From assembly GCA_017471965.1 (NCBI GenBank), contig JAFURF010000052.1, positions 1 through 63,755 of the forward strand: a DNA stretch of 63,755 nt, written 5' to 3'. Each line of letters begins with the position of its first letter. Position 1 is the first letter of the stretch. This DNA comes from Bacteroidales bacterium. GTDB taxonomy: Bacteria; Bacteroidota; Bacteroidia; Bacteroidales; UBA932. Shown here piece after piece: positions 1 to 63,755 of this stretch. A program made the translations under genes and the position numbers. The notes below the pieces were generated by a model. It was not told the DNA's origin and did no database searches. It saw nothing but the letters and a program-made list of their open reading frames with translations.

Positions 1-556
1 CCAGATTCCTTCAAAGGACTCTATGCCGGGATCGCTTTACTCTGACCTCGCAAAGATATACGAGAAGGCCGTGCAACTTCCTGACGGAGGTTCAATCACC
101 ATCATCGCGGTGACAACCCTCAACGACGGAGACATCACCCATGCGATTCCTGACAACACCGGCTACATCACAGAGGGTCAGTTGTTCCTCCGTACCGACC
201 CTGATTCCGGAAAGGTCATCATTGACCCGTTCCGTTCACTTTCACGACTCAAGCAGCTTGTTCAGGGACAGAAGACACGCAAGGACCATGGTCAGGTGAT
301 GAATGCATCCGTACGTCTTTACGCCGATGCTCAGAACGCAAAGACAAAACTTGAGAACGGTTTCGACCTCAGCGACTATGACCTAAGATGTCTGGACTAT
401 GCAAAGGCATATGCGACAAGACTTCTTGCCATAGACGTGAACCTCAAGATCGACGAGATGCTTGACACGGCATGGGAACTTTTCGGCACATACTTCACAA
501 AGGCCGAGACAGGTATCAAGCAGGAACTTATTGACACTTACTGGAAAGGCAATTAA
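1..556 (+). CDS. ntpB: V-type ATP synthase subunit B (3' part, start outside window)
   Basis: The reading frame is open from base 2 and begins upstream of the window; the first residues read QIPSKDSMPGSLYSDLA, a conserved segment of the non-catalytic nucleotide-binding B subunit of A/V-type ATPases. The internal ATG at 23 is not the true start. About 185 C-terminal residues are present, ending in the helical C-terminal domain. B alternates with subunit A in the cytoplasmic A3B3 hexamer. Subunit D begins 2 bases after the stop, followed by I and K, so this is the 3' half of the usual Bacteroidota V-ATPase operon; E and A should lie upstream, outside the window. Identification is firm; only the truncation by the window edge is a limit. 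Confidence 0.96.
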   Translation, partial: QIPSKDSMPGSLYSDLAKIYEKAVQLPDGGSITIIAVTTLNDGDITHAIPDNTGYITEGQLFLRTDPDSGKVIIDPFRSLSRLKQLVQGQKTRKDHGQVMNASVRLYADAQNAKTKLENGFDLSDYDLRCLDYAKAYATRLLAIDVNLKIDEMLDTAWELFGTYFTKAETGIKQELIDTYWKGN

Positions 557-558
557 TT

Positions 559-1176
559 ATGGCTATTAAGTTTCAATATAATAAGACGTCTCTGAACAAC
601 TTGAACAAGCAACTCAAGATGCGAAAGAACGCCCTCCCTACCCTGAAGAACAAGGAGTCGGCGCTTCGTCTTGAGGTGAAGAAGGCCAAGGACCATTCGG
701 AGAAACTTATTGAAGATCTTCATGCCGCCCTGAAAAGATACGACTATCTCGCAGCGCTCTGGAACGAATTCCAGCCGAACCTCATTTCCATAGTCGATGT
801 CGACCTGTACACCGTTAAGGTGGCGGGTGTAAAGACTCCGGCATTGGGTGAGATAAAGTATGAGATTCATGAATTCAACGCCTTCAACTGCCCTGCATGG
901 TATGCAGACGGTGTGGCGATACTCAAGGAACTCTCAAGACTGGGAATCGAATCCGAAGTATATCTCGAGAAAGCACGCATCCTTGACTTCCAGAGAAAGA
1001 AGACCACTCAGAAGGTGAACCTTTATGAGAAGGTGCAGATCCCTGGATATCAGGAGGCCATCAGAAAGATCAAACGATACATGGAAGACGAGGAGAACCT
1101 CTCCAAGGCTGCTTCCAAGATCGTTAAGAGCAGACACGCTTTAGAAGAAGAGGAGGAGCAGAACAATGATAACTAA
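559..1176 (+). CDS. ntpD: V-type ATP synthase subunit D (central stalk)
   Basis: A 205-residue, charged, mostly helical protein. The N-terminal stretch with NKTSLNNLNKQLKMRKNALP and the following Lys/Glu-rich heptad-like pattern match subunit D, the coiled-coil shaft of the rotor that transmits rotation between the A3B3 head and the membrane ring. A matching second long helix occupies roughly residues 140-200. The ATG at 559 follows the B stop by 2 bases, which suggests translational coupling. The C-terminus is very acidic (a run of glutamates) and overlaps the start of the next gene by 11 bases. Length is normal for the family. Confidence 0.95.
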   Translation: MAIKFQYNKTSLNNLNKQLKMRKNALPTLKNKESALRLEVKKAKDHSEKLIEDLHAALKRYDYLAALWNEFQPNLISIVDVDLYTVKVAGVKTPALGEIKYEIHEFNAFNCPAWYADGVAILKELSRLGIESEVYLEKARILDFQRKKTTQKVNLYEKVQIPGYQEAIRKIKRYMEDEENLSKAASKIVKSRHALEEEEEQNNDN

Positions 1177-3019
1177 GATGACGAAATATTCCTTCGTACT
1201 TCTGACAGAAGAGAAGGAAGGATTCCTGGAGCAACTTCAGGAACTTGGAGTCGTGGACATCAGCCGTTCTGAGAAACCAGTAGACCAGAACTCCTCTGAT
1301 ATGTTCGCCAAGGCGACGAGGGCAAAAAGAGTCCTTGAATTCCTTGAAAGCGTCGACTATACAAAAGACCCTGACGCTCAGGCTATTGCAAAGGCAACAA
1401 TCAATGTGGAAGGGGAACCTGTAACCTTCATTGAAAACTGCAGAAACAGAATAAGCGAACTCAACACAGAACTCGCGGCTGCAGAAAAGGCGATGAAGGC
1501 AAGACTCGCATGGGGAGAATATGACAAGAACGCTCTGGACGGTCTCAAGGACCTCGGATACATCGTACGTTATTATTGTGTCGATGCCAAGAAGTTCGAC
1601 GAGACTTGGGGACAGTCATATGCTCTTCAGGTGGTGGAGAATGACGGAAAGAAGGTCTGGTTCGTGACCGTGGCTCCTGAAGATGAGGCATATTCATTCC
1701 CTGTCCAGGAAACGAATGCACCGGACGGCACATATGCTGACGCTGCTGCAGAAACTGACAGGATCAAGGCTGAGATAATCGACTGCAAGGCAGGGCTTCT
1801 CAATGCCAAGGACTATATTCCTGCAATAAAGGAAGCATGCAACAATGACCTTGTGGAACTCGACAGATACCTTGCGGATTCTGTCGCTGTCGGTGCAGCA
1901 GAGGATTACATCTCCGTATTCACAGGCTTCGCTCCAGTGGAAAACGACGCGGAACTTGTCGAGGCATTCGACAAGATGGGAGTGATCTATCTGAAGGAAG
2001 ACGCCGTGGAAGAAGACAATCCGCCTATAAAACTCAAGAACAACTGGTTTACAAGGCAGTTTGAATCTTTCACAGGAATGTACGGTATGCCTGTATATAG
2101 TGAATTTGACCCTACTTCCATCGTTGCACCGTTCTATCTTCTGTTCTTCGCCATGTGTCTCGGTGACGCAGGCTACGGAATCGTACTCCTGCTTTTCGGA
2201 CTCATGCTGAACAAGGGATGGATAAAGTTTGCAATGTTCGACGGACTCGGAACCATCATCTCCATACTCGGTGCAGGGACCATGGTTGTCGGCACTGTGC
2301 TCGGTACATTCTTCGGAATGAGCCTATACGACGCAGCATGGGTTCCTCAGGCACTGAAAAACTGCATGATTGTAGGCGAAGTCGAAGTACCAGGCATGGG
2401 TATGTTCAACATCCAGATGCTTCTGGCACTGGCCATAGGAGTATTCCATATCTGCCTTGCAATGACCGTCAAGGCTATAGGATACACAAAGAGGTTCGGA
2501 TTCAAGGAAACAATCAGCACATGGGGATGGCTCCTGCTTATCGTAGGTGGCATCATACTGGCAATCCTCGGTGTCGGTAAACTTCTATCCCCTGTTGCCA
2601 TAAAATGGGCAGTTATCGTGATCGGAACAGTTTCCGCACTTGCGATATACATATTCAACACCCCGGGAAGAAACCCTCTGATCAATATCGGAGCGGGACT
2701 CTGGGACACCTACAACATGGCTACAGGAATTCTTGGTGACGTTCTCAGTTACATCCGTCTCTTCGCACTCGGACTTGCCGGCGGAATGCTCGGCCAGGCC
2801 TTCAACAATCTCGCAGAGATGGTACGCGGAGACAGCGTCATCACATGGATCCCATTCGTGCTCATCCTCCTGTTCGGACATGTACTCAACATCCTGATGT
2901 CGTCTCTGGGAGCATTCGTGCATCCATTGCGACTCACATTCGTAGAGTACTTCAAGAACGCCGGATATGAAGGAAAGGGCGCGAAATACAATCCCCTTAC
3001 AACCACAAAAACAGAATAA
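1166..3019 (+). CDS. ntpI: V-type ATP synthase subunit I (membrane stator, subunit a)
   Basis: A 617-residue protein with a soluble N-terminal half (about residues 1-305, peripheral-stalk binding) and a C-terminal half with about seven membrane helices, as expected for subunit I/a, which forms the ion half-channels next to the K ring. The helix with GDVLSYIRLFALGLAGG carries the conserved arginine that faces the rotor carboxylate. The start at 1166 overlaps ntpD by 11 bases; a second ATG four codons later (MTKYSF) is also possible and more like many homologues. It is followed after 32 AT-rich bases by ntpK. Confidence 0.95.
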   Translation: MITKMTKYSFVLLTEEKEGFLEQLQELGVVDISRSEKPVDQNSSDMFAKATRAKRVLEFLESVDYTKDPDAQAIAKATINVEGEPVTFIENCRNRISELNTELAAAEKAMKARLAWGEYDKNALDGLKDLGYIVRYYCVDAKKFDETWGQSYALQVVENDGKKVWFVTVAPEDEAYSFPVQETNAPDGTYADAAAETDRIKAEIIDCKAGLLNAKDYIPAIKEACNNDLVELDRYLADSVAVGAAEDYISVFTGFAPVENDAELVEAFDKMGVIYLKEDAVEEDNPPIKLKNNWFTRQFESFTGMYGMPVYSEFDPTSIVAPFYLLFFAMCLGDAGYGIVLLLFGLMLNKGWIKFAMFDGLGTIISILGAGTMVVGTVLGTFFGMSLYDAAWVPQALKNCMIVGEVEVPGMGMFNIQMLLALAIGVFHICLAMTVKAIGYTKRFGFKETISTWGWLLLIVGGIILAILGVGKLLSPVAIKWAVIVIGTVSALAIYIFNTPGRNPLINIGAGLWDTYNMATGILGDVLSYIRLFALGLAGGMLGQAFNNLAEMVRGDSVITWIPFVLILLFGHVLNILMSSLGAFVHPLRLTFVEYFKNAGYEGKGAKYNPLTTTKTE

Positions 3020-3027
3020 TATTATAA

Positions 3028-3471
<444 letters not shown>

Positions 3472-3491
3472 TACTTCGGCATATACCAGAA

Positions 3492-3600
3492 TAAACATCC
3501 GACAGGCACTTTGCACCGGTGACCCCCGCCTCCCTCTCGGGAGGCACCCCCTGGCCGGGGGTGGCATGTCACCTATAGCAAAGTGCCTGTCGGATGTTTA
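3492..3600 (+). repeat. Nested hairpin with conserved GC-rich core, copy 1 (also a terminator candidate)
   Basis: Perfect 23-bp inverted arms (3492-3514 and 3578-3600) enclose a structured core. In order: ACC, a 6-bp helix GGTGAC/GTCACC, CCCC, a hairpin GCCTCCC-TCTC-GGGAGGC, a second hairpin ACCCCCTGGCCGGGGGT, GGCAT, then TATA before the right arm. The core recurs at 38101-38200 on the other strand with different arm sequences. It lies between the converging ends of ntpK and the minus-strand operon ending at 3619, so it can terminate either transcript. In both copies the core has the same orientation relative to the gene upstream (ntpK here, nfnB there). Confidence 0.9.
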
Positions 3601-3618
3601 GATGAATTATCGTAAGGA

Positions 3619-4617
3619 TTATCTCGAGAATCTGTGTAGATTGTTCTTCCAGTTCATCTCGAAATCATCTATACCGATGCTGAAATTCTTCTGGAGAGAC
3701 GCATCTACACCTTCACTGTACAGGGTATTGAGGAATCTTGTTATTCCTGAAACTTTGTATTCGTCTTCCATGTAGCAGAAGATCGACTGGCCGCCTGTAT
3801 AGTTCTGATATACGTAAGGGAAATGCAGGTCTGTAAAGTCACACTCTGACTTCATGCCTTCGATAGCCGTATCAGTAAAGACCGGACGCTTGCCTTCATT
3901 GCCGGAATATTCCGCGATGCCTTCATAGCACCACATCGGCACAGACTGACTCACACCATAATCAAGTGCAGTGAAAAACACATAATGCGTCATCTCATGC
4001 CACAGTGTGTTCTTTATAGGATCCGGTCTCAAGCCTCTGAAAAAGAATTCGCCATTGAGCAGGATTCCTTTGGCCACGCTGCCCATCTGCGAAAGATCGG
4101 ACATGTACATACCCATAGTATTCGAGTAATCCTTTCCTGAAGGCTTCTTACCCAGGAGCAGTCCGATCTGACGGACGAATTCCTCCTGATCATCCGATAT
4201 ATATATTGGAAGTTTACGGCCTTTCACATCGTCAGGATAATAATATCGGCCGCAGAGGTCCTTGAGATGAGGTATGGCCTTATGTGCCAGAGACTGGATG
4301 TCCTTTATGTCATTCTTGAGTTCCGGGACAAAATAGAAGACGAAAAAGTCATCTTCTATCTTCGCAAGACCTGTCTCAGGATCCATACCGGCATCGTTGT
4401 CATTGTCCCAGTCATCCTCATCAGGATCGGGATTGAAGGATATGAGGATATCCGTCAGTCCTTCGGAAATATTGTTTATGAATTCAATGGTCTCAGGCGG
4501 TATCTCCGCATATATCAATGCCTTGTTGTGCTGTCCCTTCTCATATACCCCCACCAGAGCCAAGGCCCATAGCAGGAAGAGAAGGCATACACCGGTAATA
4601 GAAAAATATCTGTTCAT
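3619..4617 (-). CDS. Membrane-anchored HExxH metallopeptidase-like protein
   Basis: 332 residues. Residues 5-25 form a single hydrophobic segment (signal anchor); the rest is predicted to face the periplasm. The motif HEMTH at 207-211 followed by YEGIAEY (Glu232 or Glu236) about 21-25 residues later is the zinc-binding arrangement of gluzincin (peptidase MA-like) enzymes. An acidic Asp/Asn-rich stretch lies at 63-80. It is the last gene of the VWA/tubulin operon, starting 3 bases after the transglutaminase-like gene. The substrate is unknown; its place suggests processing of cell-envelope protein by the system. I see no close named relative, so only the fold class is claimed. Confidence 0.75.
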   Translation of the reverse strand: MNRYFSITGVCLLFLLWALALVGVYEKGQHNKALIYAEIPPETIEFINNISEGLTDILISFNPDPDEDDWDNDNDAGMDPETGLAKIEDDFFVFYFVPELKNDIKDIQSLAHKAIPHLKDLCGRYYYPDDVKGRKLPIYISDDQEEFVRQIGLLLGKKPSGKDYSNTMGMYMSDLSQMGSVAKGILLNGEFFFRGLRPDPIKNTLWHEMTHYVFFTALDYGVSQSVPMWCYEGIAEYSGNEGKRPVFTDTAIEGMKSECDFTDLHFPYVYQNYTGGQSIFCYMEDEYKVSGITRFLNTLYSEGVDASLQKNFSIGIDDFEMNWKNNLHRFSR

Positions 4618-4620
4618 ACG

Positions 4621-6432
4621 TCAATTCAGATAAAGGATGTCCTGTATCTCGTTCTTTGAAGAGATGGTGAGATCTCCGATCTTGAAGTTGTCACCGGTGG
4701 TCTCGCAGAAGAAATAGAGATAACCGTCCTTTGATATTATTTCATCCCCACAGATGCGAAGCAGGTCTGCAGAAGACTGTTCCTTGAAGGCGACTGCCAC
4801 GGCGGCATGAGTCATGGTGGTGATATATGCCGTCTTGAATCCTGCTTCTGCGAAAAGTGCCGCAGCAAGCGCAGCCTTGCAGTCACAGTCTCCCCTCTTG
4901 TCAAACATGGTCTCGTCAGGGAAACGGGCATACTCCCTCATATTGCCTATCTCATCGCATTTGTTGTCGTATTCATAGGAAATGTTCGGAGCCTGCACAA
5001 AGTCAAGGATGAACTGCATCTTCTCAAGTTGCGAGAGACCAGCCTCACGGCACTCCCTGTTTATGTATCTGAGAAGTTTATGCATCCGGGACTTGTCCTC
5101 GTTACGTCGGAACAGTTCGGCGATATTGTCTCTGAACATGTTTCCCGGAGATGTCCTGAACGGATTGTTCGCACGGAGCGCAGATAACTTTTCCAGATCG
5201 AAGGTCAATTCAAATTCTCCCTTCAGGGAGTTGTATGATGAGTCCAGAGTCCATTCATACTGCACGGTCCTTGACATTTCAGGATCCACAGGAAGCACTT
5301 CACCGTCACCATCTGCATCTTCTTCTCCCTCATCCTCAGAGTCCCAGTCTTCCGGTTCCTCCTCGAAATGAGTGACAACTTCCCACGGCGCAGACGTAAT
5401 GAACCGGCGGTTCACCATTACACCGATCAGGACGGCGAGCTGGAGCGGAATGAAGTCACTGCCATACAGGAATACAGAAACCAGAAGCGAACATACTGTG
5501 AATATGATTATCAGGTTGGTCAGTCCTCCAACTCCGGTATTCCTGTTGAAGAGCATCAGGAAATCATCTATGCCGTCACCGGTCAAGGCCTTCTCTATCT
5601 TGAACTGACGTACAAGAGCCCATATCAGGAAATAGACAAGAAGCATCACCACAAGAAATCCTATCTGCTCTCCCAGCGCAGGCAGAGTGAAAGGAGTCGT
5701 GTTGGTAAGATAGAATATGGCATATATGAATGCATAGATGAATGATGCCATGAGAGCGGTATCCTTCCATGTGGCAGATGGAAGGGCATGCTCTTCGTCC
5801 GGAGGCGGCGCCTGACGGTTCTTGTAAAGGAGCGCAAAGGCACCTGCTCTGGATGTCACTGTATACACATTAGGTTTAGCCTTGAACAGACGGCCTGTCT
5901 CGACTACCTTCGCCACACATACATCCTGAGCCACCTGGCCGTCAGATCCGCCTTCGCTCTCCAGGACAGCCTCTGCACCGGCCTTGAGATATACATATGA
6001 ATGCTTCCTGAGCCATAATTCGTACCATTTGCCGGAACCGCTGATGGAAGGACGTCCCTTGGCATCAGTGATATATCCGAGAAGATTGTGGCTCTTTCCG
6101 TAGATATTTCCGGCAAGGTCAACATATCCTGCCAATGATACCTGCTCCGAAAGCGAAGACTGTGAAGGGTCATCACGCAGATTGATCAGGGCAAGATCGT
6201 TTTCGACATTGGAATATCCCTGATATCTGTTCGGTACAGGCTGATTGGTATCCTTCAGATGGAATCTGTCGGAAGATATGTCATACATCACATTACCGAA
6301 CCTGCGGAACCGTCCGTCTTCACCAATATATGATGCAGTGGCCTTCTTCCTGAAAAGACGGACGAGGGACATGACAAGATAAACCACGGCCAGAAGCGAC
6401 AGTATCACTATCATTGAACTGATCATATTCAT
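4621..6432 (-). CDS. Polytopic membrane protein with C-terminal transglutaminase-like domain
   Basis: 603 residues. There is a hydrophobic N-terminal segment at about 3-24, then a soluble region to about 220, four further membrane helices between about 225 and 345, a very acidic linker (roughly 358-385, rich in Glu/Asp) and a C-terminal transglutaminase-like cysteine protease fold. Candidate catalytic residues are Cys516 or Cys518 in GDCDCKAAL, His542 in TMTHAAVAV, and the acidic residues of FFCETTGD (Glu577/Asp581). Such folds can be peptidases, crosslinkers or inactive binders. The ATG overlaps the upstream gene stop by 4 bases (ATGA type), so translation is coupled within the operon. Confidence 0.75.
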   Translation of the reverse strand: MNMISSMIVILSLLAVVYLVMSLVRLFRKKATASYIGEDGRFRRFGNVMYDISSDRFHLKDTNQPVPNRYQGYSNVENDLALINLRDDPSQSSLSEQVSLAGYVDLAGNIYGKSHNLLGYITDAKGRPSISGSGKWYELWLRKHSYVYLKAGAEAVLESEGGSDGQVAQDVCVAKVVETGRLFKAKPNVYTVTSRAGAFALLYKNRQAPPPDEEHALPSATWKDTALMASFIYAFIYAIFYLTNTTPFTLPALGEQIGFLVVMLLVYFLIWALVRQFKIEKALTGDGIDDFLMLFNRNTGVGGLTNLIIIFTVCSLLVSVFLYGSDFIPLQLAVLIGVMVNRRFITSAPWEVVTHFEEEPEDWDSEDEGEEDADGDGEVLPVDPEMSRTVQYEWTLDSSYNSLKGEFELTFDLEKLSALRANNPFRTSPGNMFRDNIAELFRRNEDKSRMHKLLRYINRECREAGLSQLEKMQFILDFVQAPNISYEYDNKCDEIGNMREYARFPDETMFDKRGDCDCKAALAAALFAEAGFKTAYITTMTHAAVAVAFKEQSSADLLRICGDEIISKDGYLYFFCETTGDNFKIGDLTISSKNEIQDILYLN

Positions 6433-8918
6433 ACTGCAGGCCCTCCCATCGTTTTCTCCAGGACGGAGAGTTCGTTCTTGGTGACAGGAACAGGACGTCC
6501 TGCCAATGAGAACGACAGATTCATTTCTCTATAATAGGCATAATACATGGTCATAAGCAACGCGAAATTCATCTCTGACACATCAAGGCCATGTACATTG
6601 CACAAAGCGTTGCTCTTCAGACCATCAGTAAGTTCCTGAACTGCAGACAGGAATATAAACGGTTCTGTACAATTCTCCGGACAGCATGCTGCAGAATAAC
6701 CCGCAGTATCAGGGAAGACCCGTCGCACTTCATCTTCCGTCGTACGGAGCACCTTCACATCCTTCCCGGCTCCTGACACTAACATTCCGTTCATGCCTGC
6801 CATCTTCCTGAAGGCATCAAGATCGAAAGCGTCCTTTAGATTCATAAGCATGCTTCCGGTATTGCGGAATGCCTTGAGCATGAGTTTACCTCCAAGCATG
6901 GCTTTAAGACTTGCATTGAAGGCATCTGAAGCAGATATCAACTGCGGTTCTTCATATGGGCATCCTATTCTTGCTATGCCCAGATTGTCCGTATCCGAAC
7001 AGAAGACCTTCAACAGATACAGATTATCGTCAGAAGACAACTGGGAAATACGCTTGTCCTCCTTCTCCAGATGCACCTTCGCCTCAACGGCAGATTCATC
7101 GCTAAGGAGTTTCCTGTCCATGAAACTGCCCTTGGTAAGAGACTGGTTGAACATGGTCTCAGGCAGGGCCAGAGGTATGTTCTCCTGATCTGCAACAGAA
7201 AGGTGCTTCCTGATATCCTCGATCTTGGCCATATGCCTGTCGCACTCGTCAAGCAGGTCCACATACACCTGATCGGCAAGAGTCATCTGCCTTTTTGCCA
7301 GTTCCTGGTTGATTTCATAAAGTATGCTGGCAAGAAGTCTGTATTTCTCACGCCTTACCCTTAGGAAATGCCTGCGCAGACGGATGACAAATTCCACAAA
7401 GAATGGCAGAAGGAATATGACAGGTATCCATATCCATTTGTACTCCATCACATCACCGACATCGATCACACCAGGAGACAGAACGTCAAGCACAGGAAGA
7501 AGGGTGAAGACCAGCATGACGCCAAGGAAAAAGCATCTGTTCGACAGGCTCATCACTATCGGCTCCGACTTCAGCATCTTCCTCAGATTGTCTATGATCA
7601 CTTTAGGAGTGTTCTCCCTGGAGCCGGCACGGACATGCTCGTAATCCTTCTTGAGATACTCGGGCACAGGTATTATGTCGGCCTCCTGCATACATATTTC
7701 CTTCCTTCTGGAATTGAGATGTTCCTTGAGTTCTTCATAGAATGAAGTCAACTGGGCAAGAGTCGGATACTTTATACGCTTGTCTGACAGCACCTTCTCC
7801 TCACATTGAGACAAGACCTCTTTCAGGGCAGCCTTCATCCTCCCGACATTTTCCAGCATCCTTCGGCCATACTTGTTACGAAGATAGTACGACAATGTCT
7901 CCATGAAAGCGACCAGACGGGCCGGCAGATACTTCAGGAAGTCAAGATAGTATTTCGTATATAGCATGGACTTGAACATATCCCATACCGGATGCGGATC
8001 AGCCTCCTCTTCCATACGTTTCAGGTCTACTTCCACAGAACTGCAGCCCTGCCTTACCTTATCCATGACTGTACCTGCAGAAACAAGGTCATCGGTGAAG
8101 ATGCTCCTTGCCATGGCAGCGGAGAAGTCCGTATCATACCTGTCGTCCTTCTTGAATTCGGCGATAAGGCCTGTCAGGAGGGTATGAAGAGACTCTTCCT
8201 TGTGCTGTCCGCTGTTGTAATAGACGGATGCTGCACCAGCCGAAAAGATGTTTCTTCCGGAATGGTTGCCGTAATCGAAGATCTTTCTCTCACTATGCCC
8301 GCAGAAGAAGATGGTAACGATATACTGGAAGACAAGATGGGCGACCTCGTCATCCTTCAGTTGCGGATAGAACCTCTGGTCACGGAACTGGACATCCTGA
8401 CAGACAAGGAGATTGTTGAAATTGCGTCCGGGAAGTTCTGACGACAAAGTGTTCAGTTCTTCCAGAAACATGGCACAACTGTTCCTGATCTTGTCTGACG
8501 GCTCCTGATGCAGGGTACTGGACAGATACAGGATTCCTGTCACTTCAAATCCGCGAACCACATGACTGCTGAAGATAGCCCCTCTTCTGTCACGCAGAAG
8601 GGATGGAAGGACATGATATACGCTTCTGGTCAAGGGATCCTGCACGTCACCGATGATGCAGACCTGAAAGTCTGAAAAGGCATGACCTTTCTGCTGGATT
8701 CCGTTGAAGCATTTCTTTCCCTCTTCAAGAACAAGTTGTAGGAAATCGTTGCATGACTGCGCATTGTCGACTGCAACCGGGACTCCGTCCTTTCCGGATC
8801 TGAAGCGGGAATAATGCCAGAAAGACTGCTGATGCTCCGACATCCCGGCCAGAAGGGAGGCCAGAACATCGGAACGCACATCATTCTGAGTAAGGTCTAT
8901 TATCCAAAGAGGAAGCAT
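6429..8918 (-). CDS. Uncharacterised two-TM protein of the tubulin/VWA operon
   Basis: 829 residues that I do not recognise as a named family. The N-terminal ~450 residues look soluble and helical, beginning MLPLWIIDLT with no signal peptide. Two membrane helices lie at about 461-481 and 495-514, followed by a basic segment (RLRRHFLRVRREK) and a probable coiled coil to about 600, then a soluble C-terminal domain. Topology therefore suggests both large domains in the cytoplasm. It starts 4 bases after the stop of the tubulin-like gene and overlaps the next gene by 4 bases, so it is a strong candidate for the membrane partner of that GTPase. No catalytic motif was found. Confidence 0.7.
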   Translation of the reverse strand: MLPLWIIDLTQNDVRSDVLASLLAGMSEHQQSFWHYSRFRSGKDGVPVAVDNAQSCNDFLQLVLEEGKKCFNGIQQKGHAFSDFQVCIIGDVQDPLTRSVYHVLPSLLRDRRGAIFSSHVVRGFEVTGILYLSSTLHQEPSDKIRNSCAMFLEELNTLSSELPGRNFNNLLVCQDVQFRDQRFYPQLKDDEVAHLVFQYIVTIFFCGHSERKIFDYGNHSGRNIFSAGAASVYYNSGQHKEESLHTLLTGLIAEFKKDDRYDTDFSAAMARSIFTDDLVSAGTVMDKVRQGCSSVEVDLKRMEEEADPHPVWDMFKSMLYTKYYLDFLKYLPARLVAFMETLSYYLRNKYGRRMLENVGRMKAALKEVLSQCEEKVLSDKRIKYPTLAQLTSFYEELKEHLNSRRKEICMQEADIIPVPEYLKKDYEHVRAGSRENTPKVIIDNLRKMLKSEPIVMSLSNRCFFLGVMLVFTLLPVLDVLSPGVIDVGDVMEYKWIWIPVIFLLPFFVEFVIRLRRHFLRVRREKYRLLASILYEINQELAKRQMTLADQVYVDLLDECDRHMAKIEDIRKHLSVADQENIPLALPETMFNQSLTKGSFMDRKLLSDESAVEAKVHLEKEDKRISQLSSDDNLYLLKVFCSDTDNLGIARIGCPYEEPQLISASDAFNASLKAMLGGKLMLKAFRNTGSMLMNLKDAFDLDAFRKMAGMNGMLVSGAGKDVKVLRTTEDEVRRVFPDTAGYSAACCPENCTEPFIFLSAVQELTDGLKSNALCNVHGLDVSEMNFALLMTMYYAYYREMNLSFSLAGRPVPVTKNELSVLEKTMGGPAV

Positions 8919-8922
8919 GGTA

Positions 8923-11900
8923 TCACTCTGCTATGAACTTGTTGTAGTTGAAATAGACATCATTGAGGATGGTGAGGATATCGGAAATCGTTTCCTTTTC
9001 CTTGCGACTCTCGGTATTGCGCCAAAGGGCATTATATTCCTGCTTGAGCGCATCAAGCACAGCAGGATAATTCCTGGCGAGCCCCTCAGCATCCATCCAG
9101 TTGAGTTTCTTCACTACTTCAGTAGAGAGCCTTCCATACAGGCCGTTGACATATCTTCCGGCAAAAGCCTCACTTATGTCGGTCAACGGTGTTCTCGGAT
9201 TATTTACTGAGAACACATCGAAATACCTGAGACCTCCGTCTTCATCCCTGAACGCAATCTTCTCATCCTCAGTCCTGAGGGCCGGATATGACGCCACCTT
9301 CGCAATATTTTCCTCAATGATGACCGGAGTCTGATAGTATTTCTCCTGTTCAAACATTTCGGCAGGCTTGTATATGTAGTCCTGCATCACCTTCGTAAGG
9401 CGGTCAATGATGAGATATTTCACAAAGCACTTCATCTCCGTTGAAATCTCACGTGGGAGCCTTATGGCATCAGGATTACCACCTGCGAGTGCCAGGGCAC
9501 TATGGAGGTGACAGAGTTCCTTTGATACCGTTGCATCATAAGATGCCTTCAGGCTGTCATAATACATGTAGTAGTCAAACGGCACACCGATCTTTCCTGC
9601 CATGATGTACATGACGTCAGTGTTGCTGTCAGCATAGAATGACGAATTCGCATTACCCTCCTGATATCCGAACACGGAAGCGGCGAGTTCCTTTGTAGGA
9701 GCCACACAGAAGGTCCTTCTGATGGTGATGTTGTCATGCCTGCTCGGATTGAATGCAAAGAAGATGGATGGGGTCATCCTGTTTCTGATCCGCCTTTTCG
9801 CATCCACATCAAGATCCTCATAGAAAGAGGCAAGAGGCTTGTTGTACCATGCATCGGTAAGGGTATTGGACTCCCTGCACTTGACTGAGACCGTCTGATA
9901 TGCAAAGTTAAGTATATCCTCCACCATCCTTGTGTATTCATCCAACTTGTTGTTGGTGAATATGCGCGTCTGTTCTCCTATTATGTAATACGACCTTTCC
10001 ATTGCAGGGCCGCATATACGTACCATATCCTTGATGTGGGTTTCCAGACTTCCCTGGCCGTCATTACGCAGCGGAATCATTCCCTGTCCGCTTACATAGT
10101 CCACTGTAGGAGTGACCAGTTCGGCATACCACTGGGAGAACTTGTTGCCATCTTCCTTCCATCTTCCGTCAGTAACAAATGAAGTGATGTCCGGCAGATA
10201 TACAGAAGTCACATCCTTCGACTTGTCGCTGAATGTCTGTGCAAGGTCGGAGTACGCCTTCGTAAGACCTGATTTCTCATCATTGAGTTTTGAATATGCC
10301 GCGGTCAGAAGGTTCTGCACATGAGTACGGATGATGTCTATGACGCCTCTCTCTCCACGTGACAAAGTCTTCAGTATAGAGAAGAGTTCGTCAAGAACCT
10401 CTATCTCAAGTGTTCCCGCCATCCATTCCTTGAGAGTGGCGAAATACTGATTCACATCATCCCTGTTGGATCCGGTGAGCCTTTCCGACACACTGATCTT
10501 CACAGCATTCTGATAGAGTTCATCAAGAGACTTGTCGGTCTCATCAAGATTGTCCTTGAGTTTCTTCCTGTTGCTGACTATCCTCAGTTCAGAAAGCAGT
10601 TTAGAATCAGATTCGGACTCATAGTCCGTATACAACTGGACGCAATGCTGGTCAAGAGCCTTAAGGACGACATTCACATATTCAAGACCGTACCTTGTAG
10701 CATTCTCCTCAGTCCATTGCCAAAGTGCCTTCTCAATCACATCGACAGAATTCTTCTTTTCCTCTGCCTTGGAATGGATCACAGTCCTGACCTCGTCCAC
10801 GACAGCCTCGGCACTTGTCTTGGACACGCTGTCAGGAAGTACCTTCACGACTTCACCCTTGCTGTCCCTTATCATGTTTTCAGGCATGTCTTCCTCTATC
10901 CTCTCGGCAGTGATGCCACGAAGGAGGGAACCATAGGCTCCCGGAACACCAGTCTCGAAAAGATTGCGTCCGATGACTGTTCCGAAGAGGTCCTTCATTA
11001 TCCTGTTGACCTTCTCGTCACTGTCTATTCCATTGCCGATGATACCGTATTTGAGCATTTCGAACTGGTATCTTATCGACAGATAGTCCTGGAAGTCCTT
11101 CACCGGCTTGCGAAGGGCCACATATCCCATAGGGATGTTGAAGCACTTGGCCGGCATCGCCAGATCTCCGTCCTGATAATTGTCCAGGAACGACACGAAA
11201 CCTCTTGCAGCAGCACCGTTATGCACATAGAAAAGCATCTCGGCAGTGTTATTGTACATATTTTCGATGTTACCCATCACATTTCCGGCATCAGTCTGAT
11301 AGTCGACAGGTATACAGTATTCAAACGGTCTGTACGAATGCTTGTCATTGAATGTCACATAATCCGGACGCACTGCAAGCCTATGGTAAAGCATCGTCTT
11401 CTCTGCATCTCTTGAAAGACACTGGAAGGTCTCTATTTCATTCAGACATGCATAGGCATTCTTAGGGTACTTCTCATTCTCACTGTTGTTGTCGATATAG
11501 AATTTCGGCATATAGAGGATCAGAGACACCTTAGGATGGCCGGCATCGACCATTGTCTTATGTAGCATATTCACATAGTAAAGGACATCGTTGACAACGC
11601 CACTGCCTGTACCACCATTGCAACTGGAAACGATCCAGTAATGAATAGGAGACTGCACACCGCCATTACGTTCGACATTGGTCAGGTCGTTTATCGCAGA
11701 AATGAGTTTTCCCATGAAGTCACTCTGCTTTCTGGCAAATGCAAGTCTGGATTTCATGCGGAAAGCACTGGCACCATATCTGAGACTCCTGTTCTCCATC
11801 TTGTAGGCAGTATCCTTCGAGCATGCTTCAAGTATACGCTTGTTCTCCTTGAGATGGGTCGCACGCTCAGCCTCCTGATATATCATATGAGGGTTCTGGT

Positions 11901-12159
11901 CGCCAAGGTCCACAAGTTCTTCACGCGCAGAGATGATCTCCACATTACCGTTCTCATACAGATACTTGTAGTTCTTGTTCATGTTGTCGATATCCCTGTC
12001 GTCGGTATCGACGAAAATGAATCTATAGTCCTCATTCAGGGCATCATGCTTGGTCCTTCCTGAAGATGCTTCCATTCTTTCATAGATCTTGTACTTTGTC
12101 CTGGCCACGGTGTTCACTCCCGAACCGCCGAGACCGATAAAGATGTGCTTAGATGCCAT
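8923..12159 (-). CDS. Giant tubulin/FtsZ-like GTPase (Tubulin_2-like)
   Basis: 1078 residues. The N-terminus has the Rossmann-like glycine loop IGLGGSGVNT (8-17), a strand ending in FVDTDD (49-54), and the tubulin/FtsZ signature GGTGSG at 182-187, all in the order of the FtsZ-tubulin superfamily. The remaining ~750 residues are long, helical and unlike FtsZ (usually ~350-400 residues). This matches the large FtsZ-like families that Makarova and Koonin linked by gene context to VWA-domain proteins and proposed to be membrane-remodelling systems. Its neighbours here are a VWA protein (upstream, 12-base gap) and membrane proteins downstream. Polymerisation and membrane action are inference. Confidence 0.85.
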   Translation of the reverse strand: MASKHIFIGLGGSGVNTVARTKYKIYERMEASSGRTKHDALNEDYRFIFVDTDDRDIDNMNKNYKYLYENGNVEIISAREELVDLGDQNPHMIYQEAERATHLKENKRILEACSKDTAYKMENRSLRYGASAFRMKSRLAFARKQSDFMGKLISAINDLTNVERNGGVQSPIHYWIVSSCNGGTGSGVVNDVLYYVNMLHKTMVDAGHPKVSLILYMPKFYIDNNSENEKYPKNAYACLNEIETFQCLSRDAEKTMLYHRLAVRPDYVTFNDKHSYRPFEYCIPVDYQTDAGNVMGNIENMYNNTAEMLFYVHNGAAARGFVSFLDNYQDGDLAMPAKCFNIPMGYVALRKPVKDFQDYLSIRYQFEMLKYGIIGNGIDSDEKVNRIMKDLFGTVIGRNLFETGVPGAYGSLLRGITAERIEEDMPENMIRDSKGEVVKVLPDSVSKTSAEAVVDEVRTVIHSKAEEKKNSVDVIEKALWQWTEENATRYGLEYVNVVLKALDQHCVQLYTDYESESDSKLLSELRIVSNRKKLKDNLDETDKSLDELYQNAVKISVSERLTGSNRDDVNQYFATLKEWMAGTLEIEVLDELFSILKTLSRGERGVIDIIRTHVQNLLTAAYSKLNDEKSGLTKAYSDLAQTFSDKSKDVTSVYLPDITSFVTDGRWKEDGNKFSQWYAELVTPTVDYVSGQGMIPLRNDGQGSLETHIKDMVRICGPAMERSYYIIGEQTRIFTNNKLDEYTRMVEDILNFAYQTVSVKCRESNTLTDAWYNKPLASFYEDLDVDAKRRIRNRMTPSIFFAFNPSRHDNITIRRTFCVAPTKELAASVFGYQEGNANSSFYADSNTDVMYIMAGKIGVPFDYYMYYDSLKASYDATVSKELCHLHSALALAGGNPDAIRLPREISTEMKCFVKYLIIDRLTKVMQDYIYKPAEMFEQEKYYQTPVIIEENIAKVASYPALRTEDEKIAFRDEDGGLRYFDVFSVNNPRTPLTDISEAFAGRYVNGLYGRLSTEVVKKLNWMDAEGLARNYPAVLDALKQEYNALWRNTESRKEKETISDILTILNDVYFNYNKFIAE

Positions 12160-12171
12160 ATATTTTTGATT

Positions 12172-13746
12172 TTATTGTAACCATTTGATAGTATGTCCGT
12201 TGCCGACTGAAACGGAGGTATATCGACCGATAAGCGGATGCTGGTGCGATCCCCAGGTCTGTCCCCTCAACTTGAACTTCGCGCCTTTAAGAAGGAAAAA
12301 CTCGTACGTAGGCCTCTTGAAGAAGAGGAAGAACGGATTGTATGTCTTGACACGTATCTCTGCCTTCCATGCCGCCCCCGGTACAGGATAGAACTCCGCA
12401 CCGGCACCGAAATCCACGGACCTGCGGGCATTGGCAGTCCTCTTCCTGTCCACCGACATGCCTTCAGAAACCACATCGAATCTGCCGTTGATCTTGTAGA
12501 ATGCGGAATTGTTCCTAGAAAATGCGCGGATCACAAGAATGATGTAAAGAAGTATCAGTCCTATTATCACGCAGCAGAGCCATAACGGGAGAGGATAGCA
12601 GAACACCGTGCGGTCCACTGCGCCACCAGCCTTGAGAAGAGGAAGGGTGAAGCCCAGTTTCTCCAGTTCATGGTTGTAAGGCATGGCAAAAGAGGCATGT
12701 ACCGTCAGAGTGTCAGAAAGTTTCACAAACTTGGGATCGAGAAGGTCATTCCGTCTATGAATGAACTTTCCAGCATCCACTTCTGCTGAAGTCTCGATCT
12801 GCTCCGGAAGGGACGACCTGAAACGGAATACATTATTATGTGCGATCACTGTATCGACCTGAAGGATTTCATACACACGGCATGGCGTCCAGTCCACATC
12901 AAGAGTCAGGTTGCCGTCAATATCGAGCGACGGAGATGCAGACAATCCGGCAGGACTGATGTTCCTGTCCACCACAGCATAGAGTTTATCCAAAAGGATG
13001 GCATTCTTCCGCTGGGAGAACCACGCTGAAAGAGCCTTGTTGCTGGTGATCCTGACATGATTGAAAGACATGTCCTCAGGAAAGACTCCCCTCACCTTCT
13101 CAAGATCACGGCCTGAACCCGGAAGTTGGAGGGCAAAGACATACACATCATTGCCGGACTGCTCCGTTGCAAACCTTCTGGCAGTTTCAGCCCAGTTTTC
13201 CTTCCCTTTGCGTGCAGCCTTCGGATCGTGAACGAAATCGGTGATGATGAAGACGAACTTCAGATTGCTTCGTCCTATCTGCTTGAGATCGGTGGCAAGA
13301 TAATCGAGCATCAGGGCAAGATCCGTATTATTGAAGAACCTCGCTCTTTCAGCCTGAGTCCTAGGCCTGTCATACACATGTTCAGCATAATCCACAAGAC
13401 TCTCCACTGTGGCATCATCCACCTTTCCGGAACTGCCCACCTCATTCACTGCCTCTCCTCCGAACTTGATCAGAGACACATGGTCACCATCCTGAAGGGA
13501 ACGGAAGAACTCCTGAAGGGCTGGCACGACTATATCCTTATACTGACTCATGGTCCCTGACACGTCAAGTGCAAAGACATAGTCAGCCCTCTGGTCGCTC
13601 AGTTCGTCACCGAACTTCTCCATCAGCAAGGGATAGTCCTTCCATAGCGCATCAATGCCATCAGACTCCTGGGAAACGGCATGACCATCTGCCCATGCAA
13701 AAAATGCCAGACAGGACAAGGCCAGAACAAGGAATATTCTTTTCAT
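12172..13746 (-). CDS. Membrane-anchored VWA-domain protein, first gene of tubulin-like operon
   Basis: 524 residues. Residues 1-19 are a signal peptide; a VWA domain follows with the metal-site motif DVSGT at 61-65 and a strand KFVFIITDF near 182. After a beta-rich periplasmic region there is one membrane helix at about 388-409 and a basic cytoplasmic tail of ~115 residues that could contact the tubulin-like partner. VWA domains bind protein ligands through a metal ion. The gene is preceded by the ndk terminator (13815-13843), so the operon probably has its own promoter; TATATTTA on the minus strand (13772-13779) is a weak -7 candidate. Confidence 0.85.
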   Translation of the reverse strand: MKRIFLVLALSCLAFFAWADGHAVSQESDGIDALWKDYPLLMEKFGDELSDQRADYVFALDVSGTMSQYKDIVVPALQEFFRSLQDGDHVSLIKFGGEAVNEVGSSGKVDDATVESLVDYAEHVYDRPRTQAERARFFNNTDLALMLDYLATDLKQIGRSNLKFVFIITDFVHDPKAARKGKENWAETARRFATEQSGNDVYVFALQLPGSGRDLEKVRGVFPEDMSFNHVRITSNKALSAWFSQRKNAILLDKLYAVVDRNISPAGLSASPSLDIDGNLTLDVDWTPCRVYEILQVDTVIAHNNVFRFRSSLPEQIETSAEVDAGKFIHRRNDLLDPKFVKLSDTLTVHASFAMPYNHELEKLGFTLPLLKAGGAVDRTVFCYPLPLWLCCVIIGLILLYIILVIRAFSRNNSAFYKINGRFDVVSEGMSVDRKRTANARRSVDFGAGAEFYPVPGAAWKAEIRVKTYNPFFLFFKRPTYEFFLLKGAKFKLRGQTWGSHQHPLIGRYTSVSVGNGHTIKWLQ

Positions 13747-13814
13747 AAATCAGTTCATTCGTTTAAACTTGTAAATATAACATTTATTTTCCACAAAACG
13801 TCCAGAGCAGACAT

Positions 13815-13843
13815 AAAAAAAGCCGTCCGATTAAGGACAGCCT
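13815..13843 (-). terminator. Intrinsic terminator after ndk
   Basis: On the minus strand GGCTGTCC and GGACGGC(T) pair (one G-U pair) around a 6-base loop, followed directly by seven T residues. It sits 26 bases after the ndk stop and before the VWA operon, separating the two transcription units. Confidence 0.85.
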
Positions 13844-13868
13844 AATAAAAGCGAATCTATCACCTGAA

Positions 13869-14330
13869 TCAATATTCATCCGGAGCATACTTGAACGGAT
13901 CGAGAGGAGACTTGTAGTCGCAGTAATCAGACTCGACAAAGAAACGCTTGAGTTCGATCTCGGCGTTCTCGAGAGAATCTGAAGTATGCACGATATTCTC
14001 CTGTGCGCTGAGACTGTAATCCCCGCGGATGGTTCCGGGAACCGCCTTGCTTGCCTTTGTAGCACCGGCCATGTCACGCACAACCTGCACTGCACTATAA
14101 CCTTCCCAGCAGCAGAGGATCACAGGAGCGGCCATCATGCCGTCACGGAGCCATGGGAAGAAAGGTCTGTCAAGAAGATGCGCATAATGAACCTTGAGGA
14201 TCTCCTCATCAAGTTGCACCATCTTCATTGCCACAAGTTTAAGACCTCTTTTCTCAAATCTTGAGATAACTTCGCCGACAAGTCCTCTCTGGAGGCATCC
14301 GGGCTTAAGAATTACCAATGTTCTTTCCAT
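13869..14330 (-). CDS. ndk: Nucleoside diphosphate kinase
   Basis: 153 residues starting MERTLVILKPG, the conserved NDK beginning. It transfers the gamma phosphate of NTPs to NDPs through a phosphohistidine; the catalytic histidine is His115 in NIVHTSDS. The residue after the histidine is usually Gly or Ala, and Thr is less common. Length is normal. The gene follows arcA by 13 bases and ends in a strong terminator, so it may be expressed with arcA. Confidence 0.96.
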   Translation of the reverse strand: MERTLVILKPGCLQRGLVGEVISRFEKRGLKLVAMKMVQLDEEILKVHYAHLLDRPFFPWLRDGMMAAPVILCCWEGYSAVQVVRDMAGATKASKAVPGTIRGDYSLSAQENIVHTSDSLENAEIELKRFFVESDYCDYKSPLDPFKYAPDEY

Positions 14331-14343
14331 AATGTTTATAGTG

Positions 14344-15618
14344 TTACCAATTTACTTTCTGTCTTGAGAGAGGCATGGTCATACAACGGGCACCGCCGCC
14401 GCCTCTCGGGAGTTCCGAACCGTCTATGGCTACGGCACACAGGCCCTCACCCAATACCGACGCATCACTTCTGCCTGCAATGAAATCCGAAGCCTTGACA
14501 ATATCGAAACCGTTTCTAGAAAGTTGTTCAAGAGTATGGACGTTGCGGGCATATGTAAGCACCTTTCCCGGAGCAAACGAGAAGAAGTTCGCACCACTAT
14601 GCCACTGTTCTCTCTCCTGATCCCATTCGTCATCACCGCCGCACACTATCGGCTTGAGGTCCATGCCGAGTTTCTTTAGAGCAGGCAGGAGGCCTGACAC
14701 AGGCCTGATCGAGGTCACATTGCCGTCCTCAATCACGATATGGACGGTCTGATACTGGTTTGCCTGCATGATCAAAGGCTTGAAGACCATGCATTTGTCC
14801 CTATCGAGAAGGGTGAAGACCATATCCAGATGGATGAACGACTCAGGCTCTGACGGCAACTGCTGCACCAGGACATTGTATCTTCCTGCCGGACAGTTCC
14901 TTCTGAACCTGTCTATCATGAAGTCGATACCCTGCGGGGTGGTGCGTACACCGTTGCCGATGATAAGGATATCCTCACGCGCCACGATGATGTCACCGCC
15001 TTCCATTATCACAGGCGAGGATTCCGGAGTGACAAGATTGGCATCCACCACATCGCATTCGAAAGCGCCGCTGCTGCGATAGATGGCATCCATTATAAGA
15101 GACTCGCGCATCCTCACCTTATTCGCCATACGGCAGATCAGAGCATTGCCACCGATTGTCACCGCCGCATCCCTGGTGAAATAAAAATTATACAGAGGAT
15201 ACAAAGCGTAATACTCGTTCCTGAGATATGAAGTCAGAGTATCGATCTTTGCCGGCAAACCCTCGATGAGGACTCTTGCCAGTTCAGAAGACTTCATCTC
15301 CATCAGTGTGTCCAGATAAGGCATGACATCCTCCGTCTCACAGATCCTGCGGATAAGGTCAGCACGCGGCTTCCACTGGTCGAGCACCTTCACAAGAAGA
15401 TCACTGACCTCATATACTTTCGCAACCTTGGAAAGGACTCCCGACAACTGTTCGTATTCATTCTGGGCGATCGAAAGATTCAGAATATCACTGTACAAGG
15501 CCCTCTGGACATTCCTTGGCGTCATGTTTTCCACTTCGGCACCGGGACGGTGCAGAAGCACAGCATCAAGTCTTCCGACTTCAGACTGTATATCAATTTG
15601 CAATTTTTCCTGATTCAT
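14344..15618 (-). CDS. arcA: Arginine deiminase
   Basis: 424 residues from the ATG at 15618 (MNQEKLQIDIQSEVGRLD); the longer frame from 15651 adds 11 residues without family similarity. It hydrolyses arginine to citrulline and ammonia. Family motifs visible are the FTRDAAVTIGG region, the HLDMVFT region, and the C-terminal catalytic Cys412 in GGGGARCMTMPLSR. No carbamate kinase, ornithine transcarbamylase or antiporter is adjacent, so the complete deiminase pathway is not shown here. Confidence 0.94.
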   Translation of the reverse strand: MNQEKLQIDIQSEVGRLDAVLLHRPGAEVENMTPRNVQRALYSDILNLSIAQNEYEQLSGVLSKVAKVYEVSDLLVKVLDQWKPRADLIRRICETEDVMPYLDTLMEMKSSELARVLIEGLPAKIDTLTSYLRNEYYALYPLYNFYFTRDAAVTIGGNALICRMANKVRMRESLIMDAIYRSSGAFECDVVDANLVTPESSPVIMEGGDIIVAREDILIIGNGVRTTPQGIDFMIDRFRRNCPAGRYNVLVQQLPSEPESFIHLDMVFTLLDRDKCMVFKPLIMQANQYQTVHIVIEDGNVTSIRPVSGLLPALKKLGMDLKPIVCGGDDEWDQEREQWHSGANFFSFAPGKVLTYARNVHTLEQLSRNGFDIVKASDFIAGRSDASVLGEGLCAVAIDGSELPRGGGGARCMTMPLSRQKVNW

Positions 15619-15720
15619 AAATTTTGATTTCATCACAAAATCGGTCTGCAAGTTAATAATTTATTTTGAAAACATGAAAATTTTAAAGACATCCAAATTA
15701 TCGTAATTAAAGAAATGTGT

Positions 15721-15728
15721 TATCTTTG
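15721..15728 (+). promoter_or_regulatory. Candidate -7 element for gpsA
   Basis: TATCTTTG fits TAnnTTTG, the Bacteroidota -7 box, 52 bases before the gpsA ATG. The expected -33 position (15698-15701) reads TTAT, a poor match to TTTG, so the call rests mainly on the -7 box. Confidence 0.5.
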
Positions 15729-15780
15729 TATTCTGGCAATCAAATTGCCAGACATAAAATAACCTGAAAACCGACACGAT

Positions 15781-16785
15781 ATGGGGTATAAATTAAAGAA
15801 TGACGCAAGATTCGGTGTAATCGGCTACGGCAGTTGGGCCACAGCCCTGGCATACACCCTCCAGCGCAACGGACAGCACATATGGTGGCATATACGCAAT
15901 CAGGAGGTACTGGAATCGATACAGACAGAAGGCAGGAATGCCAAGTATCTGAATGACATCGAGTTTGACAGCGCACTGATAAACGCCACACCAGACCTGG
16001 ACGAGGTTGTTGAGAATTCAGACATAATCATAGTGGCAGCCCCTTCAGCATACCTGAAGGACTTCATGAAGGACCTTACGGCCCCCTTGGACGACAAGTT
16101 CATCCTCTCTGCCACCAAGGGCATCATACCGGATGACTACAAGACCATCACAGAATATTTCCGCGACACATACGGACTCGGATATGACCATCTCGGTATT
16201 ATTTCCGGTCCGTCGCACGCAGAAGAAGTATCCCGCAACAAACTGTCATACCTTACCGTGGCCTGCACCGACAGGGAAAACGGTGAACTCATAGGGTCCA
16301 GATTCTGCACTTCGACCATGAAGATAAGGTACTCCGCCGACATTTACGGTATCGAATATGCCGGTATACTGAAAAACATCTATGCTCTCGCTGGAGGACT
16401 TGCCGTAGGACTCGGATACGGAGACAATTTCCGTGCAGTGCTTACAGCAGCAGGAGCGGCAGAAATGACAAGATTCATCCAGGAAAGTTATCCGTTCGAA
16501 AGAAACACGATGGACTCGGCATATCTCGGAGACCTTCTCGTCACATCATATTCGAACTTCAGCCGCAACCGCCGTCTGGGACAACTGATAGGACACGGAT
16601 GCACAGTCAAGAGCGCGTTGAACGAAATGACAATGATTGCAGAAGGCTACTTTGCAGCCGAGTGCATAAAGCACATAAATGAAAGACATGGAGTGGAAAT
16701 GCCTATAGCAGACATGGTCTACGATATCCTATACAAGCGCGCCAACCCACGTCGCAGGATGAAAGAACTTACCGACCGCCTGTAA
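15781..16785 (+). CDS. gpsA: NAD(P)+-dependent glycerol-3-phosphate dehydrogenase
   Basis: 334 residues. The N-terminal dinucleotide-binding loop FGVIGYGSWATALA and the later motifs SATKGI, SGPSHAEEV and the substrate-site segment EYAGILKNIYALAGGL (with the conserved Lys) identify GpsA. It interconverts dihydroxyacetone phosphate and sn-glycerol-3-phosphate, providing the glycerol backbone of phospholipids. Length is normal. It is followed by a small membrane protein gene and a dipeptidyl peptidase on the same strand. Confidence 0.95.
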   Translation: MGYKLKNDARFGVIGYGSWATALAYTLQRNGQHIWWHIRNQEVLESIQTEGRNAKYLNDIEFDSALINATPDLDEVVENSDIIIVAAPSAYLKDFMKDLTAPLDDKFILSATKGIIPDDYKTITEYFRDTYGLGYDHLGIISGPSHAEEVSRNKLSYLTVACTDRENGELIGSRFCTSTMKIRYSADIYGIEYAGILKNIYALAGGLAVGLGYGDNFRAVLTAAGAAEMTRFIQESYPFERNTMDSAYLGDLLVTSYSNFSRNRRLGQLIGHGCTVKSALNEMTMIAEGYFAAECIKHINERHGVEMPIADMVYDILYKRANPRRRMKELTDRL

Positions 16786-16845
16786 TGGTCTGCAAGCCTT
16801 ATCCAGACAGATAATCATCAACATTTTTTATAAAAGACAGTGATC

Positions 16846-17229
16846 ATGAAAGGTAAAATCATCGGCATCACATCAGCAATCATCGCACTTGCACTTGCCG
16901 CCTTTATTTTCTTCAAATTCTATTTTGTATTCGGCGAAGGCGTCAAGGCCGGTGAACTGAACTTCGTAGTATACAAAGGCTACGTGTTCAAGACATATGA
17001 AGGACGTGCCATTCAGGCAGGATTCGGCAAGGGCAAAGGTGCAAATGCCGGAGCGATCCAATCTTATGAATTCGACTTCTCCATCACCGACCAGGCTGTC
17101 GCAGATTCGCTCATGCGTTGTGGCGGAAAAATGGTGGAACTACATTACAAGGAGTACCTGGGGACTCTTCCATGGAGAGGAAAGCAAAGGTACATAGTGG
17201 ACAGGATAGTTTCAGTAAGAGACATTTAG
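16846..17229 (+). CDS. Small single-TM protein of unknown function
   Basis: 127 residues from the ATG at 16846 (MKGKIIGITSAI); a GTG two codons earlier is less likely. Residues 5-28 are one hydrophobic helix, after which a small soluble domain with several beta-strand-like stretches follows and ends in a YIVDRIVSV strand. Homologues in Bacteroidota are sometimes labelled 6-phosphogluconate dehydrogenase in databases, but nothing of that enzyme is visible here. It lies between gpsA and the peptidase gene (9 bases before the latter) and may be cotranscribed with them. Confidence 0.75.
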   Translation: MKGKIIGITSAIIALALAAFIFFKFYFVFGEGVKAGELNFVVYKGYVFKTYEGRAIQAGFGKGKGANAGAIQSYEFDFSITDQAVADSLMRCGGKMVELHYKEYLGTLPWRGKQRYIVDRIVSVRDI

Positions 17230-17238
17230 CATACAGAT

Positions 17239-19245
17239 ATGAAGAAGATCAATTTGGTCCTGGGCACATTGTGTCTGGGATTGACTATGTCTGCACAGCC
17301 GGGCATAGTTGAAACGAGGCCGGCAAACGACCCTTCAGGAAAAATCCTCACCATGGAGGAAACCATCCTTGCAAGGGAACTTGCTCCGGACAATCTTTAC
17401 TGCCAATGGGTGGACAGTCAGAACATTCTGATGCGCAAGGACGGCCAATGGAAAGTCTGGAACATCGGCACCGGAGAGTACCGCGACTATTCCGCTCCAA
17501 GGAAGATGAGGGACGCCTATACCCAAGGGCAGAGCCTCTACCTCCGTATAGGACCTGACGTCACCACACCTATTGCCGTCAGCGAAAACAGCGACATTAC
17601 ATACGGACAGTTCGTCAGCCGCAACGAGTTCGGCATCGACGGGGGCATCTTCTGGTCTCCTGACAGCAGCAAGGTGGCATTCTACCGCAAGGACGAATCA
17701 AAAGTCACCTCATTCCCTCTTCTGGACATCACCACACGCACCGGAAGCCTGAAGGAAATCAAATACCCTATGGCCGGAATGGATTCCGAGAACGTAAGAC
17801 TCGGGATCTACGACATAGGATCATGCACGACGGTATATGCTGATGCCGATGATTTCGGATACGACCAGTACCTGACCAACATCTCGTGGTCACCGGACGG
17901 CTCGAAGATTTTCATCCAGGTCCTGGACAGAAGCCAGAAACACATGCACCTCAACATGTACTGTTCCAAGACAGGAGAATTAATCAAGACACTTCTGACA
18001 GAAGACAATGACAGATACGTCGAGCCTCAGGATCCGATCAGATTCATAAAAGGATCGGACAGGTTCTTCATCTACCGCACGGACAACAGGGACGGATACA
18101 GGAACCTCTACCTGTGCGACACAGATGGCAATATACGCCGTCTGACCTGCACAGATGCCGACATCGATTACATTGCCAACGATGGAAAACATGTTTGGTA
18201 TACTTCAGCGGAAGTTTCTCCTGTAGAGAAACACCTATACCGTATCCCGATAAAGATTTCGCAGAGCGCAAAGACTCCTGCACAGGTCAAGATCGGAAAG
18301 CAGGAAAGACTCACTCATGAAGCAGGATGGCATACCATAGCAATGAGTCCGGACTGCAGGCATTTCATAGACAGTTGGAGCAGTCTTTCTGTCCCAAGGG
18401 TGACAGACTTATGCAAGGGAGACGGCAAGACGGTCAAGAACCTCCTTACCGCACCAGACCCTACAATGGATCATGCCTATACCGAAATCAGTCTCGGCAC
18501 GGTGAAGAGTGCAGACGGCAAATATGACAACTGGTATCGTCTTATCAAGCCGAAGGATTTCGACCCGTCAAAGAAGTATCCTGTCATACTGTATGTATAT
18601 GGCGGTCCGCACTCGCAGATGGTCAAGAATACATACATGGCAGAACTGAGACGTTGGGAGATGTACATGGCTCAGAGAGGCTACCTGGTATATGTTCAGG
18701 ACAACAGAGGAACCGCCAACCATGGCGCCGAATTCGAGAAATCCATCCATGGACAGTGCGGACAGGCAGAGATGGCCGACCAGATGGAGGGAATCAAGAT
18801 GCTGATGTCACTTCCATACGTGGACAAGGACCGCATAGGAGTACATGGATGGAGTTATGGTGGATTCATGACAATCTCCCTGATCACCAATTATCCTGAC
18901 GTGTTCAAGGTAGCCGTTGCAGGAGGACCTGTCATCGACTGGAAGTGGTATGAGGTCATGTATGGTGAGAGATACATGGACCATCCGGACCGCAATCCTG
19001 AAGGATATGCAAGGACAAGCCTCATCAACAAGGCCAAGGACCTCAAGGGCAGACTCCTTATCTGTCAGGGCGCTGTCGACCCTGTAGTGGTGTGGGAGCA
19101 TAGTCTGAGTTTCATCAGGGAGTGCATAAAGAACAACGTCCAGGTGGACTACTTCCCATACCCTTGCGCTGAACACAATGTGATGGGAAAGGACAGGGTG
19201 CATCTTCACGACAAGATCACCATGTACTTCGAAGACTATCTGTAA
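17239..19245 (+). CDS. Prolyl oligopeptidase family S9 peptidase (DPP IV type)
   Basis: 668 residues with a signal peptide (about 1-19, cut near SAQ). The N-terminal ~430 residues form a DPP IV-type beta-propeller with WSPDSSKVAFYR and WSPDGSKIF blade motifs. The C-terminal alpha/beta hydrolase has nucleophile Ser539 in GWSYGG, Asp614 in QGAVDPVV and His646 in EHNVMG. It should remove Xaa-Pro dipeptides in the periplasm; asaccharolytic or peptide-using Bacteroidales commonly have several. Its last 10 bases overlap the end of the converging gene at 19236. Confidence 0.92.
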   Translation: MKKINLVLGTLCLGLTMSAQPGIVETRPANDPSGKILTMEETILARELAPDNLYCQWVDSQNILMRKDGQWKVWNIGTGEYRDYSAPRKMRDAYTQGQSLYLRIGPDVTTPIAVSENSDITYGQFVSRNEFGIDGGIFWSPDSSKVAFYRKDESKVTSFPLLDITTRTGSLKEIKYPMAGMDSENVRLGIYDIGSCTTVYADADDFGYDQYLTNISWSPDGSKIFIQVLDRSQKHMHLNMYCSKTGELIKTLLTEDNDRYVEPQDPIRFIKGSDRFFIYRTDNRDGYRNLYLCDTDGNIRRLTCTDADIDYIANDGKHVWYTSAEVSPVEKHLYRIPIKISQSAKTPAQVKIGKQERLTHEAGWHTIAMSPDCRHFIDSWSSLSVPRVTDLCKGDGKTVKNLLTAPDPTMDHAYTEISLGTVKSADGKYDNWYRLIKPKDFDPSKKYPVILYVYGGPHSQMVKNTYMAELRRWEMYMAQRGYLVYVQDNRGTANHGAEFEKSIHGQCGQAEMADQMEGIKMLMSLPYVDKDRIGVHGWSYGGFMTISLITNYPDVFKVAVAGGPVIDWKWYEVMYGERYMDHPDRNPEGYARTSLINKAKDLKGRLLICQGAVDPVVVWEHSLSFIRECIKNNVQVDYFPYPCAEHNVMGKDRVHLHDKITMYFEDYL

Positions 19246-19958
19246 TATATCTTGGGATGGGGCCTGTCCTGGAAAGGTGTCGGCGTGATTGAAGTCCCGA
19301 TACCGATAATGAACTCCCCTACCGTAAACGATGCCTGCACACCGAATGAGAATATCTCCGGCGTTGCAGGCATTCTTATTGCCGCTCCGTCCCCGTTCCT
19401 GTCAGGGAACAGAACTGGAGAATATACTTCCAGAGACTGGAAATACTGAGTCCATATCATCACGCTGACCAATGGTGTCGGATGCCAGATGAACCCTTCC
19501 CTCGTTCCCATGCCCCAGTTGTTTCCTAGAACTCCCAACTGTGCCCCGTAGAGGATTCCTGAAAGGTAATAGAAATTACGTCCCAGTCGGAAAGTATTCC
19601 CCAGCATCATCTGTTGCGAAATATACATTTGAGGAACATTAATCATATTGTAGCCTTCGAGGGTAGAGAAGAATTTCTCAGGATGCTGAAGGGAATATTC
19701 GCCGAAACCTACGCTGCCGTCAAATCCATAGACATCCAGTATCGGAAAATACGGTCTTGGCAAAGGAGCATAATCCCATGGCTCATAACCCAGAAGTCTG
19801 TCTTTTGGGATGAACAGATCCGGTGAGAGCAGGTCCGGAATCGGCTTCGGAAGAGTATCGGCCGGTTCGGCCCGCAGCGTGTCACGGGCAGAGTCTGTCT
19901 GATACTGTCCGGGGATTCCGACAACTATCATTGATGATATCAATATATATAGAAACAT
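19236..19958 (-). CDS. Putative exported beta-rich protein, function unknown
   Basis: 240 residues with a hydrophobic N-terminus (1-16, possible signal peptide), then a Pro-rich spacer (about 35-70) and alternating aromatic/glycine stretches typical of small outer-membrane barrels in Bacteroidota (GNTFRLGRNFYYLSGILYGAQLG, FGVQASFTVGEFIIGIGTSI). I cannot place it in a named family. It converges with and overlaps the peptidase gene by 10 bases and diverges from sdaA. Confidence 0.6.
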   Translation of the reverse strand: MFLYILISSMIVVGIPGQYQTDSARDTLRAEPADTLPKPIPDLLSPDLFIPKDRLLGYEPWDYAPLPRPYFPILDVYGFDGSVGFGEYSLQHPEKFFSTLEGYNMINVPQMYISQQMMLGNTFRLGRNFYYLSGILYGAQLGVLGNNWGMGTREGFIWHPTPLVSVMIWTQYFQSLEVYSPVLFPDRNGDGAAIRMPATPEIFSFGVQASFTVGEFIIGIGTSITPTPFQDRPHPKIYYR

Positions 19959-20016
19959 AGTATTCCGTTTTTTGCAGAAAAAGGCAACTACTATGCCCTT
20001 TTTCCAGCAATTGTGC

Positions 20017-20024
20017 TAACTTTG
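20017..20024 (+). promoter_or_regulatory. Candidate -7 element for sdaA
   Basis: TAACTTTG matches TAnnTTTG and lies 36 bases before the sdaA ATG. No good TTTG is present 19 bases upstream. Confidence 0.5.
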
Positions 20025-20059
20025 TCAAGTTTTTTCAACTATAAAGGCATATCCGTATC

Positions 20060-21271
20060 ATGGGAATGAAATCAATAAAGGACATCTATAAGATCGGTAA
20101 AGGTCCGTCCAGCAGTCACACGATGGGACCGTTCAAGTCCGTACGACACTATGTCAACCATCATGAGGAAGCAAAGGCCATCCATGTGACTCTTTACGGA
20201 TCTCTGGCTGCTACAGGCAAGGGGCACTTGACTGACTGGGCCTGTGAAGATGCCTTCCGTACCGGAAAGGTGGAGATCGAATGGATTCCTAAGGAGGAAC
20301 TTCCCATGCATCCGAACGGAATGAAGATCGGAGTCCTTGAAGAGGACGGCACCATCAATGACGTATGGACATACTACAGTGTCGGTGGAGGTGACATCGT
20401 CTGCATTGAGAAGCCTATAGATGGAGCAGGCAGTGAAGAGGTGTATGAACTTACCACCATGAAGGAAATAATGGACTGGTGCAACGCCAACGGAAAGGCA
20501 TACTGGGAATTCGTAGACGAACACGAAGGCCGCAACAACGGACTATGGGAACATCTCGATAAAGTATGGAAGGTGATGCGCGACGCTGTAGAGAGAGGAA
20601 TCGACCAGGAAGGAGCCCTTCCCGGACCGCTCAACATGCGCCGGAAGGCTTCAAGTTACTTCATCCGAGCAGAAGGCTATAGTGACGTACTGCGTACCAG
20701 AGGACTGATCTTCGCCTATGCACTGGCTGTAAGCGAGGAAAATGCCTGTGGAGGAACCATTGTCACAGGACCGACCTGCGGCTCCTGCGGTGTCCTTCCG
20801 AGCGTACTTTTCCACCTGCAGAAATTCTACAACTTCAGCAACCAGCGTATCCTTCGCGCACTTGCCACAGCAGGTATATTCGGCACCGTCGTGAAACATA
20901 ATGCGTCGGTATCCGGTGCAGAGGTAGGATGTCAGGGTGAAGTAGGAGTGGCATGCGCAATGGCTGCTGCCGCTGCAACACAACTGATGGGAGGAAGTCC
21001 CGCACAGATAGAATATGCTGCAGAAATGGGTCTGGAGCACCACCTTGGCCTTACCTGCGATCCGGTCGGAGGACTCGTCCAGATCCCATGCATCGAAAGA
21101 AACGCATACGCTGCGGCACGCGCCTTTGATGCCGCCATCTATGCGATGTACACAGACGGAAGGCACAGGGTATCATTCGACAAGGTCGTGATGGTGATGA
21201 AGGAAACAGGAAAGGACCTTCCTTCACTTTACAAGGAGACCAGCGAAGGCGGTCTCGCCAAACTTCTCTAA
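20060..21271 (+). CDS. sdaA: L-serine ammonia-lyase (iron-sulfur type)
   Basis: 403 residues combining both domains of the [4Fe-4S] L-serine dehydratase in one chain. The GPSSSHTMGP substrate motif is near residue 14, and cluster-candidate cysteines occur in GPTCGSCG, EVGCQGEVGVAC and LTCDPVGG...IPC. It deaminates serine to pyruvate and ammonia. The ATG at 20060 or the one two codons later could be used. A gene of unknown function starts 3 bases after the stop. Confidence 0.95.
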   Translation: MGMKSIKDIYKIGKGPSSSHTMGPFKSVRHYVNHHEEAKAIHVTLYGSLAATGKGHLTDWACEDAFRTGKVEIEWIPKEELPMHPNGMKIGVLEEDGTINDVWTYYSVGGGDIVCIEKPIDGAGSEEVYELTTMKEIMDWCNANGKAYWEFVDEHEGRNNGLWEHLDKVWKVMRDAVERGIDQEGALPGPLNMRRKASSYFIRAEGYSDVLRTRGLIFAYALAVSEENACGGTIVTGPTCGSCGVLPSVLFHLQKFYNFSNQRILRALATAGIFGTVVKHNASVSGAEVGCQGEVGVACAMAAAAATQLMGGSPAQIEYAAEMGLEHHLGLTCDPVGGLVQIPCIERNAYAAARAFDAAIYAMYTDGRHRVSFDKVVMVMKETGKDLPSLYKETSEGGLAKLL

Positions 21272-21274
21272 CTT

Positions 21275-21919
21275 ATGGCCGGCAGGAAATTCGACACATG
21301 TTTCTTTGAGCGTTACGCCAAGGCTACCCTGGAGACTTTTCTGGGAGCAAGTTTCAGTGCGCTCATCAATGAAGACAGGCCGGACCTTCAGATGCCGGAC
21401 AGATCTCTGGGAATAGAAGTGACACGTGCCATGGAACCGAGGAAGGATGTGGCGCAGGAACTTCTCCGCGAGATGGCAGGTGCCGAATCCCCTTCAGACG
21501 ACCATGAAGAAATGTCCAGGATCCTGGAAAGCGGTTACGGCTACGGTCTTCAGGACGGAAAGTACATCGGACATCTGGAGTACGAGTACTGGAAACTGGC
21601 ACTCCCGCTGCGCCGCATCATCGAGAGCAAGGTGGGCAAGGTAGGAGCAGGATTCTATGGAGATTTTCAGGAATACGGCCTCTATATATTCTGCAAGGAC
21701 CACCTCTCCGAAGAAGAAGTGATCCTCACGATGGAATATACAAGTGACCTGCAGCGCCACCTTGACCTGAAATACTCGAAGATGTATCTTTCCCTCATAG
21801 ACAGGTTATATGTCTGCGACCTGTCTTACGTAGACACCCTGACTCACCCCACAAGATGCACATCCTTCAGCATCACCCGCAAGATGTGCAAGGATTTCTT
21901 CCTGAAGTCTCTGGACTGA
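21275..21919 (+). CDS. Hypothetical protein, possible PD-(D/E)xK-like fold
   Basis: 214 residues, no signal or membrane segment. The N-terminal part has a pattern (RPDLQMPDRSLGIEVTRAM) in which an Asp is followed by Glu-x-Thr at the end of a strand, loosely like the catalytic core of PD-(D/E)xK nucleases; this is weak evidence. The rest is helical with an aromatic-rich middle (EYEYWKLALPLRRIIESK). It starts 3 bases after sdaA and is probably cotranscribed. Function unknown. Confidence 0.65.
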   Translation: MAGRKFDTCFFERYAKATLETFLGASFSALINEDRPDLQMPDRSLGIEVTRAMEPRKDVAQELLREMAGAESPSDDHEEMSRILESGYGYGLQDGKYIGHLEYEYWKLALPLRRIIESKVGKVGAGFYGDFQEYGLYIFCKDHLSEEEVILTMEYTSDLQRHLDLKYSKMYLSLIDRLYVCDLSYVDTLTHPTRCTSFSITRKMCKDFFLKSLD

Positions 21920-21963
21920 TATGCTCTTCCCGGACAGAACTCTTTCCTGTTTCCGGATCTCCT

Positions 21964-22006
21964 CGACAACTGTGTCATCTCTTAACCGTCATACGTCACA
22001 GTTGTG
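21964..22006. repeat. Tandem hairpin A
   Basis: A 43-base unit with 9-bp arms ACAACTGTG (21966-21974) and CACAGTTGT (21997-22005) around a 22-base interior. It is the same length as unit B 73 bases downstream, which keeps the hairpin although one base pair differs. Confidence 0.7.
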
Positions 22007-22036
22007 CCCCAAACCTGTCAAATTGCCCATATTTGC

Positions 22037-22079
22037 CGACCACTGTGTCGCATGGAGGCTTAAACTCGTCACAGTGGTG
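22037..22079. repeat. Tandem hairpin B
   Basis: A 43-base unit with 9-bp arms ACCACTGTG (22039-22047) and CACAGTGGT (22070-22078). Relative to unit A the third pair is C-G instead of A-T, a compensatory change, while the interior sequence differs. The 209-base gap between 21919 and 22129 holds no gene; these two units are its only structure. Confidence 0.7.
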
Positions 22080-22128
22080 TAAGGTAGTTTCCGTCTGGCA
22101 AGGACAGGGCTGTAACAGATGAATCATA

Positions 22129-22413
22129 TCACTTGGCCAGATAGGTCTTCAGGGCTTCCACATAGTCTTCAAAGGCCTTCAGGCCTGTCGGGGTGAGACG
22201 GCAGATGGTCTGGGGTTTCTTTCCTTTGAAGCCTTTCTCTACCGTGATGTATCCGGCCTTGGTCAGTTTGTCTATCTGGACACTCAGGTTGCCTGCAGTG
22301 GCTCCTGTAGCCTCACGCAGATATACGAAATCCGCTTCTTCCAGGTTGACCAGGACAGACATGACAGCCAGACGCAGTTCCGAATGAAGTAAAGGGTCCA
22401 GTTTCTTGAACAT
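22129..22413 (-). CDS. Winged-helix transcriptional regulator (HTH_27/MarR-like)
   Basis: 94 residues, essentially one winged helix domain: the recognition region ATAGNLSVQIDKLTKAGYI is followed by a wing (KGFKGKKPQTICRLT) and a C-terminal helix. Short one-domain regulators of this type in Bacteroidota are usually encoded with a small membrane protein, as here: the gene follows the membrane protein gene by 11 bases. It probably represses its own operon. Confidence 0.85.
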   Translation of the reverse strand: MFKKLDPLLHSELRLAVMSVLVNLEEADFVYLREATGATAGNLSVQIDKLTKAGYITVEKGFKGKKPQTICRLTPTGLKAFEDYVEALKTYLAK

Positions 22414-22424
22414 GACAGAATGAT

Positions 22425-23003
22425 TTATCTTGCTTTACGGTTCATCATTATTCCAGGCAGGATAAGGCACAGCAACGACGCCCCTGCAAAAATCAAGGTT
22501 GCATCATATGTCTCCAGGAGAAGAAGCAGCGCGGTTCCGCCTATTCCTGTGATCATTCCACCGGCAGTGATATATGCATTCTTAAGCAACCTTCCTGTCA
22601 TGAACGTACCGTATCCCAACAATGACATTATGATCGTACCTATATGCTGCGGTGCAACAAATGCCAGTACTAATGCTGTCACTGTTGCAAATATACCATA
22701 TCCTATCCATACTTGCCCTATGGTTTCATTGATAAAGTTGCGTGCACCCTGGATTTCGGTTCTTTTAGACTTGAAAAGTGAAACAATCACACCGACCACA
22801 GGTATGGCGAACCACAGGAAGTTCCATAATGGATTTCCTGTCATCCTCAGGGGTATCCATACAATAAACGAGAATACAAGCACTATCACTCCCCATGTGA
22901 TCATGGGAGTTCCGGAGTTCTTTTCAAAGTCCCTTCTGCTCTTCGTGATGGCATCACTTATGATCTGGAGGCTTTGTTCAGGTGTCATTTCATTGGTTTT
23001 CAT
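22425..23003 (-). CDS. Multi-pass membrane protein cotranscribed with a winged-helix regulator
   Basis: 192 residues. After a soluble N-terminus (1-32) there are six hydrophobic segments arranged as three hairpins between about 33 and 187, ending in a basic tail. No catalytic or transport motif is recognised. It is the first gene of a two-gene operon with the winged-helix regulator, with a likely promoter box at 23094-23101. Confidence 0.75.
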   Translation of the reverse strand: MKTNEMTPEQSLQIISDAITKSRRDFEKNSGTPMITWGVIVLVFSFIVWIPLRMTGNPLWNFLWFAIPVVGVIVSLFKSKRTEIQGARNFINETIGQVWIGYGIFATVTALVLAFVAPQHIGTIIMSLLGYGTFMTGRLLKNAYITAGGMITGIGGTALLLLLETYDATLIFAGASLLCLILPGIMMNRKAR

Positions 23004-23093
23004 ACAAATAACTGTTTAATGTTTGACTTATCCGATTCCGTCCCTACCCTTCCGGACGGGTAGAAGACAGAATCATTCAATGTGATCACGATG

Positions 23094-23101
23094 CAAATAT
23101 A
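23094..23101 (-). promoter_or_regulatory. Candidate -7 element for the membrane protein/regulator operon
   Basis: On the minus strand this reads TATATTTG, a full match to TAnnTTTG, 90 bases before the ATG at 23003. It lies back to back with the bcp promoter. Confidence 0.55.
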
Positions 23102-23167
23102 AACAAGTTTACATTATAAACCTAATATTCTGAAAAATTTCTTTATTTAGAAAGAACAGACATAATA

Positions 23168-23198
23168 TTTGCTATTGGGATTGAAAACAGTATATTTG
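23168..23198 (+). promoter_or_regulatory. Bacteroidota consensus promoter for bcp
   Basis: TTTG at 23168-23171, a 19-base spacer, and TATATTTG at 23191-23198: a full match to the Bacteroidota sigma-ABfr consensus. It ends 17 bases before the bcp ATG. Confidence 0.85.
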
Positions 23199-23215
23199 AA
23201 GATAAATTCTGAATT

Positions 23216-23671
23216 ATGATCAAAGTTGGTGACAGGATGCCGGATTTCGAGGTCGCAGACCAGGACGGCAACATAGTAAGTTCGAAGGACCTGACAGGAA
23301 AGAAGACGATTATCTACTTCTATCCGAAAGACAACACTAGCGGATGCACTGCCGAGGCATGCAACCTTAGGGACAACTACGCATCACTTATGGCGGAAGG
23401 ATACAATGTGATCGGAGTCAGCAAGGACAGTTCAGCATCACACAGAAGATTCGCAGATAAACATGAACTGCCATTCACACTTCTTGCCGACACATCGACA
23501 GAAATGCTTCAGGCATTCGGAGCATGGGGTGAAAAGAAGATGTATGGAAAGACGGTCATGGGCACAATCAGGAGGACCTTCATCTTCAATGAAGACGGGC
23601 TCCTGGAAAGAATCATAGAAAAGGTCGACACAAAGAATCACGCATCGCAGATTCTGGAACAGGATATTTAG
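23216..23671 (+). CDS. bcp: Thioredoxin-dependent thiol peroxidase
   Basis: 151 residues of the peroxiredoxin Bcp/PrxQ family. The peroxidatic Cys44 is in NTSGCTAEAC and the resolving Cys49 lies five residues later, the intramolecular 2-Cys arrangement. It reduces hydroperoxides with thioredoxin and protects the anaerobe from oxygen exposure. Length is normal; a consensus promoter lies immediately upstream. Confidence 0.95.
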   Translation: MIKVGDRMPDFEVADQDGNIVSSKDLTGKKTIIYFYPKDNTSGCTAEACNLRDNYASLMAEGYNVIGVSKDSSASHRRFADKHELPFTLLADTSTEMLQAFGAWGEKKMYGKTVMGTIRRTFIFNEDGLLERIIEKVDTKNHASQILEQDI

Positions 23672-23672
23672 T

Positions 23673-24668
23673 CTAGCCCAGCACCTGATCGATGATTTCC
23701 AGGACGGTCAGTGATGTCTCCAGAGAATTGACCGATGACTCACGTCTGCCGCTCTCGAGGACATCTGCAAATTCCTTGAATTCATAGAAATACTCATTGC
23801 ACGGGAGGCCTTCGGACAGGGTCTCCCCTTTTGCTTTCGGACCTTGACCTGAAGTAGGGGCGCCATGCGGAACCAACCTGGCATTGCGTGCGATATGGAC
23901 TTCATCCAGCAGAAGATTACCTTTCTCACCTGCAATTTCAGTAGGGACGAAACTGTCGCACACCTTTGAATATACCAGAGATGCGGTCATACCCGGATAC
24001 TTGAAAGACAAAGATCCGTGGACATCGACTGGTCCCTCTGGAGTCGGGAAGGTCGTCACATCCGCATGCACGCTTTCAGGTTTTCCGAAAAGCGATACCA
24101 TCGGATACAATGTATATATTCCTATATCACGAAGGGCGCCTGCATATAAAGGATGGAAGGCACTCGCGACAATGCCCTTCTTCAATGCTTCATACTTGGA
24201 CGAATATTGGCAGAAAGATGATGTATAGTGCCGTACCGGGGCGACTTCGTCCACACGGTCCGCAACAAGACGGAAATTAGGATTGAGTGTTGAAACCATC
24301 GCTTCCATGAGAAGGCATCCTCTTTCACGCGCAGCATCGGCCATCCTGCGTCCTTCACCGGCATTTACTGCAAGGGGCTTCTCACACAGGACGTGCTTTC
24401 CGGCCGCAAGGCAGGTCAGAGCATAATCACAATGAGTCTGATTCGGAGTACCGATATATATGGCATCAACGCACGGATCGGCTGCCATCTCAGCCACAGA
24501 CGTATATGCCTTTGCACCTACAGCAATGGCATGGCGTCGGATGAATGCCTCTGCATTTTCAACTGAACGCGAACACACCGCGGTGACCTTTATCCTCGGA
24601 TCCTGGGCGGCGCCGGCCATCACCCAGTCACTTATCCTTCCTGTACCTACGATTCCAAACCTCAACAT
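23673..24668 (-). CDS. Gfo/Idh/MocA family oxidoreductase (cytoplasmic)
   Basis: 331 residues without a signal peptide. The NAD(P)-binding loop GIVGTGRIS is at the start, followed by the family motif HVLCEKPLAVN, whose Lys is catalytic in relatives. The C-terminal half is the beta-sheet substrate domain. It oxidises or reduces a sugar or polyol; the substrate cannot be inferred. It converges with bcp (1 base between the stops) and follows the HD-domain gene by 12 bases. Confidence 0.9.
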   Translation of the reverse strand: MLRFGIVGTGRISDWVMAGAAQDPRIKVTAVCSRSVENAEAFIRRHAIAVGAKAYTSVAEMAADPCVDAIYIGTPNQTHCDYALTCLAAGKHVLCEKPLAVNAGEGRRMADAARERGCLLMEAMVSTLNPNFRLVADRVDEVAPVRHYTSSFCQYSSKYEALKKGIVASAFHPLYAGALRDIGIYTLYPMVSLFGKPESVHADVTTFPTPEGPVDVHGSLSFKYPGMTASLVYSKVCDSFVPTEIAGEKGNLLLDEVHIARNARLVPHGAPTSGQGPKAKGETLSEGLPCNEYFYEFKEFADVLESGRRESSVNSLETSLTVLEIIDQVLG

Positions 24669-24680
24669 ACTCTCTATCGT

Positions 24681-25343
24681 TTATATAGTATCAAAAATCC
24701 TTTCAACTTCGTGACGAACAGATGTTTCATCAGCAATTATATCCTGCAGACGTGACAGACGCACGGCATTGTCGCTCCATGGTATCCAGAGTTTCAGGTA
24801 ACCGCCTCGGCCGTATTTCTCCTTCAGATGTCCTATTGCACGCAGGACATGACCCTCCCTGTCAAGGTCAGGATAATTCTTGAGACCGTACTGGATGGTC
24901 CTGCGTATGATGGTATCCCCTTCTATCACCCTGTCAGCCTCAGCCACCAGCATGCCGTATATGCTCCTTGGGGCGGACTTTCCGGATGCACGATGGTCTT
25001 CGGCAGCCTGGGCGATCAACTCTATCTGCGCCTCGTCAAACCATTGACGCAGACGACGGTCAGCGCGGATGATGATTCCTGAGTCCAGATGATGCCTTTC
25101 CCTGCCGTTGACCAGACCGAGGTCATGGCACGCTGCAGCCACCAGAAGGACATCCTTGTCAACAGGAACACGCCATATGTCTCCGGCATCGGGATTTTCT
25201 GAGAGCCAGCACGAAAGTCCGTCAGCCAATGACATGGCCTGACTGATGACCGTCAGCGCATGATCCTCCCTATGCGCCTGATCGAAAGACGCATACCTTG
25301 GCACCAGTTCGTCATAAACATATCTATGCAGTTCGTCCGACAT
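24681..25343 (-). CDS. HD-domain phosphohydrolase-like protein
   Basis: 220 residues. The metal-site residues of the HD superfamily are visible: His in AHREDHAL, His-Asp in AAACHDLGL, and downstream His/Asp in ERHHLDSG and EDHRASG. Such proteins hydrolyse phosphomonoesters, nucleotides or signalling nucleotides; the substrate is not evident. It precedes the Gfo/Idh gene in a likely two-gene operon. Confidence 0.88.
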   Translation of the reverse strand: MSDELHRYVYDELVPRYASFDQAHREDHALTVISQAMSLADGLSCWLSENPDAGDIWRVPVDKDVLLVAAACHDLGLVNGRERHHLDSGIIIRADRRLRQWFDEAQIELIAQAAEDHRASGKSAPRSIYGMLVAEADRVIEGDTIIRRTIQYGLKNYPDLDREGHVLRAIGHLKEKYGRGGYLKLWIPWSDNAVRLSRLQDIIADETSVRHEVERIFDTI

Positions 25344-25424
25344 GATCGATATAATTTTATTTATACAAATATACAGTTTCGCAAAGAATTTTACAAAGTG
25401 CCATACTTTAGCACAACCAGATCT

Positions 25425-25432
25425 TACCTTTG
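25425..25432 (+). promoter_or_regulatory. Candidate -7 element for the 24-residue ORF
   Basis: TACCTTTG matches TAnnTTTG, 29 bases before the ATG at 25461. The -33 position is not a good match. Confidence 0.45.
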
Positions 25433-25460
25433 CATCAGAAATTTTAAAAAGGAGGTAATT

Positions 25461-25535
25461 ATGTGGTTCGCAGTAATGGTATTCGTAGGTCTGTCAGTGG
25501 AAGTATTGAGTTATCTTACAGGAGGTGAGATATAG
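25461..25535 (+). CDS. 24-residue membrane microprotein candidate
   Basis: The ORF encodes a 24-residue peptide starting MWFAVMVFVGLSVEVL, mostly one hydrophobic helix with a short polar end (TGGEI). Its ATG is 4 bases after GGAGGT, and the full AAAGGAGGT is an unusually strong Shine-Dalgarno sequence for Bacteroidota, in which such motifs are weak or absent. A TAnnTTTG box lies 29 bases upstream. No same-strand gene follows (the MATE gene converges 4 bases later), so it is not a leader peptide for a downstream gene. It resembles small regulatory membrane peptides such as KdpF only in size and hydrophobicity. Confidence 0.55.
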   Translation: MWFAVMVFVGLSVEVLSYLTGGEI

Positions 25536-25539
25536 ATCA

Positions 25540-26868
25540 TCATCCCAGACGCTTCATCGTCCTGCGGTATCTTGTCCAGAAGAGAAGACCGGCACATGTA
25601 AGTCCCAACGGGAAGGAGAACCAGACACCGGTCAGTCCCAGGTCAAAGACAAAGCCGAAAAAGTATCCTGACGGCAGGCTTACAAGGAAATATGCAATGA
25701 AGGCATACCATGTCACCATCTTCACATCGGAAATGCCTCGCAGGGCATTAGAATAGTTGCACTGCATTCCGTCACCGAACTGATATATGACGAAAGGAAT
25801 GACAAGTTGGGCCACCATGGCTGTCACTTCGGCACTGTCGGTAAACAGCGCTCCAACAGATGAACGGAAAGCAAACATGACCATAGAAACTACTGCAGCC
25901 ATGACCAGAATCAGTTGGAAACCGGCACCGACCGACTGACGTACCTGAAGGTACTCCTTGCGCCCCATGTAGTTGCTGGCACGGACTGCGACTGCCGCAG
26001 CCATTCCATAATACATCATGAAGCCTAGTTGTCCGACTGTAAGCATTACCTGATGAGCAGCAAGAGCAGCGGTACCAAGCCAGCCGACCATTATTGTGCT
26101 CAGACTGAAAGATGCAGTCTCCATGCCCATCTGCAATCCCACCGGCATTCCCATCTTCATCAGACGGGAACAGTCTTCTTTCCGGAATGCTGCATTCATG
26201 AATCCTTCCCGGTAAGGTGCATACCTCTTTGACACGAAGAAAACCACTGCAAAGCACAGAAGCATCAGCACTCTTGACACAAGTGTGGCGATTCCGGCAC
26301 CCAGAAGTCCCATCTCAGGAAAACCGGCCTTTCCGTATATGAGAAGCCAGTTGCCGATGATATTCAACAAATTGCCACCCAGAAGGATATACATCGGAGT
26401 CACAGTATCTGTAATGCCGTCGGCAAACTGCTTGAACGCATTGAACAGAAGGACGAAGATAAGGGAAACCAGAAGCACGATATAGTACGGACGCATCAGA
26501 GGTAGAAGTTCCGCCGGCTGACCGAGTCTATGGATATTCAGATACAGGACCCACATCAGGAGCATCAGACCGAGGGCGACCGCAGCATTTACCAGAAGCG
26601 CATTCTTAAGCGATCTTCCTACCGATGCCGCCTCTCCCTTACCGAAATATGAACCGACAACGGGAGTAAGACCATAAGAGAATCCTGTCGAGAATATGAT
26701 CACCAGATTGAACATGTTGTTCACGAAACTGGCTGCGCCGAGACTGTCGATGCAATATCTTCCAACCATCATGGTATCTGCAAAACTCAGCACGATCATA
26801 CCGAGTTGTCCAACCATGATAGGTAGACCAAGCCTTATGAGTTCCCTGTAATGTCCCTTGAAGATCAT
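25540..26868 (-). CDS. MATE family multidrug/Na+ antiporter
   Basis: 442 residues with twelve predicted membrane helices in two homologous halves. The MATE pattern is seen in MVGQLGMIVLSFADTMMVGRY near the start and LAAHQVMLTVGQLG in the second half. It exports cationic drugs or metabolites in exchange for Na+ or H+. It overlaps the fprA stop by 4 bases, so the two are translated together. Confidence 0.92.
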   Translation of the reverse strand: MIFKGHYRELIRLGLPIMVGQLGMIVLSFADTMMVGRYCIDSLGAASFVNNMFNLVIIFSTGFSYGLTPVVGSYFGKGEAASVGRSLKNALLVNAAVALGLMLLMWVLYLNIHRLGQPAELLPLMRPYYIVLLVSLIFVLLFNAFKQFADGITDTVTPMYILLGGNLLNIIGNWLLIYGKAGFPEMGLLGAGIATLVSRVLMLLCFAVVFFVSKRYAPYREGFMNAAFRKEDCSRLMKMGMPVGLQMGMETASFSLSTIMVGWLGTAALAAHQVMLTVGQLGFMMYYGMAAAVAVRASNYMGRKEYLQVRQSVGAGFQLILVMAAVVSMVMFAFRSSVGALFTDSAEVTAMVAQLVIPFVIYQFGDGMQCNYSNALRGISDVKMVTWYAFIAYFLVSLPSGYFFGFVFDLGLTGVWFSFPLGLTCAGLLFWTRYRRTMKRLG

Positions 26869-28040
26869 ATCATGCGCGCAACCTGAGCCATATCACATTT
26901 CTCAGGCGAGTACGCCTGAGCGAAGGACATGCCTTCTCCAAGCAGTTCGAATCCCATACCTGACGCCAGTTCATTAAGAAGGCGGACGCTGGCACCGGCC
27001 CATGTATATGAACCGAATGCATAGAATCTGCGTCCCTTTACAAGACGTGCAGAAAGGGCCTTCATAAATGTCTCCACAGGAGGGTAGATGGAATTGTTAT
27101 ATGTTGGTGAACCGACGACGATCGTATCGTATTTGAAGGCATCCCTCAACGCGCCGGACACGCCGAGACCCTCTTCATTATTGCCTGCAAGGTCATGAAT
27201 GGCATATGGGATACCGATAGCATCAAGTTCTTCTGCAAGAGCCTGAGCGGCAGATGCGGTATTGCCGTACATCGAGCCGTATGCTATGCAGACTCCCCTT
27301 TCCACTTCATATCTGCTGAGTCTGTCATACAGACCGACCACAGCATGGATGTTCTTCTCCCACACCGGACCGTGAGTGCTGCATATCCTTTCTATCTGCA
27401 GAGCGGATAGTTTCTTGAGAGCAGTCTGAACCGGATTGCCATATTTACCCACGATGTTGGAATAGTAACGGATCATCTCGTCGCGATATTCCTCGAACGT
27501 ATCATCCTCGTCTACTACATTTTCCGAAATTGCACCGAAGGTGCCGAAAGCATCACCGGAGAAAACGGTCTTCTCTTCCTCAACCCAGGTCACCATGGTC
27601 TCAGGCCAGTGCACCATCGGTATCATATGGAAACGGAGTGTGCATGAACCAAGACCTACAGACTCTCCTTCGCCAACGATCATGACGCGGTCTTCGGATA
27701 CTTTATAATAGCCTTTGAGCATCGGAAGGGTCTTGGCATTCGCAAGAATCCTCATTGATGGATACTTCGCCATCATATATGAAATGAGAGACGAATGGTC
27801 TGGCTCCATATGGTTCACTACCAGATAGTCCACATCTCTTCCTCCCGTTGCAGCCTCAACATTTTCAAGAAACTCTTCCTCGAAGCCTCCTTCCACGGTA
27901 TCAATCAGTGCAACCTTCTCATCCACAACCACATAAGAATTATAACTCACGCCGCATGGCAGAGGCCACAATCCTTCAAAAAGAGTCTTTTCCTCATCAT
28001 TGACTCCCACATAATATATCCTGTCGCTCAACTGTTTCAT
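26865..28040 (-). CDS. fprA: FprA-type flavodiiron protein (oxygen/NO reductase)
   Basis: 391 residues: an N-terminal metallo-beta-lactamase domain with diiron ligands His77, Glu79, Asp81 and His82 (HMEPDH), then a C-terminal flavodoxin domain beginning near CIAYGSMYGNTASAAQAL. Flavodiiron proteins reduce O2 or NO to water or N2O in anaerobes. A full-consensus promoter lies at 28073-28103. The overlapping MATE gene follows. Confidence 0.94.
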   Translation of the reverse strand: MKQLSDRIYYVGVNDEEKTLFEGLWPLPCGVSYNSYVVVDEKVALIDTVEGGFEEEFLENVEAATGGRDVDYLVVNHMEPDHSSLISYMMAKYPSMRILANAKTLPMLKGYYKVSEDRVMIVGEGESVGLGSCTLRFHMIPMVHWPETMVTWVEEEKTVFSGDAFGTFGAISENVVDEDDTFEEYRDEMIRYYSNIVGKYGNPVQTALKKLSALQIERICSTHGPVWEKNIHAVVGLYDRLSRYEVERGVCIAYGSMYGNTASAAQALAEELDAIGIPYAIHDLAGNNEEGLGVSGALRDAFKYDTIVVGSPTYNNSIYPPVETFMKALSARLVKGRRFYAFGSYTWAGASVRLLNELASGMGFELLGEGMSFAQAYSPEKCDMAQVARMI

Positions 28041-28072
28041 TTCAATTTTGATTTATTATAAATTAAAGCCCA

Positions 28073-28103
28073 CAAAGGTAGGAATTTATTTCCTATCGTC
28101 AAA
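28073..28103 (-). promoter_or_regulatory. Consensus promoter for fprA
   Basis: On the minus strand TTTG (28100-28103), a 19-base spacer, and TACCTTTG (28073-28080) match the Bacteroidota consensus fully. It overlaps the divergent promoter of the LuxR-type gene, so the two units share a control region. Confidence 0.8.
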
Positions 28104-28119
28104 AAACTTCGTATCTTTG
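28089..28119 (+). promoter_or_regulatory. Promoter for the LuxR-type regulator gene
   Basis: TTTC at 28089-28092, a 19-base spacer, and TATCTTTG at 28112-28119: a near-consensus promoter 26 bases before the ATG, overlapping the divergent fprA promoter. Confidence 0.7.
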
Positions 28120-28145
28120 AATGCACTAAAAACCTGAAATTTCCC

Positions 28146-28727
28146 ATGAATCCATGCATTGCGATAATTGAGCCGAACACACTGAACTGCATGTCTCTCC
28201 GAAACATGCTCTGGGAGATATACAACAAGGTGGAGGTCCTTTGCTACGGCAGCATGGACGAATTCATCAGGGACTCAAACAGACATTTCGTACACTTCTT
28301 CGTCGAATCGGATACGCTTTTCTGCCACTTCGACGAATTCGAAACACTCAAAAGCCAGACTACGGTCATCTCGAAAGGACGGGGCAGGCAATTCGTAGAG
28401 GCCGGGTTCAACGTCCTTGACATCACCCTTCCAGAAGAGGCCCTCTCAAGCAAACTGCTCCATCTGCAGTTCATGAGCCACTATTCGACTTCACTGCCTG
28501 ATAAAAGGAAATATGCCAAAGGGAAACTGTCAGAAAGAGAGAAGGAAGTACTCGCATATATGGTCAAAGGTATGCTGAACAAGGAGATTGCAGAAATTCT
28601 GGACATTTCGCTCAACACAGTGATCTTCCATAGAAACAACATCTGCGAAAAACTCCAGACCCGCTCCATAGGAAGGCTGACGATTTTCGCAGTGCTTTCA
28701 GGTATCGTTGATATAAATGATATCTAG
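28146..28727 (+). CDS. LuxR-type DNA-binding regulator with degenerate receiver-like domain
   Basis: 193 residues. The C-terminal ~65 residues are a LuxR/FixJ helix-turn-helix (LSEREKEVLAYMVKGMLNKEIAEIL...NTVIFHRNNICEKL). The N-terminal ~120 residues resemble a receiver in pattern (CIAIIEPNT, then HFVHFFVES) but lack the acidic pocket and the phospho-acceptor Asp, so control is unlikely to be by phosphorylation. It is divergent from fprA with overlapping promoters and may regulate it. Its last 4 bases overlap the end of the GH3 gene. Confidence 0.85.
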   Translation: MNPCIAIIEPNTLNCMSLRNMLWEIYNKVEVLCYGSMDEFIRDSNRHFVHFFVESDTLFCHFDEFETLKSQTTVISKGRGRQFVEAGFNVLDITLPEEALSSKLLHLQFMSHYSTSLPDKRKYAKGKLSEREKEVLAYMVKGMLNKEIAEILDISLNTVIFHRNNICEKLQTRSIGRLTIFAVLSGIVDINDI

Positions 28728-30937
28728 ATCTTTATTTTCAAGGTCTTTAGTCCTTCCTCAGCAGATGTGCCGCCATAATAGATGACATACTTTCCTGAAG
28801 ATGCTCCCATCTTACCGGTTGCCGGATCGAAGAGGTCGATATCTTCTTCAGACATAGGTATCTCGACCGTAACAGTCTCACCAGCCTTGACAGCGACACG
28901 CTTGAATCCTCTTAGGCTCTTCACAGGACCTTCCGGATCAGCAAGCGACTTCACATAGACCTGTACGACTTCCTCACCGTCCACATCGCTCACATTGGTC
29001 ACAGGAATCCTCAGGACGCTGTCAACGAGTCTGGCCTTGCCATACCGGAACTCACTGTAACTCAAGCCATGACCGAAGGAGAACAGAGGTTTTCCTTTGA
29101 AATATCTGTATGTATGACCCGGCATGTCATAGTCTCTGAAATCAGGAAGGTCGTCATCAGATGCATAGAAGGTCAAAGGCAGTCTTCCGGCAGGATTATA
29201 GTCCCCGAACAGGACATCTGCAACCGCCTGACCGCCTGCCTGACCGCCATACCAGGCCTGCAGGATGGCATCACAATTCTCCACTTCAGGGGCAAGCGCT
29301 ACCGCAGAACCGGAAAGATTGACCATTATCACCGGCTTGCCTGTCTGCTTCAAGGCAGCAATATATTCCCTCTGAGTCTCAGGAAGTTCTATCGAGGTGC
29401 GGTCGCCTCCCTTGAATCCCTTGAAATTGACCCTCATTTCCTCTCCTTCGAGTTTTGGTGACAGTCCGCCGACAAAGATGATGGCATCCACATCGTCAAA
29501 CATGGAAAGGTCGAACTTTCCTGCCGCGCCACCGGAAGATGCACGCGAGAGAGCCTCGTCATGCTGATTGCCCTCAGTCTCACTGTATTGTCCTTCATCA
29601 GATGCAATCGGAGCGATCTCGCAACCCTTTGCATAGACGACATTGTCAGCACCGACTTTTGATATTATTCCCTCAAGAACGGTGATGGTCTTGCGAGGGA
29701 TGCCGTTATAATTACCCCACATCACAAGAGAATCAGCAGCATTCGGTCCTACAACCGCATATCGAGCATCACGACGCAATGGCAGAGCCTTTTCTCTGTT
29801 ATGAAGAAGCGTCATTGATTCGCGCGCCATCTCCAGCGCCTTGTCATGATGGGCATCACAGGCCAGGAGTCCTTCAGGAATGCTGCACCATGATACTGCC
29901 TCCACAGGATCCATCTCGCCAAGTTCAAAACGGGCCTTCAGTACACGACGCAATGCTCTGTCAAGTTCAGCCTCATCGATCTTTCCTGTATTTACCGCCT
30001 CAACCAAGGCAGGGAAAGAGTTTCCGCATTCAAGGTCTGCACCACTACGGACGGACATCGCTGATGCAGAGGCAGGATCGCCTGGGAAGATGTTGTGACA
30101 TCCCTCGCTATGGAAATCCCTTACAGCCCAGCAGTCTGTCACCACAAGTCCCTGATATCCCCATTGCTCACGCAGTATCTTGATCAGCAGTTTGTCGCTG
30201 CCGCAGCATGGTTTGCCCTCATAAGCGTTATATGCACACATCACTTCCTTGACATCTGTGGTCTTCACCAGACGCTCGAAGGCATAAAGGTAAGTCTCAT
30301 TCAGGTCACGCCAAGACACTTCCTCGACATTGAACACATGGCGTTCATACTCCGGACCGCTATGTAACGCGAAATGCTTGAGACATGCATGCAGTTTGTC
30401 ATATTTCTCCGTATCTGGGCCTTGCAGACCGATTACGGCCGCACGTCCCATTACTGTGGTAAGATATGGATCTTCTCCATACGTCTCCTGTCCCCGTCCC
30501 CACCTAGGATCGCGGAAGATATTGATGTTCGGAGTCCATACTGTCAGTCCGTGGTAACGCTTCACCCCTTCCCCTCTGCGCGCAACATTGAACTTGATCC
30601 TCTGCTCCGTGGAGGCTATGTCATATACATCCAGAAGAAGATGATCATCCCAACTTGCAGCCATACCTATCGCCTGCGGGAAGACCGTAGCGAGTCCGTT
30701 TCTGGCAGATCCGTGGAGAGCCTCATTCCACCAGTTGTACTGAGGGATACCAAGTTCCGGGATAGCAGGACTGGTATAGTTCATAAGGTCCACCTTCTGC
30801 TGCAAGGTAAGTCTTCCAAGAAGGTCTTCTGCCCTTTGCTCGGGATCAAGAGTTGCATCCTGATAAGGATATTTCACTTCTTGAGCAATAGCAAGCGTCG
30901 TGGCGAGCGTCAAAACGATAGAAAAAACGAGTTTCAT
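28724..30937 (-). CDS. Glycoside hydrolase family 3 (beta-xylosidase/beta-glucosidase type)
   Basis: 737 residues from the ATG at 30937, which gives a clean signal peptide (MKLVFSIVLTLATTLAIAQ); the frame is open further upstream but without a signal. Family 3 features: the N-terminal barrel with nucleophile Asp in VVTDCWAV, the alpha/beta sandwich with the KPVIMVNLSGSAVAL segment, and a C-terminal fibronectin III-like domain. The NWWNEALHG and VWTPNINIFRDPRWGRGQE motifs resemble the GH3 beta-xylosidases of Bacteroidota. It would release terminal xylose or glucose in the periplasm. CAAAGTTA at 30955-30962 is a minus-strand TAACTTTG -7 candidate. Confidence 0.92.
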   Translation of the reverse strand: MKLVFSIVLTLATTLAIAQEVKYPYQDATLDPEQRAEDLLGRLTLQQKVDLMNYTSPAIPELGIPQYNWWNEALHGSARNGLATVFPQAIGMAASWDDHLLLDVYDIASTEQRIKFNVARRGEGVKRYHGLTVWTPNINIFRDPRWGRGQETYGEDPYLTTVMGRAAVIGLQGPDTEKYDKLHACLKHFALHSGPEYERHVFNVEEVSWRDLNETYLYAFERLVKTTDVKEVMCAYNAYEGKPCCGSDKLLIKILREQWGYQGLVVTDCWAVRDFHSEGCHNIFPGDPASASAMSVRSGADLECGNSFPALVEAVNTGKIDEAELDRALRRVLKARFELGEMDPVEAVSWCSIPEGLLACDAHHDKALEMARESMTLLHNREKALPLRRDARYAVVGPNAADSLVMWGNYNGIPRKTITVLEGIISKVGADNVVYAKGCEIAPIASDEGQYSETEGNQHDEALSRASSGGAAGKFDLSMFDDVDAIIFVGGLSPKLEGEEMRVNFKGFKGGDRTSIELPETQREYIAALKQTGKPVIMVNLSGSAVALAPEVENCDAILQAWYGGQAGGQAVADVLFGDYNPAGRLPLTFYASDDDLPDFRDYDMPGHTYRYFKGKPLFSFGHGLSYSEFRYGKARLVDSVLRIPVTNVSDVDGEEVVQVYVKSLADPEGPVKSLRGFKRVAVKAGETVTVEIPMSEEDIDLFDPATGKMGASSGKYVIYYGGTSAEEGLKTLKIKI

Positions 30938-31048
30938 GATAAGTTGATTTTTCTCAAAGTTATGAAATTTGACACACAAAACCGCTTCGTCCGTATGCAC
31001 GAAGAGATAAAAAAACGGAATTTACACAGAAACGACAGGAATATCCAC

Positions 31049-31855
31049 TCAATCCGCCTGACGACGGAGCGAGAAGAAGAACTGCAGACCGCCCCACTGA
31101 CGGTTTATGACGCGAATATCTCCTCCATGGAATTTCACGGCATTGCGGACAATGGACAGTCCCAGACCGGATCCTCCCACATCTCGGGTACGTCCTTCCT
31201 CAATGCGGTAGAACCTTTCAAACACCTTCTCAAGATGCTCCTGAGGCACTCCTGACCCCGTATCGTAATATGTAAGATAGCAATATTTTTCAATCGTACT
31301 GTAGCATTCCAGATGCATCGTCAGACCCTCTCCAGCATATTTAAGAGTGTTTTCGACCAGATTGCGGATGATGGTATACACAAGAGTACGGTTGGCAATC
31401 AGGACTGTACCAGGTTCGAGATTGTTTTCGACGACATTACCCTTTTCGGCAATCTTCTCTTCAAATTCGTCAAACACCTCAACCGCAATGTCATACAGAT
31501 CAATCTCCTCCTTATGAAGTTTTGATGACCTTTCCTCCATCTTGCTCAGAAGAGACATGTCGCTGATAAGTTCCGACAGACGCAAGGTCTGGTTATATGC
31601 CTTCTCGATGAAGGCCTGCTTCTTTTCGGGAGCCATGTCAGGACAGGCGATAAGTGTCTCGAGATATCCTCTGATGCTCGTCACCGGTGTGCGGAGTTCA
31701 TGCGCAATGTTGCTGGTCATCTGCTTCTTTAGTTTGCTGCTCTGTCTTGCAGCCTTATCGGAAGAGCGCTTTAAAGCACGTACAAGAAAAAAAAGTCCGA
31801 CAGCAAGCGCCAGAGAACCGATGACAATAAGTATGATCATGTAGGTCTTCATCAT
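31049..31855 (-). CDS. Sensor histidine kinase (PhoR-like, minimal sensor)
   Basis: 268 residues: one membrane helix at about 5-27, no periplasmic domain, then HisKA with His52 in SNIAHELRTP and a HATPase domain with NLVENTLKYA, DTGSGV and GGSGLGLS boxes. With no extracellular sensor it may respond to a membrane or cytoplasmic partner. The ATG overlaps the response regulator stop by 4 bases; the two are a pair. Confidence 0.93.
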   Translation of the reverse strand: MMKTYMIILIVIGSLALAVGLFFLVRALKRSSDKAARQSSKLKKQMTSNIAHELRTPVTSIRGYLETLIACPDMAPEKKQAFIEKAYNQTLRLSELISDMSLLSKMEERSSKLHKEEIDLYDIAVEVFDEFEEKIAEKGNVVENNLEPGTVLIANRTLVYTIIRNLVENTLKYAGEGLTMHLECYSTIEKYCYLTYYDTGSGVPQEHLEKVFERFYRIEEGRTRDVGGSGLGLSIVRNAVKFHGGDIRVINRQWGGLQFFFSLRRQAD

Positions 31856-32535
31856 TCTGCAGGATTAAAAACATATCCGTATCCCGAACGGTTCACAAGA
31901 TAATTCTTGCGTGCCCCGAGTTTGCTGCGTATTCTTGCGATATGCACATCTACAGTCCTGTCCAGCACATATGGAGCATCCTTCCATAGTTCGCTGATAA
32001 GGTCTTCCCGGGAAAATATCTTTCCACAGTTTGAAGCAAGAAGAGACAGGACCTCGAATTCCTTCTTGGAGAACATGACCTTTTCTCCATCGATATAGAC
32101 CATCTTGCTCTCGAGATCGATCCTGACAGCACCGCACTCAAGCATGTCAGATACCAGTTCGTCCGCCTGAGGGAACCTTCGCATCACAGCCTTGACCCTC
32201 GCTATGACCTCCTGAATCGAGAAAGGCTTGGGAATATAATCATCTCCTCCGGCAGAGAATCCGGTAAGGAGATCGGTCTGCGAACTCTTCGCAGTAAGGA
32301 ATATGATCGGAATCTGACAGTTCCTCTCTTTACGAAGTACTTCTGCCATAGCAAACCCTGACATTCCACCCATCATCACATCAAGAAGTATCAGGGAGTA
32401 TGAAGACGGAAGGACCTCAAGAGCCTCTTCAGCAGAAGAAGCACAATCAACGGCAAACCCCGCATTCTCCAGATTGAACTGCAGGATTTCCCTGATATCA
32501 GCCTCATCATCGACGATTAGAATCTTTCTTTCCAT
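31852..32535 (-). CDS. OmpR-family response regulator
   Basis: 227 residues: receiver with phospho-acceptor Asp52 (LILLDVMMGGMSG) and acidic pocket DDE at 9-11, then a winged-helix DNA-binding domain (LISELWKDAPYVLDRTVDVHIARIRSKLG). It is transcribed ahead of its kinase. The start is 78 bases from the divergent lipoprotein gene; TATATTTG on the minus strand (32555-32562) is its probable -7 box. The divergent lipoprotein/barrel operon is a plausible target. Confidence 0.94.
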   Translation of the reverse strand: MERKILIVDDEADIREILQFNLENAGFAVDCASSAEEALEVLPSSYSLILLDVMMGGMSGFAMAEVLRKERNCQIPIIFLTAKSSQTDLLTGFSAGGDDYIPKPFSIQEVIARVKAVMRRFPQADELVSDMLECGAVRIDLESKMVYIDGEKVMFSKKEFEVLSLLASNCGKIFSREDLISELWKDAPYVLDRTVDVHIARIRSKLGARKNYLVNRSGYGYVFNPAE

Positions 32536-32550
32536 AGTATGTCCAATTGC

Positions 32551-32581
32551 ATTGCAAATATATTAAAATACCTTAAATTTG
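32551..32581 (+). promoter_or_regulatory. Promoter for lipoprotein/barrel operon
   Basis: ATTG at 32551-32554, a 19-base spacer and TAAATTTG at 32574-32581. It overlaps the divergent -7 box of the response regulator gene (32555-32562), so expression of the two units is likely linked. Confidence 0.7.
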
Positions 32582-32613
32582 TGGAACAAAATATATCTAA
32601 ACAAACAATCACC

Positions 32614-33129
32614 ATGAAGACACTATTGAGATTCTGGGCCATATTTCTAATAATGGCAGTGTCAGCAGGATGTTTCAAGCCGGATCCTGCTGAAGCAGAT
32701 CAGAATACTAAAACCCTGATCGGCTATTGGGAAGTCAGTCACATCAAGGACTATGATTACACCTACACCCCTGGTGCAGACGGAACCGAGACCGACAAAA
32801 CGACAGTATGGGAATTTGACTCCGACATCACCGCCAACGACGGGAATGAGGAATACGCAGTCATACGGTTCGCCGGTTCGACAATGGCTCTTATTGCTAC
32901 AGATTGCCCGGATAACGCGGAACTGATAGACATCCCTATACCATATTCATATGAAGACGGAAAGATAAAAAGCATGTTCTTCTACGACCCTGAGACCAAT
33001 CTTGAGCATGTTACTGTGACACAACTCACTTCTACGACTCTTGTCCTCCTCATGGACGAAGTATACGCTGAGTCAAACGGGACATGGTGCCATGATACCC
33101 GTCATATCACATTGAAGAAAATCCATTAA
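32614..33129 (+). CDS. Lipoprotein, lipocalin-like
   Basis: 171 residues from the ATG at 32614; the longer upstream frame has no signal. The SPII signal ends in VSAGC with the lipid-anchored Cys20. The mature part starts with TKTLIGYWEVSHIKDYDY, typical of lipocalin-like domains that are common among Bacteroidota lipoproteins. Role unknown. It is followed 14 bases later by a barrel protein gene in the same operon. Confidence 0.8.
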   Translation: MKTLLRFWAIFLIMAVSAGCFKPDPAEADQNTKTLIGYWEVSHIKDYDYTYTPGADGTETDKTTVWEFDSDITANDGNEEYAVIRFAGSTMALIATDCPDNAELIDIPIPYSYEDGKIKSMFFYDPETNLEHVTVTQLTSTTLVLLMDEVYAESNGTWCHDTRHITLKKIH

Positions 33130-33143
33130 TCACTTGAGCCACC

Positions 33144-33923
33144 ATGTTTACAGAATTGCTTATATGTGCCATGACTCTGGGAGTACCGGCACAACAGGAT
33201 ACAGATCAGGATATAGAGACCTCCACCTTTTCAGAAAGAATCGACGAATCCTTCTGGGCGAAACGCAAGACTCTCCGTCTCGGATATGAGACCTACACAT
33301 TCCAGAATGCCTCAGGTATGGAATTGCCTGTAAAGTTCGGAGCAGGAATTTCAAACATCAATAATGTATGGCTCCACAAGAAACCGGTTGCAGGCATGAT
33401 GAAATTTGCTTTCGACCATGGCATATCCGCAAATTACGGTATGTTCGACACTGCCATTGATGACAAGGATTACACCGGACCATCGGGTTATATCGGAAAC
33501 GCCCCTGCTACAGATGACGGGAATGACCTTGACATGCCATTTGACCTGAGTAAGATCGGGATGCATCATCTGTCTGTCGGATATGCTCTCGGAGTATCAC
33601 TTACAGTAAATCCTGTCGCCAAACTCAGGCTCAACGGATATTTCCATTTCGTTCCTTCATGCGCAGCGGTTTTATCAGGTTCCACATTATCGATCGGATT
33701 CATGCCTTATTGCCGTTACGGAGCAGAGGTATCATATGGCAGAGTCGGCGTCGGAATCGAATGGGGATCCGGAGTGAGCAGCATGTCAGATTTGATGACC
33801 AAACTCATGGCAATTGCAGATGATGAGGCACAGTCAGTTACCTCCACTCCCAAAACCAAGTATTATTCCAACTACATGAACATCTATCTTGCTCTTAAGT
33901 TCGGGAAAAACAAGAGAAAATGA
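33144..33923 (+). CDS. Outer-membrane beta-barrel-like protein
   Basis: 259 residues with a short N-terminal hydrophobic signal (cut near VPAQ). Amphipathic strands with alternating glycine and aromatics continue to a C-terminal strand (MNIYLALKFGKNKRK), as in small outer-membrane barrels. It follows the lipoprotein gene. I cannot name the family; the context with a divergent two-component system suggests envelope-stress or surface adaptation. Confidence 0.7.
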   Translation: MFTELLICAMTLGVPAQQDTDQDIETSTFSERIDESFWAKRKTLRLGYETYTFQNASGMELPVKFGAGISNINNVWLHKKPVAGMMKFAFDHGISANYGMFDTAIDDKDYTGPSGYIGNAPATDDGNDLDMPFDLSKIGMHHLSVGYALGVSLTVNPVAKLRLNGYFHFVPSCAAVLSGSTLSIGFMPYCRYGAEVSYGRVGVGIEWGSGVSSMSDLMTKLMAIADDEAQSVTSTPKTKYYSNYMNIYLALKFGKNKRK

Positions 33924-33951
33924 TTTGTAACATTTTTTTAACACCGAAGGC

Positions 33952-33982
33952 ATTGCAGGTATGGTAAAAGTCCTTACCTTTG
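33952..33982 (+). promoter_or_regulatory. Promoter inside the 33924-34126 intergenic region
   Basis: ATTG at 33952-33955, a 19-base spacer and TACCTTTG at 33975-33982. No ORF follows on this strand before a strong terminator, so the product would be a short RNA. Confidence 0.65.
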
Positions 33983-33988
33983 CCTTCG

Positions 33989-34114
33989 GTTATTAGTTTT
34001 AGTGTTATTAATTATGTGGTTAGTATGAGGCATCCTCGCGTGAGCGACGACGTCTCATTTTGTTTTATGAAAGCAGCGTGCTTCCTTAAAAGGGAGCACG
34101 CTGCTTTCATTTTC
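33989..34114 (+). ncRNA. Candidate small RNA of about 125 nt
   Basis: A transcript from the promoter at 33952-33982 would start near 33989 and end at the terminator at 34067-34114. It has no convincing reading frame. Inside it, ATGAGGC and GTCTCAT pair (34025-34057 region, one G-U pair) around an inner hairpin TCGC-GTGA-GCGA with a GNRA-type tetraloop. Exact ends are inferred. An alternative is that the hairpin merely ends the 32614-33923 operon. Confidence 0.5.
34067..34114 (+). terminator. Strong intrinsic terminator
   Basis: 19-bp stem (34067-34085 with 34092-34110; one G-U pair) with a 6-base loop TTAAAA, followed by TTTT on the plus strand. It would end the candidate RNA or the barrel operon; there is no T-run on the minus side. 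Confidence 0.85.
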
Positions 34115-34126
34115 ATTTGGAAACCA

Positions 34127-34789
34127 TTATAAGTCCTTTATGATATCAAGAGCGTCCTTGCAGAGTTTGGTGATGGCATCCCAATCTTTTGCTGCGATGG
34201 CCTCCTTAGGGAAGAGGTTGCTTCCCATTCCTACGCAGGTCACACCGGACTTGAACCAGCCTTCAAGATTCTCTCTGGTCGGCTTTACGCCTCCTGTCAC
34301 CATGATATTGCTCCATGGCATAGGAGCACGGAGTCCTTTCACAAAAGCAGGTCCGAGGACGTCGCCAGGGAAGACCTTGCAGAGGTCGCATCCCAGTTCC
34401 TGAGCCTTGCCGACTTCTGAAACAGTACCGCATCCCGGGCAATAAGGCACAAGACGTCGGTTACATACCGGAGCGATCTCAGGGTTGAAGAGCGGTCCTA
34501 CCACAAAATTGGCACCCAACTGAAGATAGAGGGCTGCTGTTCCCGGATCCACAACGGAACCGATACCCAGAATCATTCCCGGAAGTTCCTTGTTGGCATA
34601 TTTCACCAGTTCGCCGAACACTTCATGAGCGAAATCACCGCGGTTTGTAAATTCAAATGCACGGACCCCTCCGTCATAACATGCCTTTAAGACTGCCTTT
34701 GCAGTATCGACATCGGCATGATAGAAGACAGGAACCATTCCTGTCTCCTTCATAGCCGCAATTACCTGAAGTTTATTGTACTTTGCCAT
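34127..34789 (-). CDS. eda: KDPG/KHG aldolase
   Basis: 220 residues of the class I aldolase family. Glu46 in AFEFTNRG and the Schiff-base Lys138 in [11 protein letters not shown] are in place. It cleaves 2-keto-3-deoxy-6-phosphogluconate into pyruvate and glyceraldehyde-3-phosphate, the last step of unsaturated-uronate breakdown. It starts 4 bases after the kduI stop and is the last gene of the kduD operon; the KDG kinase needed in between is not seen in this window. Confidence 0.94.
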
Positions 34790-34793
34790 AAGA

Positions 34794-35735
34794 CTATCTC
34801 ATTTCAGTGTAAGGGATCTCGTCCTTGTCACCGTAGTTAAGGTTCTCGCCGCCCATTCCCCAGATGAACATGTAGTTGCTGGTTCCTGCCGCAGCATGTA
34901 TTGACCACTCAGGAGAAGTGATGGCCTGCTCGTTCTGCATCCAAACGAGGCGCTGCTGCTTCGGCTCGCCCATGAGGTGACAGATGGCATTGCCAGTGGT
35001 CACATTGAAATAGAAGTATGCCTCCATACGGCGTGTGTGGGTATGTGCAGGCATCGTGTTCCATACAGAACCCGGAAGAAGTTCGGTCAGACCCATCTGA
35101 AGTTGGTTTGTGCCACCACCCTTCACCTTGCCGAGGACTGAACTGACGATCAACTGGTTGACGATACGGTCATTGCTGTCCTCCATCTTTCCGTAATGGT
35201 CAGACTGAGCGATGGCGTATTTCTTTGGATCAGCGTTCTTGTCTGTAGTGATGAGTTGGGTGACATACTCCTTGTATGCCGGAGTAGAGTTGATGTAGAA
35301 CTTTGCAGGATTTGCAGGATCCACGCTTCTGAAAGTCACTTCCTTCTTGCCGCAGCCTACATAAAGGCCTTCCTTGAAGATCATATTATACTCCTTGCCG
35401 TCAACAGTAACGACGCCAGGGCCTCCTACATTGATCACACCGAGTTCACGTCTGTCGAGGAAATGCTCTGCCTTCAGTTCGTCGAATGTCTCAAGAACAA
35501 GAGTCTTGCTGACAGGCATCACGCCGCCGTAGATCAGACGGTCGTAGAGGGTGTAAGTAAGATTGATTTCGTCCGGAGCCATTACCTTCTCCATAAGGAA
35601 GGCACTGCGGAGACGTTCTGTGTCATAATGCTTTACATCGTCCGGATGGCATGCTGTCTGGACCTTGTAGTTCAATTGTGCGTTTGCTGTCATAGTCATA
35701 AGAGCCATAACTGTTAAAAATGCTATTCTTTTCAT
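34794..35735 (-). CDS. kduI: 5-dehydro-4-deoxy-D-glucuronate isomerase with a signal peptide
   Basis: 313 residues. The body from residue ~22 is a full-length KduI ([29 protein letters not shown]; metal-binding [15 protein letters not shown] with later His in WSIHAAAG). It interconverts 5-keto-4-deoxyuronate and 2,5-diketo-3-deoxygluconate. Unusually, residues 1-20 ([20 protein letters not shown]) are a textbook signal peptide, placing this normally cytoplasmic step in the periplasm. There is no alternative ATG before the domain. It sits between the transporter gene and eda. Confidence 0.92.
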
Positions 35736-35747
35736 AATATGTTTCTG

Positions 35748-37163
35748 TTATTTGTTTTCTGTATTTTCCGTTTCCTGAGCGGCAGCCTTCTGGTACCTGA
35801 GGATGGCGCGACGGTTAAGGAACATGAGGAACATTGTCACCAACACAAGCACAGTCACTCCTATCCATTTGCATGAATATGTAAGATGGAAGATGACCCA
35901 TGCCAGAGGATTGGATGCGAAGTCAAGAGAACCGCCTTCGAAGCCTGCAGGAATGGCCACTGCAGCATCTCCTGTCTTGGCAAACACGTCCTGTGCTGCC
36001 TGAGTGAAGAACGGTGCGAGGTCGGTCACGAAATACAATCCGATAAGGATGACTACAAGTCCCACGATGAAGGTCTTCACCACGTTACCCTTTGTAATAG
36101 GAAGCACGAGAGGAAATATGTAGAACATTCCGGCAAGAGAAGCAAGAGGAAGGAACTCGTTACCTGGCAATACAACTGCAAGTACCAGTGTCACAGGGAT
36201 AAGCAGAAGAGATACTACCAAGGTAGTAGGATGTCCGATCACCAGAGCCGGGCTCATACCTATGTTGAGGCCCTTTGCGCCCTTGAACTTCCTGTTTATA
36301 AGGCCACGTGTAGCCTCTGAAATAGGCTTGAGGCCTTCGATGAAGAGGGATGTTATGCGAGGGATAAGTTCCATTACCGCACCCATCTTGATGCCGACTC
36401 CAAGGATATAAGGAATCTTCTCGACAACTTCCTTCCAGGATTCGCAAGAAAGGGCTCCTATCAGGATTCCCACAAGGATTCCAAGGAAGAGAGGCTCTCC
36501 GAGAAGGCCGAACTTCTTCTTCATTCCTTCTGCATCGATATCCAACTTGCTGAATCCAGGTATCTTGTCCAGACCTTTGTTGATGATCTCGGCAAAAGGC
36601 ACAAAACCCTGGCAGAAAGGCTGAGGAATGGAGATTCCTTCCATTCCGTCATAGTATTTCTGGAATCTGTCCGCTGTATAGTCTGCAAGAATCAGGGTGA
36701 CGATATAGCATATCACGGCAGCGAAGAATCCCCACCAGATGTTGTCTGATGCGAAATAGACGATAGCGCCGATGAATGCGAAATGCCAGTAGTTCCAAAG
36801 GTCTATGTTCACTGTCCTTGTCGTCTTGGTCACCAGCATAAGGATATTCACCCCAAGACATACAGGAATGATGAACGCACCCACAGATGTGTTGTATGCA
36901 ACAGATGCGGCAGCAGGCCATCCCATGTCGAAGACCTTCAACTGAAGACCATATATCTCGACTACCTTTGTCAATGCAGGCCCCAAGGTGCTCGTCAGAA
37001 GGGATGTCACAACTGAAAGGCCGACAAATCCGACACCTACAAGAAGACCGCTCTTGAGGGCCTTGCTGAACTTGACTCCGATGCATACGCCGAGAATCGT
37101 GAAGATTATCGGCATCATGACTGCGGCGCCAAGCCCGATTATATAACTGAATACCTGTTCCAT
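35748..37163 (-). CDS. PTS IIC-like (galactitol family) transporter in uronate operon
   Basis: 471 residues from the ATG at 37163 (MEQVFSYIIGLGAAVMMP), one base after the kduD stop; the longer frame from 37220 runs into kduD and is not used. At least ten membrane helices; motifs SVAYNTSVGAFIIPVCLG, IWWGFFAA and MGAVMELIPRITSLFIEGL fit the GatC-type IIC family. No EI, HPr, IIA or IIB gene is nearby, and Bacteroidota generally lack a sugar PTS, so it probably works as a secondary carrier for a uronate or 2,5-diketo-3-deoxygluconate-like intermediate. Confidence 0.85.
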   Translation of the reverse strand: MEQVFSYIIGLGAAVMMPIIFTILGVCIGVKFSKALKSGLLVGVGFVGLSVVTSLLTSTLGPALTKVVEIYGLQLKVFDMGWPAAASVAYNTSVGAFIIPVCLGVNILMLVTKTTRTVNIDLWNYWHFAFIGAIVYFASDNIWWGFFAAVICYIVTLILADYTADRFQKYYDGMEGISIPQPFCQGFVPFAEIINKGLDKIPGFSKLDIDAEGMKKKFGLLGEPLFLGILVGILIGALSCESWKEVVEKIPYILGVGIKMGAVMELIPRITSLFIEGLKPISEATRGLINRKFKGAKGLNIGMSPALVIGHPTTLVVSLLLIPVTLVLAVVLPGNEFLPLASLAGMFYIFPLVLPITKGNVVKTFIVGLVVILIGLYFVTDLAPFFTQAAQDVFAKTGDAAVAIPAGFEGGSLDFASNPLAWVIFHLTYSCKWIGVTVLVLVTMFLMFLNRRAILRYQKAAAQETENTENK

Positions 37164-37164
37164 A

Positions 37165-37959
37165 TTACTTAGGCTGTTTTCCGATGTATGCAAGGATTCC
37201 TCCGTCCACATAAAGGACATGTCCGTTCACGAAGTCGGATGCATTCGATGCAAGGAACACTACCGGTCCCATGAGGTCGTCCGGTGTACCCCAGCGCTCT
37301 GCAGGAGTCTTTGCAACGATGAATGAATCGAACGGATGTCTGCTTCCGTCTGCCTGACGCTCACGTAGAGGTGCTGTCTGCGGTGTAGCGATATAACCAG
37401 GGCCGATGCCGTTGCACTGGATGTTGTACTGTCCGTATTCCGATGCGATGTTTCTGGTAAGCATCTTCAGACCTCCCTTTGCGGCAGCATATGCAGACAC
37501 AGTCTCACGGCCGAGTTCGGACATCATGGAGCACACATTGATGATCTTTCCGGCCTTCTTCTCCATCATTCCCGGAAGGACTGCCTTCGCACATATATAA
37601 GGAGCCACGAGGTCGATGTCCACAACCTGACGGAACTCCTCCGCAGCCATCTCATGCATAGGGATACGCTTGATGATGCCGGCATTGTTCACAAGGATGT
37701 CGACTGGTCCCAGAGTCGCAGCGATATCGGCAACCATAGCCTTCACACCTTCTTCATCTGTGCAATCGCAGATATATCCCTTGGCATCGATGCCAAGTCT
37801 TGCATATTCTTCAAGAGCCTTGTCCATGTTTGACTGAGTACGGCAGTTGAACGCGATCTTTGCGCCGGCTTCAGCAAGGGCCTGTGCCATTGCAAAACCG
37901 ATTCCATAGGCTGCACCGGTAACGAGGGCGACCTTTCCTTCAAGTGAGAAATTTACCAT
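37165..37959 (-). CDS. kduD: 2-dehydro-3-deoxy-D-gluconate 5-dehydrogenase
   Basis: 264 residues of the classical SDR family: cofactor loop TGAAYGIG (14-21), NNAG (91-94), and catalytic Ser144, Tyr157 and Lys161 (SAYAAAKGG). It reduces 2,5-diketo-3-deoxygluconate to KDG with NAD(P)H. It is the first gene of the operon kduD, IIC, kduI, eda, with promoter at 38002-38032 and a palindrome just upstream of it. Confidence 0.93.
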   Translation of the reverse strand: MVNFSLEGKVALVTGAAYGIGFAMAQALAEAGAKIAFNCRTQSNMDKALEEYARLGIDAKGYICDCTDEEGVKAMVADIAATLGPVDILVNNAGIIKRIPMHEMAAEEFRQVVDIDLVAPYICAKAVLPGMMEKKAGKIINVCSMMSELGRETVSAYAAAKGGLKMLTRNIASEYGQYNIQCNGIGPGYIATPQTAPLRERQADGSRHPFDSFIVAKTPAERWGTPDDLMGPVVFLASNASDFVNGHVLYVDGGILAYIGKQPK

Positions 37960-38001
37960 AATCTATTATCTGTTTTTAGTTGTTACAATTACATGATTAT
38001 G

Positions 38002-38032
38002 CAAAGTTAATAGAAAAACAGAAAAGAGAAAA
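38002..38032 (-). promoter_or_regulatory. Promoter of the kdu operon
   Basis: On the minus strand TTTT (38029-38032), a 19-base spacer and TAACTTTG (38002-38009), 43 bases before the kduD ATG. Confidence 0.65.
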
Positions 38033-38033
38033 T

Positions 38034-38057
38034 ATTTCCGTTACCGATAACGGAAAT
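38034..38057. promoter_or_regulatory. 24-bp palindromic operator upstream of kduD
   Basis: Arms ATTTCCGTTA and TAACGGAAAT are perfect inverted repeats around CCGA, with a central CG as in LacI-family operators. It abuts the -33 box of the kdu promoter (2 bases away), fitting either an activator or a repressor that blocks polymerase. The regulator is not encoded next to the operon here. Confidence 0.75.
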
Positions 38058-38100
38058 GTGACAGACTGACGGCATAAATGTTACTGAAGGGCATATATGA

Positions 38101-38200
38101 ATAAAGACATCGGCTGATATTATAGAGGACATGCCACCCCCGGCCAGGGGGTGCCTGCGAAGCAGGCGGGGGTCCTCGGTATATCAGCCGATGTCTTTAT
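38101..38200 (-). repeat. Nested hairpin with conserved GC-rich core, copy 2
   Basis: Perfect 20-bp arms (38101-38120 and 38181-38200). Read on the minus strand the interior is ACC, GAGGAC, CCCC, hairpin GCCTGC-TTC-GCAGGC, hairpin ACCCCCTGGCCGGGGGT, GGCAT, GTCCTC, TATA: the same plan as 3492-3600, with identical single-stranded parts and altered but still paired helices. It lies 12 bases after the nfnB stop and upstream of the kdu control region. Confidence 0.9.
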
Positions 38201-38211
38201 CGTATGTATGG

Positions 38212-39597
38212 TCAGAGTGTCTGAACGTACTCGTGGATTGCCGCAGCAGCCTTTCGTCCTGCACCCATGGCAAGGATGACGGTCGCTGCACCTGTCACGG
38301 CATCTCCGCCGGCAAAGACTCCCTTGCGTGTAGTGGCACCGTTCTCATCTGCGACGAGACATCCGCGACGATTGGTTTCAAGACCGTCCGTAGTCCTGGC
38401 GATCAGAGGGTTTGGAGATGTTCCGAGGGACATGATGACTGTCTCTGTCTCGATCTCGAACTCCGACCCGGGAACTGCTACAGGGCTGCGGCGTCCGCTT
38501 TCATCCGGCTCACCGAGTTCCATCCTGATGCATTTAACGGCGCGGACCCAGCCTTTCTCGTCTCCAAGGATCTCCACAGGATTGGTCAGCATTGCGAACT
38601 CGATTCCCTCTTCCTTTGCATGATGCACTTCCTCACGGCGTGCAGGAAGTTCGGTCTCGGTACGACGGTATACAATAGTGGTCCCGGCTCCAAGTCTCAA
38701 AGCAGTCCTGGCTGCGTCCATGGCAACATTTCCGCCTCCAACGACAACCACCTTCTTACCGGCATGGATCGGAGTCTTGTAATCGTCCCTGTATGCCTTC
38801 ATAAGGTTGTTTCTTGTAAGGAACTCATTTGCAGAGAATACTCCGTTCAGGTTCTCGCCAGGGATTCCCATGAACTTAGGAAGTCCTGCACCTGACCCTA
38901 CGAATACGGCAGCGAATCCTTCCTCATCAAGAAGAGAATCGATGGTAACCGTCCTTCCGGCAATCACATTCGTCTCGATCTTCACGCCCAGAGCCTTTAC
39001 AGACTCTATCTCCGCTGCCACAACCTTGTCCTTCGGCAGACGGAACTCCGGAATACCATACTCCAGCACTCCTCCCGGACGGTGAAGCGCCTCGAAGATT
39101 GTCACTGCATATCCTAGTTTAGCAAGGTCTGAAGCGCAGGCAAGACCTGCAGGGCCGCTGCCGATGACTGCCACCTTATGACCGTTTGCAGGAGCCACGA
39201 CAGGCTTCACTCCACCATTCTCACGGCTCCAGTCCGCAACGAAACGCTCGAGTTTTCCGATTGCCACAGGCTCGCTCTTGATGCCAAGGATACAACTTCC
39301 CTCGCACTGCGTCTCCTGCGGGCAGACACGTCCGCAGATGGCTGGAAGGGATGAATCCTCCGCTATCACTGATGCAGCACCGGCAAAGTCGCCGGCTGCC
39401 ACCTGCGCGATGAACTGAGGGATCTTCACACTTACCGGACATGCCGCAACACATCTCGGGTTCTTGCAGTTGAGACATCTTGATGCCTCAAGCTGAGCCT
39501 CTTCCACATTATATCCGTAACATACTTCCTCGAAGTTGGTCGCACGTACTTTCGGGTCCTGTTCTCTGACAGGAACTCTTGGAATCCTGTTTGCCAT
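38212..39597 (-). CDS. nfnB: NfnB/GltA-type NADPH-binding flavoprotein subunit
   Basis: 461 residues of the glutamate synthase small-subunit-like family. N-terminal cysteine clusters (CLNCKNPRCVAACP, then CGRVCPQETQCEGSC) bind two [4Fe-4S] clusters; the FAD loop VIGSGPAGLACASDL and NADPH loop VVVGGGNVAMDAARTALRLGA follow. With NfnA it forms the NADH-dependent ferredoxin:NADP+ oxidoreductase, which bifurcates electrons between NADH/ferredoxin and NADPH. It overlaps the nfnA stop by one base. Automatic annotations often call it glutamate synthase, but no large subunit is nearby. Confidence 0.93.
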   Translation of the reverse strand: MANRIPRVPVREQDPKVRATNFEEVCYGYNVEEAQLEASRCLNCKNPRCVAACPVSVKIPQFIAQVAAGDFAGAASVIAEDSSLPAICGRVCPQETQCEGSCILGIKSEPVAIGKLERFVADWSRENGGVKPVVAPANGHKVAVIGSGPAGLACASDLAKLGYAVTIFEALHRPGGVLEYGIPEFRLPKDKVVAAEIESVKALGVKIETNVIAGRTVTIDSLLDEEGFAAVFVGSGAGLPKFMGIPGENLNGVFSANEFLTRNNLMKAYRDDYKTPIHAGKKVVVVGGGNVAMDAARTALRLGAGTTIVYRRTETELPARREEVHHAKEEGIEFAMLTNPVEILGDEKGWVRAVKCIRMELGEPDESGRRSPVAVPGSEFEIETETVIMSLGTSPNPLIARTTDGLETNRRGCLVADENGATTRKGVFAGGDAVTGAATVILAMGAGRKAAAAIHEYVQTL

Positions 39598-40460
39598 TAT
39601 CTGCCCCTCCCTATTCTACATTTATGATCTTCCATCGCCTCATTCTCCTCTGCCTTATACATGCCCTGACGGCGCATAGCTTCATCGAAGTCCACGTCAT
39701 AGCCGTTGAACTCCGGTCCCTCGACGCATGCAAACCTGGTCTTTCCTGCAACGGTTACACGGCAGGCACCGCACATTCCGGTGCCGTCCACCATAAGGGT
39801 ATTCAGACTCACGATCACAGGCAGATCCAGTTTCTTACATGTAAGGGTCGCGAACTTCATCATGATCATCGGGCCTATGGCAACTGCCTGGTCATAGACT
39901 TTCCCATCCTCAGTCACGAGTTTTTCGAGCATTGCCGTCACAAGGCCCTTGAATCCCGCAGAACCGTCATCAGTACAGAGATAAAGGTTGTCGCACACAG
40001 CCTCCATCTCTTCCTTGTAGATGACAAGGTCCTTGGTCTTGGCACCGATGATGACATCCACTGCGACTCCCCTTTCATGGAGCCACTTGACCTGCGGATA
40101 TACAGGAGCAGTTCCGACACCTCCGGCAATGAAGACATATCTCTTGCCAGAAAGATCTTCGGCAGACATCTCAGTAAAGTCCGAAGGAATGCCGAGAGGA
40201 CCGACCACGTCGGCAAAGGAATCGCCCTCATTGTATGAGCAGATTTCAGAGGTGGATGCGCCGATCTGCTGAGTGACTATGGTCACTGTACCGGCGTCCT
40301 TGTCATAATCACTGATGGTGAGAGGAATACGCTCTCCATGCTCTTCAGCCCTGATGATGAGGAACTGTCCCGGCTGTGCTGCAGACGCAAGACGCGGAGC
40401 CTCAACCTTCATCCTGCAGATGGTAGGCGTGAGCATGTCTTTAGATACGATCTTATACAT
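39597..40460 (-). CDS. nfnA: NfnA-type FAD/NAD-binding oxidoreductase subunit
   Basis: 287 residues. A ferredoxin-reductase-like FAD domain (1-100; GQFLIIRAEEHGERIPLTI), an NAD domain (VFIAGGVGTAPVYPQVKWL) and a C-terminal [2Fe-2S] cysteine motif (GTGMCGACRVTV...ACVEGPEFNG) match NfnA and the related dihydroorotate dehydrogenase electron-transfer subunits. Adjacent nfnB decides for NfnAB. CAAAGATA at 40498-40505 is the promoter -7 box. Confidence 0.93.
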   Translation of the reverse strand: MYKIVSKDMLTPTICRMKVEAPRLASAAQPGQFLIIRAEEHGERIPLTISDYDKDAGTVTIVTQQIGASTSEICSYNEGDSFADVVGPLGIPSDFTEMSAEDLSGKRYVFIAGGVGTAPVYPQVKWLHERGVAVDVIIGAKTKDLVIYKEEMEAVCDNLYLCTDDGSAGFKGLVTAMLEKLVTEDGKVYDQAVAIGPMIMMKFATLTCKKLDLPVIVSLNTLMVDGTGMCGACRVTVAGKTRFACVEGPEFNGYDVDFDEAMRRQGMYKAEENEAMEDHKCRIGRGR

Positions 40461-40497
40461 TATATGATTGATTAAGTTACTTTCGGATAAAACCTTA

Positions 40498-40531
40498 CAA
40501 AGATAGGTATAAATTCATAAAATAAGACAAA
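40498..40531 (-). promoter_or_regulatory. Candidate promoter for nfnAB
   Basis: On the minus strand TTTG (40528-40531), a 22-base spacer and TATCTTTG (40498-40505), 37 bases before the nfnA ATG. The spacer is slightly long. Confidence 0.55.
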
Positions 40532-40577
40532 ACATTTCATAAATGCACATGACCATATCAAGATAGCCATACAATCT

Positions 40578-42722
40578 TTACTCTACATGTATTTCAAGGG
40601 TCTTTCCCTGCTGGAGAAGGCTATGCTCGATGAAATAGCCGTCAATCTCCTTGCCGCCGTATGTTATATTCTTGATCTTGTGTCCATTACCACGTTTACG
40701 TATGGTGAACGGATTTCCATGGAGATCGAAAGTGACTTTATCGAACAACGGAACAGTGACTATATATTCAGGGTCAGCCGGCGAATAAGTATATAGACCT
40801 ATCGCATTAAGGACATACCATGATGACATTTCGCCGGCATCATCCATACCTGCATAGGCAAGGCGGTCTTCTCCCATGTCGTAGTAGTGGTCCATAAGCC
40901 GGTTAAGGACAAGTTGCGCCTTATCCTGCCTGCCGATGAAGTAGTAGGTGTACGGTATGCTGTGACCTGGCTGGTTGCCATGACAATAATTGCCGATGAA
41001 ACCGGTCATATTGTGCACTTCATAACCGCGCCATGGCTCGGTGAAGAGCGAATCCAGTTTGGCTTCTACTGCAGCATGGTCAGGATAGAGGGCAATCATG
41101 CCTTCCGGATCATGCGGTGCGAAGAAAAGGGCGTTCCAGGCATTGGCCTCGCGGTACATATGCTGGAAGTAAGGATAGTAAGGATCGAATTCCTTTACCC
41201 ATGAGCCATCGTCTATCCTTCCGCGCCAGAAGCCTGTAGAAGGGTCAAAGAGGTTCCTGTAGTTCTGCGAATGTTCCATCATGAGGTCATAGTTTGCCTC
41301 ATCACCCAATTCCTTCGCCACGAGCGCTACAGCATAATCGTCATAGGCATACTCCACGGTCTTGGTCACACCGGCCTTATACTCATCCCATGTCGGTACA
41401 TTCGTGGTATCCTTCTCCGATATCCATCCGCGTTCAAGATATTCATCAAGATAAAGACGGCCGCGACGGCCAGGTACGGTGGCATTCTTGAGAATGAGTC
41501 TGTAGGCACGTTCCAGGTCAAAATCCTGAATGCCACGGAGCCATGTGCCGGAAATGAAGGTGGATGCATGATCGCCATGGAAGAAGGTCGGCATGTAGCC
41601 GCCACGCTTTTCGCCCTTGTCAGTGATGGACTTGATGACATCTACGGTAACATCAGGTGAGATCATTCCAAGAAGAATGAGTTTGTTGCGGTAGTCATCC
41701 CAGAAAGAAGGATCCGTGTAATAATGGAAGCCATTATTGACCACATTGCCACGCACATCCGTATAGTCACCATTGACATCGCTGCGCAGAGCCGGCCACT
41801 TGAACGAATGATAGAGGCATGAATAGAACAGGCCTTTCTCACGTTCTGTACCGCCTTTGACACGGATCTTGGAAAGCAGGTCTTCCCATGTCGCATCAGC
41901 CTCATCTGTCACCTGAGCGAAGGTCTTGTCAAGCATCTCTGCCTCTAGATTCATCCTGGCATTCTCTACGCTCACAAACGAGAAACCGATCTTCAGTTCC
42001 AAAGGCCGGTCACCCTTGCTGTCTATGAAGTCAACCACGGCCACTTCGTGAGCGCTGTCCTTGACCATGGACACCTTGTCCACCGGATAATTAGATACTG
42101 CATAGAAATATATCTTTCCCTCGCCCCATTGACAGCCTGTAAAGGTATTGGCGTCATGCTTCTCTATATTCCATTCGCGTACATGATTGTTGGAGCGCCT
42201 TATGTCGACCAGCAGAGATTTGTCATCATCAGCATTGAAAGTATACTTGTGATAGGCACAGCGCAAAGTGGATGTAAGTTCGGCATTGATGCCATAGCGT
42301 TCCAGAAACACCTGATAGTATCCCGGACGTGCAGACTCGTTGCTATGGCTGAAACCGGAACAGAAATCACTTGGAGTGAACTCGCCAGTAACCGGAAGCA
42401 TCGGTACATGCAGCAGGTTCCAGTGTCCTTTGTTGGTATGCGAGAATCCATAGATGACGGTATCCTCGTATTGATATCCGGCTCCGCTACGGAACTGTGT
42501 GACAGGGCTCAACTGCACCATGGCATTCGGAAGCGTAGCACCGGGATAAGTCTCGGCTCCCCAGGTGCGGGTCTCCCAGGTACGTTCATAACCCAGGTCT
42601 TCTTTTTCCCATAGCGTTGCCGTGCCTAAGAAAGGATTGGCATAGTCAGTCAGTTTTTTCTCTCCCTGGCTGCAACTTATCATGACAGTTGCAAGGAGAA
42701 GCAGAAAGTTTATCCTTTTCAT
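40578..42722 (-). CDS. GH92 family alpha-mannosidase lipoprotein with altered catalytic motif
   Basis: 714 residues from the ATG at 42722; the signal MKRINFLLLLATVMISCSQ ends at a lipobox cysteine, giving a membrane-anchored enzyme. GH92 hallmarks: the N-terminal sandwich (TYPGATLPNAMVQLSP), then the catalytic barrel with GDHASTF and GMDDAGEMSSWYV (Asp627/Asp628, general-base region). The motif that normally reads GNEP is GNQP here (Gln584), removing the usual general acid. A Glu-to-Gln change at this site is known from GH92 enzymes that cleave mannose-1-phospho-6-mannose. It follows the GH2 gene by 13 bases. Confidence 0.9.
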   Translation of the reverse strand: MKRINFLLLLATVMISCSQGEKKLTDYANPFLGTATLWEKEDLGYERTWETRTWGAETYPGATLPNAMVQLSPVTQFRSGAGYQYEDTVIYGFSHTNKGHWNLLHVPMLPVTGEFTPSDFCSGFSHSNESARPGYYQVFLERYGINAELTSTLRCAYHKYTFNADDDKSLLVDIRRSNNHVREWNIEKHDANTFTGCQWGEGKIYFYAVSNYPVDKVSMVKDSAHEVAVVDFIDSKGDRPLELKIGFSFVSVENARMNLEAEMLDKTFAQVTDEADATWEDLLSKIRVKGGTEREKGLFYSCLYHSFKWPALRSDVNGDYTDVRGNVVNNGFHYYTDPSFWDDYRNKLILLGMISPDVTVDVIKSITDKGEKRGGYMPTFFHGDHASTFISGTWLRGIQDFDLERAYRLILKNATVPGRRGRLYLDEYLERGWISEKDTTNVPTWDEYKAGVTKTVEYAYDDYAVALVAKELGDEANYDLMMEHSQNYRNLFDPSTGFWRGRIDDGSWVKEFDPYYPYFQHMYREANAWNALFFAPHDPEGMIALYPDHAAVEAKLDSLFTEPWRGYEVHNMTGFIGNYCHGNQPGHSIPYTYYFIGRQDKAQLVLNRLMDHYYDMGEDRLAYAGMDDAGEMSSWYVLNAIGLYTYSPADPEYIVTVPLFDKVTFDLHGNPFTIRKRGNGHKIKNITYGGKEIDGYFIEHSLLQQGKTLEIHVE

Positions 42723-42735
42723 AACAATAATGTCC

Positions 42736-44565
42736 TTATTCATTCTTCTGCAGTGACTTACATACTTTCTGATTGATTTCCTTCACGCGTGCCTCATCCA
42801 ACTTGATGACCTTGCGGTCATATGTCATCAGACCGTTCACTTCTGTCTCGACGTCTGTTGTCTGAGTGTAGACAGCGGCAGAGAAGCCTTTCGCTATGAG
42901 GTTGTAGAGCATTTCTGCATATGATACATATTGATCTGTCGCCTCTTTCGATGAACTGTACTGTACATATCCCCAGTTGCGGTCCGGTTCCCAAAGGTGA
43001 TCCTTCAGCACGAGGCCGATGCCGCCATATTCACCCAGAACAGTAGCGCGCTGAGCATCATAGAGATACAACTCAGGTGCAGGATATTTATGAAGGTCCA
43101 GGATGTCACCGCACTGATAATGGTTGCCACCGCTTGCCGGATTCACCAGGCGTGAAGGATCGTACTGCTTGGTCCATTCGGCAATCTCCTGAGTCTTGAA
43201 CTGGCCCCAAGCCTCGTTGAACGGCACCCATGTACCGATGCAAGGATATGAATACAGATAATCCATGATTTCCTTCCACTCCTTCCTGTAGTTGGCTTCT
43301 GATTCGGCTGAACGGATGCGTTCAACACCATTGAAATACTGATACATCTGCCATTCAGGATTCCTGTCACCGCTCGGCATGTCCTGCCATACGATGATAC
43401 CCAACTGATCGCAATGGGTATACCACCTTGCCGGCTCGACCTTGATATGCTTACGGATCATATTGAAACCGAAATCCTTGGTCTTCTGCACATCATAACG
43501 CAGCGCCTCATCAGTAGGAGCGGTGTAAAGTCCGTCAGGCCACCATCCCTGGTCAAGAGGCCCGAACTGGAAGACAGGCTCGTTGTTCAGTTCCATACGT
43601 ACTATTCCATTCTTGTCTCGACTGGTAGAATACTTGCGCATTGCAGCATAACTGTCCACCTTGTCCACTACCTTGCCGTCAGACTTCAAGGTTACTACCA
43701 TGGTATAAAGGAAAGGAGAACCCGGACTCCACAACTTGCGGTCTGCCGGCATGTTGATTTCTACCGGCACAGTGCTCAGACTCTTTGCTGATGCAACCTG
43801 TCTGCCGCCATCCATTACAGTCACCTCGACTATATCACCGGATGTGGTCCCTTCTGTCAAGGCTGTGACCGTCAAGGTGTTATTATCTATATCAGGCAGG
43901 ATGCGCAATGTATTTATATGTTTCTTCTCCACTGGCTCCATCCACACTGTCTGCCATATGCCCGATACAGGTGTATACCAGATGCCTTCCGGATTGCTCA
44001 CCTGCTTTCCGCGCGGCTGATAACTCCTGTCTGTAGGGTCCCAGACCCTTACAAGCAACTTATTGCTACCCTTTTTATTGAGTACCGAAGTTATATCGAA
44101 TGAAAAAGGCACAAATCCGCCGGTATGGCTTCCTACCTTCACATCGTTCACCCATACGTCTGCCTTCCAGTCAACGGCACCGAAATGAAGCAGAACCTGC
44201 TTCCCCTTCCATGCCGAAGGCACATCAAACGAACGCTGGTACACCAGTTCCTTACTCTCATCAATGCGTTTTCCTACGCCAGAAAGAGAAGATTCCACCG
44301 CAAAAGGAACGAGAATTTCTCCCTCGAAGGATTCCGGTGCAGGAGCACCCTTCTCGACGATGGCGTATTGCCACAGGCCATTGAGGTTCTGCCATTCACC
44401 ACGCTCCATTATCGGACGAGGGTATTCTCCCAAGACATTCTGAGGGTCAATCTCTTCTGCCCATGATGTCCTGATCTTGTCGCCTGCCGGCTTCCACTGT
44501 GCAAAGGCAGAAATGCTGACTAACAGCGAAATTGCTGCTGTAAATAATTTAATTGTCTGTTTCAT
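42736..44565 (-). CDS. Glycoside hydrolase family 2 enzyme
   Basis: 609 residues with a signal peptide (cut after SISAFAQ). A sugar-binding jelly roll (about 30-200), an immunoglobulin-like domain, then the barrel with acid/base Glu in WVPFNEAWGQF and nucleophile Glu in VLGEYGGIG. Substrate could be a beta-galactoside, beta-glucuronide or beta-mannoside; the mannosidase neighbours make a beta-mannosidase role (removing the core mannose) possible, but this is inference. It lies 32 bases after the GH38 gene. Confidence 0.9.
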   Translation of the reverse strand: MKQTIKLFTAAISLLVSISAFAQWKPAGDKIRTSWAEEIDPQNVLGEYPRPIMERGEWQNLNGLWQYAIVEKGAPAPESFEGEILVPFAVESSLSGVGKRIDESKELVYQRSFDVPSAWKGKQVLLHFGAVDWKADVWVNDVKVGSHTGGFVPFSFDITSVLNKKGSNKLLVRVWDPTDRSYQPRGKQVSNPEGIWYTPVSGIWQTVWMEPVEKKHINTLRILPDIDNNTLTVTALTEGTTSGDIVEVTVMDGGRQVASAKSLSTVPVEINMPADRKLWSPGSPFLYTMVVTLKSDGKVVDKVDSYAAMRKYSTSRDKNGIVRMELNNEPVFQFGPLDQGWWPDGLYTAPTDEALRYDVQKTKDFGFNMIRKHIKVEPARWYTHCDQLGIIVWQDMPSGDRNPEWQMYQYFNGVERIRSAESEANYRKEWKEIMDYLYSYPCIGTWVPFNEAWGQFKTQEIAEWTKQYDPSRLVNPASGGNHYQCGDILDLHKYPAPELYLYDAQRATVLGEYGGIGLVLKDHLWEPDRNWGYVQYSSSKEATDQYVSYAEMLYNLIAKGFSAAVYTQTTDVETEVNGLMTYDRKVIKLDEARVKEINQKVCKSLQKNE

Positions 44566-44597
44566 AGCGTCTTCAGTATAAGTTATTGATTATATTT

Positions 44598-47500
44598 CTA
44601 TCTGTATACGGCAAATTCATATATACGGGTATCCTTTCCGTCAGCAGCCTGAAGAGGCTGAACTACAAACAGACGCAGATATCGTACTTTTGCCGTCTTA
44701 CCCAATGACTTGTTTATTATATTCTTCTTATTACCGGTAAAGTAGTCGATTGTACGCCATTCCTCACCCTTGTCGTTGCGGGCCTGAAGAAGGCATGAGC
44801 ATGTGACATAAGACATATTTTCCGAGGCGGCATTGAACATCATCCATGAACTGATCTCGGTTTCTTCACCGAAATCGAACTCTACGAAAGCAGGCACACC
44901 GGAGATATCACACCATTTTGTATCTGTCCTGCCGTCAAGCAGAAGTGCAGGGCGTTCGTTATGATTGGTAAAGCCCGACCAGCCGACGATATGTTCTTCC
45001 TTCAGAAGATTGTCCCTCACCACCGTATCCTCGAGAACTTCTTCTATCTGATTGTATTCATTGGATGTCTGGAAGAGGACAGATACAGAGGTCACTGCAG
45101 GATATGCTTCTTCAACAAGAGTTGCAGCAAAGATCACAACATCCTCATTGTCAGGAAGAATCACTTCCGTCGCACCGGCAGGAATTTCTATTCCGTACTT
45201 GAACATATATGTAAATTCGTATGGATGGTCACCGCCTGACGAATGACGGTGGGTCCCGACATATGCGACCTCCGTATCATACAGATATCCTTTGGTATGG
45301 CCTGTATGGCCCCATTGACCTATGAATCCGGTATATGACGGCACTGTAACTTCCTGAGAATTACGACCGGCACGGAACGTACACTTTATGCCTTTGTCTG
45401 CAACAGATGATGCTGCAAGCAGGTAAAGAGTATTATAAGAACTACCTTCAGGCAGAACAAGAGTATCTCCCTCACATTTCATTCCGTTCATCAGACGTTC
45501 GTTCTCAAGACGGAAAGAAACTCCGTTCACAGTCATCTGAGAAGGAATCAATTCTGCGGCATAGGCATAGCCGGATTCAAAATCTGCATCTCCTGCAAAC
45601 TGATTCCAACTGAAGCACTTCTTGTCAAGATCAAGGGTCATATGCTCTTGACGGAGAGGCGTCATCGCCTGCTTGGCAAGTCTCACCTTATATGTCCTGA
45701 TGCTGTTTGGAGTGATGTTCACCTTAAGTTGTCTTCCGGTGAACGAAGCATCACCGATTGTCTTTTCCGTACCGTCAGCCTCAACGGCAGCAACGATGTC
45801 GGCAGCAAATGTAATGTTCGCATCCTGAGATGCCTTGCCGCCTGTCTCATAGACACGCACTACGTATTCATCGGAACTTTCCGCCATCTTCAGCGCCTTG
45901 ATCACGACATTGGCATTGTCAGACTCAGCGAGAGAGAATGTACGGCCGAGTCTTCCGGGATGCTTCACGGTTGCAAAGGCCTTGATTCTCTGGTTGAGGA
46001 CATCTGCCTGGGCGCTCGCTTCCGCATTATCCAGATTGCCCGAATGTCCTGTCAGACTGTATGTGAAGGTATGGTATCCGAAGTCCTGACGGTCCTGATA
46101 TGCATATCCGCTGCGGGTCTTTGGAGTATGAAGCAGGGTAAGACGGAGGGTATTGTCGTCAGGCTTGTCCCATCCGTATTTGCTGTCATTCATGATGGTC
46201 ACACCGTAATCACCTGTCCTGTCGGTAAGGTCCGCCCAATAATGAGAGTACACCTCATAGGCCGTATCGCAGTTGTTTCCACGCTGTACACTTCCCACAC
46301 CAAGATTATATGTCGCCATCTCATTGTCGAGATTCAGCGGGAATTCTGCCTTGAGAAGGGCGTTGGTCGTCTGCCAGTTCACTTCGTTGCAGAAGTCGAT
46401 CCTTCCGGCAAGTGCACCCTCGTAAAGACGAATATACTGGCGGAACCATGAATCGCCATACTGCTTGGAGACACACAGGGTCTTCCTCAGGTTTCCGTTC
46501 TCGACAAGGGTCATCCTGACACCATCCGTAATCGATACAGGATCCGCGTCAACGGTCTCCTTCAGAATCTCCCATGCTGGCCACTCGAAAGACTCGTTTT
46601 CAGTGAACAGTGCAAGACGTACCGCCTTGCCATCCTTCACGAGTTCCTTGTCATGTCTCTTGTCGAGGATGGAAACGATGTCTCCTACCTCATTCAGTGA
46701 AATCATGTATACGGAGTTCTCGATCTGACTTGCAGATGCGGAAGTGCGGGCAACCTTGCCGGAACCTGTCATGCGTACATCATATACAGCATATCCGTTG
46801 GCCGGAACGACGGCTTCAAGAAGAATGTGCGCCTTGCCGTCCTCATAGGATACAAGTTGCGACGCCACCTTCTTTCCTTTCGCATCGTATACCTGGACAT
46901 TGCCCGGACATCTTGCAGCATCAAGAGCAATCTCAACGACATCAGAAGCCTCATATCCAAGGGCATTGTACAATACTACCGGAGTTCCCTTCACACGTGT
47001 GTCAAGTTGGCCTGAGACAGCAGCCACAGAAGTCGTGAGAATGTCGGAGAACTGCTTCAATGAAAGAAGTTCGTCATTCCATGAGAACTCATAGGCACGA
47101 GGAATGCTGGTTCCGGTCAGGTCATCGTGGAACTGATGGAAGATGAAACGTCTCCACGATTCTGTAAGTCTTTCCGAAGGATACTCGAGGACACCAAGAA
47201 GATCGGAAGCGACTGACGAACGCTCAGAAGCATCACCGAGCAGTTCGTTCTGGCGGTTGTAGAGTTTCATGGCAGCCTGGGATGTATAGCATCCGGTACC
47301 ATGAAGGTCCATCAGAAGTTCCCCGTCATGCATCGGAAGTTCAGGATGCGCTTCAAATGGCATGAAGTCCTTGTACAGGCGGTCGCTGGTCGCGCTGATG
47401 ATCCTTACCGGACCATCACCGTTCAGACTCCTTTCCACCGCATCAACTGAGTTCAATGTCGGTGAACCTCCGATATCTCCCGTTCCGTAATAGTGGTACA

Positions 47501-48224
47501 CCACATTGGCAGGACTTTCCTTGACACGCCTCTGGAGCATTTCATTTCGGGTAAGGTCCTCCAGTCTCCATCTCTGGCCGTAGTTGAATCCATGAGCCAT
47601 CATGATGACAGAACCGTCCACTCCCTTCCAGAGACCTACGGTGTAAGGATACTTCATGTCACCATAGAACGGATTCTTCCTCCATCCCAGTTTCTGTGAT
47701 GAAAAGCCGATAAGACCGCAATGCTTGGCAATCGTCGGCAGAGTCCATCCGAAACCGAAACAGTCAGGCAGAAAGATATCGGTACTTTCCACACCGAACT
47801 CGCTCCTGTAATATTCCTGTCCGAGAAGTATGTTGCGGATAGCCGACTCTACTGAAGGGACAATGGCATCAGTAGCATCCCAACTTGCGCCGGTCACATG
47901 CCATCTGCCCTCATTGATATATTTCTTCATCTCCTCATATTCACGAGGATAATACTCCTTCATCCAGGCATACTTGATTCCTCCTTCGAAATTGAAGACA
48001 TAGTTCGGATACTTCTTGAGCAGGAAAAGATTCTGGTTGATGGTATTCCATACATACTCCTTTATTGTAGTCTGGATATCCCAGTTCCACTGAGTATCAA
48101 GATGAGCATCCGAGACAAGGTAGGCTCTTGGCCTTTCGTCTGTTTCCGACTGGGCACATACATTGCCCGTAGCGGCAAGAAGAAAAAGCGCCGCGAGTGT
48201 GAAGCATTTATAAACAAACTTCAT
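44598..48224 (-). CDS. GH38 alpha-mannosidase with C-terminal discoidin-like domain
   Basis: 1208 residues from the ATG at 48224 (MKFVYKCFTLAALFLLAATG, signal cut near CAQ); an ATG two codons upstream is the alternative. The GH38 zinc motif SDAHLDTQWNW (His41, Asp43) and nucleophile Asp154 in LPDCFGFG are present. About 130 C-terminal residues resemble a discoidin/F5-8C carbohydrate-binding module (LLDGRTDTKWCD, VRYLRLFVVQP). It removes alpha-linked mannose from periplasmic glycans. A degraded copy of its 5' end lies at 59066-59180. Confidence 0.93.
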   Translation of the reverse strand: MKFVYKCFTLAALFLLAATGNVCAQSETDERPRAYLVSDAHLDTQWNWDIQTTIKEYVWNTINQNLFLLKKYPNYVFNFEGGIKYAWMKEYYPREYEEMKKYINEGRWHVTGASWDATDAIVPSVESAIRNILLGQEYYRSEFGVESTDIFLPDCFGFGWTLPTIAKHCGLIGFSSQKLGWRKNPFYGDMKYPYTVGLWKGVDGSVIMMAHGFNYGQRWRLEDLTRNEMLQRRVKESPANVVYHYYGTGDIGGSPTLNSVDAVERSLNGDGPVRIISATSDRLYKDFMPFEAHPELPMHDGELLMDLHGTGCYTSQAAMKLYNRQNELLGDASERSSVASDLLGVLEYPSERLTESWRRFIFHQFHDDLTGTSIPRAYEFSWNDELLSLKQFSDILTTSVAAVSGQLDTRVKGTPVVLYNALGYEASDVVEIALDAARCPGNVQVYDAKGKKVASQLVSYEDGKAHILLEAVVPANGYAVYDVRMTGSGKVARTSASASQIENSVYMISLNEVGDIVSILDKRHDKELVKDGKAVRLALFTENESFEWPAWEILKETVDADPVSITDGVRMTLVENGNLRKTLCVSKQYGDSWFRQYIRLYEGALAGRIDFCNEVNWQTTNALLKAEFPLNLDNEMATYNLGVGSVQRGNNCDTAYEVYSHYWADLTDRTGDYGVTIMNDSKYGWDKPDDNTLRLTLLHTPKTRSGYAYQDRQDFGYHTFTYSLTGHSGNLDNAEASAQADVLNQRIKAFATVKHPGRLGRTFSLAESDNANVVIKALKMAESSDEYVVRVYETGGKASQDANITFAADIVAAVEADGTEKTIGDASFTGRQLKVNITPNSIRTYKVRLAKQAMTPLRQEHMTLDLDKKCFSWNQFAGDADFESGYAYAAELIPSQMTVNGVSFRLENERLMNGMKCEGDTLVLPEGSSYNTLYLLAASSVADKGIKCTFRAGRNSQEVTVPSYTGFIGQWGHTGHTKGYLYDTEVAYVGTHRHSSGGDHPYEFTYMFKYGIEIPAGATEVILPDNEDVVIFAATLVEEAYPAVTSVSVLFQTSNEYNQIEEVLEDTVVRDNLLKEEHIVGWSGFTNHNERPALLLDGRTDTKWCDISGVPAFVEFDFGEETEISSWMMFNAASENMSYVTCSCLLQARNDKGEEWRTIDYFTGNKKNIINKSLGKTAKVRYLRLFVVQPLQAADGKDTRIYEFAVYR

Positions 48225-48273
48225 GATCATATCATTTTTAGTGATTCTGGTGTAACACGTCATGCATAAAATC

Positions 48274-48300
48274 TCTACCAGGCACATGGTGCCTGGTAGA
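48274..48300 (-). terminator. Perfect 12-bp hairpin between GH125 and GH38 genes
   Basis: TCTACCAGGCAC (48274-48285) and GTGCCTGGTAGA (48289-48300) form a perfect stem with a 3-base loop. On the minus strand it is followed by ATTTTA, a weak T-run, so it could be a leaky terminator or an RNA-processing/stability element setting the ratio of GH125 to the genes downstream. Confidence 0.6.
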
Positions 48301-48334
48301 AAAACAAACCATATTAACCAAACACCTATATATA

Positions 48335-49825
48335 CTATTCAATGCTGTTCAAGACCTCGAGTCTTCCATCATCGACAAGTTTGATGATGAGTTCGCCGAA
48401 CAGGGTGTTCTGCCATGCGAACCACTCGCGGGTAAAATTCTTCGGATCATCCTTATGGAAGGATTCGTGCATGAAACCAGTGCCCGCATCCGTATTCATA
48501 AGCATGGTGACACATTCCTTGATTTCCTCGTCACACTGACTGGTGAAAGCCTTCATCATTATACTCATAGGCCATACCATGTCATAGCCGATATGAGGAC
48601 CACCTATGCCTTCTCCGGCCTTACCCCTGAAGAAATAAGGATTGCTTTCGCTCCATACGAATCGACGGGTATTCTGATAGATCGGATCATTTATGTCCAC
48701 ATCGCCCAGATATGGCATTGCAAGAAGACTTGGAACATTCGCATCATCCATCAGCATCCGGTTTCCGAAGCCGTCTACCTCGAAAGCGTAGATGGTGCCG
48801 AATTCAGGATGGTTGTAAGTCGCATATTTCTTCAGGGCTACTTCAACCTCATCGGCGAGGTCTGTACACTCCTTCGCCAATGATTCGTTTCCATTTACTT
48901 TTGTAAGGATCTCCGCAGCCTTTCTCAAAGAAGATACAGCAAAGAAATTGGATGGAACAAGAAACTGAAGGGTTGTGGCATCATCAGAAGGACGGAATGA
49001 TGAAACGATCAGTCCGACAGGATTGACAGGAGCGCCATTGCCACCGTTGTTCAAAGTGTCAAGCGCACGCTTGGTACGACGCTGGAATGTATACGGTCCG
49101 ACTCCGTCCTTGCGCTGCTGCTCCTTGAATGTCCTGAGTACATTTGTAATGGCCTCGATCCAGACTGCGTCGAATATGCCGGCATCGCCGGTAACTTCCC
49201 AATAATGATATGCGAGTCTGATAGGATAGCATAGTGAATCTATCTCCCACTTGCGCTCATGGAGTTCCATCTTCATATCAGTCAGGTCAGACTGCCAGCT
49301 GCCGCCTACAGGGCCGTCATTGAAGGCATTTGCATAAGGATCGATATTGATGCACATGAACTGCCTGCGGATGACGCCCTCGAGCATTTCCTTAAGTTTC
49401 GGATCCTCATTTGCCAACTGTACATAAGGCCAGACCTGCGCTCCGGAATCCCTGAGCCACATTGCATGAATATCACCTGTATATACAAAGGTGTCAGGCT
49501 TGCCGTCCAGTTCACGGAAATGAACAGTCGTGTCAAGAGTATTAGGAAAACAGTTCTCGAACATCCATGCCAGATACGGATTCTTGAGTCTGCCGGTAAT
49601 TTCCCTGATCTTCTTTTCAACTGCATCAGACTTGAAAAGACGATCCTCAGGTTTTGGTCTCTGGCTCACCAGATGACCGGAATTATCCTTAGGAGCAACA
49701 AGACTGGATTCATCGATATTCAGGCCGTCCCAAAGAGAGTCATTTCCATCGTGTCCGGACGCAATCGTTCCTGTTGTCGACAGACAGATGGCAAAAACCG
49801 CTGTAGTCAATAGTTTTGTATTCAT
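48335..49825 (-). CDS. GH125 exo-alpha-1,6-mannosidase
   Basis: 496 residues from the ATG at 49825 (MNTKLLTTAVFAICLSTTG, signal peptide); an ATG three codons earlier is equally close. Family 125 features: YTGDIHAMWLRDSGAQVWPY, NAFNDGPVGGSW, and GGPHIGYDMVWPMSI. These enzymes remove alpha-1,6-mannose from N-glycans or mannan backbones. It is the first hydrolase gene after the regulator, with a TAATTTTG promoter box at 49863-49870. Confidence 0.93.
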   Translation of the reverse strand: MNTKLLTTAVFAICLSTTGTIASGHDGNDSLWDGLNIDESSLVAPKDNSGHLVSQRPKPEDRLFKSDAVEKKIREITGRLKNPYLAWMFENCFPNTLDTTVHFRELDGKPDTFVYTGDIHAMWLRDSGAQVWPYVQLANEDPKLKEMLEGVIRRQFMCINIDPYANAFNDGPVGGSWQSDLTDMKMELHERKWEIDSLCYPIRLAYHYWEVTGDAGIFDAVWIEAITNVLRTFKEQQRKDGVGPYTFQRRTKRALDTLNNGGNGAPVNPVGLIVSSFRPSDDATTLQFLVPSNFFAVSSLRKAAEILTKVNGNESLAKECTDLADEVEVALKKYATYNHPEFGTIYAFEVDGFGNRMLMDDANVPSLLAMPYLGDVDINDPIYQNTRRFVWSESNPYFFRGKAGEGIGGPHIGYDMVWPMSIMMKAFTSQCDEEIKECVTMLMNTDAGTGFMHESFHKDDPKNFTREWFAWQNTLFGELIIKLVDDGRLEVLNSIE

Positions 49826-49862
49826 AAATGCCATTATTTAGTTTTTGATTTATAATTTCAAA

Positions 49863-49870
49863 CAAAATTA
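49863..49870 (-). promoter_or_regulatory. Candidate -7 element for the mannosidase operon
   Basis: On the minus strand TAATTTTG matches TAnnTTTG, 38 bases before the GH125 ATG. The -33 region is not consensus, as expected for a promoter that needs an activator such as the adjacent hybrid regulator. Confidence 0.5.
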
Positions 49871-49912
49871 GGCATTCAACAGCACACACATGTACACTAT
49901 CCCGCCAAAAGA

Positions 49913-49940
49913 GTATCACTCTCTGCTGCATATTGTATCA
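49913..49940. promoter_or_regulatory. Direct repeat GTATCA, possible regulator site
   Basis: GTATCA occurs at 49913-49918 and 49935-49940, 22 bases (two helical turns) apart, upstream of the GH125 -7 box. AraC-type hybrid regulators bind direct repeats with such spacing. The motif is short, so chance is possible. Confidence 0.3.
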
Positions 49941-49980
49941 AAACACAACATAGCGCTACAGATTCGAGTTATCCACACCG

Positions 49981-52900
49981 TTAAAGAGCATCAGGCCCGC
50001 ATTCAAGGGAATGATCCTTACGTATCGCCGAATTTCTGAAATCTTTCGGAGTCATCCCAAAGCGTTTGCTGAACTCTTTATAGAAATGAGCACGATTGTT
50101 GAAACCGCATTCGAAGATGATCTCCTGAATCGGCCTGCTGGAGGTCTGCAGAAGTCTGACAGCCTTTTCCATCCTCCGCTCCCTCACATATTCCTTCGGT
50201 GACTGCAGGTTGAGTTCCTTAAGGCGTCTGTATAGACTCCTTGAACTCATATTAAGGTCATCAGCAATCTGATCGGTAGTAAGAGAGGCATTTGAAAGGT
50301 TCTTCTCCACCACATCATTGAGTCTGTACATGAACTCCTTATCCTCAGTCGTGACCAACTGCCCCTCGACATATACATATGCAGAAGCAGATGTATTGTA
50401 ATATTCCCGCATATCTTTTCTGGACTCTACCAGACGGTTGACGACAGCGAGCAGGTAATCGACACTGAACGGTTTGCCTATATACACATCCGCGCCGGAC
50501 CTCAATCCGCTCGTCTTGTCCTCATCTGTATTCTTGGCAGACAAGACAATAACGGGAACATGCATTGTGTGCTTGCTCCTCTTGATATGCCGTGTAAGTG
50601 ACATCCCATCCGTACCTGGCATCATTACATCCGTGATGACAAGGTCAGGCAGGATATTCTTAAGAAGTTCAAGTGCTTCATCGGCATTATGAGCCGTCTC
50701 GACGTCATAATGAGAAGACAGGACCTCACGGAGAAGAAAAAGGATGTCCTTATTATCATCTACGACGAGAACCGTAGACCTTTCCTTTGAAGGCAGACGT
50801 ACAAGAGCCTGATCTTCAGTATCGGAATTCCTTACGGCAGACTCCAGATGGAACACATCGGAAGACTCCGGATTCTGCATTCCGAAAGGTATAGGGTCCT
50901 TGACGGCCATGCTTCCTGAAACTTCCGTCAGAGGAAGCAGCGGCAGAGTGACTATAAACTCGGCGTACCGGTTCAGTTCACTCTCTATTTCAATCCGGCC
51001 TTCAAGCAACTGCACGGAACTATGGCATATAGCCATGCCGAGACCATTACGGGAAAGAATCTTTGACGCATCTTCCTCCACCTCGTCAAGCACACTATAA
51101 CGATTGAAGATAAGTTTACGGTCCTCTTCCCTGATACCTTTACCTGTATTATACACCTTCAACTGCATCTCCTTGTCTGTCAGCCTGGAAAGAGAGACTT
51201 TTATCCGTCCTCCTCTAGGAGTATATTTCAATGCATTGGACATAAGGTTGGCAAATATCTTAGGGAAACACCTCCTATCCATATTCCAGAACAGATCGTT
51301 TTCGAGGTGCTGTTCGATGACAACCCCGTTCTTCTCTGCAAGAACTTCAAATGTACCACATGCATCCTGAATATATTCCGTGATATTAAAAGATTCAATG
51401 AAAAGCTGCTGATGCTTTGTCTCAATGCGCCTGTAATCAATGATCTCCTGAATCAGCAGATATAGTCTTTCTGTCTGTTTCTTGATAAGCGATACATACT
51501 TTCGGACGAAATCATCAATTCCATCATGACTGAGAATCCTCTCACACGGACTCAGAATCAGCGTCAAAGGTGTACTGAATTCATGGGTGACATTTGTAAA
51601 GAATCTGAGTTTTTCCTCATAAACTTCCTTTATATGGCGTTGCTCCATGGTCTTCAGTGCATCTGCATGGTTTCTCTTGATATGACTGTATATCATTGCG
51701 GACACAAAGACTGCAATGCCCATCAAGGCCATCCAGGCAAGAATCTTCGCCAACGTCGTCTGCCACCAGTAAGGTCTGATGCGGATATGCAACTGCACAG
51801 GATCGCTTTCATAGTCAGTGATGTTATTCCTATATTTTACGGACAAAGTATGGTCTCCATGAGAGAGTTGCGTAAGAGACAAAGTGGTATTGCTGCCATT
51901 GTCAATCCATACGCCATCCTCATCTGAATCAAGTTTATACCAATACCGGTAGTCTCCCAGATTGATATAATCCATGGCCATGAACGAAACAGCAAACGAA
52001 TTCCTGTCCTGATCCAATTCCATATATGGGATTTCGGACGGTCCACATTTCATGGCATGCAAGGACAGAGCGGCATCTTCTTCCCCATTGATTTCGCGCA
52101 GACTTATCAAGTAAAGAGGGGGAACGTACTCTTCCGTCCCCACATGATCGGGCTTTTCCGTTATCTCCACCCAACCGTTCATTGCACCGAAATACAGGAC
52201 ATCATCCGACCGCATGAAAGCACCGTCACTGAACTCCGTCACATGAAGTCCGTTTTTTGCACCATATGTCCTGATATCATATGTCTTTGTGTCGATTCTG
52301 GCGAGTCCGTTGCTTGTGGCAACCCACAAACCGTCATTGGCATCCATCTGAAGCGAACGTATTATATCATTCGGCAGACCATCGTCATGATCGATGTAGA
52401 TTTCCTGTCCGTCCGATCCATGACCTATCACACCCGTTCCTGTACCGATCCAAAGAATACCGTCATGTTCACACAGCGCAAAGACATCGTTCATCAGATG
52501 CGGGCGCCGATCATTATGATACGATATCCGGTCCAGTCCATCCGTGCCCATCCTGTACACTCCATATCCACGATTGCCAAACCACACATTGCCGCTTTCC
52601 GAATGATGCATGGAGAAGAAATAGTTTGACGACATGGTACCACCCATCAGTTCATGATGCTTTAGATCATCCAACCTCAAGGATCCGCCGTTGCCAGAAA
52701 CGGATGCCTTATAGATGCCATCTCCGACAGTGGCAAGCCATAGAACAGAATCATCCGTCTCATGTACTGCATGGACATACTTCAGTCCTTCACCTCCCAT
52801 CACCTTATGAAGAGACCTGGTCCTGTAACTATAAAAGTTAAGCCCGCCTTCAGAACCGACCCAGAAGCCTCCATATGAACTTGGAGAAAGAGCATATACG

Positions 52901-54087
52901 GAATTATCTTCAAGTTTTGAGTTCATCACAGTCAACAGGCGCTGAGGAGCACGATGTATTTCCATCGTCCTGTCACTTCGGTCTATTCCTATCAGCCCCT
53001 CACCCTTTGTTCCGATCCATAGCCATTCCCTGTCATCGACAAAGAGAGCACGGACAGGTTTGCCAAAGTCGAAACTGAAATCACTATACGTATATGAGCG
53101 TATGTCATAAGGCGCATCACAGTACGTGTAGACCCCAAGGCCATCGGTTGCAATCCATACAAGACTCTGATATCTGTCCTTGATCATCCCGAAGACTCCG
53201 GATTTTATATCAAGTTCCTCATCAAGCCACTTCCGGGCCTTGGCCTCGTACTTCAGACGGACGACGCCGCTCGTCTTGAAAGACAACAGGTAGTTTCCGT
53301 TAATTTCAATTACACCTGACGGCATACCCTTGAGCATCAGTTCATGTGATATATCCAAAATAAAGGTAAGTTCATTCCGTCTGACATTCAAGCGATACAG
53401 ACGATAGTCTGCGTCTATGATGAATATTGTATCGGGAGAATCCGCCAACTGATGATATATTACCGGCCTGTCAAACATGCTCACCGCCCGATCAAGATAT
53501 GGATTTCCATCATTCTCCATCCAATTGTACCGGCAGACGCCATGTTCACCGACAAACCAGCAGAATTCATCTGTCCCGCCCATCCATGCAATTGCTCCTT
53601 CTTCCGGGAGTTGATATTCAACAGACCTGAAAGTATTCTCACCGGACACGCTGACATGAAGCGAGCCATCCGTATCAAGAACCATCACCCTGTCAGTGCC
53701 GGCAATCTCCAATTTATAATTTCCGACATATTCAGGAAAGGAGACGGTATTGCCTGTACGTCTGTCAAGCCTGTGAAGCCCATGCATCGTCTGTATCCAG
53801 AGATTATTCTCCTCCGTTTCGACTATCCTTTCGATTAGATAACCGCCAAGATATCCTAACGGTCCCATTTCTGTCCGTTCAACCCGCTCTCCATAATAGA
53901 TGTTCAGACCGTCGAGAGTCCCGAACCAAAGCATGCCATCAGATGACTGATGCAGGGAAGTAACAGCACTGCTGGCCAGACCGTCTGCTACAGTCAACCG
54001 ACGCAGATTCTGAGAAAAAGCGAAAGAAAAGCATACAAACTGCAAGGAAACAAGACAAAAAAGACGGGAAACGACACTATTTCTCAT
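49981..54087 (-). CDS. Hybrid two-component system regulator of the mannosidase locus
   Basis: 1368 residues from the ATG at 54087 (MRNSVVSRLFCLVSLQFVCF, signal). Order: periplasmic two-propeller sensor with many WFGT/WIATD-type blades (about 30-680), a Y_Y_Y domain (LSHGDHTLSVKYRN), one membrane helix near 776-798, HisKA with His in VTHEFSTPLTLI (~832), HATPase (NALKYTPRGG, NGLGMAI), a receiver (VLVVDDNKDILFLL, Asp in LVITDVMMPG, ~1104-1220), and an AraC-type DNA-binding domain at the C-terminus. It should sense a released glycan fragment and activate the mannosidase genes downstream on the same strand. Confidence 0.96.
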   Translation of the reverse strand: MRNSVVSRLFCLVSLQFVCFSFAFSQNLRRLTVADGLASSAVTSLHQSSDGMLWFGTLDGLNIYYGERVERTEMGPLGYLGGYLIERIVETEENNLWIQTMHGLHRLDRRTGNTVSFPEYVGNYKLEIAGTDRVMVLDTDGSLHVSVSGENTFRSVEYQLPEEGAIAWMGGTDEFCWFVGEHGVCRYNWMENDGNPYLDRAVSMFDRPVIYHQLADSPDTIFIIDADYRLYRLNVRRNELTFILDISHELMLKGMPSGVIEINGNYLLSFKTSGVVRLKYEAKARKWLDEELDIKSGVFGMIKDRYQSLVWIATDGLGVYTYCDAPYDIRSYTYSDFSFDFGKPVRALFVDDREWLWIGTKGEGLIGIDRSDRTMEIHRAPQRLLTVMNSKLEDNSVYALSPSSYGGFWVGSEGGLNFYSYRTRSLHKVMGGEGLKYVHAVHETDDSVLWLATVGDGIYKASVSGNGGSLRLDDLKHHELMGGTMSSNYFFSMHHSESGNVWFGNRGYGVYRMGTDGLDRISYHNDRRPHLMNDVFALCEHDGILWIGTGTGVIGHGSDGQEIYIDHDDGLPNDIIRSLQMDANDGLWVATSNGLARIDTKTYDIRTYGAKNGLHVTEFSDGAFMRSDDVLYFGAMNGWVEITEKPDHVGTEEYVPPLYLISLREINGEEDAALSLHAMKCGPSEIPYMELDQDRNSFAVSFMAMDYINLGDYRYWYKLDSDEDGVWIDNGSNTTLSLTQLSHGDHTLSVKYRNNITDYESDPVQLHIRIRPYWWQTTLAKILAWMALMGIAVFVSAMIYSHIKRNHADALKTMEQRHIKEVYEEKLRFFTNVTHEFSTPLTLILSPCERILSHDGIDDFVRKYVSLIKKQTERLYLLIQEIIDYRRIETKHQQLFIESFNITEYIQDACGTFEVLAEKNGVVIEQHLENDLFWNMDRRCFPKIFANLMSNALKYTPRGGRIKVSLSRLTDKEMQLKVYNTGKGIREEDRKLIFNRYSVLDEVEEDASKILSRNGLGMAICHSSVQLLEGRIEIESELNRYAEFIVTLPLLPLTEVSGSMAVKDPIPFGMQNPESSDVFHLESAVRNSDTEDQALVRLPSKERSTVLVVDDNKDILFLLREVLSSHYDVETAHNADEALELLKNILPDLVITDVMMPGTDGMSLTRHIKRSKHTMHVPVIVLSAKNTDEDKTSGLRSGADVYIGKPFSVDYLLAVVNRLVESRKDMREYYNTSASAYVYVEGQLVTTEDKEFMYRLNDVVEKNLSNASLTTDQIADDLNMSSRSLYRRLKELNLQSPKEYVRERRMEKAVRLLQTSSRPIQEIIFECGFNNRAHFYKEFSKRFGMTPKDFRNSAIRKDHSLECGPDAL

Positions 54088-54122
54088 AAACAGACAAATC
54101 CTTTTGCAATTCATTATTTTGG

Positions 54123-54153
54123 CAAAGATACATACAATATTCATCTCATAAAA
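54123..54153 (-). promoter_or_regulatory. Promoter of the hybrid regulator gene
   Basis: On the minus strand TTTT (54150-54153), a 19-base spacer and TATCTTTG (54123-54130), 36 bases before the ATG at 54087. Confidence 0.6.
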
Positions 54154-54216
54154 CCGAATTTACCGATCATTAAGTCAACTTTTCCGCCAAGACTCATATA
54201 TTCAAATTTATTTTCA

Positions 54217-54224
54217 TATCTTTG
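54217..54224 (+). promoter_or_regulatory. Candidate -7 element for the aldo/keto reductase gene
   Basis: TATCTTTG fits TAnnTTTG, 46 bases before the ATG at 54270; the -33 position is not a match. Confidence 0.45.
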
Positions 54225-54269
54225 ACAGACATCTGGAATGCCTATGGAAAGGCATTTTCAATATAAACA

Positions 54270-55283
54270 ATGACATCTGACATGATCAACCCCATCTACT
54301 CCCCTGCAGCGGACCGCTACGAAAACGGAATGAAATACCGTCGTTGCGGCAGGAGCGGCATCCTGCTCCCTGAAATATCTTTAGGTCTTTGGCATAACTT
54401 CGGTGATGTCAACACTCTGGCAAACTCGATGGAGATGGCTCACTATGCCTTTGACAACGGCATCGTCCACTTCGACCTGGCGAACAATTACGGTCCGTCA
54501 TACGGTTCGGCAGAAGAGACCTTCGGCATCATCATGAAGAAGTCCTTCCTCCCCTACCGCGACGAACTATTCATCTCCAGCAAGGCAGGATATGACATGT
54601 GGCCCGGCCCATACGGCAACTGGGGCTCGCGCAAATACCTCATGGCGAGTCTTGACCAGAGTCTCAAAAGAATGAATCTGGATTATGTGGACCTGTTCTA
54701 CAGCCACAGATATGACCCAGAGACACCTCTCGAAGAGACTCTGCAGGCTCTGGTCGACATCGTCCGCCAGGGAAAAGCGCTCTATGTCGGCATATCGCGC
54801 TGGCCGAAGGAAGCGGCCCAGACCGCATACGAGTATCTAGCGGCACATGATGTACCTTGTCTGATATATCAAGGAAAATACAACATCTTCGACCGTGAAC
54901 CGGAAGAAGAAGGCATACTGAAGCATGCAAAAGAGAACGGAGCAGGATTCATAGGCTTTTCTCCACTTGCACAGGGACTCCTGACAGACCGCTACCTCAA
55001 CGGTATTCCTGCCGGCTCACGTATTGCTCATAATACCTCCCTGTCAAAGGACGAACTGACTGAGAAGAGAATTGCACAGATCAGCAAACTTGATGAAATG
55101 GCAAAGAAACGCGGTCAGACACTGGCTGAAATGGCCCTGTCATGGATCCTGAAGGATGACTTCGTGACAAGTGTCATCGTAGGAGCAAGTTCAGTCGCCC
55201 AACTCCAGAAGAACCTGAAAGCGATCCACGGCCCGGCCTTCACACCAGAAGAACTGGCAGAGATTGACCGCATCGTGCTCTGA
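54270..55283 (+). CDS. Aldo/keto reductase (YghZ-like)
   Basis: 337 residues. The aldo/keto reductase fold motifs are HFDLANNYGPSYGSAEE (catalytic Asp and Tyr), SSKAG (Lys), and YSHRYDPETPLEETL. The closest pattern is the glyceraldehyde-3-phosphate/methylglyoxal reductase type (MKYRRCGRSGILLPEISLGLW). It reduces aldehydes with NADPH. It is divergent from the hybrid regulator gene. A second ATG five codons in is possible as start. Confidence 0.93.
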   Translation: MTSDMINPIYSPAADRYENGMKYRRCGRSGILLPEISLGLWHNFGDVNTLANSMEMAHYAFDNGIVHFDLANNYGPSYGSAEETFGIIMKKSFLPYRDELFISSKAGYDMWPGPYGNWGSRKYLMASLDQSLKRMNLDYVDLFYSHRYDPETPLEETLQALVDIVRQGKALYVGISRWPKEAAQTAYEYLAAHDVPCLIYQGKYNIFDREPEEEGILKHAKENGAGFIGFSPLAQGLLTDRYLNGIPAGSRIAHNTSLSKDELTEKRIAQISKLDEMAKKRGQTLAEMALSWILKDDFVTSVIVGASSVAQLQKNLKAIHGPAFTPEELAEIDRIVL

Positions 55284-55333
55284 AAACGCAATTAGCGCAT
55301 CCTCAATCATTTATTTTATTCGCTGTCAAACAC

Positions 55334-55567
55334 TTATTTCCGGCACAGAGACACTACAGCATATATCAGCAGACGTATCAGGCACCATGCAAGATACAGT
55401 ATGACACTGAAGCAAAGCACATAGAAGAAAGATGTCACCATTTCCGAAAACGATGCATCATATTTCACGATCGCATATATGTGAATAAGATTGGCCAGAA
55501 CAAAACATGCCAGAAAGGAAACGATTTCGATTTTCTTCCGACGCACAGTCAATATTGTATCTTTCAT
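55334..55567 (-). CDS. Small two-TM protein, function unknown
   Basis: 77 residues: a basic N-terminus (TVRRKKIEI), then two membrane helices at about 14-33 and 43-72, ending in Arg-Lys. Its ATG overlaps the end of the Gfo/Idh remnant by 4 bases (ATGA type), suggesting it was once translated together with the intact upstream gene. No family recognised. Confidence 0.6.
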   Translation of the reverse strand: MKDTILTVRRKKIEIVSFLACFVLANLIHIYAIVKYDASFSEMVTSFFYVLCFSVILYLAWCLIRLLIYAVVSLCRK

Positions 55568-56185
55568 TTTTCCTGTCTTACGGATTTATGGTTCAAATAA
55601 TCTATCTTGTATTCTTCCGGAAAATAAAGGGTCCGCTCTTCTTCCATGGCCTGATGCCCCAGCAGGCATAACTGACTGGCATAATAGCCTTCTTCTGCTA
55701 TCCGTAGAGGCTGTTTACGGGTAATGACCGCTTCTACAAAAGCATCCAGCATCAAAGAGGTTCCGTCAGCCTTTGGTCTTTCACCGGTAATGTATTCCCC
55801 GTGATTCTCATTTGCAGTCTCTGGAGCCCAGCTGGTACCCGCAAACGGCAAGGTATCGAACAACTTGTTTTCCCAGTCATTGATCAACTGAAGGAATGCC
55901 GGTGCAGGAGCGATATCTTCAAAATAATATTTTCCTTTTTCAGGCTCAACCGTTCCCAGATTTCCCATTATCTGCTCCTCCAGACCATAGAACTTGTTTG
56001 AGATGACAGAATCAAAAGTCATCTTGACCCCATCATCGCTGGATTCATCAAAGAAATTTCCGACAGACTCCAGGTGCAGGACTTCCTTTCGTATCCGTTC
56101 CGTAAGAACAATCATTTCCTGCTCCTGCATTGTGCCGGACATCGCTATGTCAAACCTGGTATGCATGGCCGGAAACCATCCATAG
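55564..56185 (-). pseudogene. C-terminal remnant of a Gfo/Idh/MocA oxidoreductase
   Basis: About 207 residues matching only the C-terminal half of Bacteroidota Gfo/Idh enzymes (HTRFDIAMSGTMQEQEM, FVEAVITRKQPLRIAEEGYYASQL, EEERTLYFPEEYKIDYL). The N-terminal NAD-binding domain is missing. The frame is open upstream of the first ATG (56166) as far as the terminator of the DUF1080 gene, where it stops making sense, so a deletion appears to have joined that terminator to the 3' half. Intact relatives have ~440-480 residues. A translated fragment would lack cofactor binding. Confidence 0.8.
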
Positions 56186-56208
56186 AAAAACCCTCACCCG
56201 AAGGTGAG
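56184..56208 (-). terminator. Intrinsic terminator of the DUF1080 gene
   Basis: On the minus strand CTCACC-TTCG-GGTGAG (56193-56208, stable TTCG loop) is followed by GGTTTTTC. It lies 25 bases after the DUF1080 stop. Confidence 0.8.
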
Positions 56209-56233
56209 AGCCTGTATATGTGCTGGACTGGCA

Positions 56234-57583
56234 TTATTTCAGTTCCCTGACCTTCACATTCCGGAACCAGACCTCATCACCGTGGTCCTGCAGGAGGATG
56301 TGTCCTTCTTCTGCATTGCCGAAGTCAGGCCAGTCGCGATACTTGCTGTAAGCGACCAGTGCATTCCACATCTCATTGTTTCGGGTATACTCCAGAAGTT
56401 TCACTCCATTCAGGATATGGGTGACATTGTTTCCCTCTACAACAACAACCGCTGTATTCCAGTCATTTTTCCTGAACGGCTTGTCCTGAGGCGCAGGAAT
56501 GAGATCATACAGAGAGCCCACCTGACGGTTTCCTTTCACACCTAGTTTTGCGTCCGGATGCTTTTCATCGTCAAGAATCTGGAATTCACAGCCGATAGCG
56601 GAACCAGCCCCCTTGTTCAGGTCCGGATTCACAAAATACTTGATACCGCTATTGGCACCTTCGGTAATACGGAAATCCACGGAAAGGATGAAATTCCTGT
56701 ATTTCCTCCTGGTAATGATGTCTCCTCCATTGGTGGATTCGCCGCCATCACCTTTGTTTACTTTAAGTATCCCGTCTTCGATCGTCCAGCCGCTCTCAGG
56801 AAAACCTTCAAGTTTCGCACCTCTCCAGCCTTCGGTCGTACTTCCATCCCAAAGGAGAGTCCAGCCATTATTCTTTTCCGTTGGCGAAAGAGTGTTGGCG
56901 ATCAGGTTCACTTCCGGAGCAGACTCCGATGCCGGAGTGACATACTTTTCCACATCTTCTGTGCAGATACGTATATCTCTCCACGCAACCGTTCTGCCGG
57001 CTTCCTCTGGACCTCCGACAGCATGCACCTGCAATGCGATGAAACCGCTCGGGGTCATATCATCCCAGATGTTGGCACATGCCACACCATTCAACCATGT
57101 ACGTATGGAATTTCCAAGACACTCGATGCGCACCTTGTTCCACTGTCCGCTTCTGAAGGCCGTTCTGGCATCAGGGTTGACAGTCAGAGGGTAAATCCAA
57201 TATCTGCGTGCCTCATCATAGATTCCACCGGACCACGCACGTGATGAAGGGTCTATCTCAAACTGATAGCCATGGACACGGCCGTTCTGATAATCCTTCC
57301 TGCTTTCGCTACGGAACTGAATTCCGGAATTCATGGTATCATCTACCTTGAACTCCATTTCCAGGATGAAATCGCCGTAGTCCTTCTTTGTTGCAAGGAA
57401 TGTATTCGGTGTATGAACTTTCGTATATCCGACTATCGCACCATCTTCCACCTTGTACTCTGCCTTGCCATTCAACCTTTCCCAGCCGTTCAGGTTCTTT
57501 CCGTTGAAAAGAGGCTCCCAGTTCTGTGCTGAAATGGAAACGGTCATGCACAGACACATCAAAGTCAATATTCTATACTTCAT
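56234..57583 (-). CDS. Double-domain DUF1080 (3-keto-disaccharide hydrolase-like) protein
   Basis: 449 residues with a signal peptide (cut near SISAQN). Two tandem DUF1080 (PF06439) domains: about 25-215 ([33 protein letters not shown]) and 235-449 ([34 protein letters not shown]). The family has been renamed 3-keto-disaccharide hydrolase and cleaves 3-keto-glycosides in some members. Directly upstream is a Tat-exported Gfo/Idh enzyme that could supply the 3-keto sugar, so the pair may form a two-step oxidative glycosidase system. Confidence 0.88.
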
Positions 57584-57598
57584 ATAATACCAGATAAT

Positions 57599-59032
57599 TT
57601 ACAGTTTATAATACTGATCCCAACCCTTACGAGGAGGTGCACCGGTCAGCATGGCATTTGCAAACGGATTGTTTGTGATTTCCTTGGTCCTCGGATCAAA
57701 GAACAACTGCGTATTGAAACGCTGTGCAAGGACACCGAGAGAGAAGACCTGACTGAGTATACCGTTTATTTCAAACGGAGAACGCGTCTTTTCCAGGCCC
57801 TGGCATGCAAGGAGGAAATTCTCATAATGGTCACTTGGACTCACCGGTATTTCCGGAAGTCTGTCTGCCATCTCCCTAGCCTTTTCTTCCGGTATGATCT
57901 CCAGAGTGCTTCCATGGCTTCCGCCCTTGAAGATCAAGTCCTTGCTGTAGATGATCTTGCCAGGATTCAGTTTTGCCTGCCTCTGGTCGGTCTGATTTGT
58001 AGTCGGGATATTAGGGTCCAGACCTGACACGCCATATCCTACAGGAATCGGCGGAAGATTATCAAGTCCGTCATACCAGGTGACATCGACCGGCGGCATT
58101 CCGTTCCTCTGCGGGAAACGGAAAAGAATTGTCGAAGAATATGGATAGAAATAATCATTATGACCGTCCGCATAAAGCATGTTCACTTCATATGGCAGGC
58201 CCAGTTCAAGGAATTCATGGGCTGTGTCAAGAATATGCGCACCCCAGTCACCCAAGGCTCCCATTCCGAAATCATACCAGCATCGCCACTGGCCCTGATG
58301 ATAGTCCTTATGGTAATCATGATGTTCAGCGCAGCAGAGCCATGTGTCCCAGTCCATATCTTTAGGAAGTTGCTGGCCGGTCGGGAAACGAGAGATTCCG
58401 GCATCCCATTTGTGCCACCTGCGTTCATTGTTCATATGTGCTGTGATTGCGGTGACATCCTTGATGATTCCCGCTTCCATCCAAGCCTTGAACTGGAAAT
58501 AGTTAGCCTCGGAATGACCCTGATTACCGACCTGAGTGACCTGATTCGGACGCTTTCTTGCTGCATTCATCAGAAGTTCCGCCTCATAGAAGGTACGGGC
58601 AAGAGGCTTTTCCACAAACACATGCTTTCCTTCGGCAAGTGCAAGCATACTGATAGGAAAATGCGAATGGTCCGGCGTAGCGATAGCAACAGCATCAAAC
58701 TCATTACCCGCTTCATCAAACAATTTTCGGAAATCTCGGAATCTCTTGGCATTCGGATATTTCGCCAATGCACCTTGACATTGTTTACCGTCCAGATCTA
58801 CATCGCACAACGCGATGACTTCAATCATACGGGTCTTTTCAAATGCTTCGATGACCTGGGCACCACGGTTACCGATACCGATGAATGCTATCTTCACCTT
58901 GTCTCCCCTGCGTTTCTTCTTTCCGGAATCCGGACTGTCTGCAGGCATTGCATGAAGAAGGCCGTTATGGCCTAATGCGAGTCCCGCTGATGCCAGAGAC
59001 ATCGTCTTCAAAAATTCTCTTCTAGTCGACAT
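57599..59032 (-). CDS. Tat-exported Gfo/Idh/MocA oxidoreductase
   Basis: 477 residues from the ATG at 59032, chosen because it begins with a Tat signal (STRREFLKTMSLASAGLALG). The frame extends further up to 59158 but that part is a relic of another gene. The NAD loop AFIGIGNRGAQV and motif HVFVEKPLART are intact, and GALGDWGAHILDTA and PYSSTILFRFP fit the Bacteroidota subgroup with a bound cofactor. It precedes the DUF1080 gene by 15 bases. Likely role: oxidation of a glycoside, possibly at C3, in the periplasm. Confidence 0.92.
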   Translation of the reverse strand: MSTRREFLKTMSLASAGLALGHNGLLHAMPADSPDSGKKKRRGDKVKIAFIGIGNRGAQVIEAFEKTRMIEVIALCDVDLDGKQCQGALAKYPNAKRFRDFRKLFDEAGNEFDAVAIATPDHSHFPISMLALAEGKHVFVEKPLARTFYEAELLMNAARKRPNQVTQVGNQGHSEANYFQFKAWMEAGIIKDVTAITAHMNNERRWHKWDAGISRFPTGQQLPKDMDWDTWLCCAEHHDYHKDYHQGQWRCWYDFGMGALGDWGAHILDTAHEFLELGLPYEVNMLYADGHNDYFYPYSSTILFRFPQRNGMPPVDVTWYDGLDNLPPIPVGYGVSGLDPNIPTTNQTDQRQAKLNPGKIIYSKDLIFKGGSHGSTLEIIPEEKAREMADRLPEIPVSPSDHYENFLLACQGLEKTRSPFEINGILSQVFSLGVLAQRFNTQLFFDPRTKEITNNPFANAMLTGAPPRKGWDQYYKL

Positions 59033-59065
59033 ATTTCTATAGTTTAATCGGTTAATAGTCTCGAT

Positions 59066-59180
59066 ATCGGATACAAGGTACGCTCTTGGCCTATCGTATG
59101 TCTCCGACTGTACACTGACATGACCGGTAGCGGGCAGGAGAAGCACCGCTGCCAGCATGAAATTTAAAAGCGGAATTCAT
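59066..59180 (-). pseudogene. Relic of the 5' end of a GH38 mannosidase gene
   Basis: On the minus strand this begins ATGAATTCCGC and then parallels codons 1-39 of the GH38 gene at 44598-48224: by hand count 69 of 90 bases match over the stretch encoding LAAVLLLPATGHVSVQSET and YDRPRAYLVSD. Two bases are lost near codon 9, shifting the frame, and similarity ends abruptly at 59066 where the GH38 catalytic motif should start. The fragment now lies just before the Gfo/Idh start and is not expected to be functional. Confidence 0.8.
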
Positions 59181-59296
59181 GATAGGATCAGTTTAAGTTT
59201 ACTAACTTTTACAAATCTAAGCATATTAACCTTAAACTCCAAGAGTTTTTTATCTACAACCACATCGAACAAACTCTTAAGAAAAGCCGTTGAGCA

Positions 59297-59480
59297 ATCG
59301 ACTAGGAGGAAAACAAAAGCAGTTTTCTTTTTACTTGTGTTTCCCAACCTCTCACACCACCGTACATGCGGTCCGCATAGCGCGGTTACTTACCGGCAAT
59401 GACATTTCCGCAGATTTTCTTTTGCATCTGCATATTTAGAGGCCAAGACAACGCAGACTCTTTTGCTTCTGTTATGGTGG
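59297..59480 (-). mobile_element. 3' relic of a group II intron (domains V-VI and maturase C-terminus)
   Basis: The minus strand carries a domain V-like hairpin (59356-59386: ACCGC..., ATGCGGACCGCAT, GTACGGTGGT), then GTGTGAGAGGTTGGG and a 3' end CCTCCTAGTCGAT at 59297, all close to the ends of bacterial group II introns. Upstream on the same strand a short frame ends ASKYADAKENLRKCHCR and stops 7 bases before domain V, possibly the tail of the intron-encoded protein. The two bases after ACCGC are GC where pairing needs CG, so domain V looks damaged. No 5' part is present. Most of the otherwise gene-free stretch 59181-59500 is this relic; 59181-59296 shows nothing else. Confidence 0.55.
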
Positions 59481-59500
59481 ATGATATGGACCCCTATAGC

Positions 59501-60685
59501 CTATGAACCAAATATCATCTTCAGCGCTTCTTTAGAGTCACCATTTCCTTGGTCAGCGGACAGCCTTAACCATTTGACTGCTTCAGCGACATCTTTTTCA
59601 ACACCACAACCATTATAATACATATATCCAAGATTATGTTGTGCATCGGCTAAACCTTGCTCTGCGGCTTTCTTATACCATTTAACTGCTTCGCTTTCAT
59701 CTTTTTCCATCACGCCATTTCCCGTTCTGTACATATTCCCCAAACTGTATTGCGCCTGCGGAAGTCCCTGAACGGCTGCTTCTCTGTACCATTTAACCGC
59801 TTCGGCTTCGTCTTGTTTTACTCCTGCTCCGACTTGGTACATGATAGCAAGATTGTACTGCGCAAGAACATGTCCTTGACCGGCTGCGACCCTGAACCAC
59901 CTTACTGACTCTTCTACACTCTTTGAGACACCTTTACCCTCACGATACATGCTTCCAAGGTTGTTCTGAGCAAGTGCATCCCCTTGCTCGGCTGCCTTTA
60001 TGTACCATTTAGCCGCTTCTGCATCTGACTTTTTAACCCCAAGACCGTGTGCATACAGATAACCCAAATAACATTGAGCATTAGCGTTCCCCTTTTCCGC
60101 ACTGCTTCTGAACCAAGTGAAAGCCTCCTCATATCTCATGCTTTCATAACACTCAACACCTTTTTCGCGACATTCTTCTGCGGTCATCAATGCCGTTTGT
60201 TCATTCACGACAGATTCCTCTTCATCAGTGGGCGATGCTATACCAGGCTTTTGAATTGGCTGTTCAATTTCTAAAGCAGACACCTTGCTAAGCAATGAGT
60301 TTATTAGAGCGTTCAATGCATCCTCTCTTTTCTCACCGATGCGCAGATCAACAAAGTCTAAACCACTGAGATCTAAGAGTATTGAATCATCATAATCGGT
60401 ATCATCCAACCTGATGGGAATGATAGATTTCTTCAGGTACACTGCCGCATCTACCTCCTTGACAGTCCAAGGTGATTTATTGGAATTACCAGAAGAGAAG
60501 AATAGGAATACATCAGAGTTCTTGATTGCCTGTACAATTACAGACTTGAAGGCATCCCCACTCATTATGCCGTCTCTATCAATCCACACAGTAAGTCCTC
60601 TTTCCTCGAGTTTATCTACTATAGACAACACCTGCTCGCTATCCTTTCTAGAATAAGACACGAATACATTAAATTTATTTTCCAT
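59501..60685 (-). CDS. TIR-domain protein with Sel1 repeats
   Basis: 394 residues. An N-terminal TIR domain (about 4-135: FNVFVSYSRKDSEQV, VWIDRDGI, VFLFFSSGNSNKSPWTVKEVDAA) has Glu77 at the position of the NAD-cleaving glutamate (S-x-W-x-x-x-E). After an acidic linker come five full Sel1-like repeats and a sixth partial one (AEAVKWYxxAAxQGxxxAQxxLGxMY pattern, 180-394). Sel1 repeats bind proteins. TIR proteins in bacteria often act as NADase effectors in anti-phage defence; this one sits alone, between a dead intron and broken mobile genes. Defence is inference. Confidence 0.88.
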   Translation of the reverse strand: MENKFNVFVSYSRKDSEQVLSIVDKLEERGLTVWIDRDGIMSGDAFKSVIVQAIKNSDVFLFFSSGNSNKSPWTVKEVDAAVYLKKSIIPIRLDDTDYDDSILLDLSGLDFVDLRIGEKREDALNALINSLLSKVSALEIEQPIQKPGIASPTDEEESVVNEQTALMTAEECREKGVECYESMRYEEAFTWFRSSAEKGNANAQCYLGYLYAHGLGVKKSDAEAAKWYIKAAEQGDALAQNNLGSMYREGKGVSKSVEESVRWFRVAAGQGHVLAQYNLAIMYQVGAGVKQDEAEAVKWYREAAVQGLPQAQYSLGNMYRTGNGVMEKDESEAVKWYKKAAEQGLADAQHNLGYMYYNGCGVEKDVAEAVKWLRLSADQGNGDSKEALKMIFGS

Positions 60686-60760
60686 CTTGCATGTAAATAG
60701 TGTTCGGTAAAAACATAAGAGTTCTTTGAAAATATTGAAAGTTAGATAGTTACAGAGTTT

Positions 60761-61042
60761 TTAACGCGGGCATATGAATCTTCTACCTGCAACAATGTTC
60801 TGAAATGAGACCAAGACATCTGTAAGTTCATTTGATAATCTCTTGATGACACTAGCCCCATATTCTGCACGGTTTTCACCTTGAAGTTCCTCCTCGGCAA
60901 TACGCTTACCCAACAACCAGTGTCTCTCCACTAATGCGACATTTACTGCCGCATACGCCTTCGCTCTGGCACTATCGATTATAGTCATTGCATCATTCAA
61001 CAGATTGCCTGTGCTTACATATAAAACATCCTGTTCCATCAT
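60761..61042 (-). pseudogene. N-terminal fragment of a DUF1016 (YhcG-like) protein
   Basis: 93 residues; about 15-72 (ARAKAYAAVNVALVERHWLLGKRI, YGASVIKRLSNELT) match the N-terminal domain of DUF1016/YhcG proteins, whose C-terminal PD-(D/E)xK nuclease domain is missing. The last ~20 residues do not fit the family, so the gene appears cut by a rearrangement. Intact members have ~330-370 residues. Confidence 0.75.
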
Positions 61043-61154
61043 AACAATATTTAATATCGCTAAGATAGTGATATTTATTCAAATGCAGTCATTAAATAAA
61101 TAATATCTAAATGGTTATCATTCCTGAACATACAATCAAATCACCGTAAAACAC

Positions 61155-61190
61155 GAAAAAACCGCAACGGAAGTACTTCTATTGCGGCTT
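61155..61190 (-). terminator. Hairpin with T-run on the minus strand
   Basis: CCGCAA and TTGCGG (61062+100 region: 61162-61167 and 61182-61187) pair, with GAAG-TA-CTTC stacked inside after a small internal loop. On the minus strand it is followed by TTTTTT, a good intrinsic terminator. Confidence 0.65.
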
Positions 61191-61908
61191 TCTGTGGTAT
61201 CATCGGATCCTGTAAAGATTGATAATACTTGCATCAGTATTTTCGGTGGTGTTCAGCCTGGTATTCTGAAGTCGTTTGCGAAGGGCAAGGTGCAGACTGG
61301 TTTTATGGACAGATGGATCTTTGCTTTTCCGGATAAGGTTCCGTATCCGAAGGTGAAGGAGAATGAGATTGATAATAGTGTGCAGGAGTCGTGGAGCCAC
61401 ATAATCGAGAGGATTTTGTCTATCCCCTACGAGGGGAAGCCGAATGTGTTGCGGTTTTCTCCGGAGGCGAAGGCGGTGTATTCGGATTGGTTCAATTCGT
61501 TGTCGGATCAGAAGAATTGCGGCGGGGATGCGTTTGCGGGGCTTGCGACGAAGATGGACAGGTATTGCGGGCAGGTTTGCTTTGGGACTGGAGGCTTTGG
61601 CTTATGGGTGTGGCGAGTCGGAGTTGAGGTAGGTAAGTTTGAGGAGTGTGAAGGGTGCGATTGCTCTGTGCTATTATTTCATCGGTTGCGGCCTGAAGGC
61701 TCAGAGGGAGTATTTGAGTAGTCCCGCTGGTGATCTGTCGGAGGTTCAGAGGTTGATTTATGATGAGTTGCCGCCGAGTTTTGAGACGAGGCAGGGTGCA
61801 GAGATTGCAGCTATGTGTGGGATGCCTGAGCAGAGTTTCAAGAGGTGGCTGGCGACGAGTTATTTCAAGAAGGTGAGTTATGGGTTTTATGAGAAGAGGT
61901 TCAGGTAG
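61182..61908 (+). pseudogene. Broken DUF3987 gene (mobile-element primase/helicase-like), C-terminal part
   Basis: Frame one encodes ISIFGGVQPGILKSFAKGK, GFMDRWIFAFPD and FAGLATKMDRYCG, characteristic of the C-terminal part of DUF3987 proteins of Bacteroidota mobile elements. Near 61575 the homology shifts by one frame (RFALGLEALAYGCGESELR), meets an in-frame TAG at 61630-61632 and continues as SVKGAIALCYYFIGCGLKAQ to 61908. The N-terminal helicase part is absent. One frameshift, one nonsense codon and the truncation show decay. Base use (many GCG, GGG) differs from the genes around it, in line with transfer. Confidence 0.8.
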
Positions 61909-62023
61909 GGTTATGTGTATATGTTAGTGGCATTCTTTGGTGGGGATGGTGGGAAGAGTGCCAAGAATGTCGAGTGTGCCAAGGAGGGGAAAGATAGAAT
62001 TAGGAGAATATATGTATATTTTG

Positions 62024-62031
62024 TAATTTTG
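62024..62031 (+). promoter_or_regulatory. Candidate -7 element for the AlbA_2 gene
   Basis: TAATTTTG matches TAnnTTTG, 22 bases before the ATG at 62053; no -33 match is seen. Confidence 0.45.
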
Positions 62032-62052
62032 CTAAATGTGAAAAACGAATTT

Positions 62053-63381
62053 ATGGAAGAGAGTCAAAACATAGAATTCAAAGAATCCTGGAGAGACGAA
62101 TACCTGAAGTGGATCTGTGGTTTTGCTAATGCAGATGGAGGAAGGATTTATATTGGAATCACTGATAATAACGAAATTATCGGTGTGGAAAAGGCCGACA
62201 AGTTGATGGAAGACATCCCAAATAAAGTCCGGGATATTCTTGGCATTGTAGTAGATGTAAACTTATTGACCGAAGGTGACAAGAAGTATATTGAAATTGT
62301 TGTTGAGCCTTATACGAATCCTATCAACTATAAAGGAGTATATCATTATAGATCTGGCAGCACAAAACTAGAACTGACAGGTCCTGCCCTAAATAAATTC
62401 CTGCTCGATAAGGTTGGGCTCAAATGGTGTGATGTAACAGTACCAGGGGCATCTGTCGAAGAGTTAGATCACAACATGCTAAAACTTTATCGTGAGAAAG
62501 CGATTAAGAGCAATAGAATTGATGAGGATGTGCTTAACGACACCGATCATGAACTTCTAGAGGAATTAAAGTTGTTAGAAAACGATAAGTTGACACGAGC
62601 TGCAGTACTACTCTTTCATCCTAAACAAGAGAAGTATTTCTTCGGATCCTACATCAAGATTGCATTCTTCACATCTGATGACGAGATTATTTTCCAAGAT
62701 GAGGTTCATGGTAGCCTGATGGAGCAGATTGACAAAGCATATGAACTCATTCGCACCAAATACATGGCATATGCAATCTCATACGATGGCAAGCAACGGG
62801 TTGAAAGACCACCATATCATCCTAAGGCTTTAAGAGAAAGCCTGCTTAATGCTGTCGCACATAAGGATTACTCTACACAAGTACCTATCCAGGTAAGTGT
62901 CTATAAAGACCATATCGTATTTTGGAATTCAGGAGAACTACCAAACGGTTGGGATATAAAGAGACTCGTTTCAAAGCATCCATCACTACCGTTTAATCCA
63001 CTTATCGCCAACGCGTTGTTCAGATGCGGTGAAATCGAAACATGGGGACGAGGCATCAAGAAAATCATCAATTATTCTCTTGAACACGGGCTTCTCCCTC
63101 CTGTTTTTGACATATCTTATGGTGGATTAATGATTACATTTTACAATAGCCCCGTTACCCAGATTATTAACGACGGTTATGACCAACGAGATGCTGACAT
63201 TATTGAGTTCGTTCTAACAAATGGGAAAGTCACTAATGCCGATGTTCAGAGAATTGCTAATGTAAGTAAACCAACCGCAACTAGACTACTTAATGGCCTT
63301 TCTCAATATCTAATATCCAATGGTAGCCGTGGTAAGGGAGCATACTACACATTAAACACAGAGTTAATTGGCTCAAAATAG
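62053..63381 (+). CDS. AlbA_2 (Schlafen-like) domain, ATP-binding transcriptional-regulator-like protein
   Basis: 442 residues from the ATG at 62053 (MEESQNIEFKESWRDEYLKW); the upstream extension is not similar to the family. Residues 1-120 are the AlbA_2 divergent AAA-4 domain (EFKESW, CGFANADGGRIYIGI), about 250-375 a HATPase-like C-terminal domain (RPPYHPKALRESLLNAVAHKDYS, GRGIKKI), and the last ~60 residues a winged helix (NADVQRIANVSKPTATRLLNGL). Such genes are frequent in genomic islands; roles are mostly unproven. It is clearly AT-richer than the core genes, suggesting acquisition. Confidence 0.88.
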   Translation: MEESQNIEFKESWRDEYLKWICGFANADGGRIYIGITDNNEIIGVEKADKLMEDIPNKVRDILGIVVDVNLLTEGDKKYIEIVVEPYTNPINYKGVYHYRSGSTKLELTGPALNKFLLDKVGLKWCDVTVPGASVEELDHNMLKLYREKAIKSNRIDEDVLNDTDHELLEELKLLENDKLTRAAVLLFHPKQEKYFFGSYIKIAFFTSDDEIIFQDEVHGSLMEQIDKAYELIRTKYMAYAISYDGKQRVERPPYHPKALRESLLNAVAHKDYSTQVPIQVSVYKDHIVFWNSGELPNGWDIKRLVSKHPSLPFNPLIANALFRCGEIETWGRGIKKIINYSLEHGLLPPVFDISYGGLMITFYNSPVTQIINDGYDQRDADIIEFVLTNGKVTNADVQRIANVSKPTATRLLNGLSQYLISNGSRGKGAYYTLNTELIGSK

Positions 63382-63474
63382 GCTCAGAAAACTAAACATT
63401 TTTATCAACATTGTTGAAAACAATTGTTTCTAACAAGCGTTAGCAGTATTTATAATAGGCTCACAATTGGCTCA
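63366..63474. repeat. Four copies of AATWGGCTCA in two pairs
   Basis: AATTGGCTCA at 63366 and 63465, AATAGGCTCA at 63377 and 63454. Within each pair the copies are 11 bases apart (one helical turn), with the order of the two variants swapped between pairs. The first pair overlaps the end of the AlbA_2 gene. A near-palindrome lies between the pairs. Confidence 0.65.
63411..63436. repeat. 26-bp imperfect palindrome between the AATWGGCTCA pairs
   Basis: Left half TTGTTGAAAACAA and right half TTGTTTCTAACAA match as inverted halves at 11 of 13 positions with no spacer. AT-rich; possible protein-binding dyad. Confidence 0.5.
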
Positions 63475-63516
63475 AATAATTTAGGGTAATGTTGCCCAAA
63501 ACGGTTGGTGACGTTG

Positions 63517-63583
63517 AATAAAAAGAAAGGAAAGTAGGTAGAACCGCTGCACGTAGTTCGGACTACTTTCCTTTCTTTTTATT
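63517..63583. repeat. Perfect 21-bp inverted repeat at the IS66-like element
   Basis: Arms 63517-63537 and 63563-63583 pair perfectly around 25 bases that contain GAAC/GTTC. It precedes the transposon gene promoter and has T-rich tails in both directions, so it may insulate the element from outside transcription. Confidence 0.75.
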
Positions 63584-63639
63584 GTCCTCATTACGGAAGT
63601 AAAGGTACCACTTAACGTAAGCATCCGACGAAATGCATA

Positions 63640-63670
63640 TTGTGGCGGGCAGCGATGCTCGCTACTTTTG
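63640..63670 (+). promoter_or_regulatory. Promoter of the IS66-like accessory gene
   Basis: ATTG at 63640-63643, a 19-base spacer and TACTTTTG at 63663-63670, 18 bases before the ATG. Confidence 0.65.
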
Positions 63671-63688
63671 CATAAAAAAGGAAAGCTT

Positions 63689-63755
63689 ATGATGACACGT
63701 GAAGAAATCCTCTCTATCGAGGAGTACTGTGCAGAGCATAAGATCTCGCACAAGA
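63689..63755 (+). CDS. IS66-like element accessory protein TnpA, 5' part (runs off window)
   Basis: The first 22 codons read MMTREEILSIEEYCAEHKIS and continue past the window end. The start resembles short TnpA accessory proteins of Bacteroidota IS66 elements (T-R-E-E-x-L, xxYCxEHxxSxK pattern). The ATG at 63689 or 63692 could be used. GGAAAG lies 5-10 bases upstream. Only the start is visible, so the family call is tentative. Confidence 0.5.
   Translation, partial: MMTREEILSIEEYCAEHKISHK

Follow-up and report, generated by a model that had tools for sequence, protein, structure and literature searches.

The window analysed here, i.e., the whole stretch of 63,755 nt, carries two intergenic palindromes, each lying at the 3' end of a gene. 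In both copies an arm is followed by an ACC linker, the first half of a 6-bp helix, a variable hairpin, the invariant hairpin ACCCCCTGGCCGGGGGT, GGCAT, the second half of the helix, TATA and the opposite arm; this shared plan, which an earlier note had read from the two sites, was confirmed exactly as described. The arms are perfectly paired, over 23 bp in copy 1 and 20 bp in copy 2. Copy 1 lies on the + strand, 20 nt beyond the end of the stop codon of V-type ATP synthase subunit K (atpK; 3052..3471, + strand; assigned to the best model under its curated cut-off). Based on the sequence and a fold test, its 23-nt left arm (3492..3514) pairs perfectly with the right arm (3578..3600), and the core (3515..3573), which is additionally defined by covariation, starts with the ACC linker and contains the 6-bp helix GGTGAC/GTCACC (3518-3523 with 3568-3573). 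Between the halves of this helix come CC, CC/GG pairs, the two hairpins (variable, 3528-3545; invariant, 3546-3562), GG and CAT, and the TATA linker occupies 3574..3577. The core of copy 2 is on the - strand. By the same sequence and fold evidence, its arm on the 3' side of the core is at 38101..38120, the linkers and core are at 38121..38180 and the arm on the 5' side is at 38181..38200, with the 6-bp helix at 38125-38130 and 38172-38177, the invariant hairpin at 38136-38152 and the variable hairpin at 38153-38167. The gene whose 3' end abuts copy 2 encodes an NADPH-dependent glutamate synthase (38212..39597, - strand; TIGR01316 above cut-off).

When compared with dinucleotide shuffles, the folds had z-scores of -10.9 (copy 1) and -9.3 (copy 2), and none of 200 shuffles folded as well. 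In an alignment of 21 related copies, 84% of cells were paired under the structure given above, and both sides had changed at 18 of 30 pairs. The covariation score was equalled by none of 500 shuffles and the count of further pair types by 15 of 500. The invariant hairpin was constant in the 21 copies, and the 6-bp helix, the first hairpin and the arms covaried, so that the observation that helices differ yet stay paired holds beyond the two original sites. Pairing of the arm helix amounted to 59.5% of cells; this value is low because the linker length varies among copies and the alignment fixes a single one. No Rfam family matched at the gathering threshold across the 63,755-nt window, in agreement with the view that this structured element was undescribed. 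The matches below threshold were to microRNA and lncRNA models only, and we took them as chance hits on a long hairpin.

A search for further copies with a core pattern and a covariance model built from 21 copies revealed a multicopy family. The core was found at 15 places in the same genome (up to 3 mismatches; none for a reversed-pattern control), and the covariance model matched 22. Among 300 sampled genomes of the same genus, 35 contained the core (up to 2 mismatches; own genome included), with 1-24 copies each; of the good assemblies in this sample, 9 of 118 had it. At the order level it was detected in 1 of 393 genomes, this one being the genome under study, and at the family level 3 of 149 genomes in all had the element. 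Two genomes of another genus in the family (L039, L040) have a single diverged copy, at the same locus in both, and the L040 copy is directly 5' of the start of a gene whose protein opens with MKYIGAHVSAAGGVENA. Nineteen stretches of Bacteroidales MAGs contained exact core matches, and 16 of their titles give a host, which is water buffalo, sheep, water deer or yak. Viral contigs gave no exact match to a 23-base pattern, and the best plasmid match had an E value of 0.9, which we took as chance. One candidate with long perfect flanks (L005, at the end of contig G000:C73) was set aside as an assembly artefact, since a fold-back copy of the flanking sequence around the element forms the contig end. 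In addition, the genome under study holds a second, more diverged subfamily, with the core GGGGGAGGGGCCC in L058-L060 and variants in L056 and L061; L058 occupies a second loop of murB.

We analyzed the position of 121 listed copies, a count that includes a few orthologous duplicates, relative to genes predicted with a purpose-made codon-usage caller. Thirty-eight copies were between convergent genes, 52 between co-directional genes and one between divergent genes, 14 had one neighbour unknown and 16 were in genes; the caller missed the in-gene copies L076 and L085, and its in-gene call for L158 is doubtful. Intervals between divergent genes thus held 1 of 91 copies, with about 18 expected from intergenic length (binomial p 5e-8, copies treated as independent). 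Of 23 copies in co-directional regions that have 80 nt or more to the next start, 20 were nearer the upstream stop codon. The proposed association with gene ends was therefore borne out, the element being concentrated at gene 3' ends. A constant orientation relative to the upstream gene, noted at the two sites, is true of copies 1 and 2 and fails for the family, in which co-directional copies split 35 to 17 and in-gene copies 12 to 4. L002 and L016, from genomes ~97% identical, have the same flanks at the copy 2 locus but the core in opposite orientations, and the element can therefore flip in place, unless one of the assemblies is wrong. A T-tract beside the arms was slightly commoner than expected, with TTTT on either side of 25 of 105 copies against a background of 102 of 1120 per single window. 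From this count and those of REP tags, arm composition, wobble pairs and reading frames, ten loci were left out (L005 as an artefact; L010, L015, L016, L019, L022, L023, L077, L114 and L128 as the same locus as another copy), together with repeat fetches of own-genome copies. The atpK 3' regions of relatives were considered as possible empty sites and rejected as too diverged. At the atpK terminator position of another species (L182) we observed a long stem that encloses another GC-rich core, one containing CCCTAGTCCGGG; one pattern for such nested hairpins matched none of 325 loci, which says little, as its spacer misses L182 too.

The copies within genes were found in prmC, murB, argC, hemW, aroK, truB, an RluA-family gene, apbE and sufD. 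NCBIfam models identified hemW, murB, prmC, argC and truB above cut-off, and the shikimate kinase, RluA-family, ApbE and SufD assignments are under curated cut-offs. These in-frame copies sit in unrelated housekeeping genes, in both orientations and in several frames. In a test that demanded coding flanks and open frames up to the core only, the copy was in frame and stop-free on the coding strand at seven of seven loci; the score threshold missed others such as prmC, and two of the nine rows were opposite-strand shadows, one of them out of frame. In different species, the same prmC loop is occupied in L020, L079 and L136, with a remnant in the genome under study (L034), and the same murB loop in L024, L088, L139 and L223. 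First hairpins of copies in the same loop differ between genomes and, in prmC, the copies have opposite orientations, which points to repeated independent insertion at these loops. The sufD insertion is common to two species, with imperfect arms in both. Other in-frame repeats, coding for CHSERSE- or CEEQSDVVI-like peptides, were noted in the murB loops of L222, L223, L088 and L139; by eye they resemble CGTC-tagged repeats, and the same loops receive several families. Similarly, a second GC-rich in-frame insert (PLAAGGGACSEGAGGVVFHTAAAGGA) follows the first in the truB gene of L117 and is possibly another palindromic family.

Arm sequences are largely specific to each locus. Outside the linkers the arms had a median of 19 Watson-Crick pairs, although from ~9 nt beyond the core outwards the positional composition did not exceed ~0.3 bit. 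Among 5460 pairs of copies, a stretch of at least 10 nt of left arm was shared by only 12. Swapping arms between copies destroyed the match, with a score of at least 12 in 105 of 126 true pairs and in 9 of 630 swapped pairs. Some copies share arms (L001, L007 and L033; two L017 copies; L013 and L142), and part of the arm therefore travels with the element.

The origin of the remaining arm sequence was approached through sites that are occupied in one genome and empty in another. Between dut and murF, the relative L018 carries an insert of 109-110 bp, whereas the genome under study has a 1-nt junction without a stem; the flanks are 95% and 85% identical. The insert comprises the core and ~12 nt of inner arm, followed by TTAAAGTCTGTC, the inverse of the host sequence GACAGGACTTTAA with one gap, and the 15 nt beyond TTAAAGTCTGTC partly continue the inverted match; the complete match spans 22 nt, with 18 matches, 3 mismatches and 1 gap. 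No direct duplication was detected at dut-murF, the single site resolved in this way. In murB of L139, the left arm codes for EAVSAS and aligns with DAVAAS of the empty orthologue L225; the right arm is absent from L225 and is the inverse of the left arm over 16 nt with one mismatch. Weaker cases are hemW (L135 versus the empty L193), with an inverted copy of 11 nt and one mismatch, and argC (L126 versus the empty L284 and L285), with one of 8 nt. Only dut-murF was resolved at the nucleotide level; the other three were compared through protein alignment with orthologues 77-85% identical. In gene sense, the 5' side holds the template at each of the four loci, and the hemW core is oppositely oriented. 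When the inverted matches were scored unanchored, 19, 7, 77, 118 and 126 of 2000 random windows, drawn from a pool that contains element copies, scored as high, the last value being for a second murB site (L223); taken singly and without an anchor, the matches are thus modest. Anchored at the inner-arm end, with anchors picked after inspection of the sequences, 0, 1, 12 and 36 of 20000 random windows were as good for dut-murF, murB, hemW and argC, respectively. The prmC sites leave the host arm ambiguous. Judged from these alignments, one outer arm appears to be host sequence and the other an inverted copy of it, absent from the empty site, at four loci; host-templated inverted copying would explain why the arms are perfect and yet unique to each locus. 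The multiplicity in one genome, the patchy presence in the genus and the empty site opposite an occupied relative support that the element is mobile, which upholds this part of the REP-like idea of the earlier note.

The mismatches within the arms may carry information on the folding strand. On the strand on which the core was first read, the arms of 99 copies had 68 A.C and 21 G.T mismatches, an A.C being a G.T on the other strand; by copy, 39 leaned one way, 8 the other and 52 were tied. In the interval 6-13 nt from the inner end, A.C exceeded G.T by 48 to 4, and further out the counts were 15 to 15, with distance bins set after viewing the data and copies with weak arm alignment dropped, and the bias was weak between convergent genes (14 to 11). 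Since this wobble bias suggests folding of the complementary strand, the folding strand is probably the complement of the one on which the core was first read. We read the inner arm as element-borne, with its complementary strand structured, and the outer arm as host-derived sequence free of this constraint; a mutational asymmetry could also produce such a pattern. RNA selection on the originally read strand was considered as the cause of the arms and rejected, because G.U pairs are rarer there than A.C.

We consider it the most probable explanation, with moderate confidence, that the two sites are copies of a small, non-autonomous palindrome that is mobile in one Bacteroidales genus and whose outer stem is made by fold-back copying of host DNA. 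The mobile unit would consist of the folded core of ~60-75 nt and roughly 10-18 nt of inner arm. A single-stranded hairpin may be joined to a host 3' end, and its own end would then prime fold-back synthesis along the adjacent host strand. By this, ~8-20 nt of host DNA would be copied in inverted form as the outer stem, and some filler would be left; the fold-back, the single-stranded intermediate and the order of these events are inferred. The locus-specific arms and the strand bias of the wobble pairs are consistent with this scheme. Insertions would survive immediately past stop codons or, within housekeeping enzymes, at tolerant loops and in frame, and the in-gene copies, whose frames are open, would be read as part of the protein. 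The broader proposal of a class of mobile hairpins that build their own stem, i.e., an inverted target duplication by fold-back, with the complementary strand acting as a structured RNA or single-stranded DNA intermediate, is more tentative, and we put it at somewhat below an even chance.

Two rival explanations also involve a mobile hairpin, and we regard both as unlikely. The whole hairpin, with both arms, might move to host stretches that happen to be complementary to one arm, so that a guided insertion would mimic a copied arm. A few copies do have common arms, and a match of ~11-12 nt is expected by chance at this genome size, which makes targeting by complementarity numerically possible; against this, almost every arm is unique (12 of 5460 pairs, as given above) and the arm of L018 occurs in no other locus among those compared. 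A similarly low probability is assigned to a REP/RAYT-type system, in which a Y1 (HUH) transposase would move the palindrome as single-stranded DNA and the arms would follow from that chemistry. The 3'-end location and the presence of some in-gene copies fit the REP behaviour reported in the consulted part of PMC3733652, and Y1_Tnp was detected in all 18 genomes with the element that were sampled and in 15 of 20 without it (Fisher p=0.048), these being hand-picked from 35 and 265, respectively, with the element-free ones more complete. However, a copy lay beside none of the eight Y1 loci examined, the element is several times the length of a REP and there is no fixed tag: when 105 copies were scanned over the element plus 12 nt, 20 contained GTAG and 34 contained CGTC at any position. 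The Y1/RAYT link to the element is weak, and the partner transposase envisaged in the earlier note was not established.

Mobility into terminators and immobility are both very improbable. According to the former, the element enters the loops of pre-existing terminator hairpins, whose old stems become the arms, as had been suspected from the first two sites. Most intergenic copies indeed lie no more than a few tens of nucleotides from a stop codon, and by eye several relatives have apparent ordinary terminator hairpins after atpK, but the second arm is absent at the resolved empty site, where the 1-nt dut-murF junction has no stem, and at the three empty in-gene sites in murB, hemW and argC. 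Four sites thus contradict this reading, T-tracts are enriched only slightly, and targeting of terminator stems is unsupported because the empty sites lack a stem or second arm. Equally improbable is a host regulatory or processing RNA kept at 3' ends for its function and immobile. The strong structure and covariation, the 3'-end location and the wobble bias on one strand are compatible with such an RNA, whereas its patchiness within the genus, the in-frame copies in unrelated enzymes in both orientations, the empty site in a close relative and the inversion between L002 and L016 speak against it; the present evidence largely contradicts it.

If the stem is host-templated, as in the fold-back explanation that we prefer, the mode of insertion is one not named in the literature passages compared, and it would account for perfect arms of unrelated sequence. 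The family of in-frame palindromes is patchy across a gut Bacteroidales genus and enters murB, prmC, argC and other housekeeping genes, and, with so many sites either occupied or empty, the mechanism can be tested by comparison of close strains. Among the open-access papers listed for this subject, no title or opening abstract described such a Bacteroidales element or an inverted target duplication.

We compared the element with known systems. Like the MITEs Correia/NEMIS, ERIC and RUP, it is a small non-autonomous palindromic repeat that is sometimes coding; most MITEs have family-specific terminal inverted repeats and direct target duplications, according to the excerpt of PMC2229807, whereas the Bacteroidales element has no conserved terminal inverted repeats (~0.3 bit or less beyond ~9 nt) and, at the one resolved site, no direct target-site duplication. 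REP elements favour 3' ends and lie for the most part in convergent or co-directional intervals, with some copies in genes (PMC3733652, consulted part). The Bacteroidales element shares this preference and its in-gene copies, and its 3'-end location is therefore not new. It differs in being ~100 bp long without a fixed tag or an adjacent copy at any of eight Y1 loci, as opposed to 20-40 bp with a fixed tag. The three Bacteroidota genomes in the REP surveys covered by the excerpt of PMC12306157 belong, by name, to other genera. Long perfect inverted repeats within functional genes, as in the Bacteroidales copies, are also found in nematomorph mitochondria, where template switching was proposed; there, both arms encode conserved protein, and a conserved mobile core is not mentioned in the passages compared (PMC6649704).

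The resemblance to Rickettsia palindromic elements (RPE), which were compared by description, concerns a ~100 bp hairpin that is multicopy and in frame within conserved genes. Protein-coding palindromes have reportedly been found in Wolbachia. RPE are palindromes of 105-146 bp, present in many copies both between genes and in frame in conserved enzymes, and in the excerpts of PMC2229807 and PMC10969869 frequent in-frame palindromes are described chiefly for Rickettsia. The Bacteroidales element belongs to a different phylum and has a two-hairpin core with an invariant hairpin; furthermore, its outer stem of locus-specific host sequence and an inverted copy is not mentioned for RPE in these excerpts (PMC2229807, PMC10969869). 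By analogy, we file the element as a putative protein-coding palindromic repeat, RPE-like in copy number and in-frame insertion.
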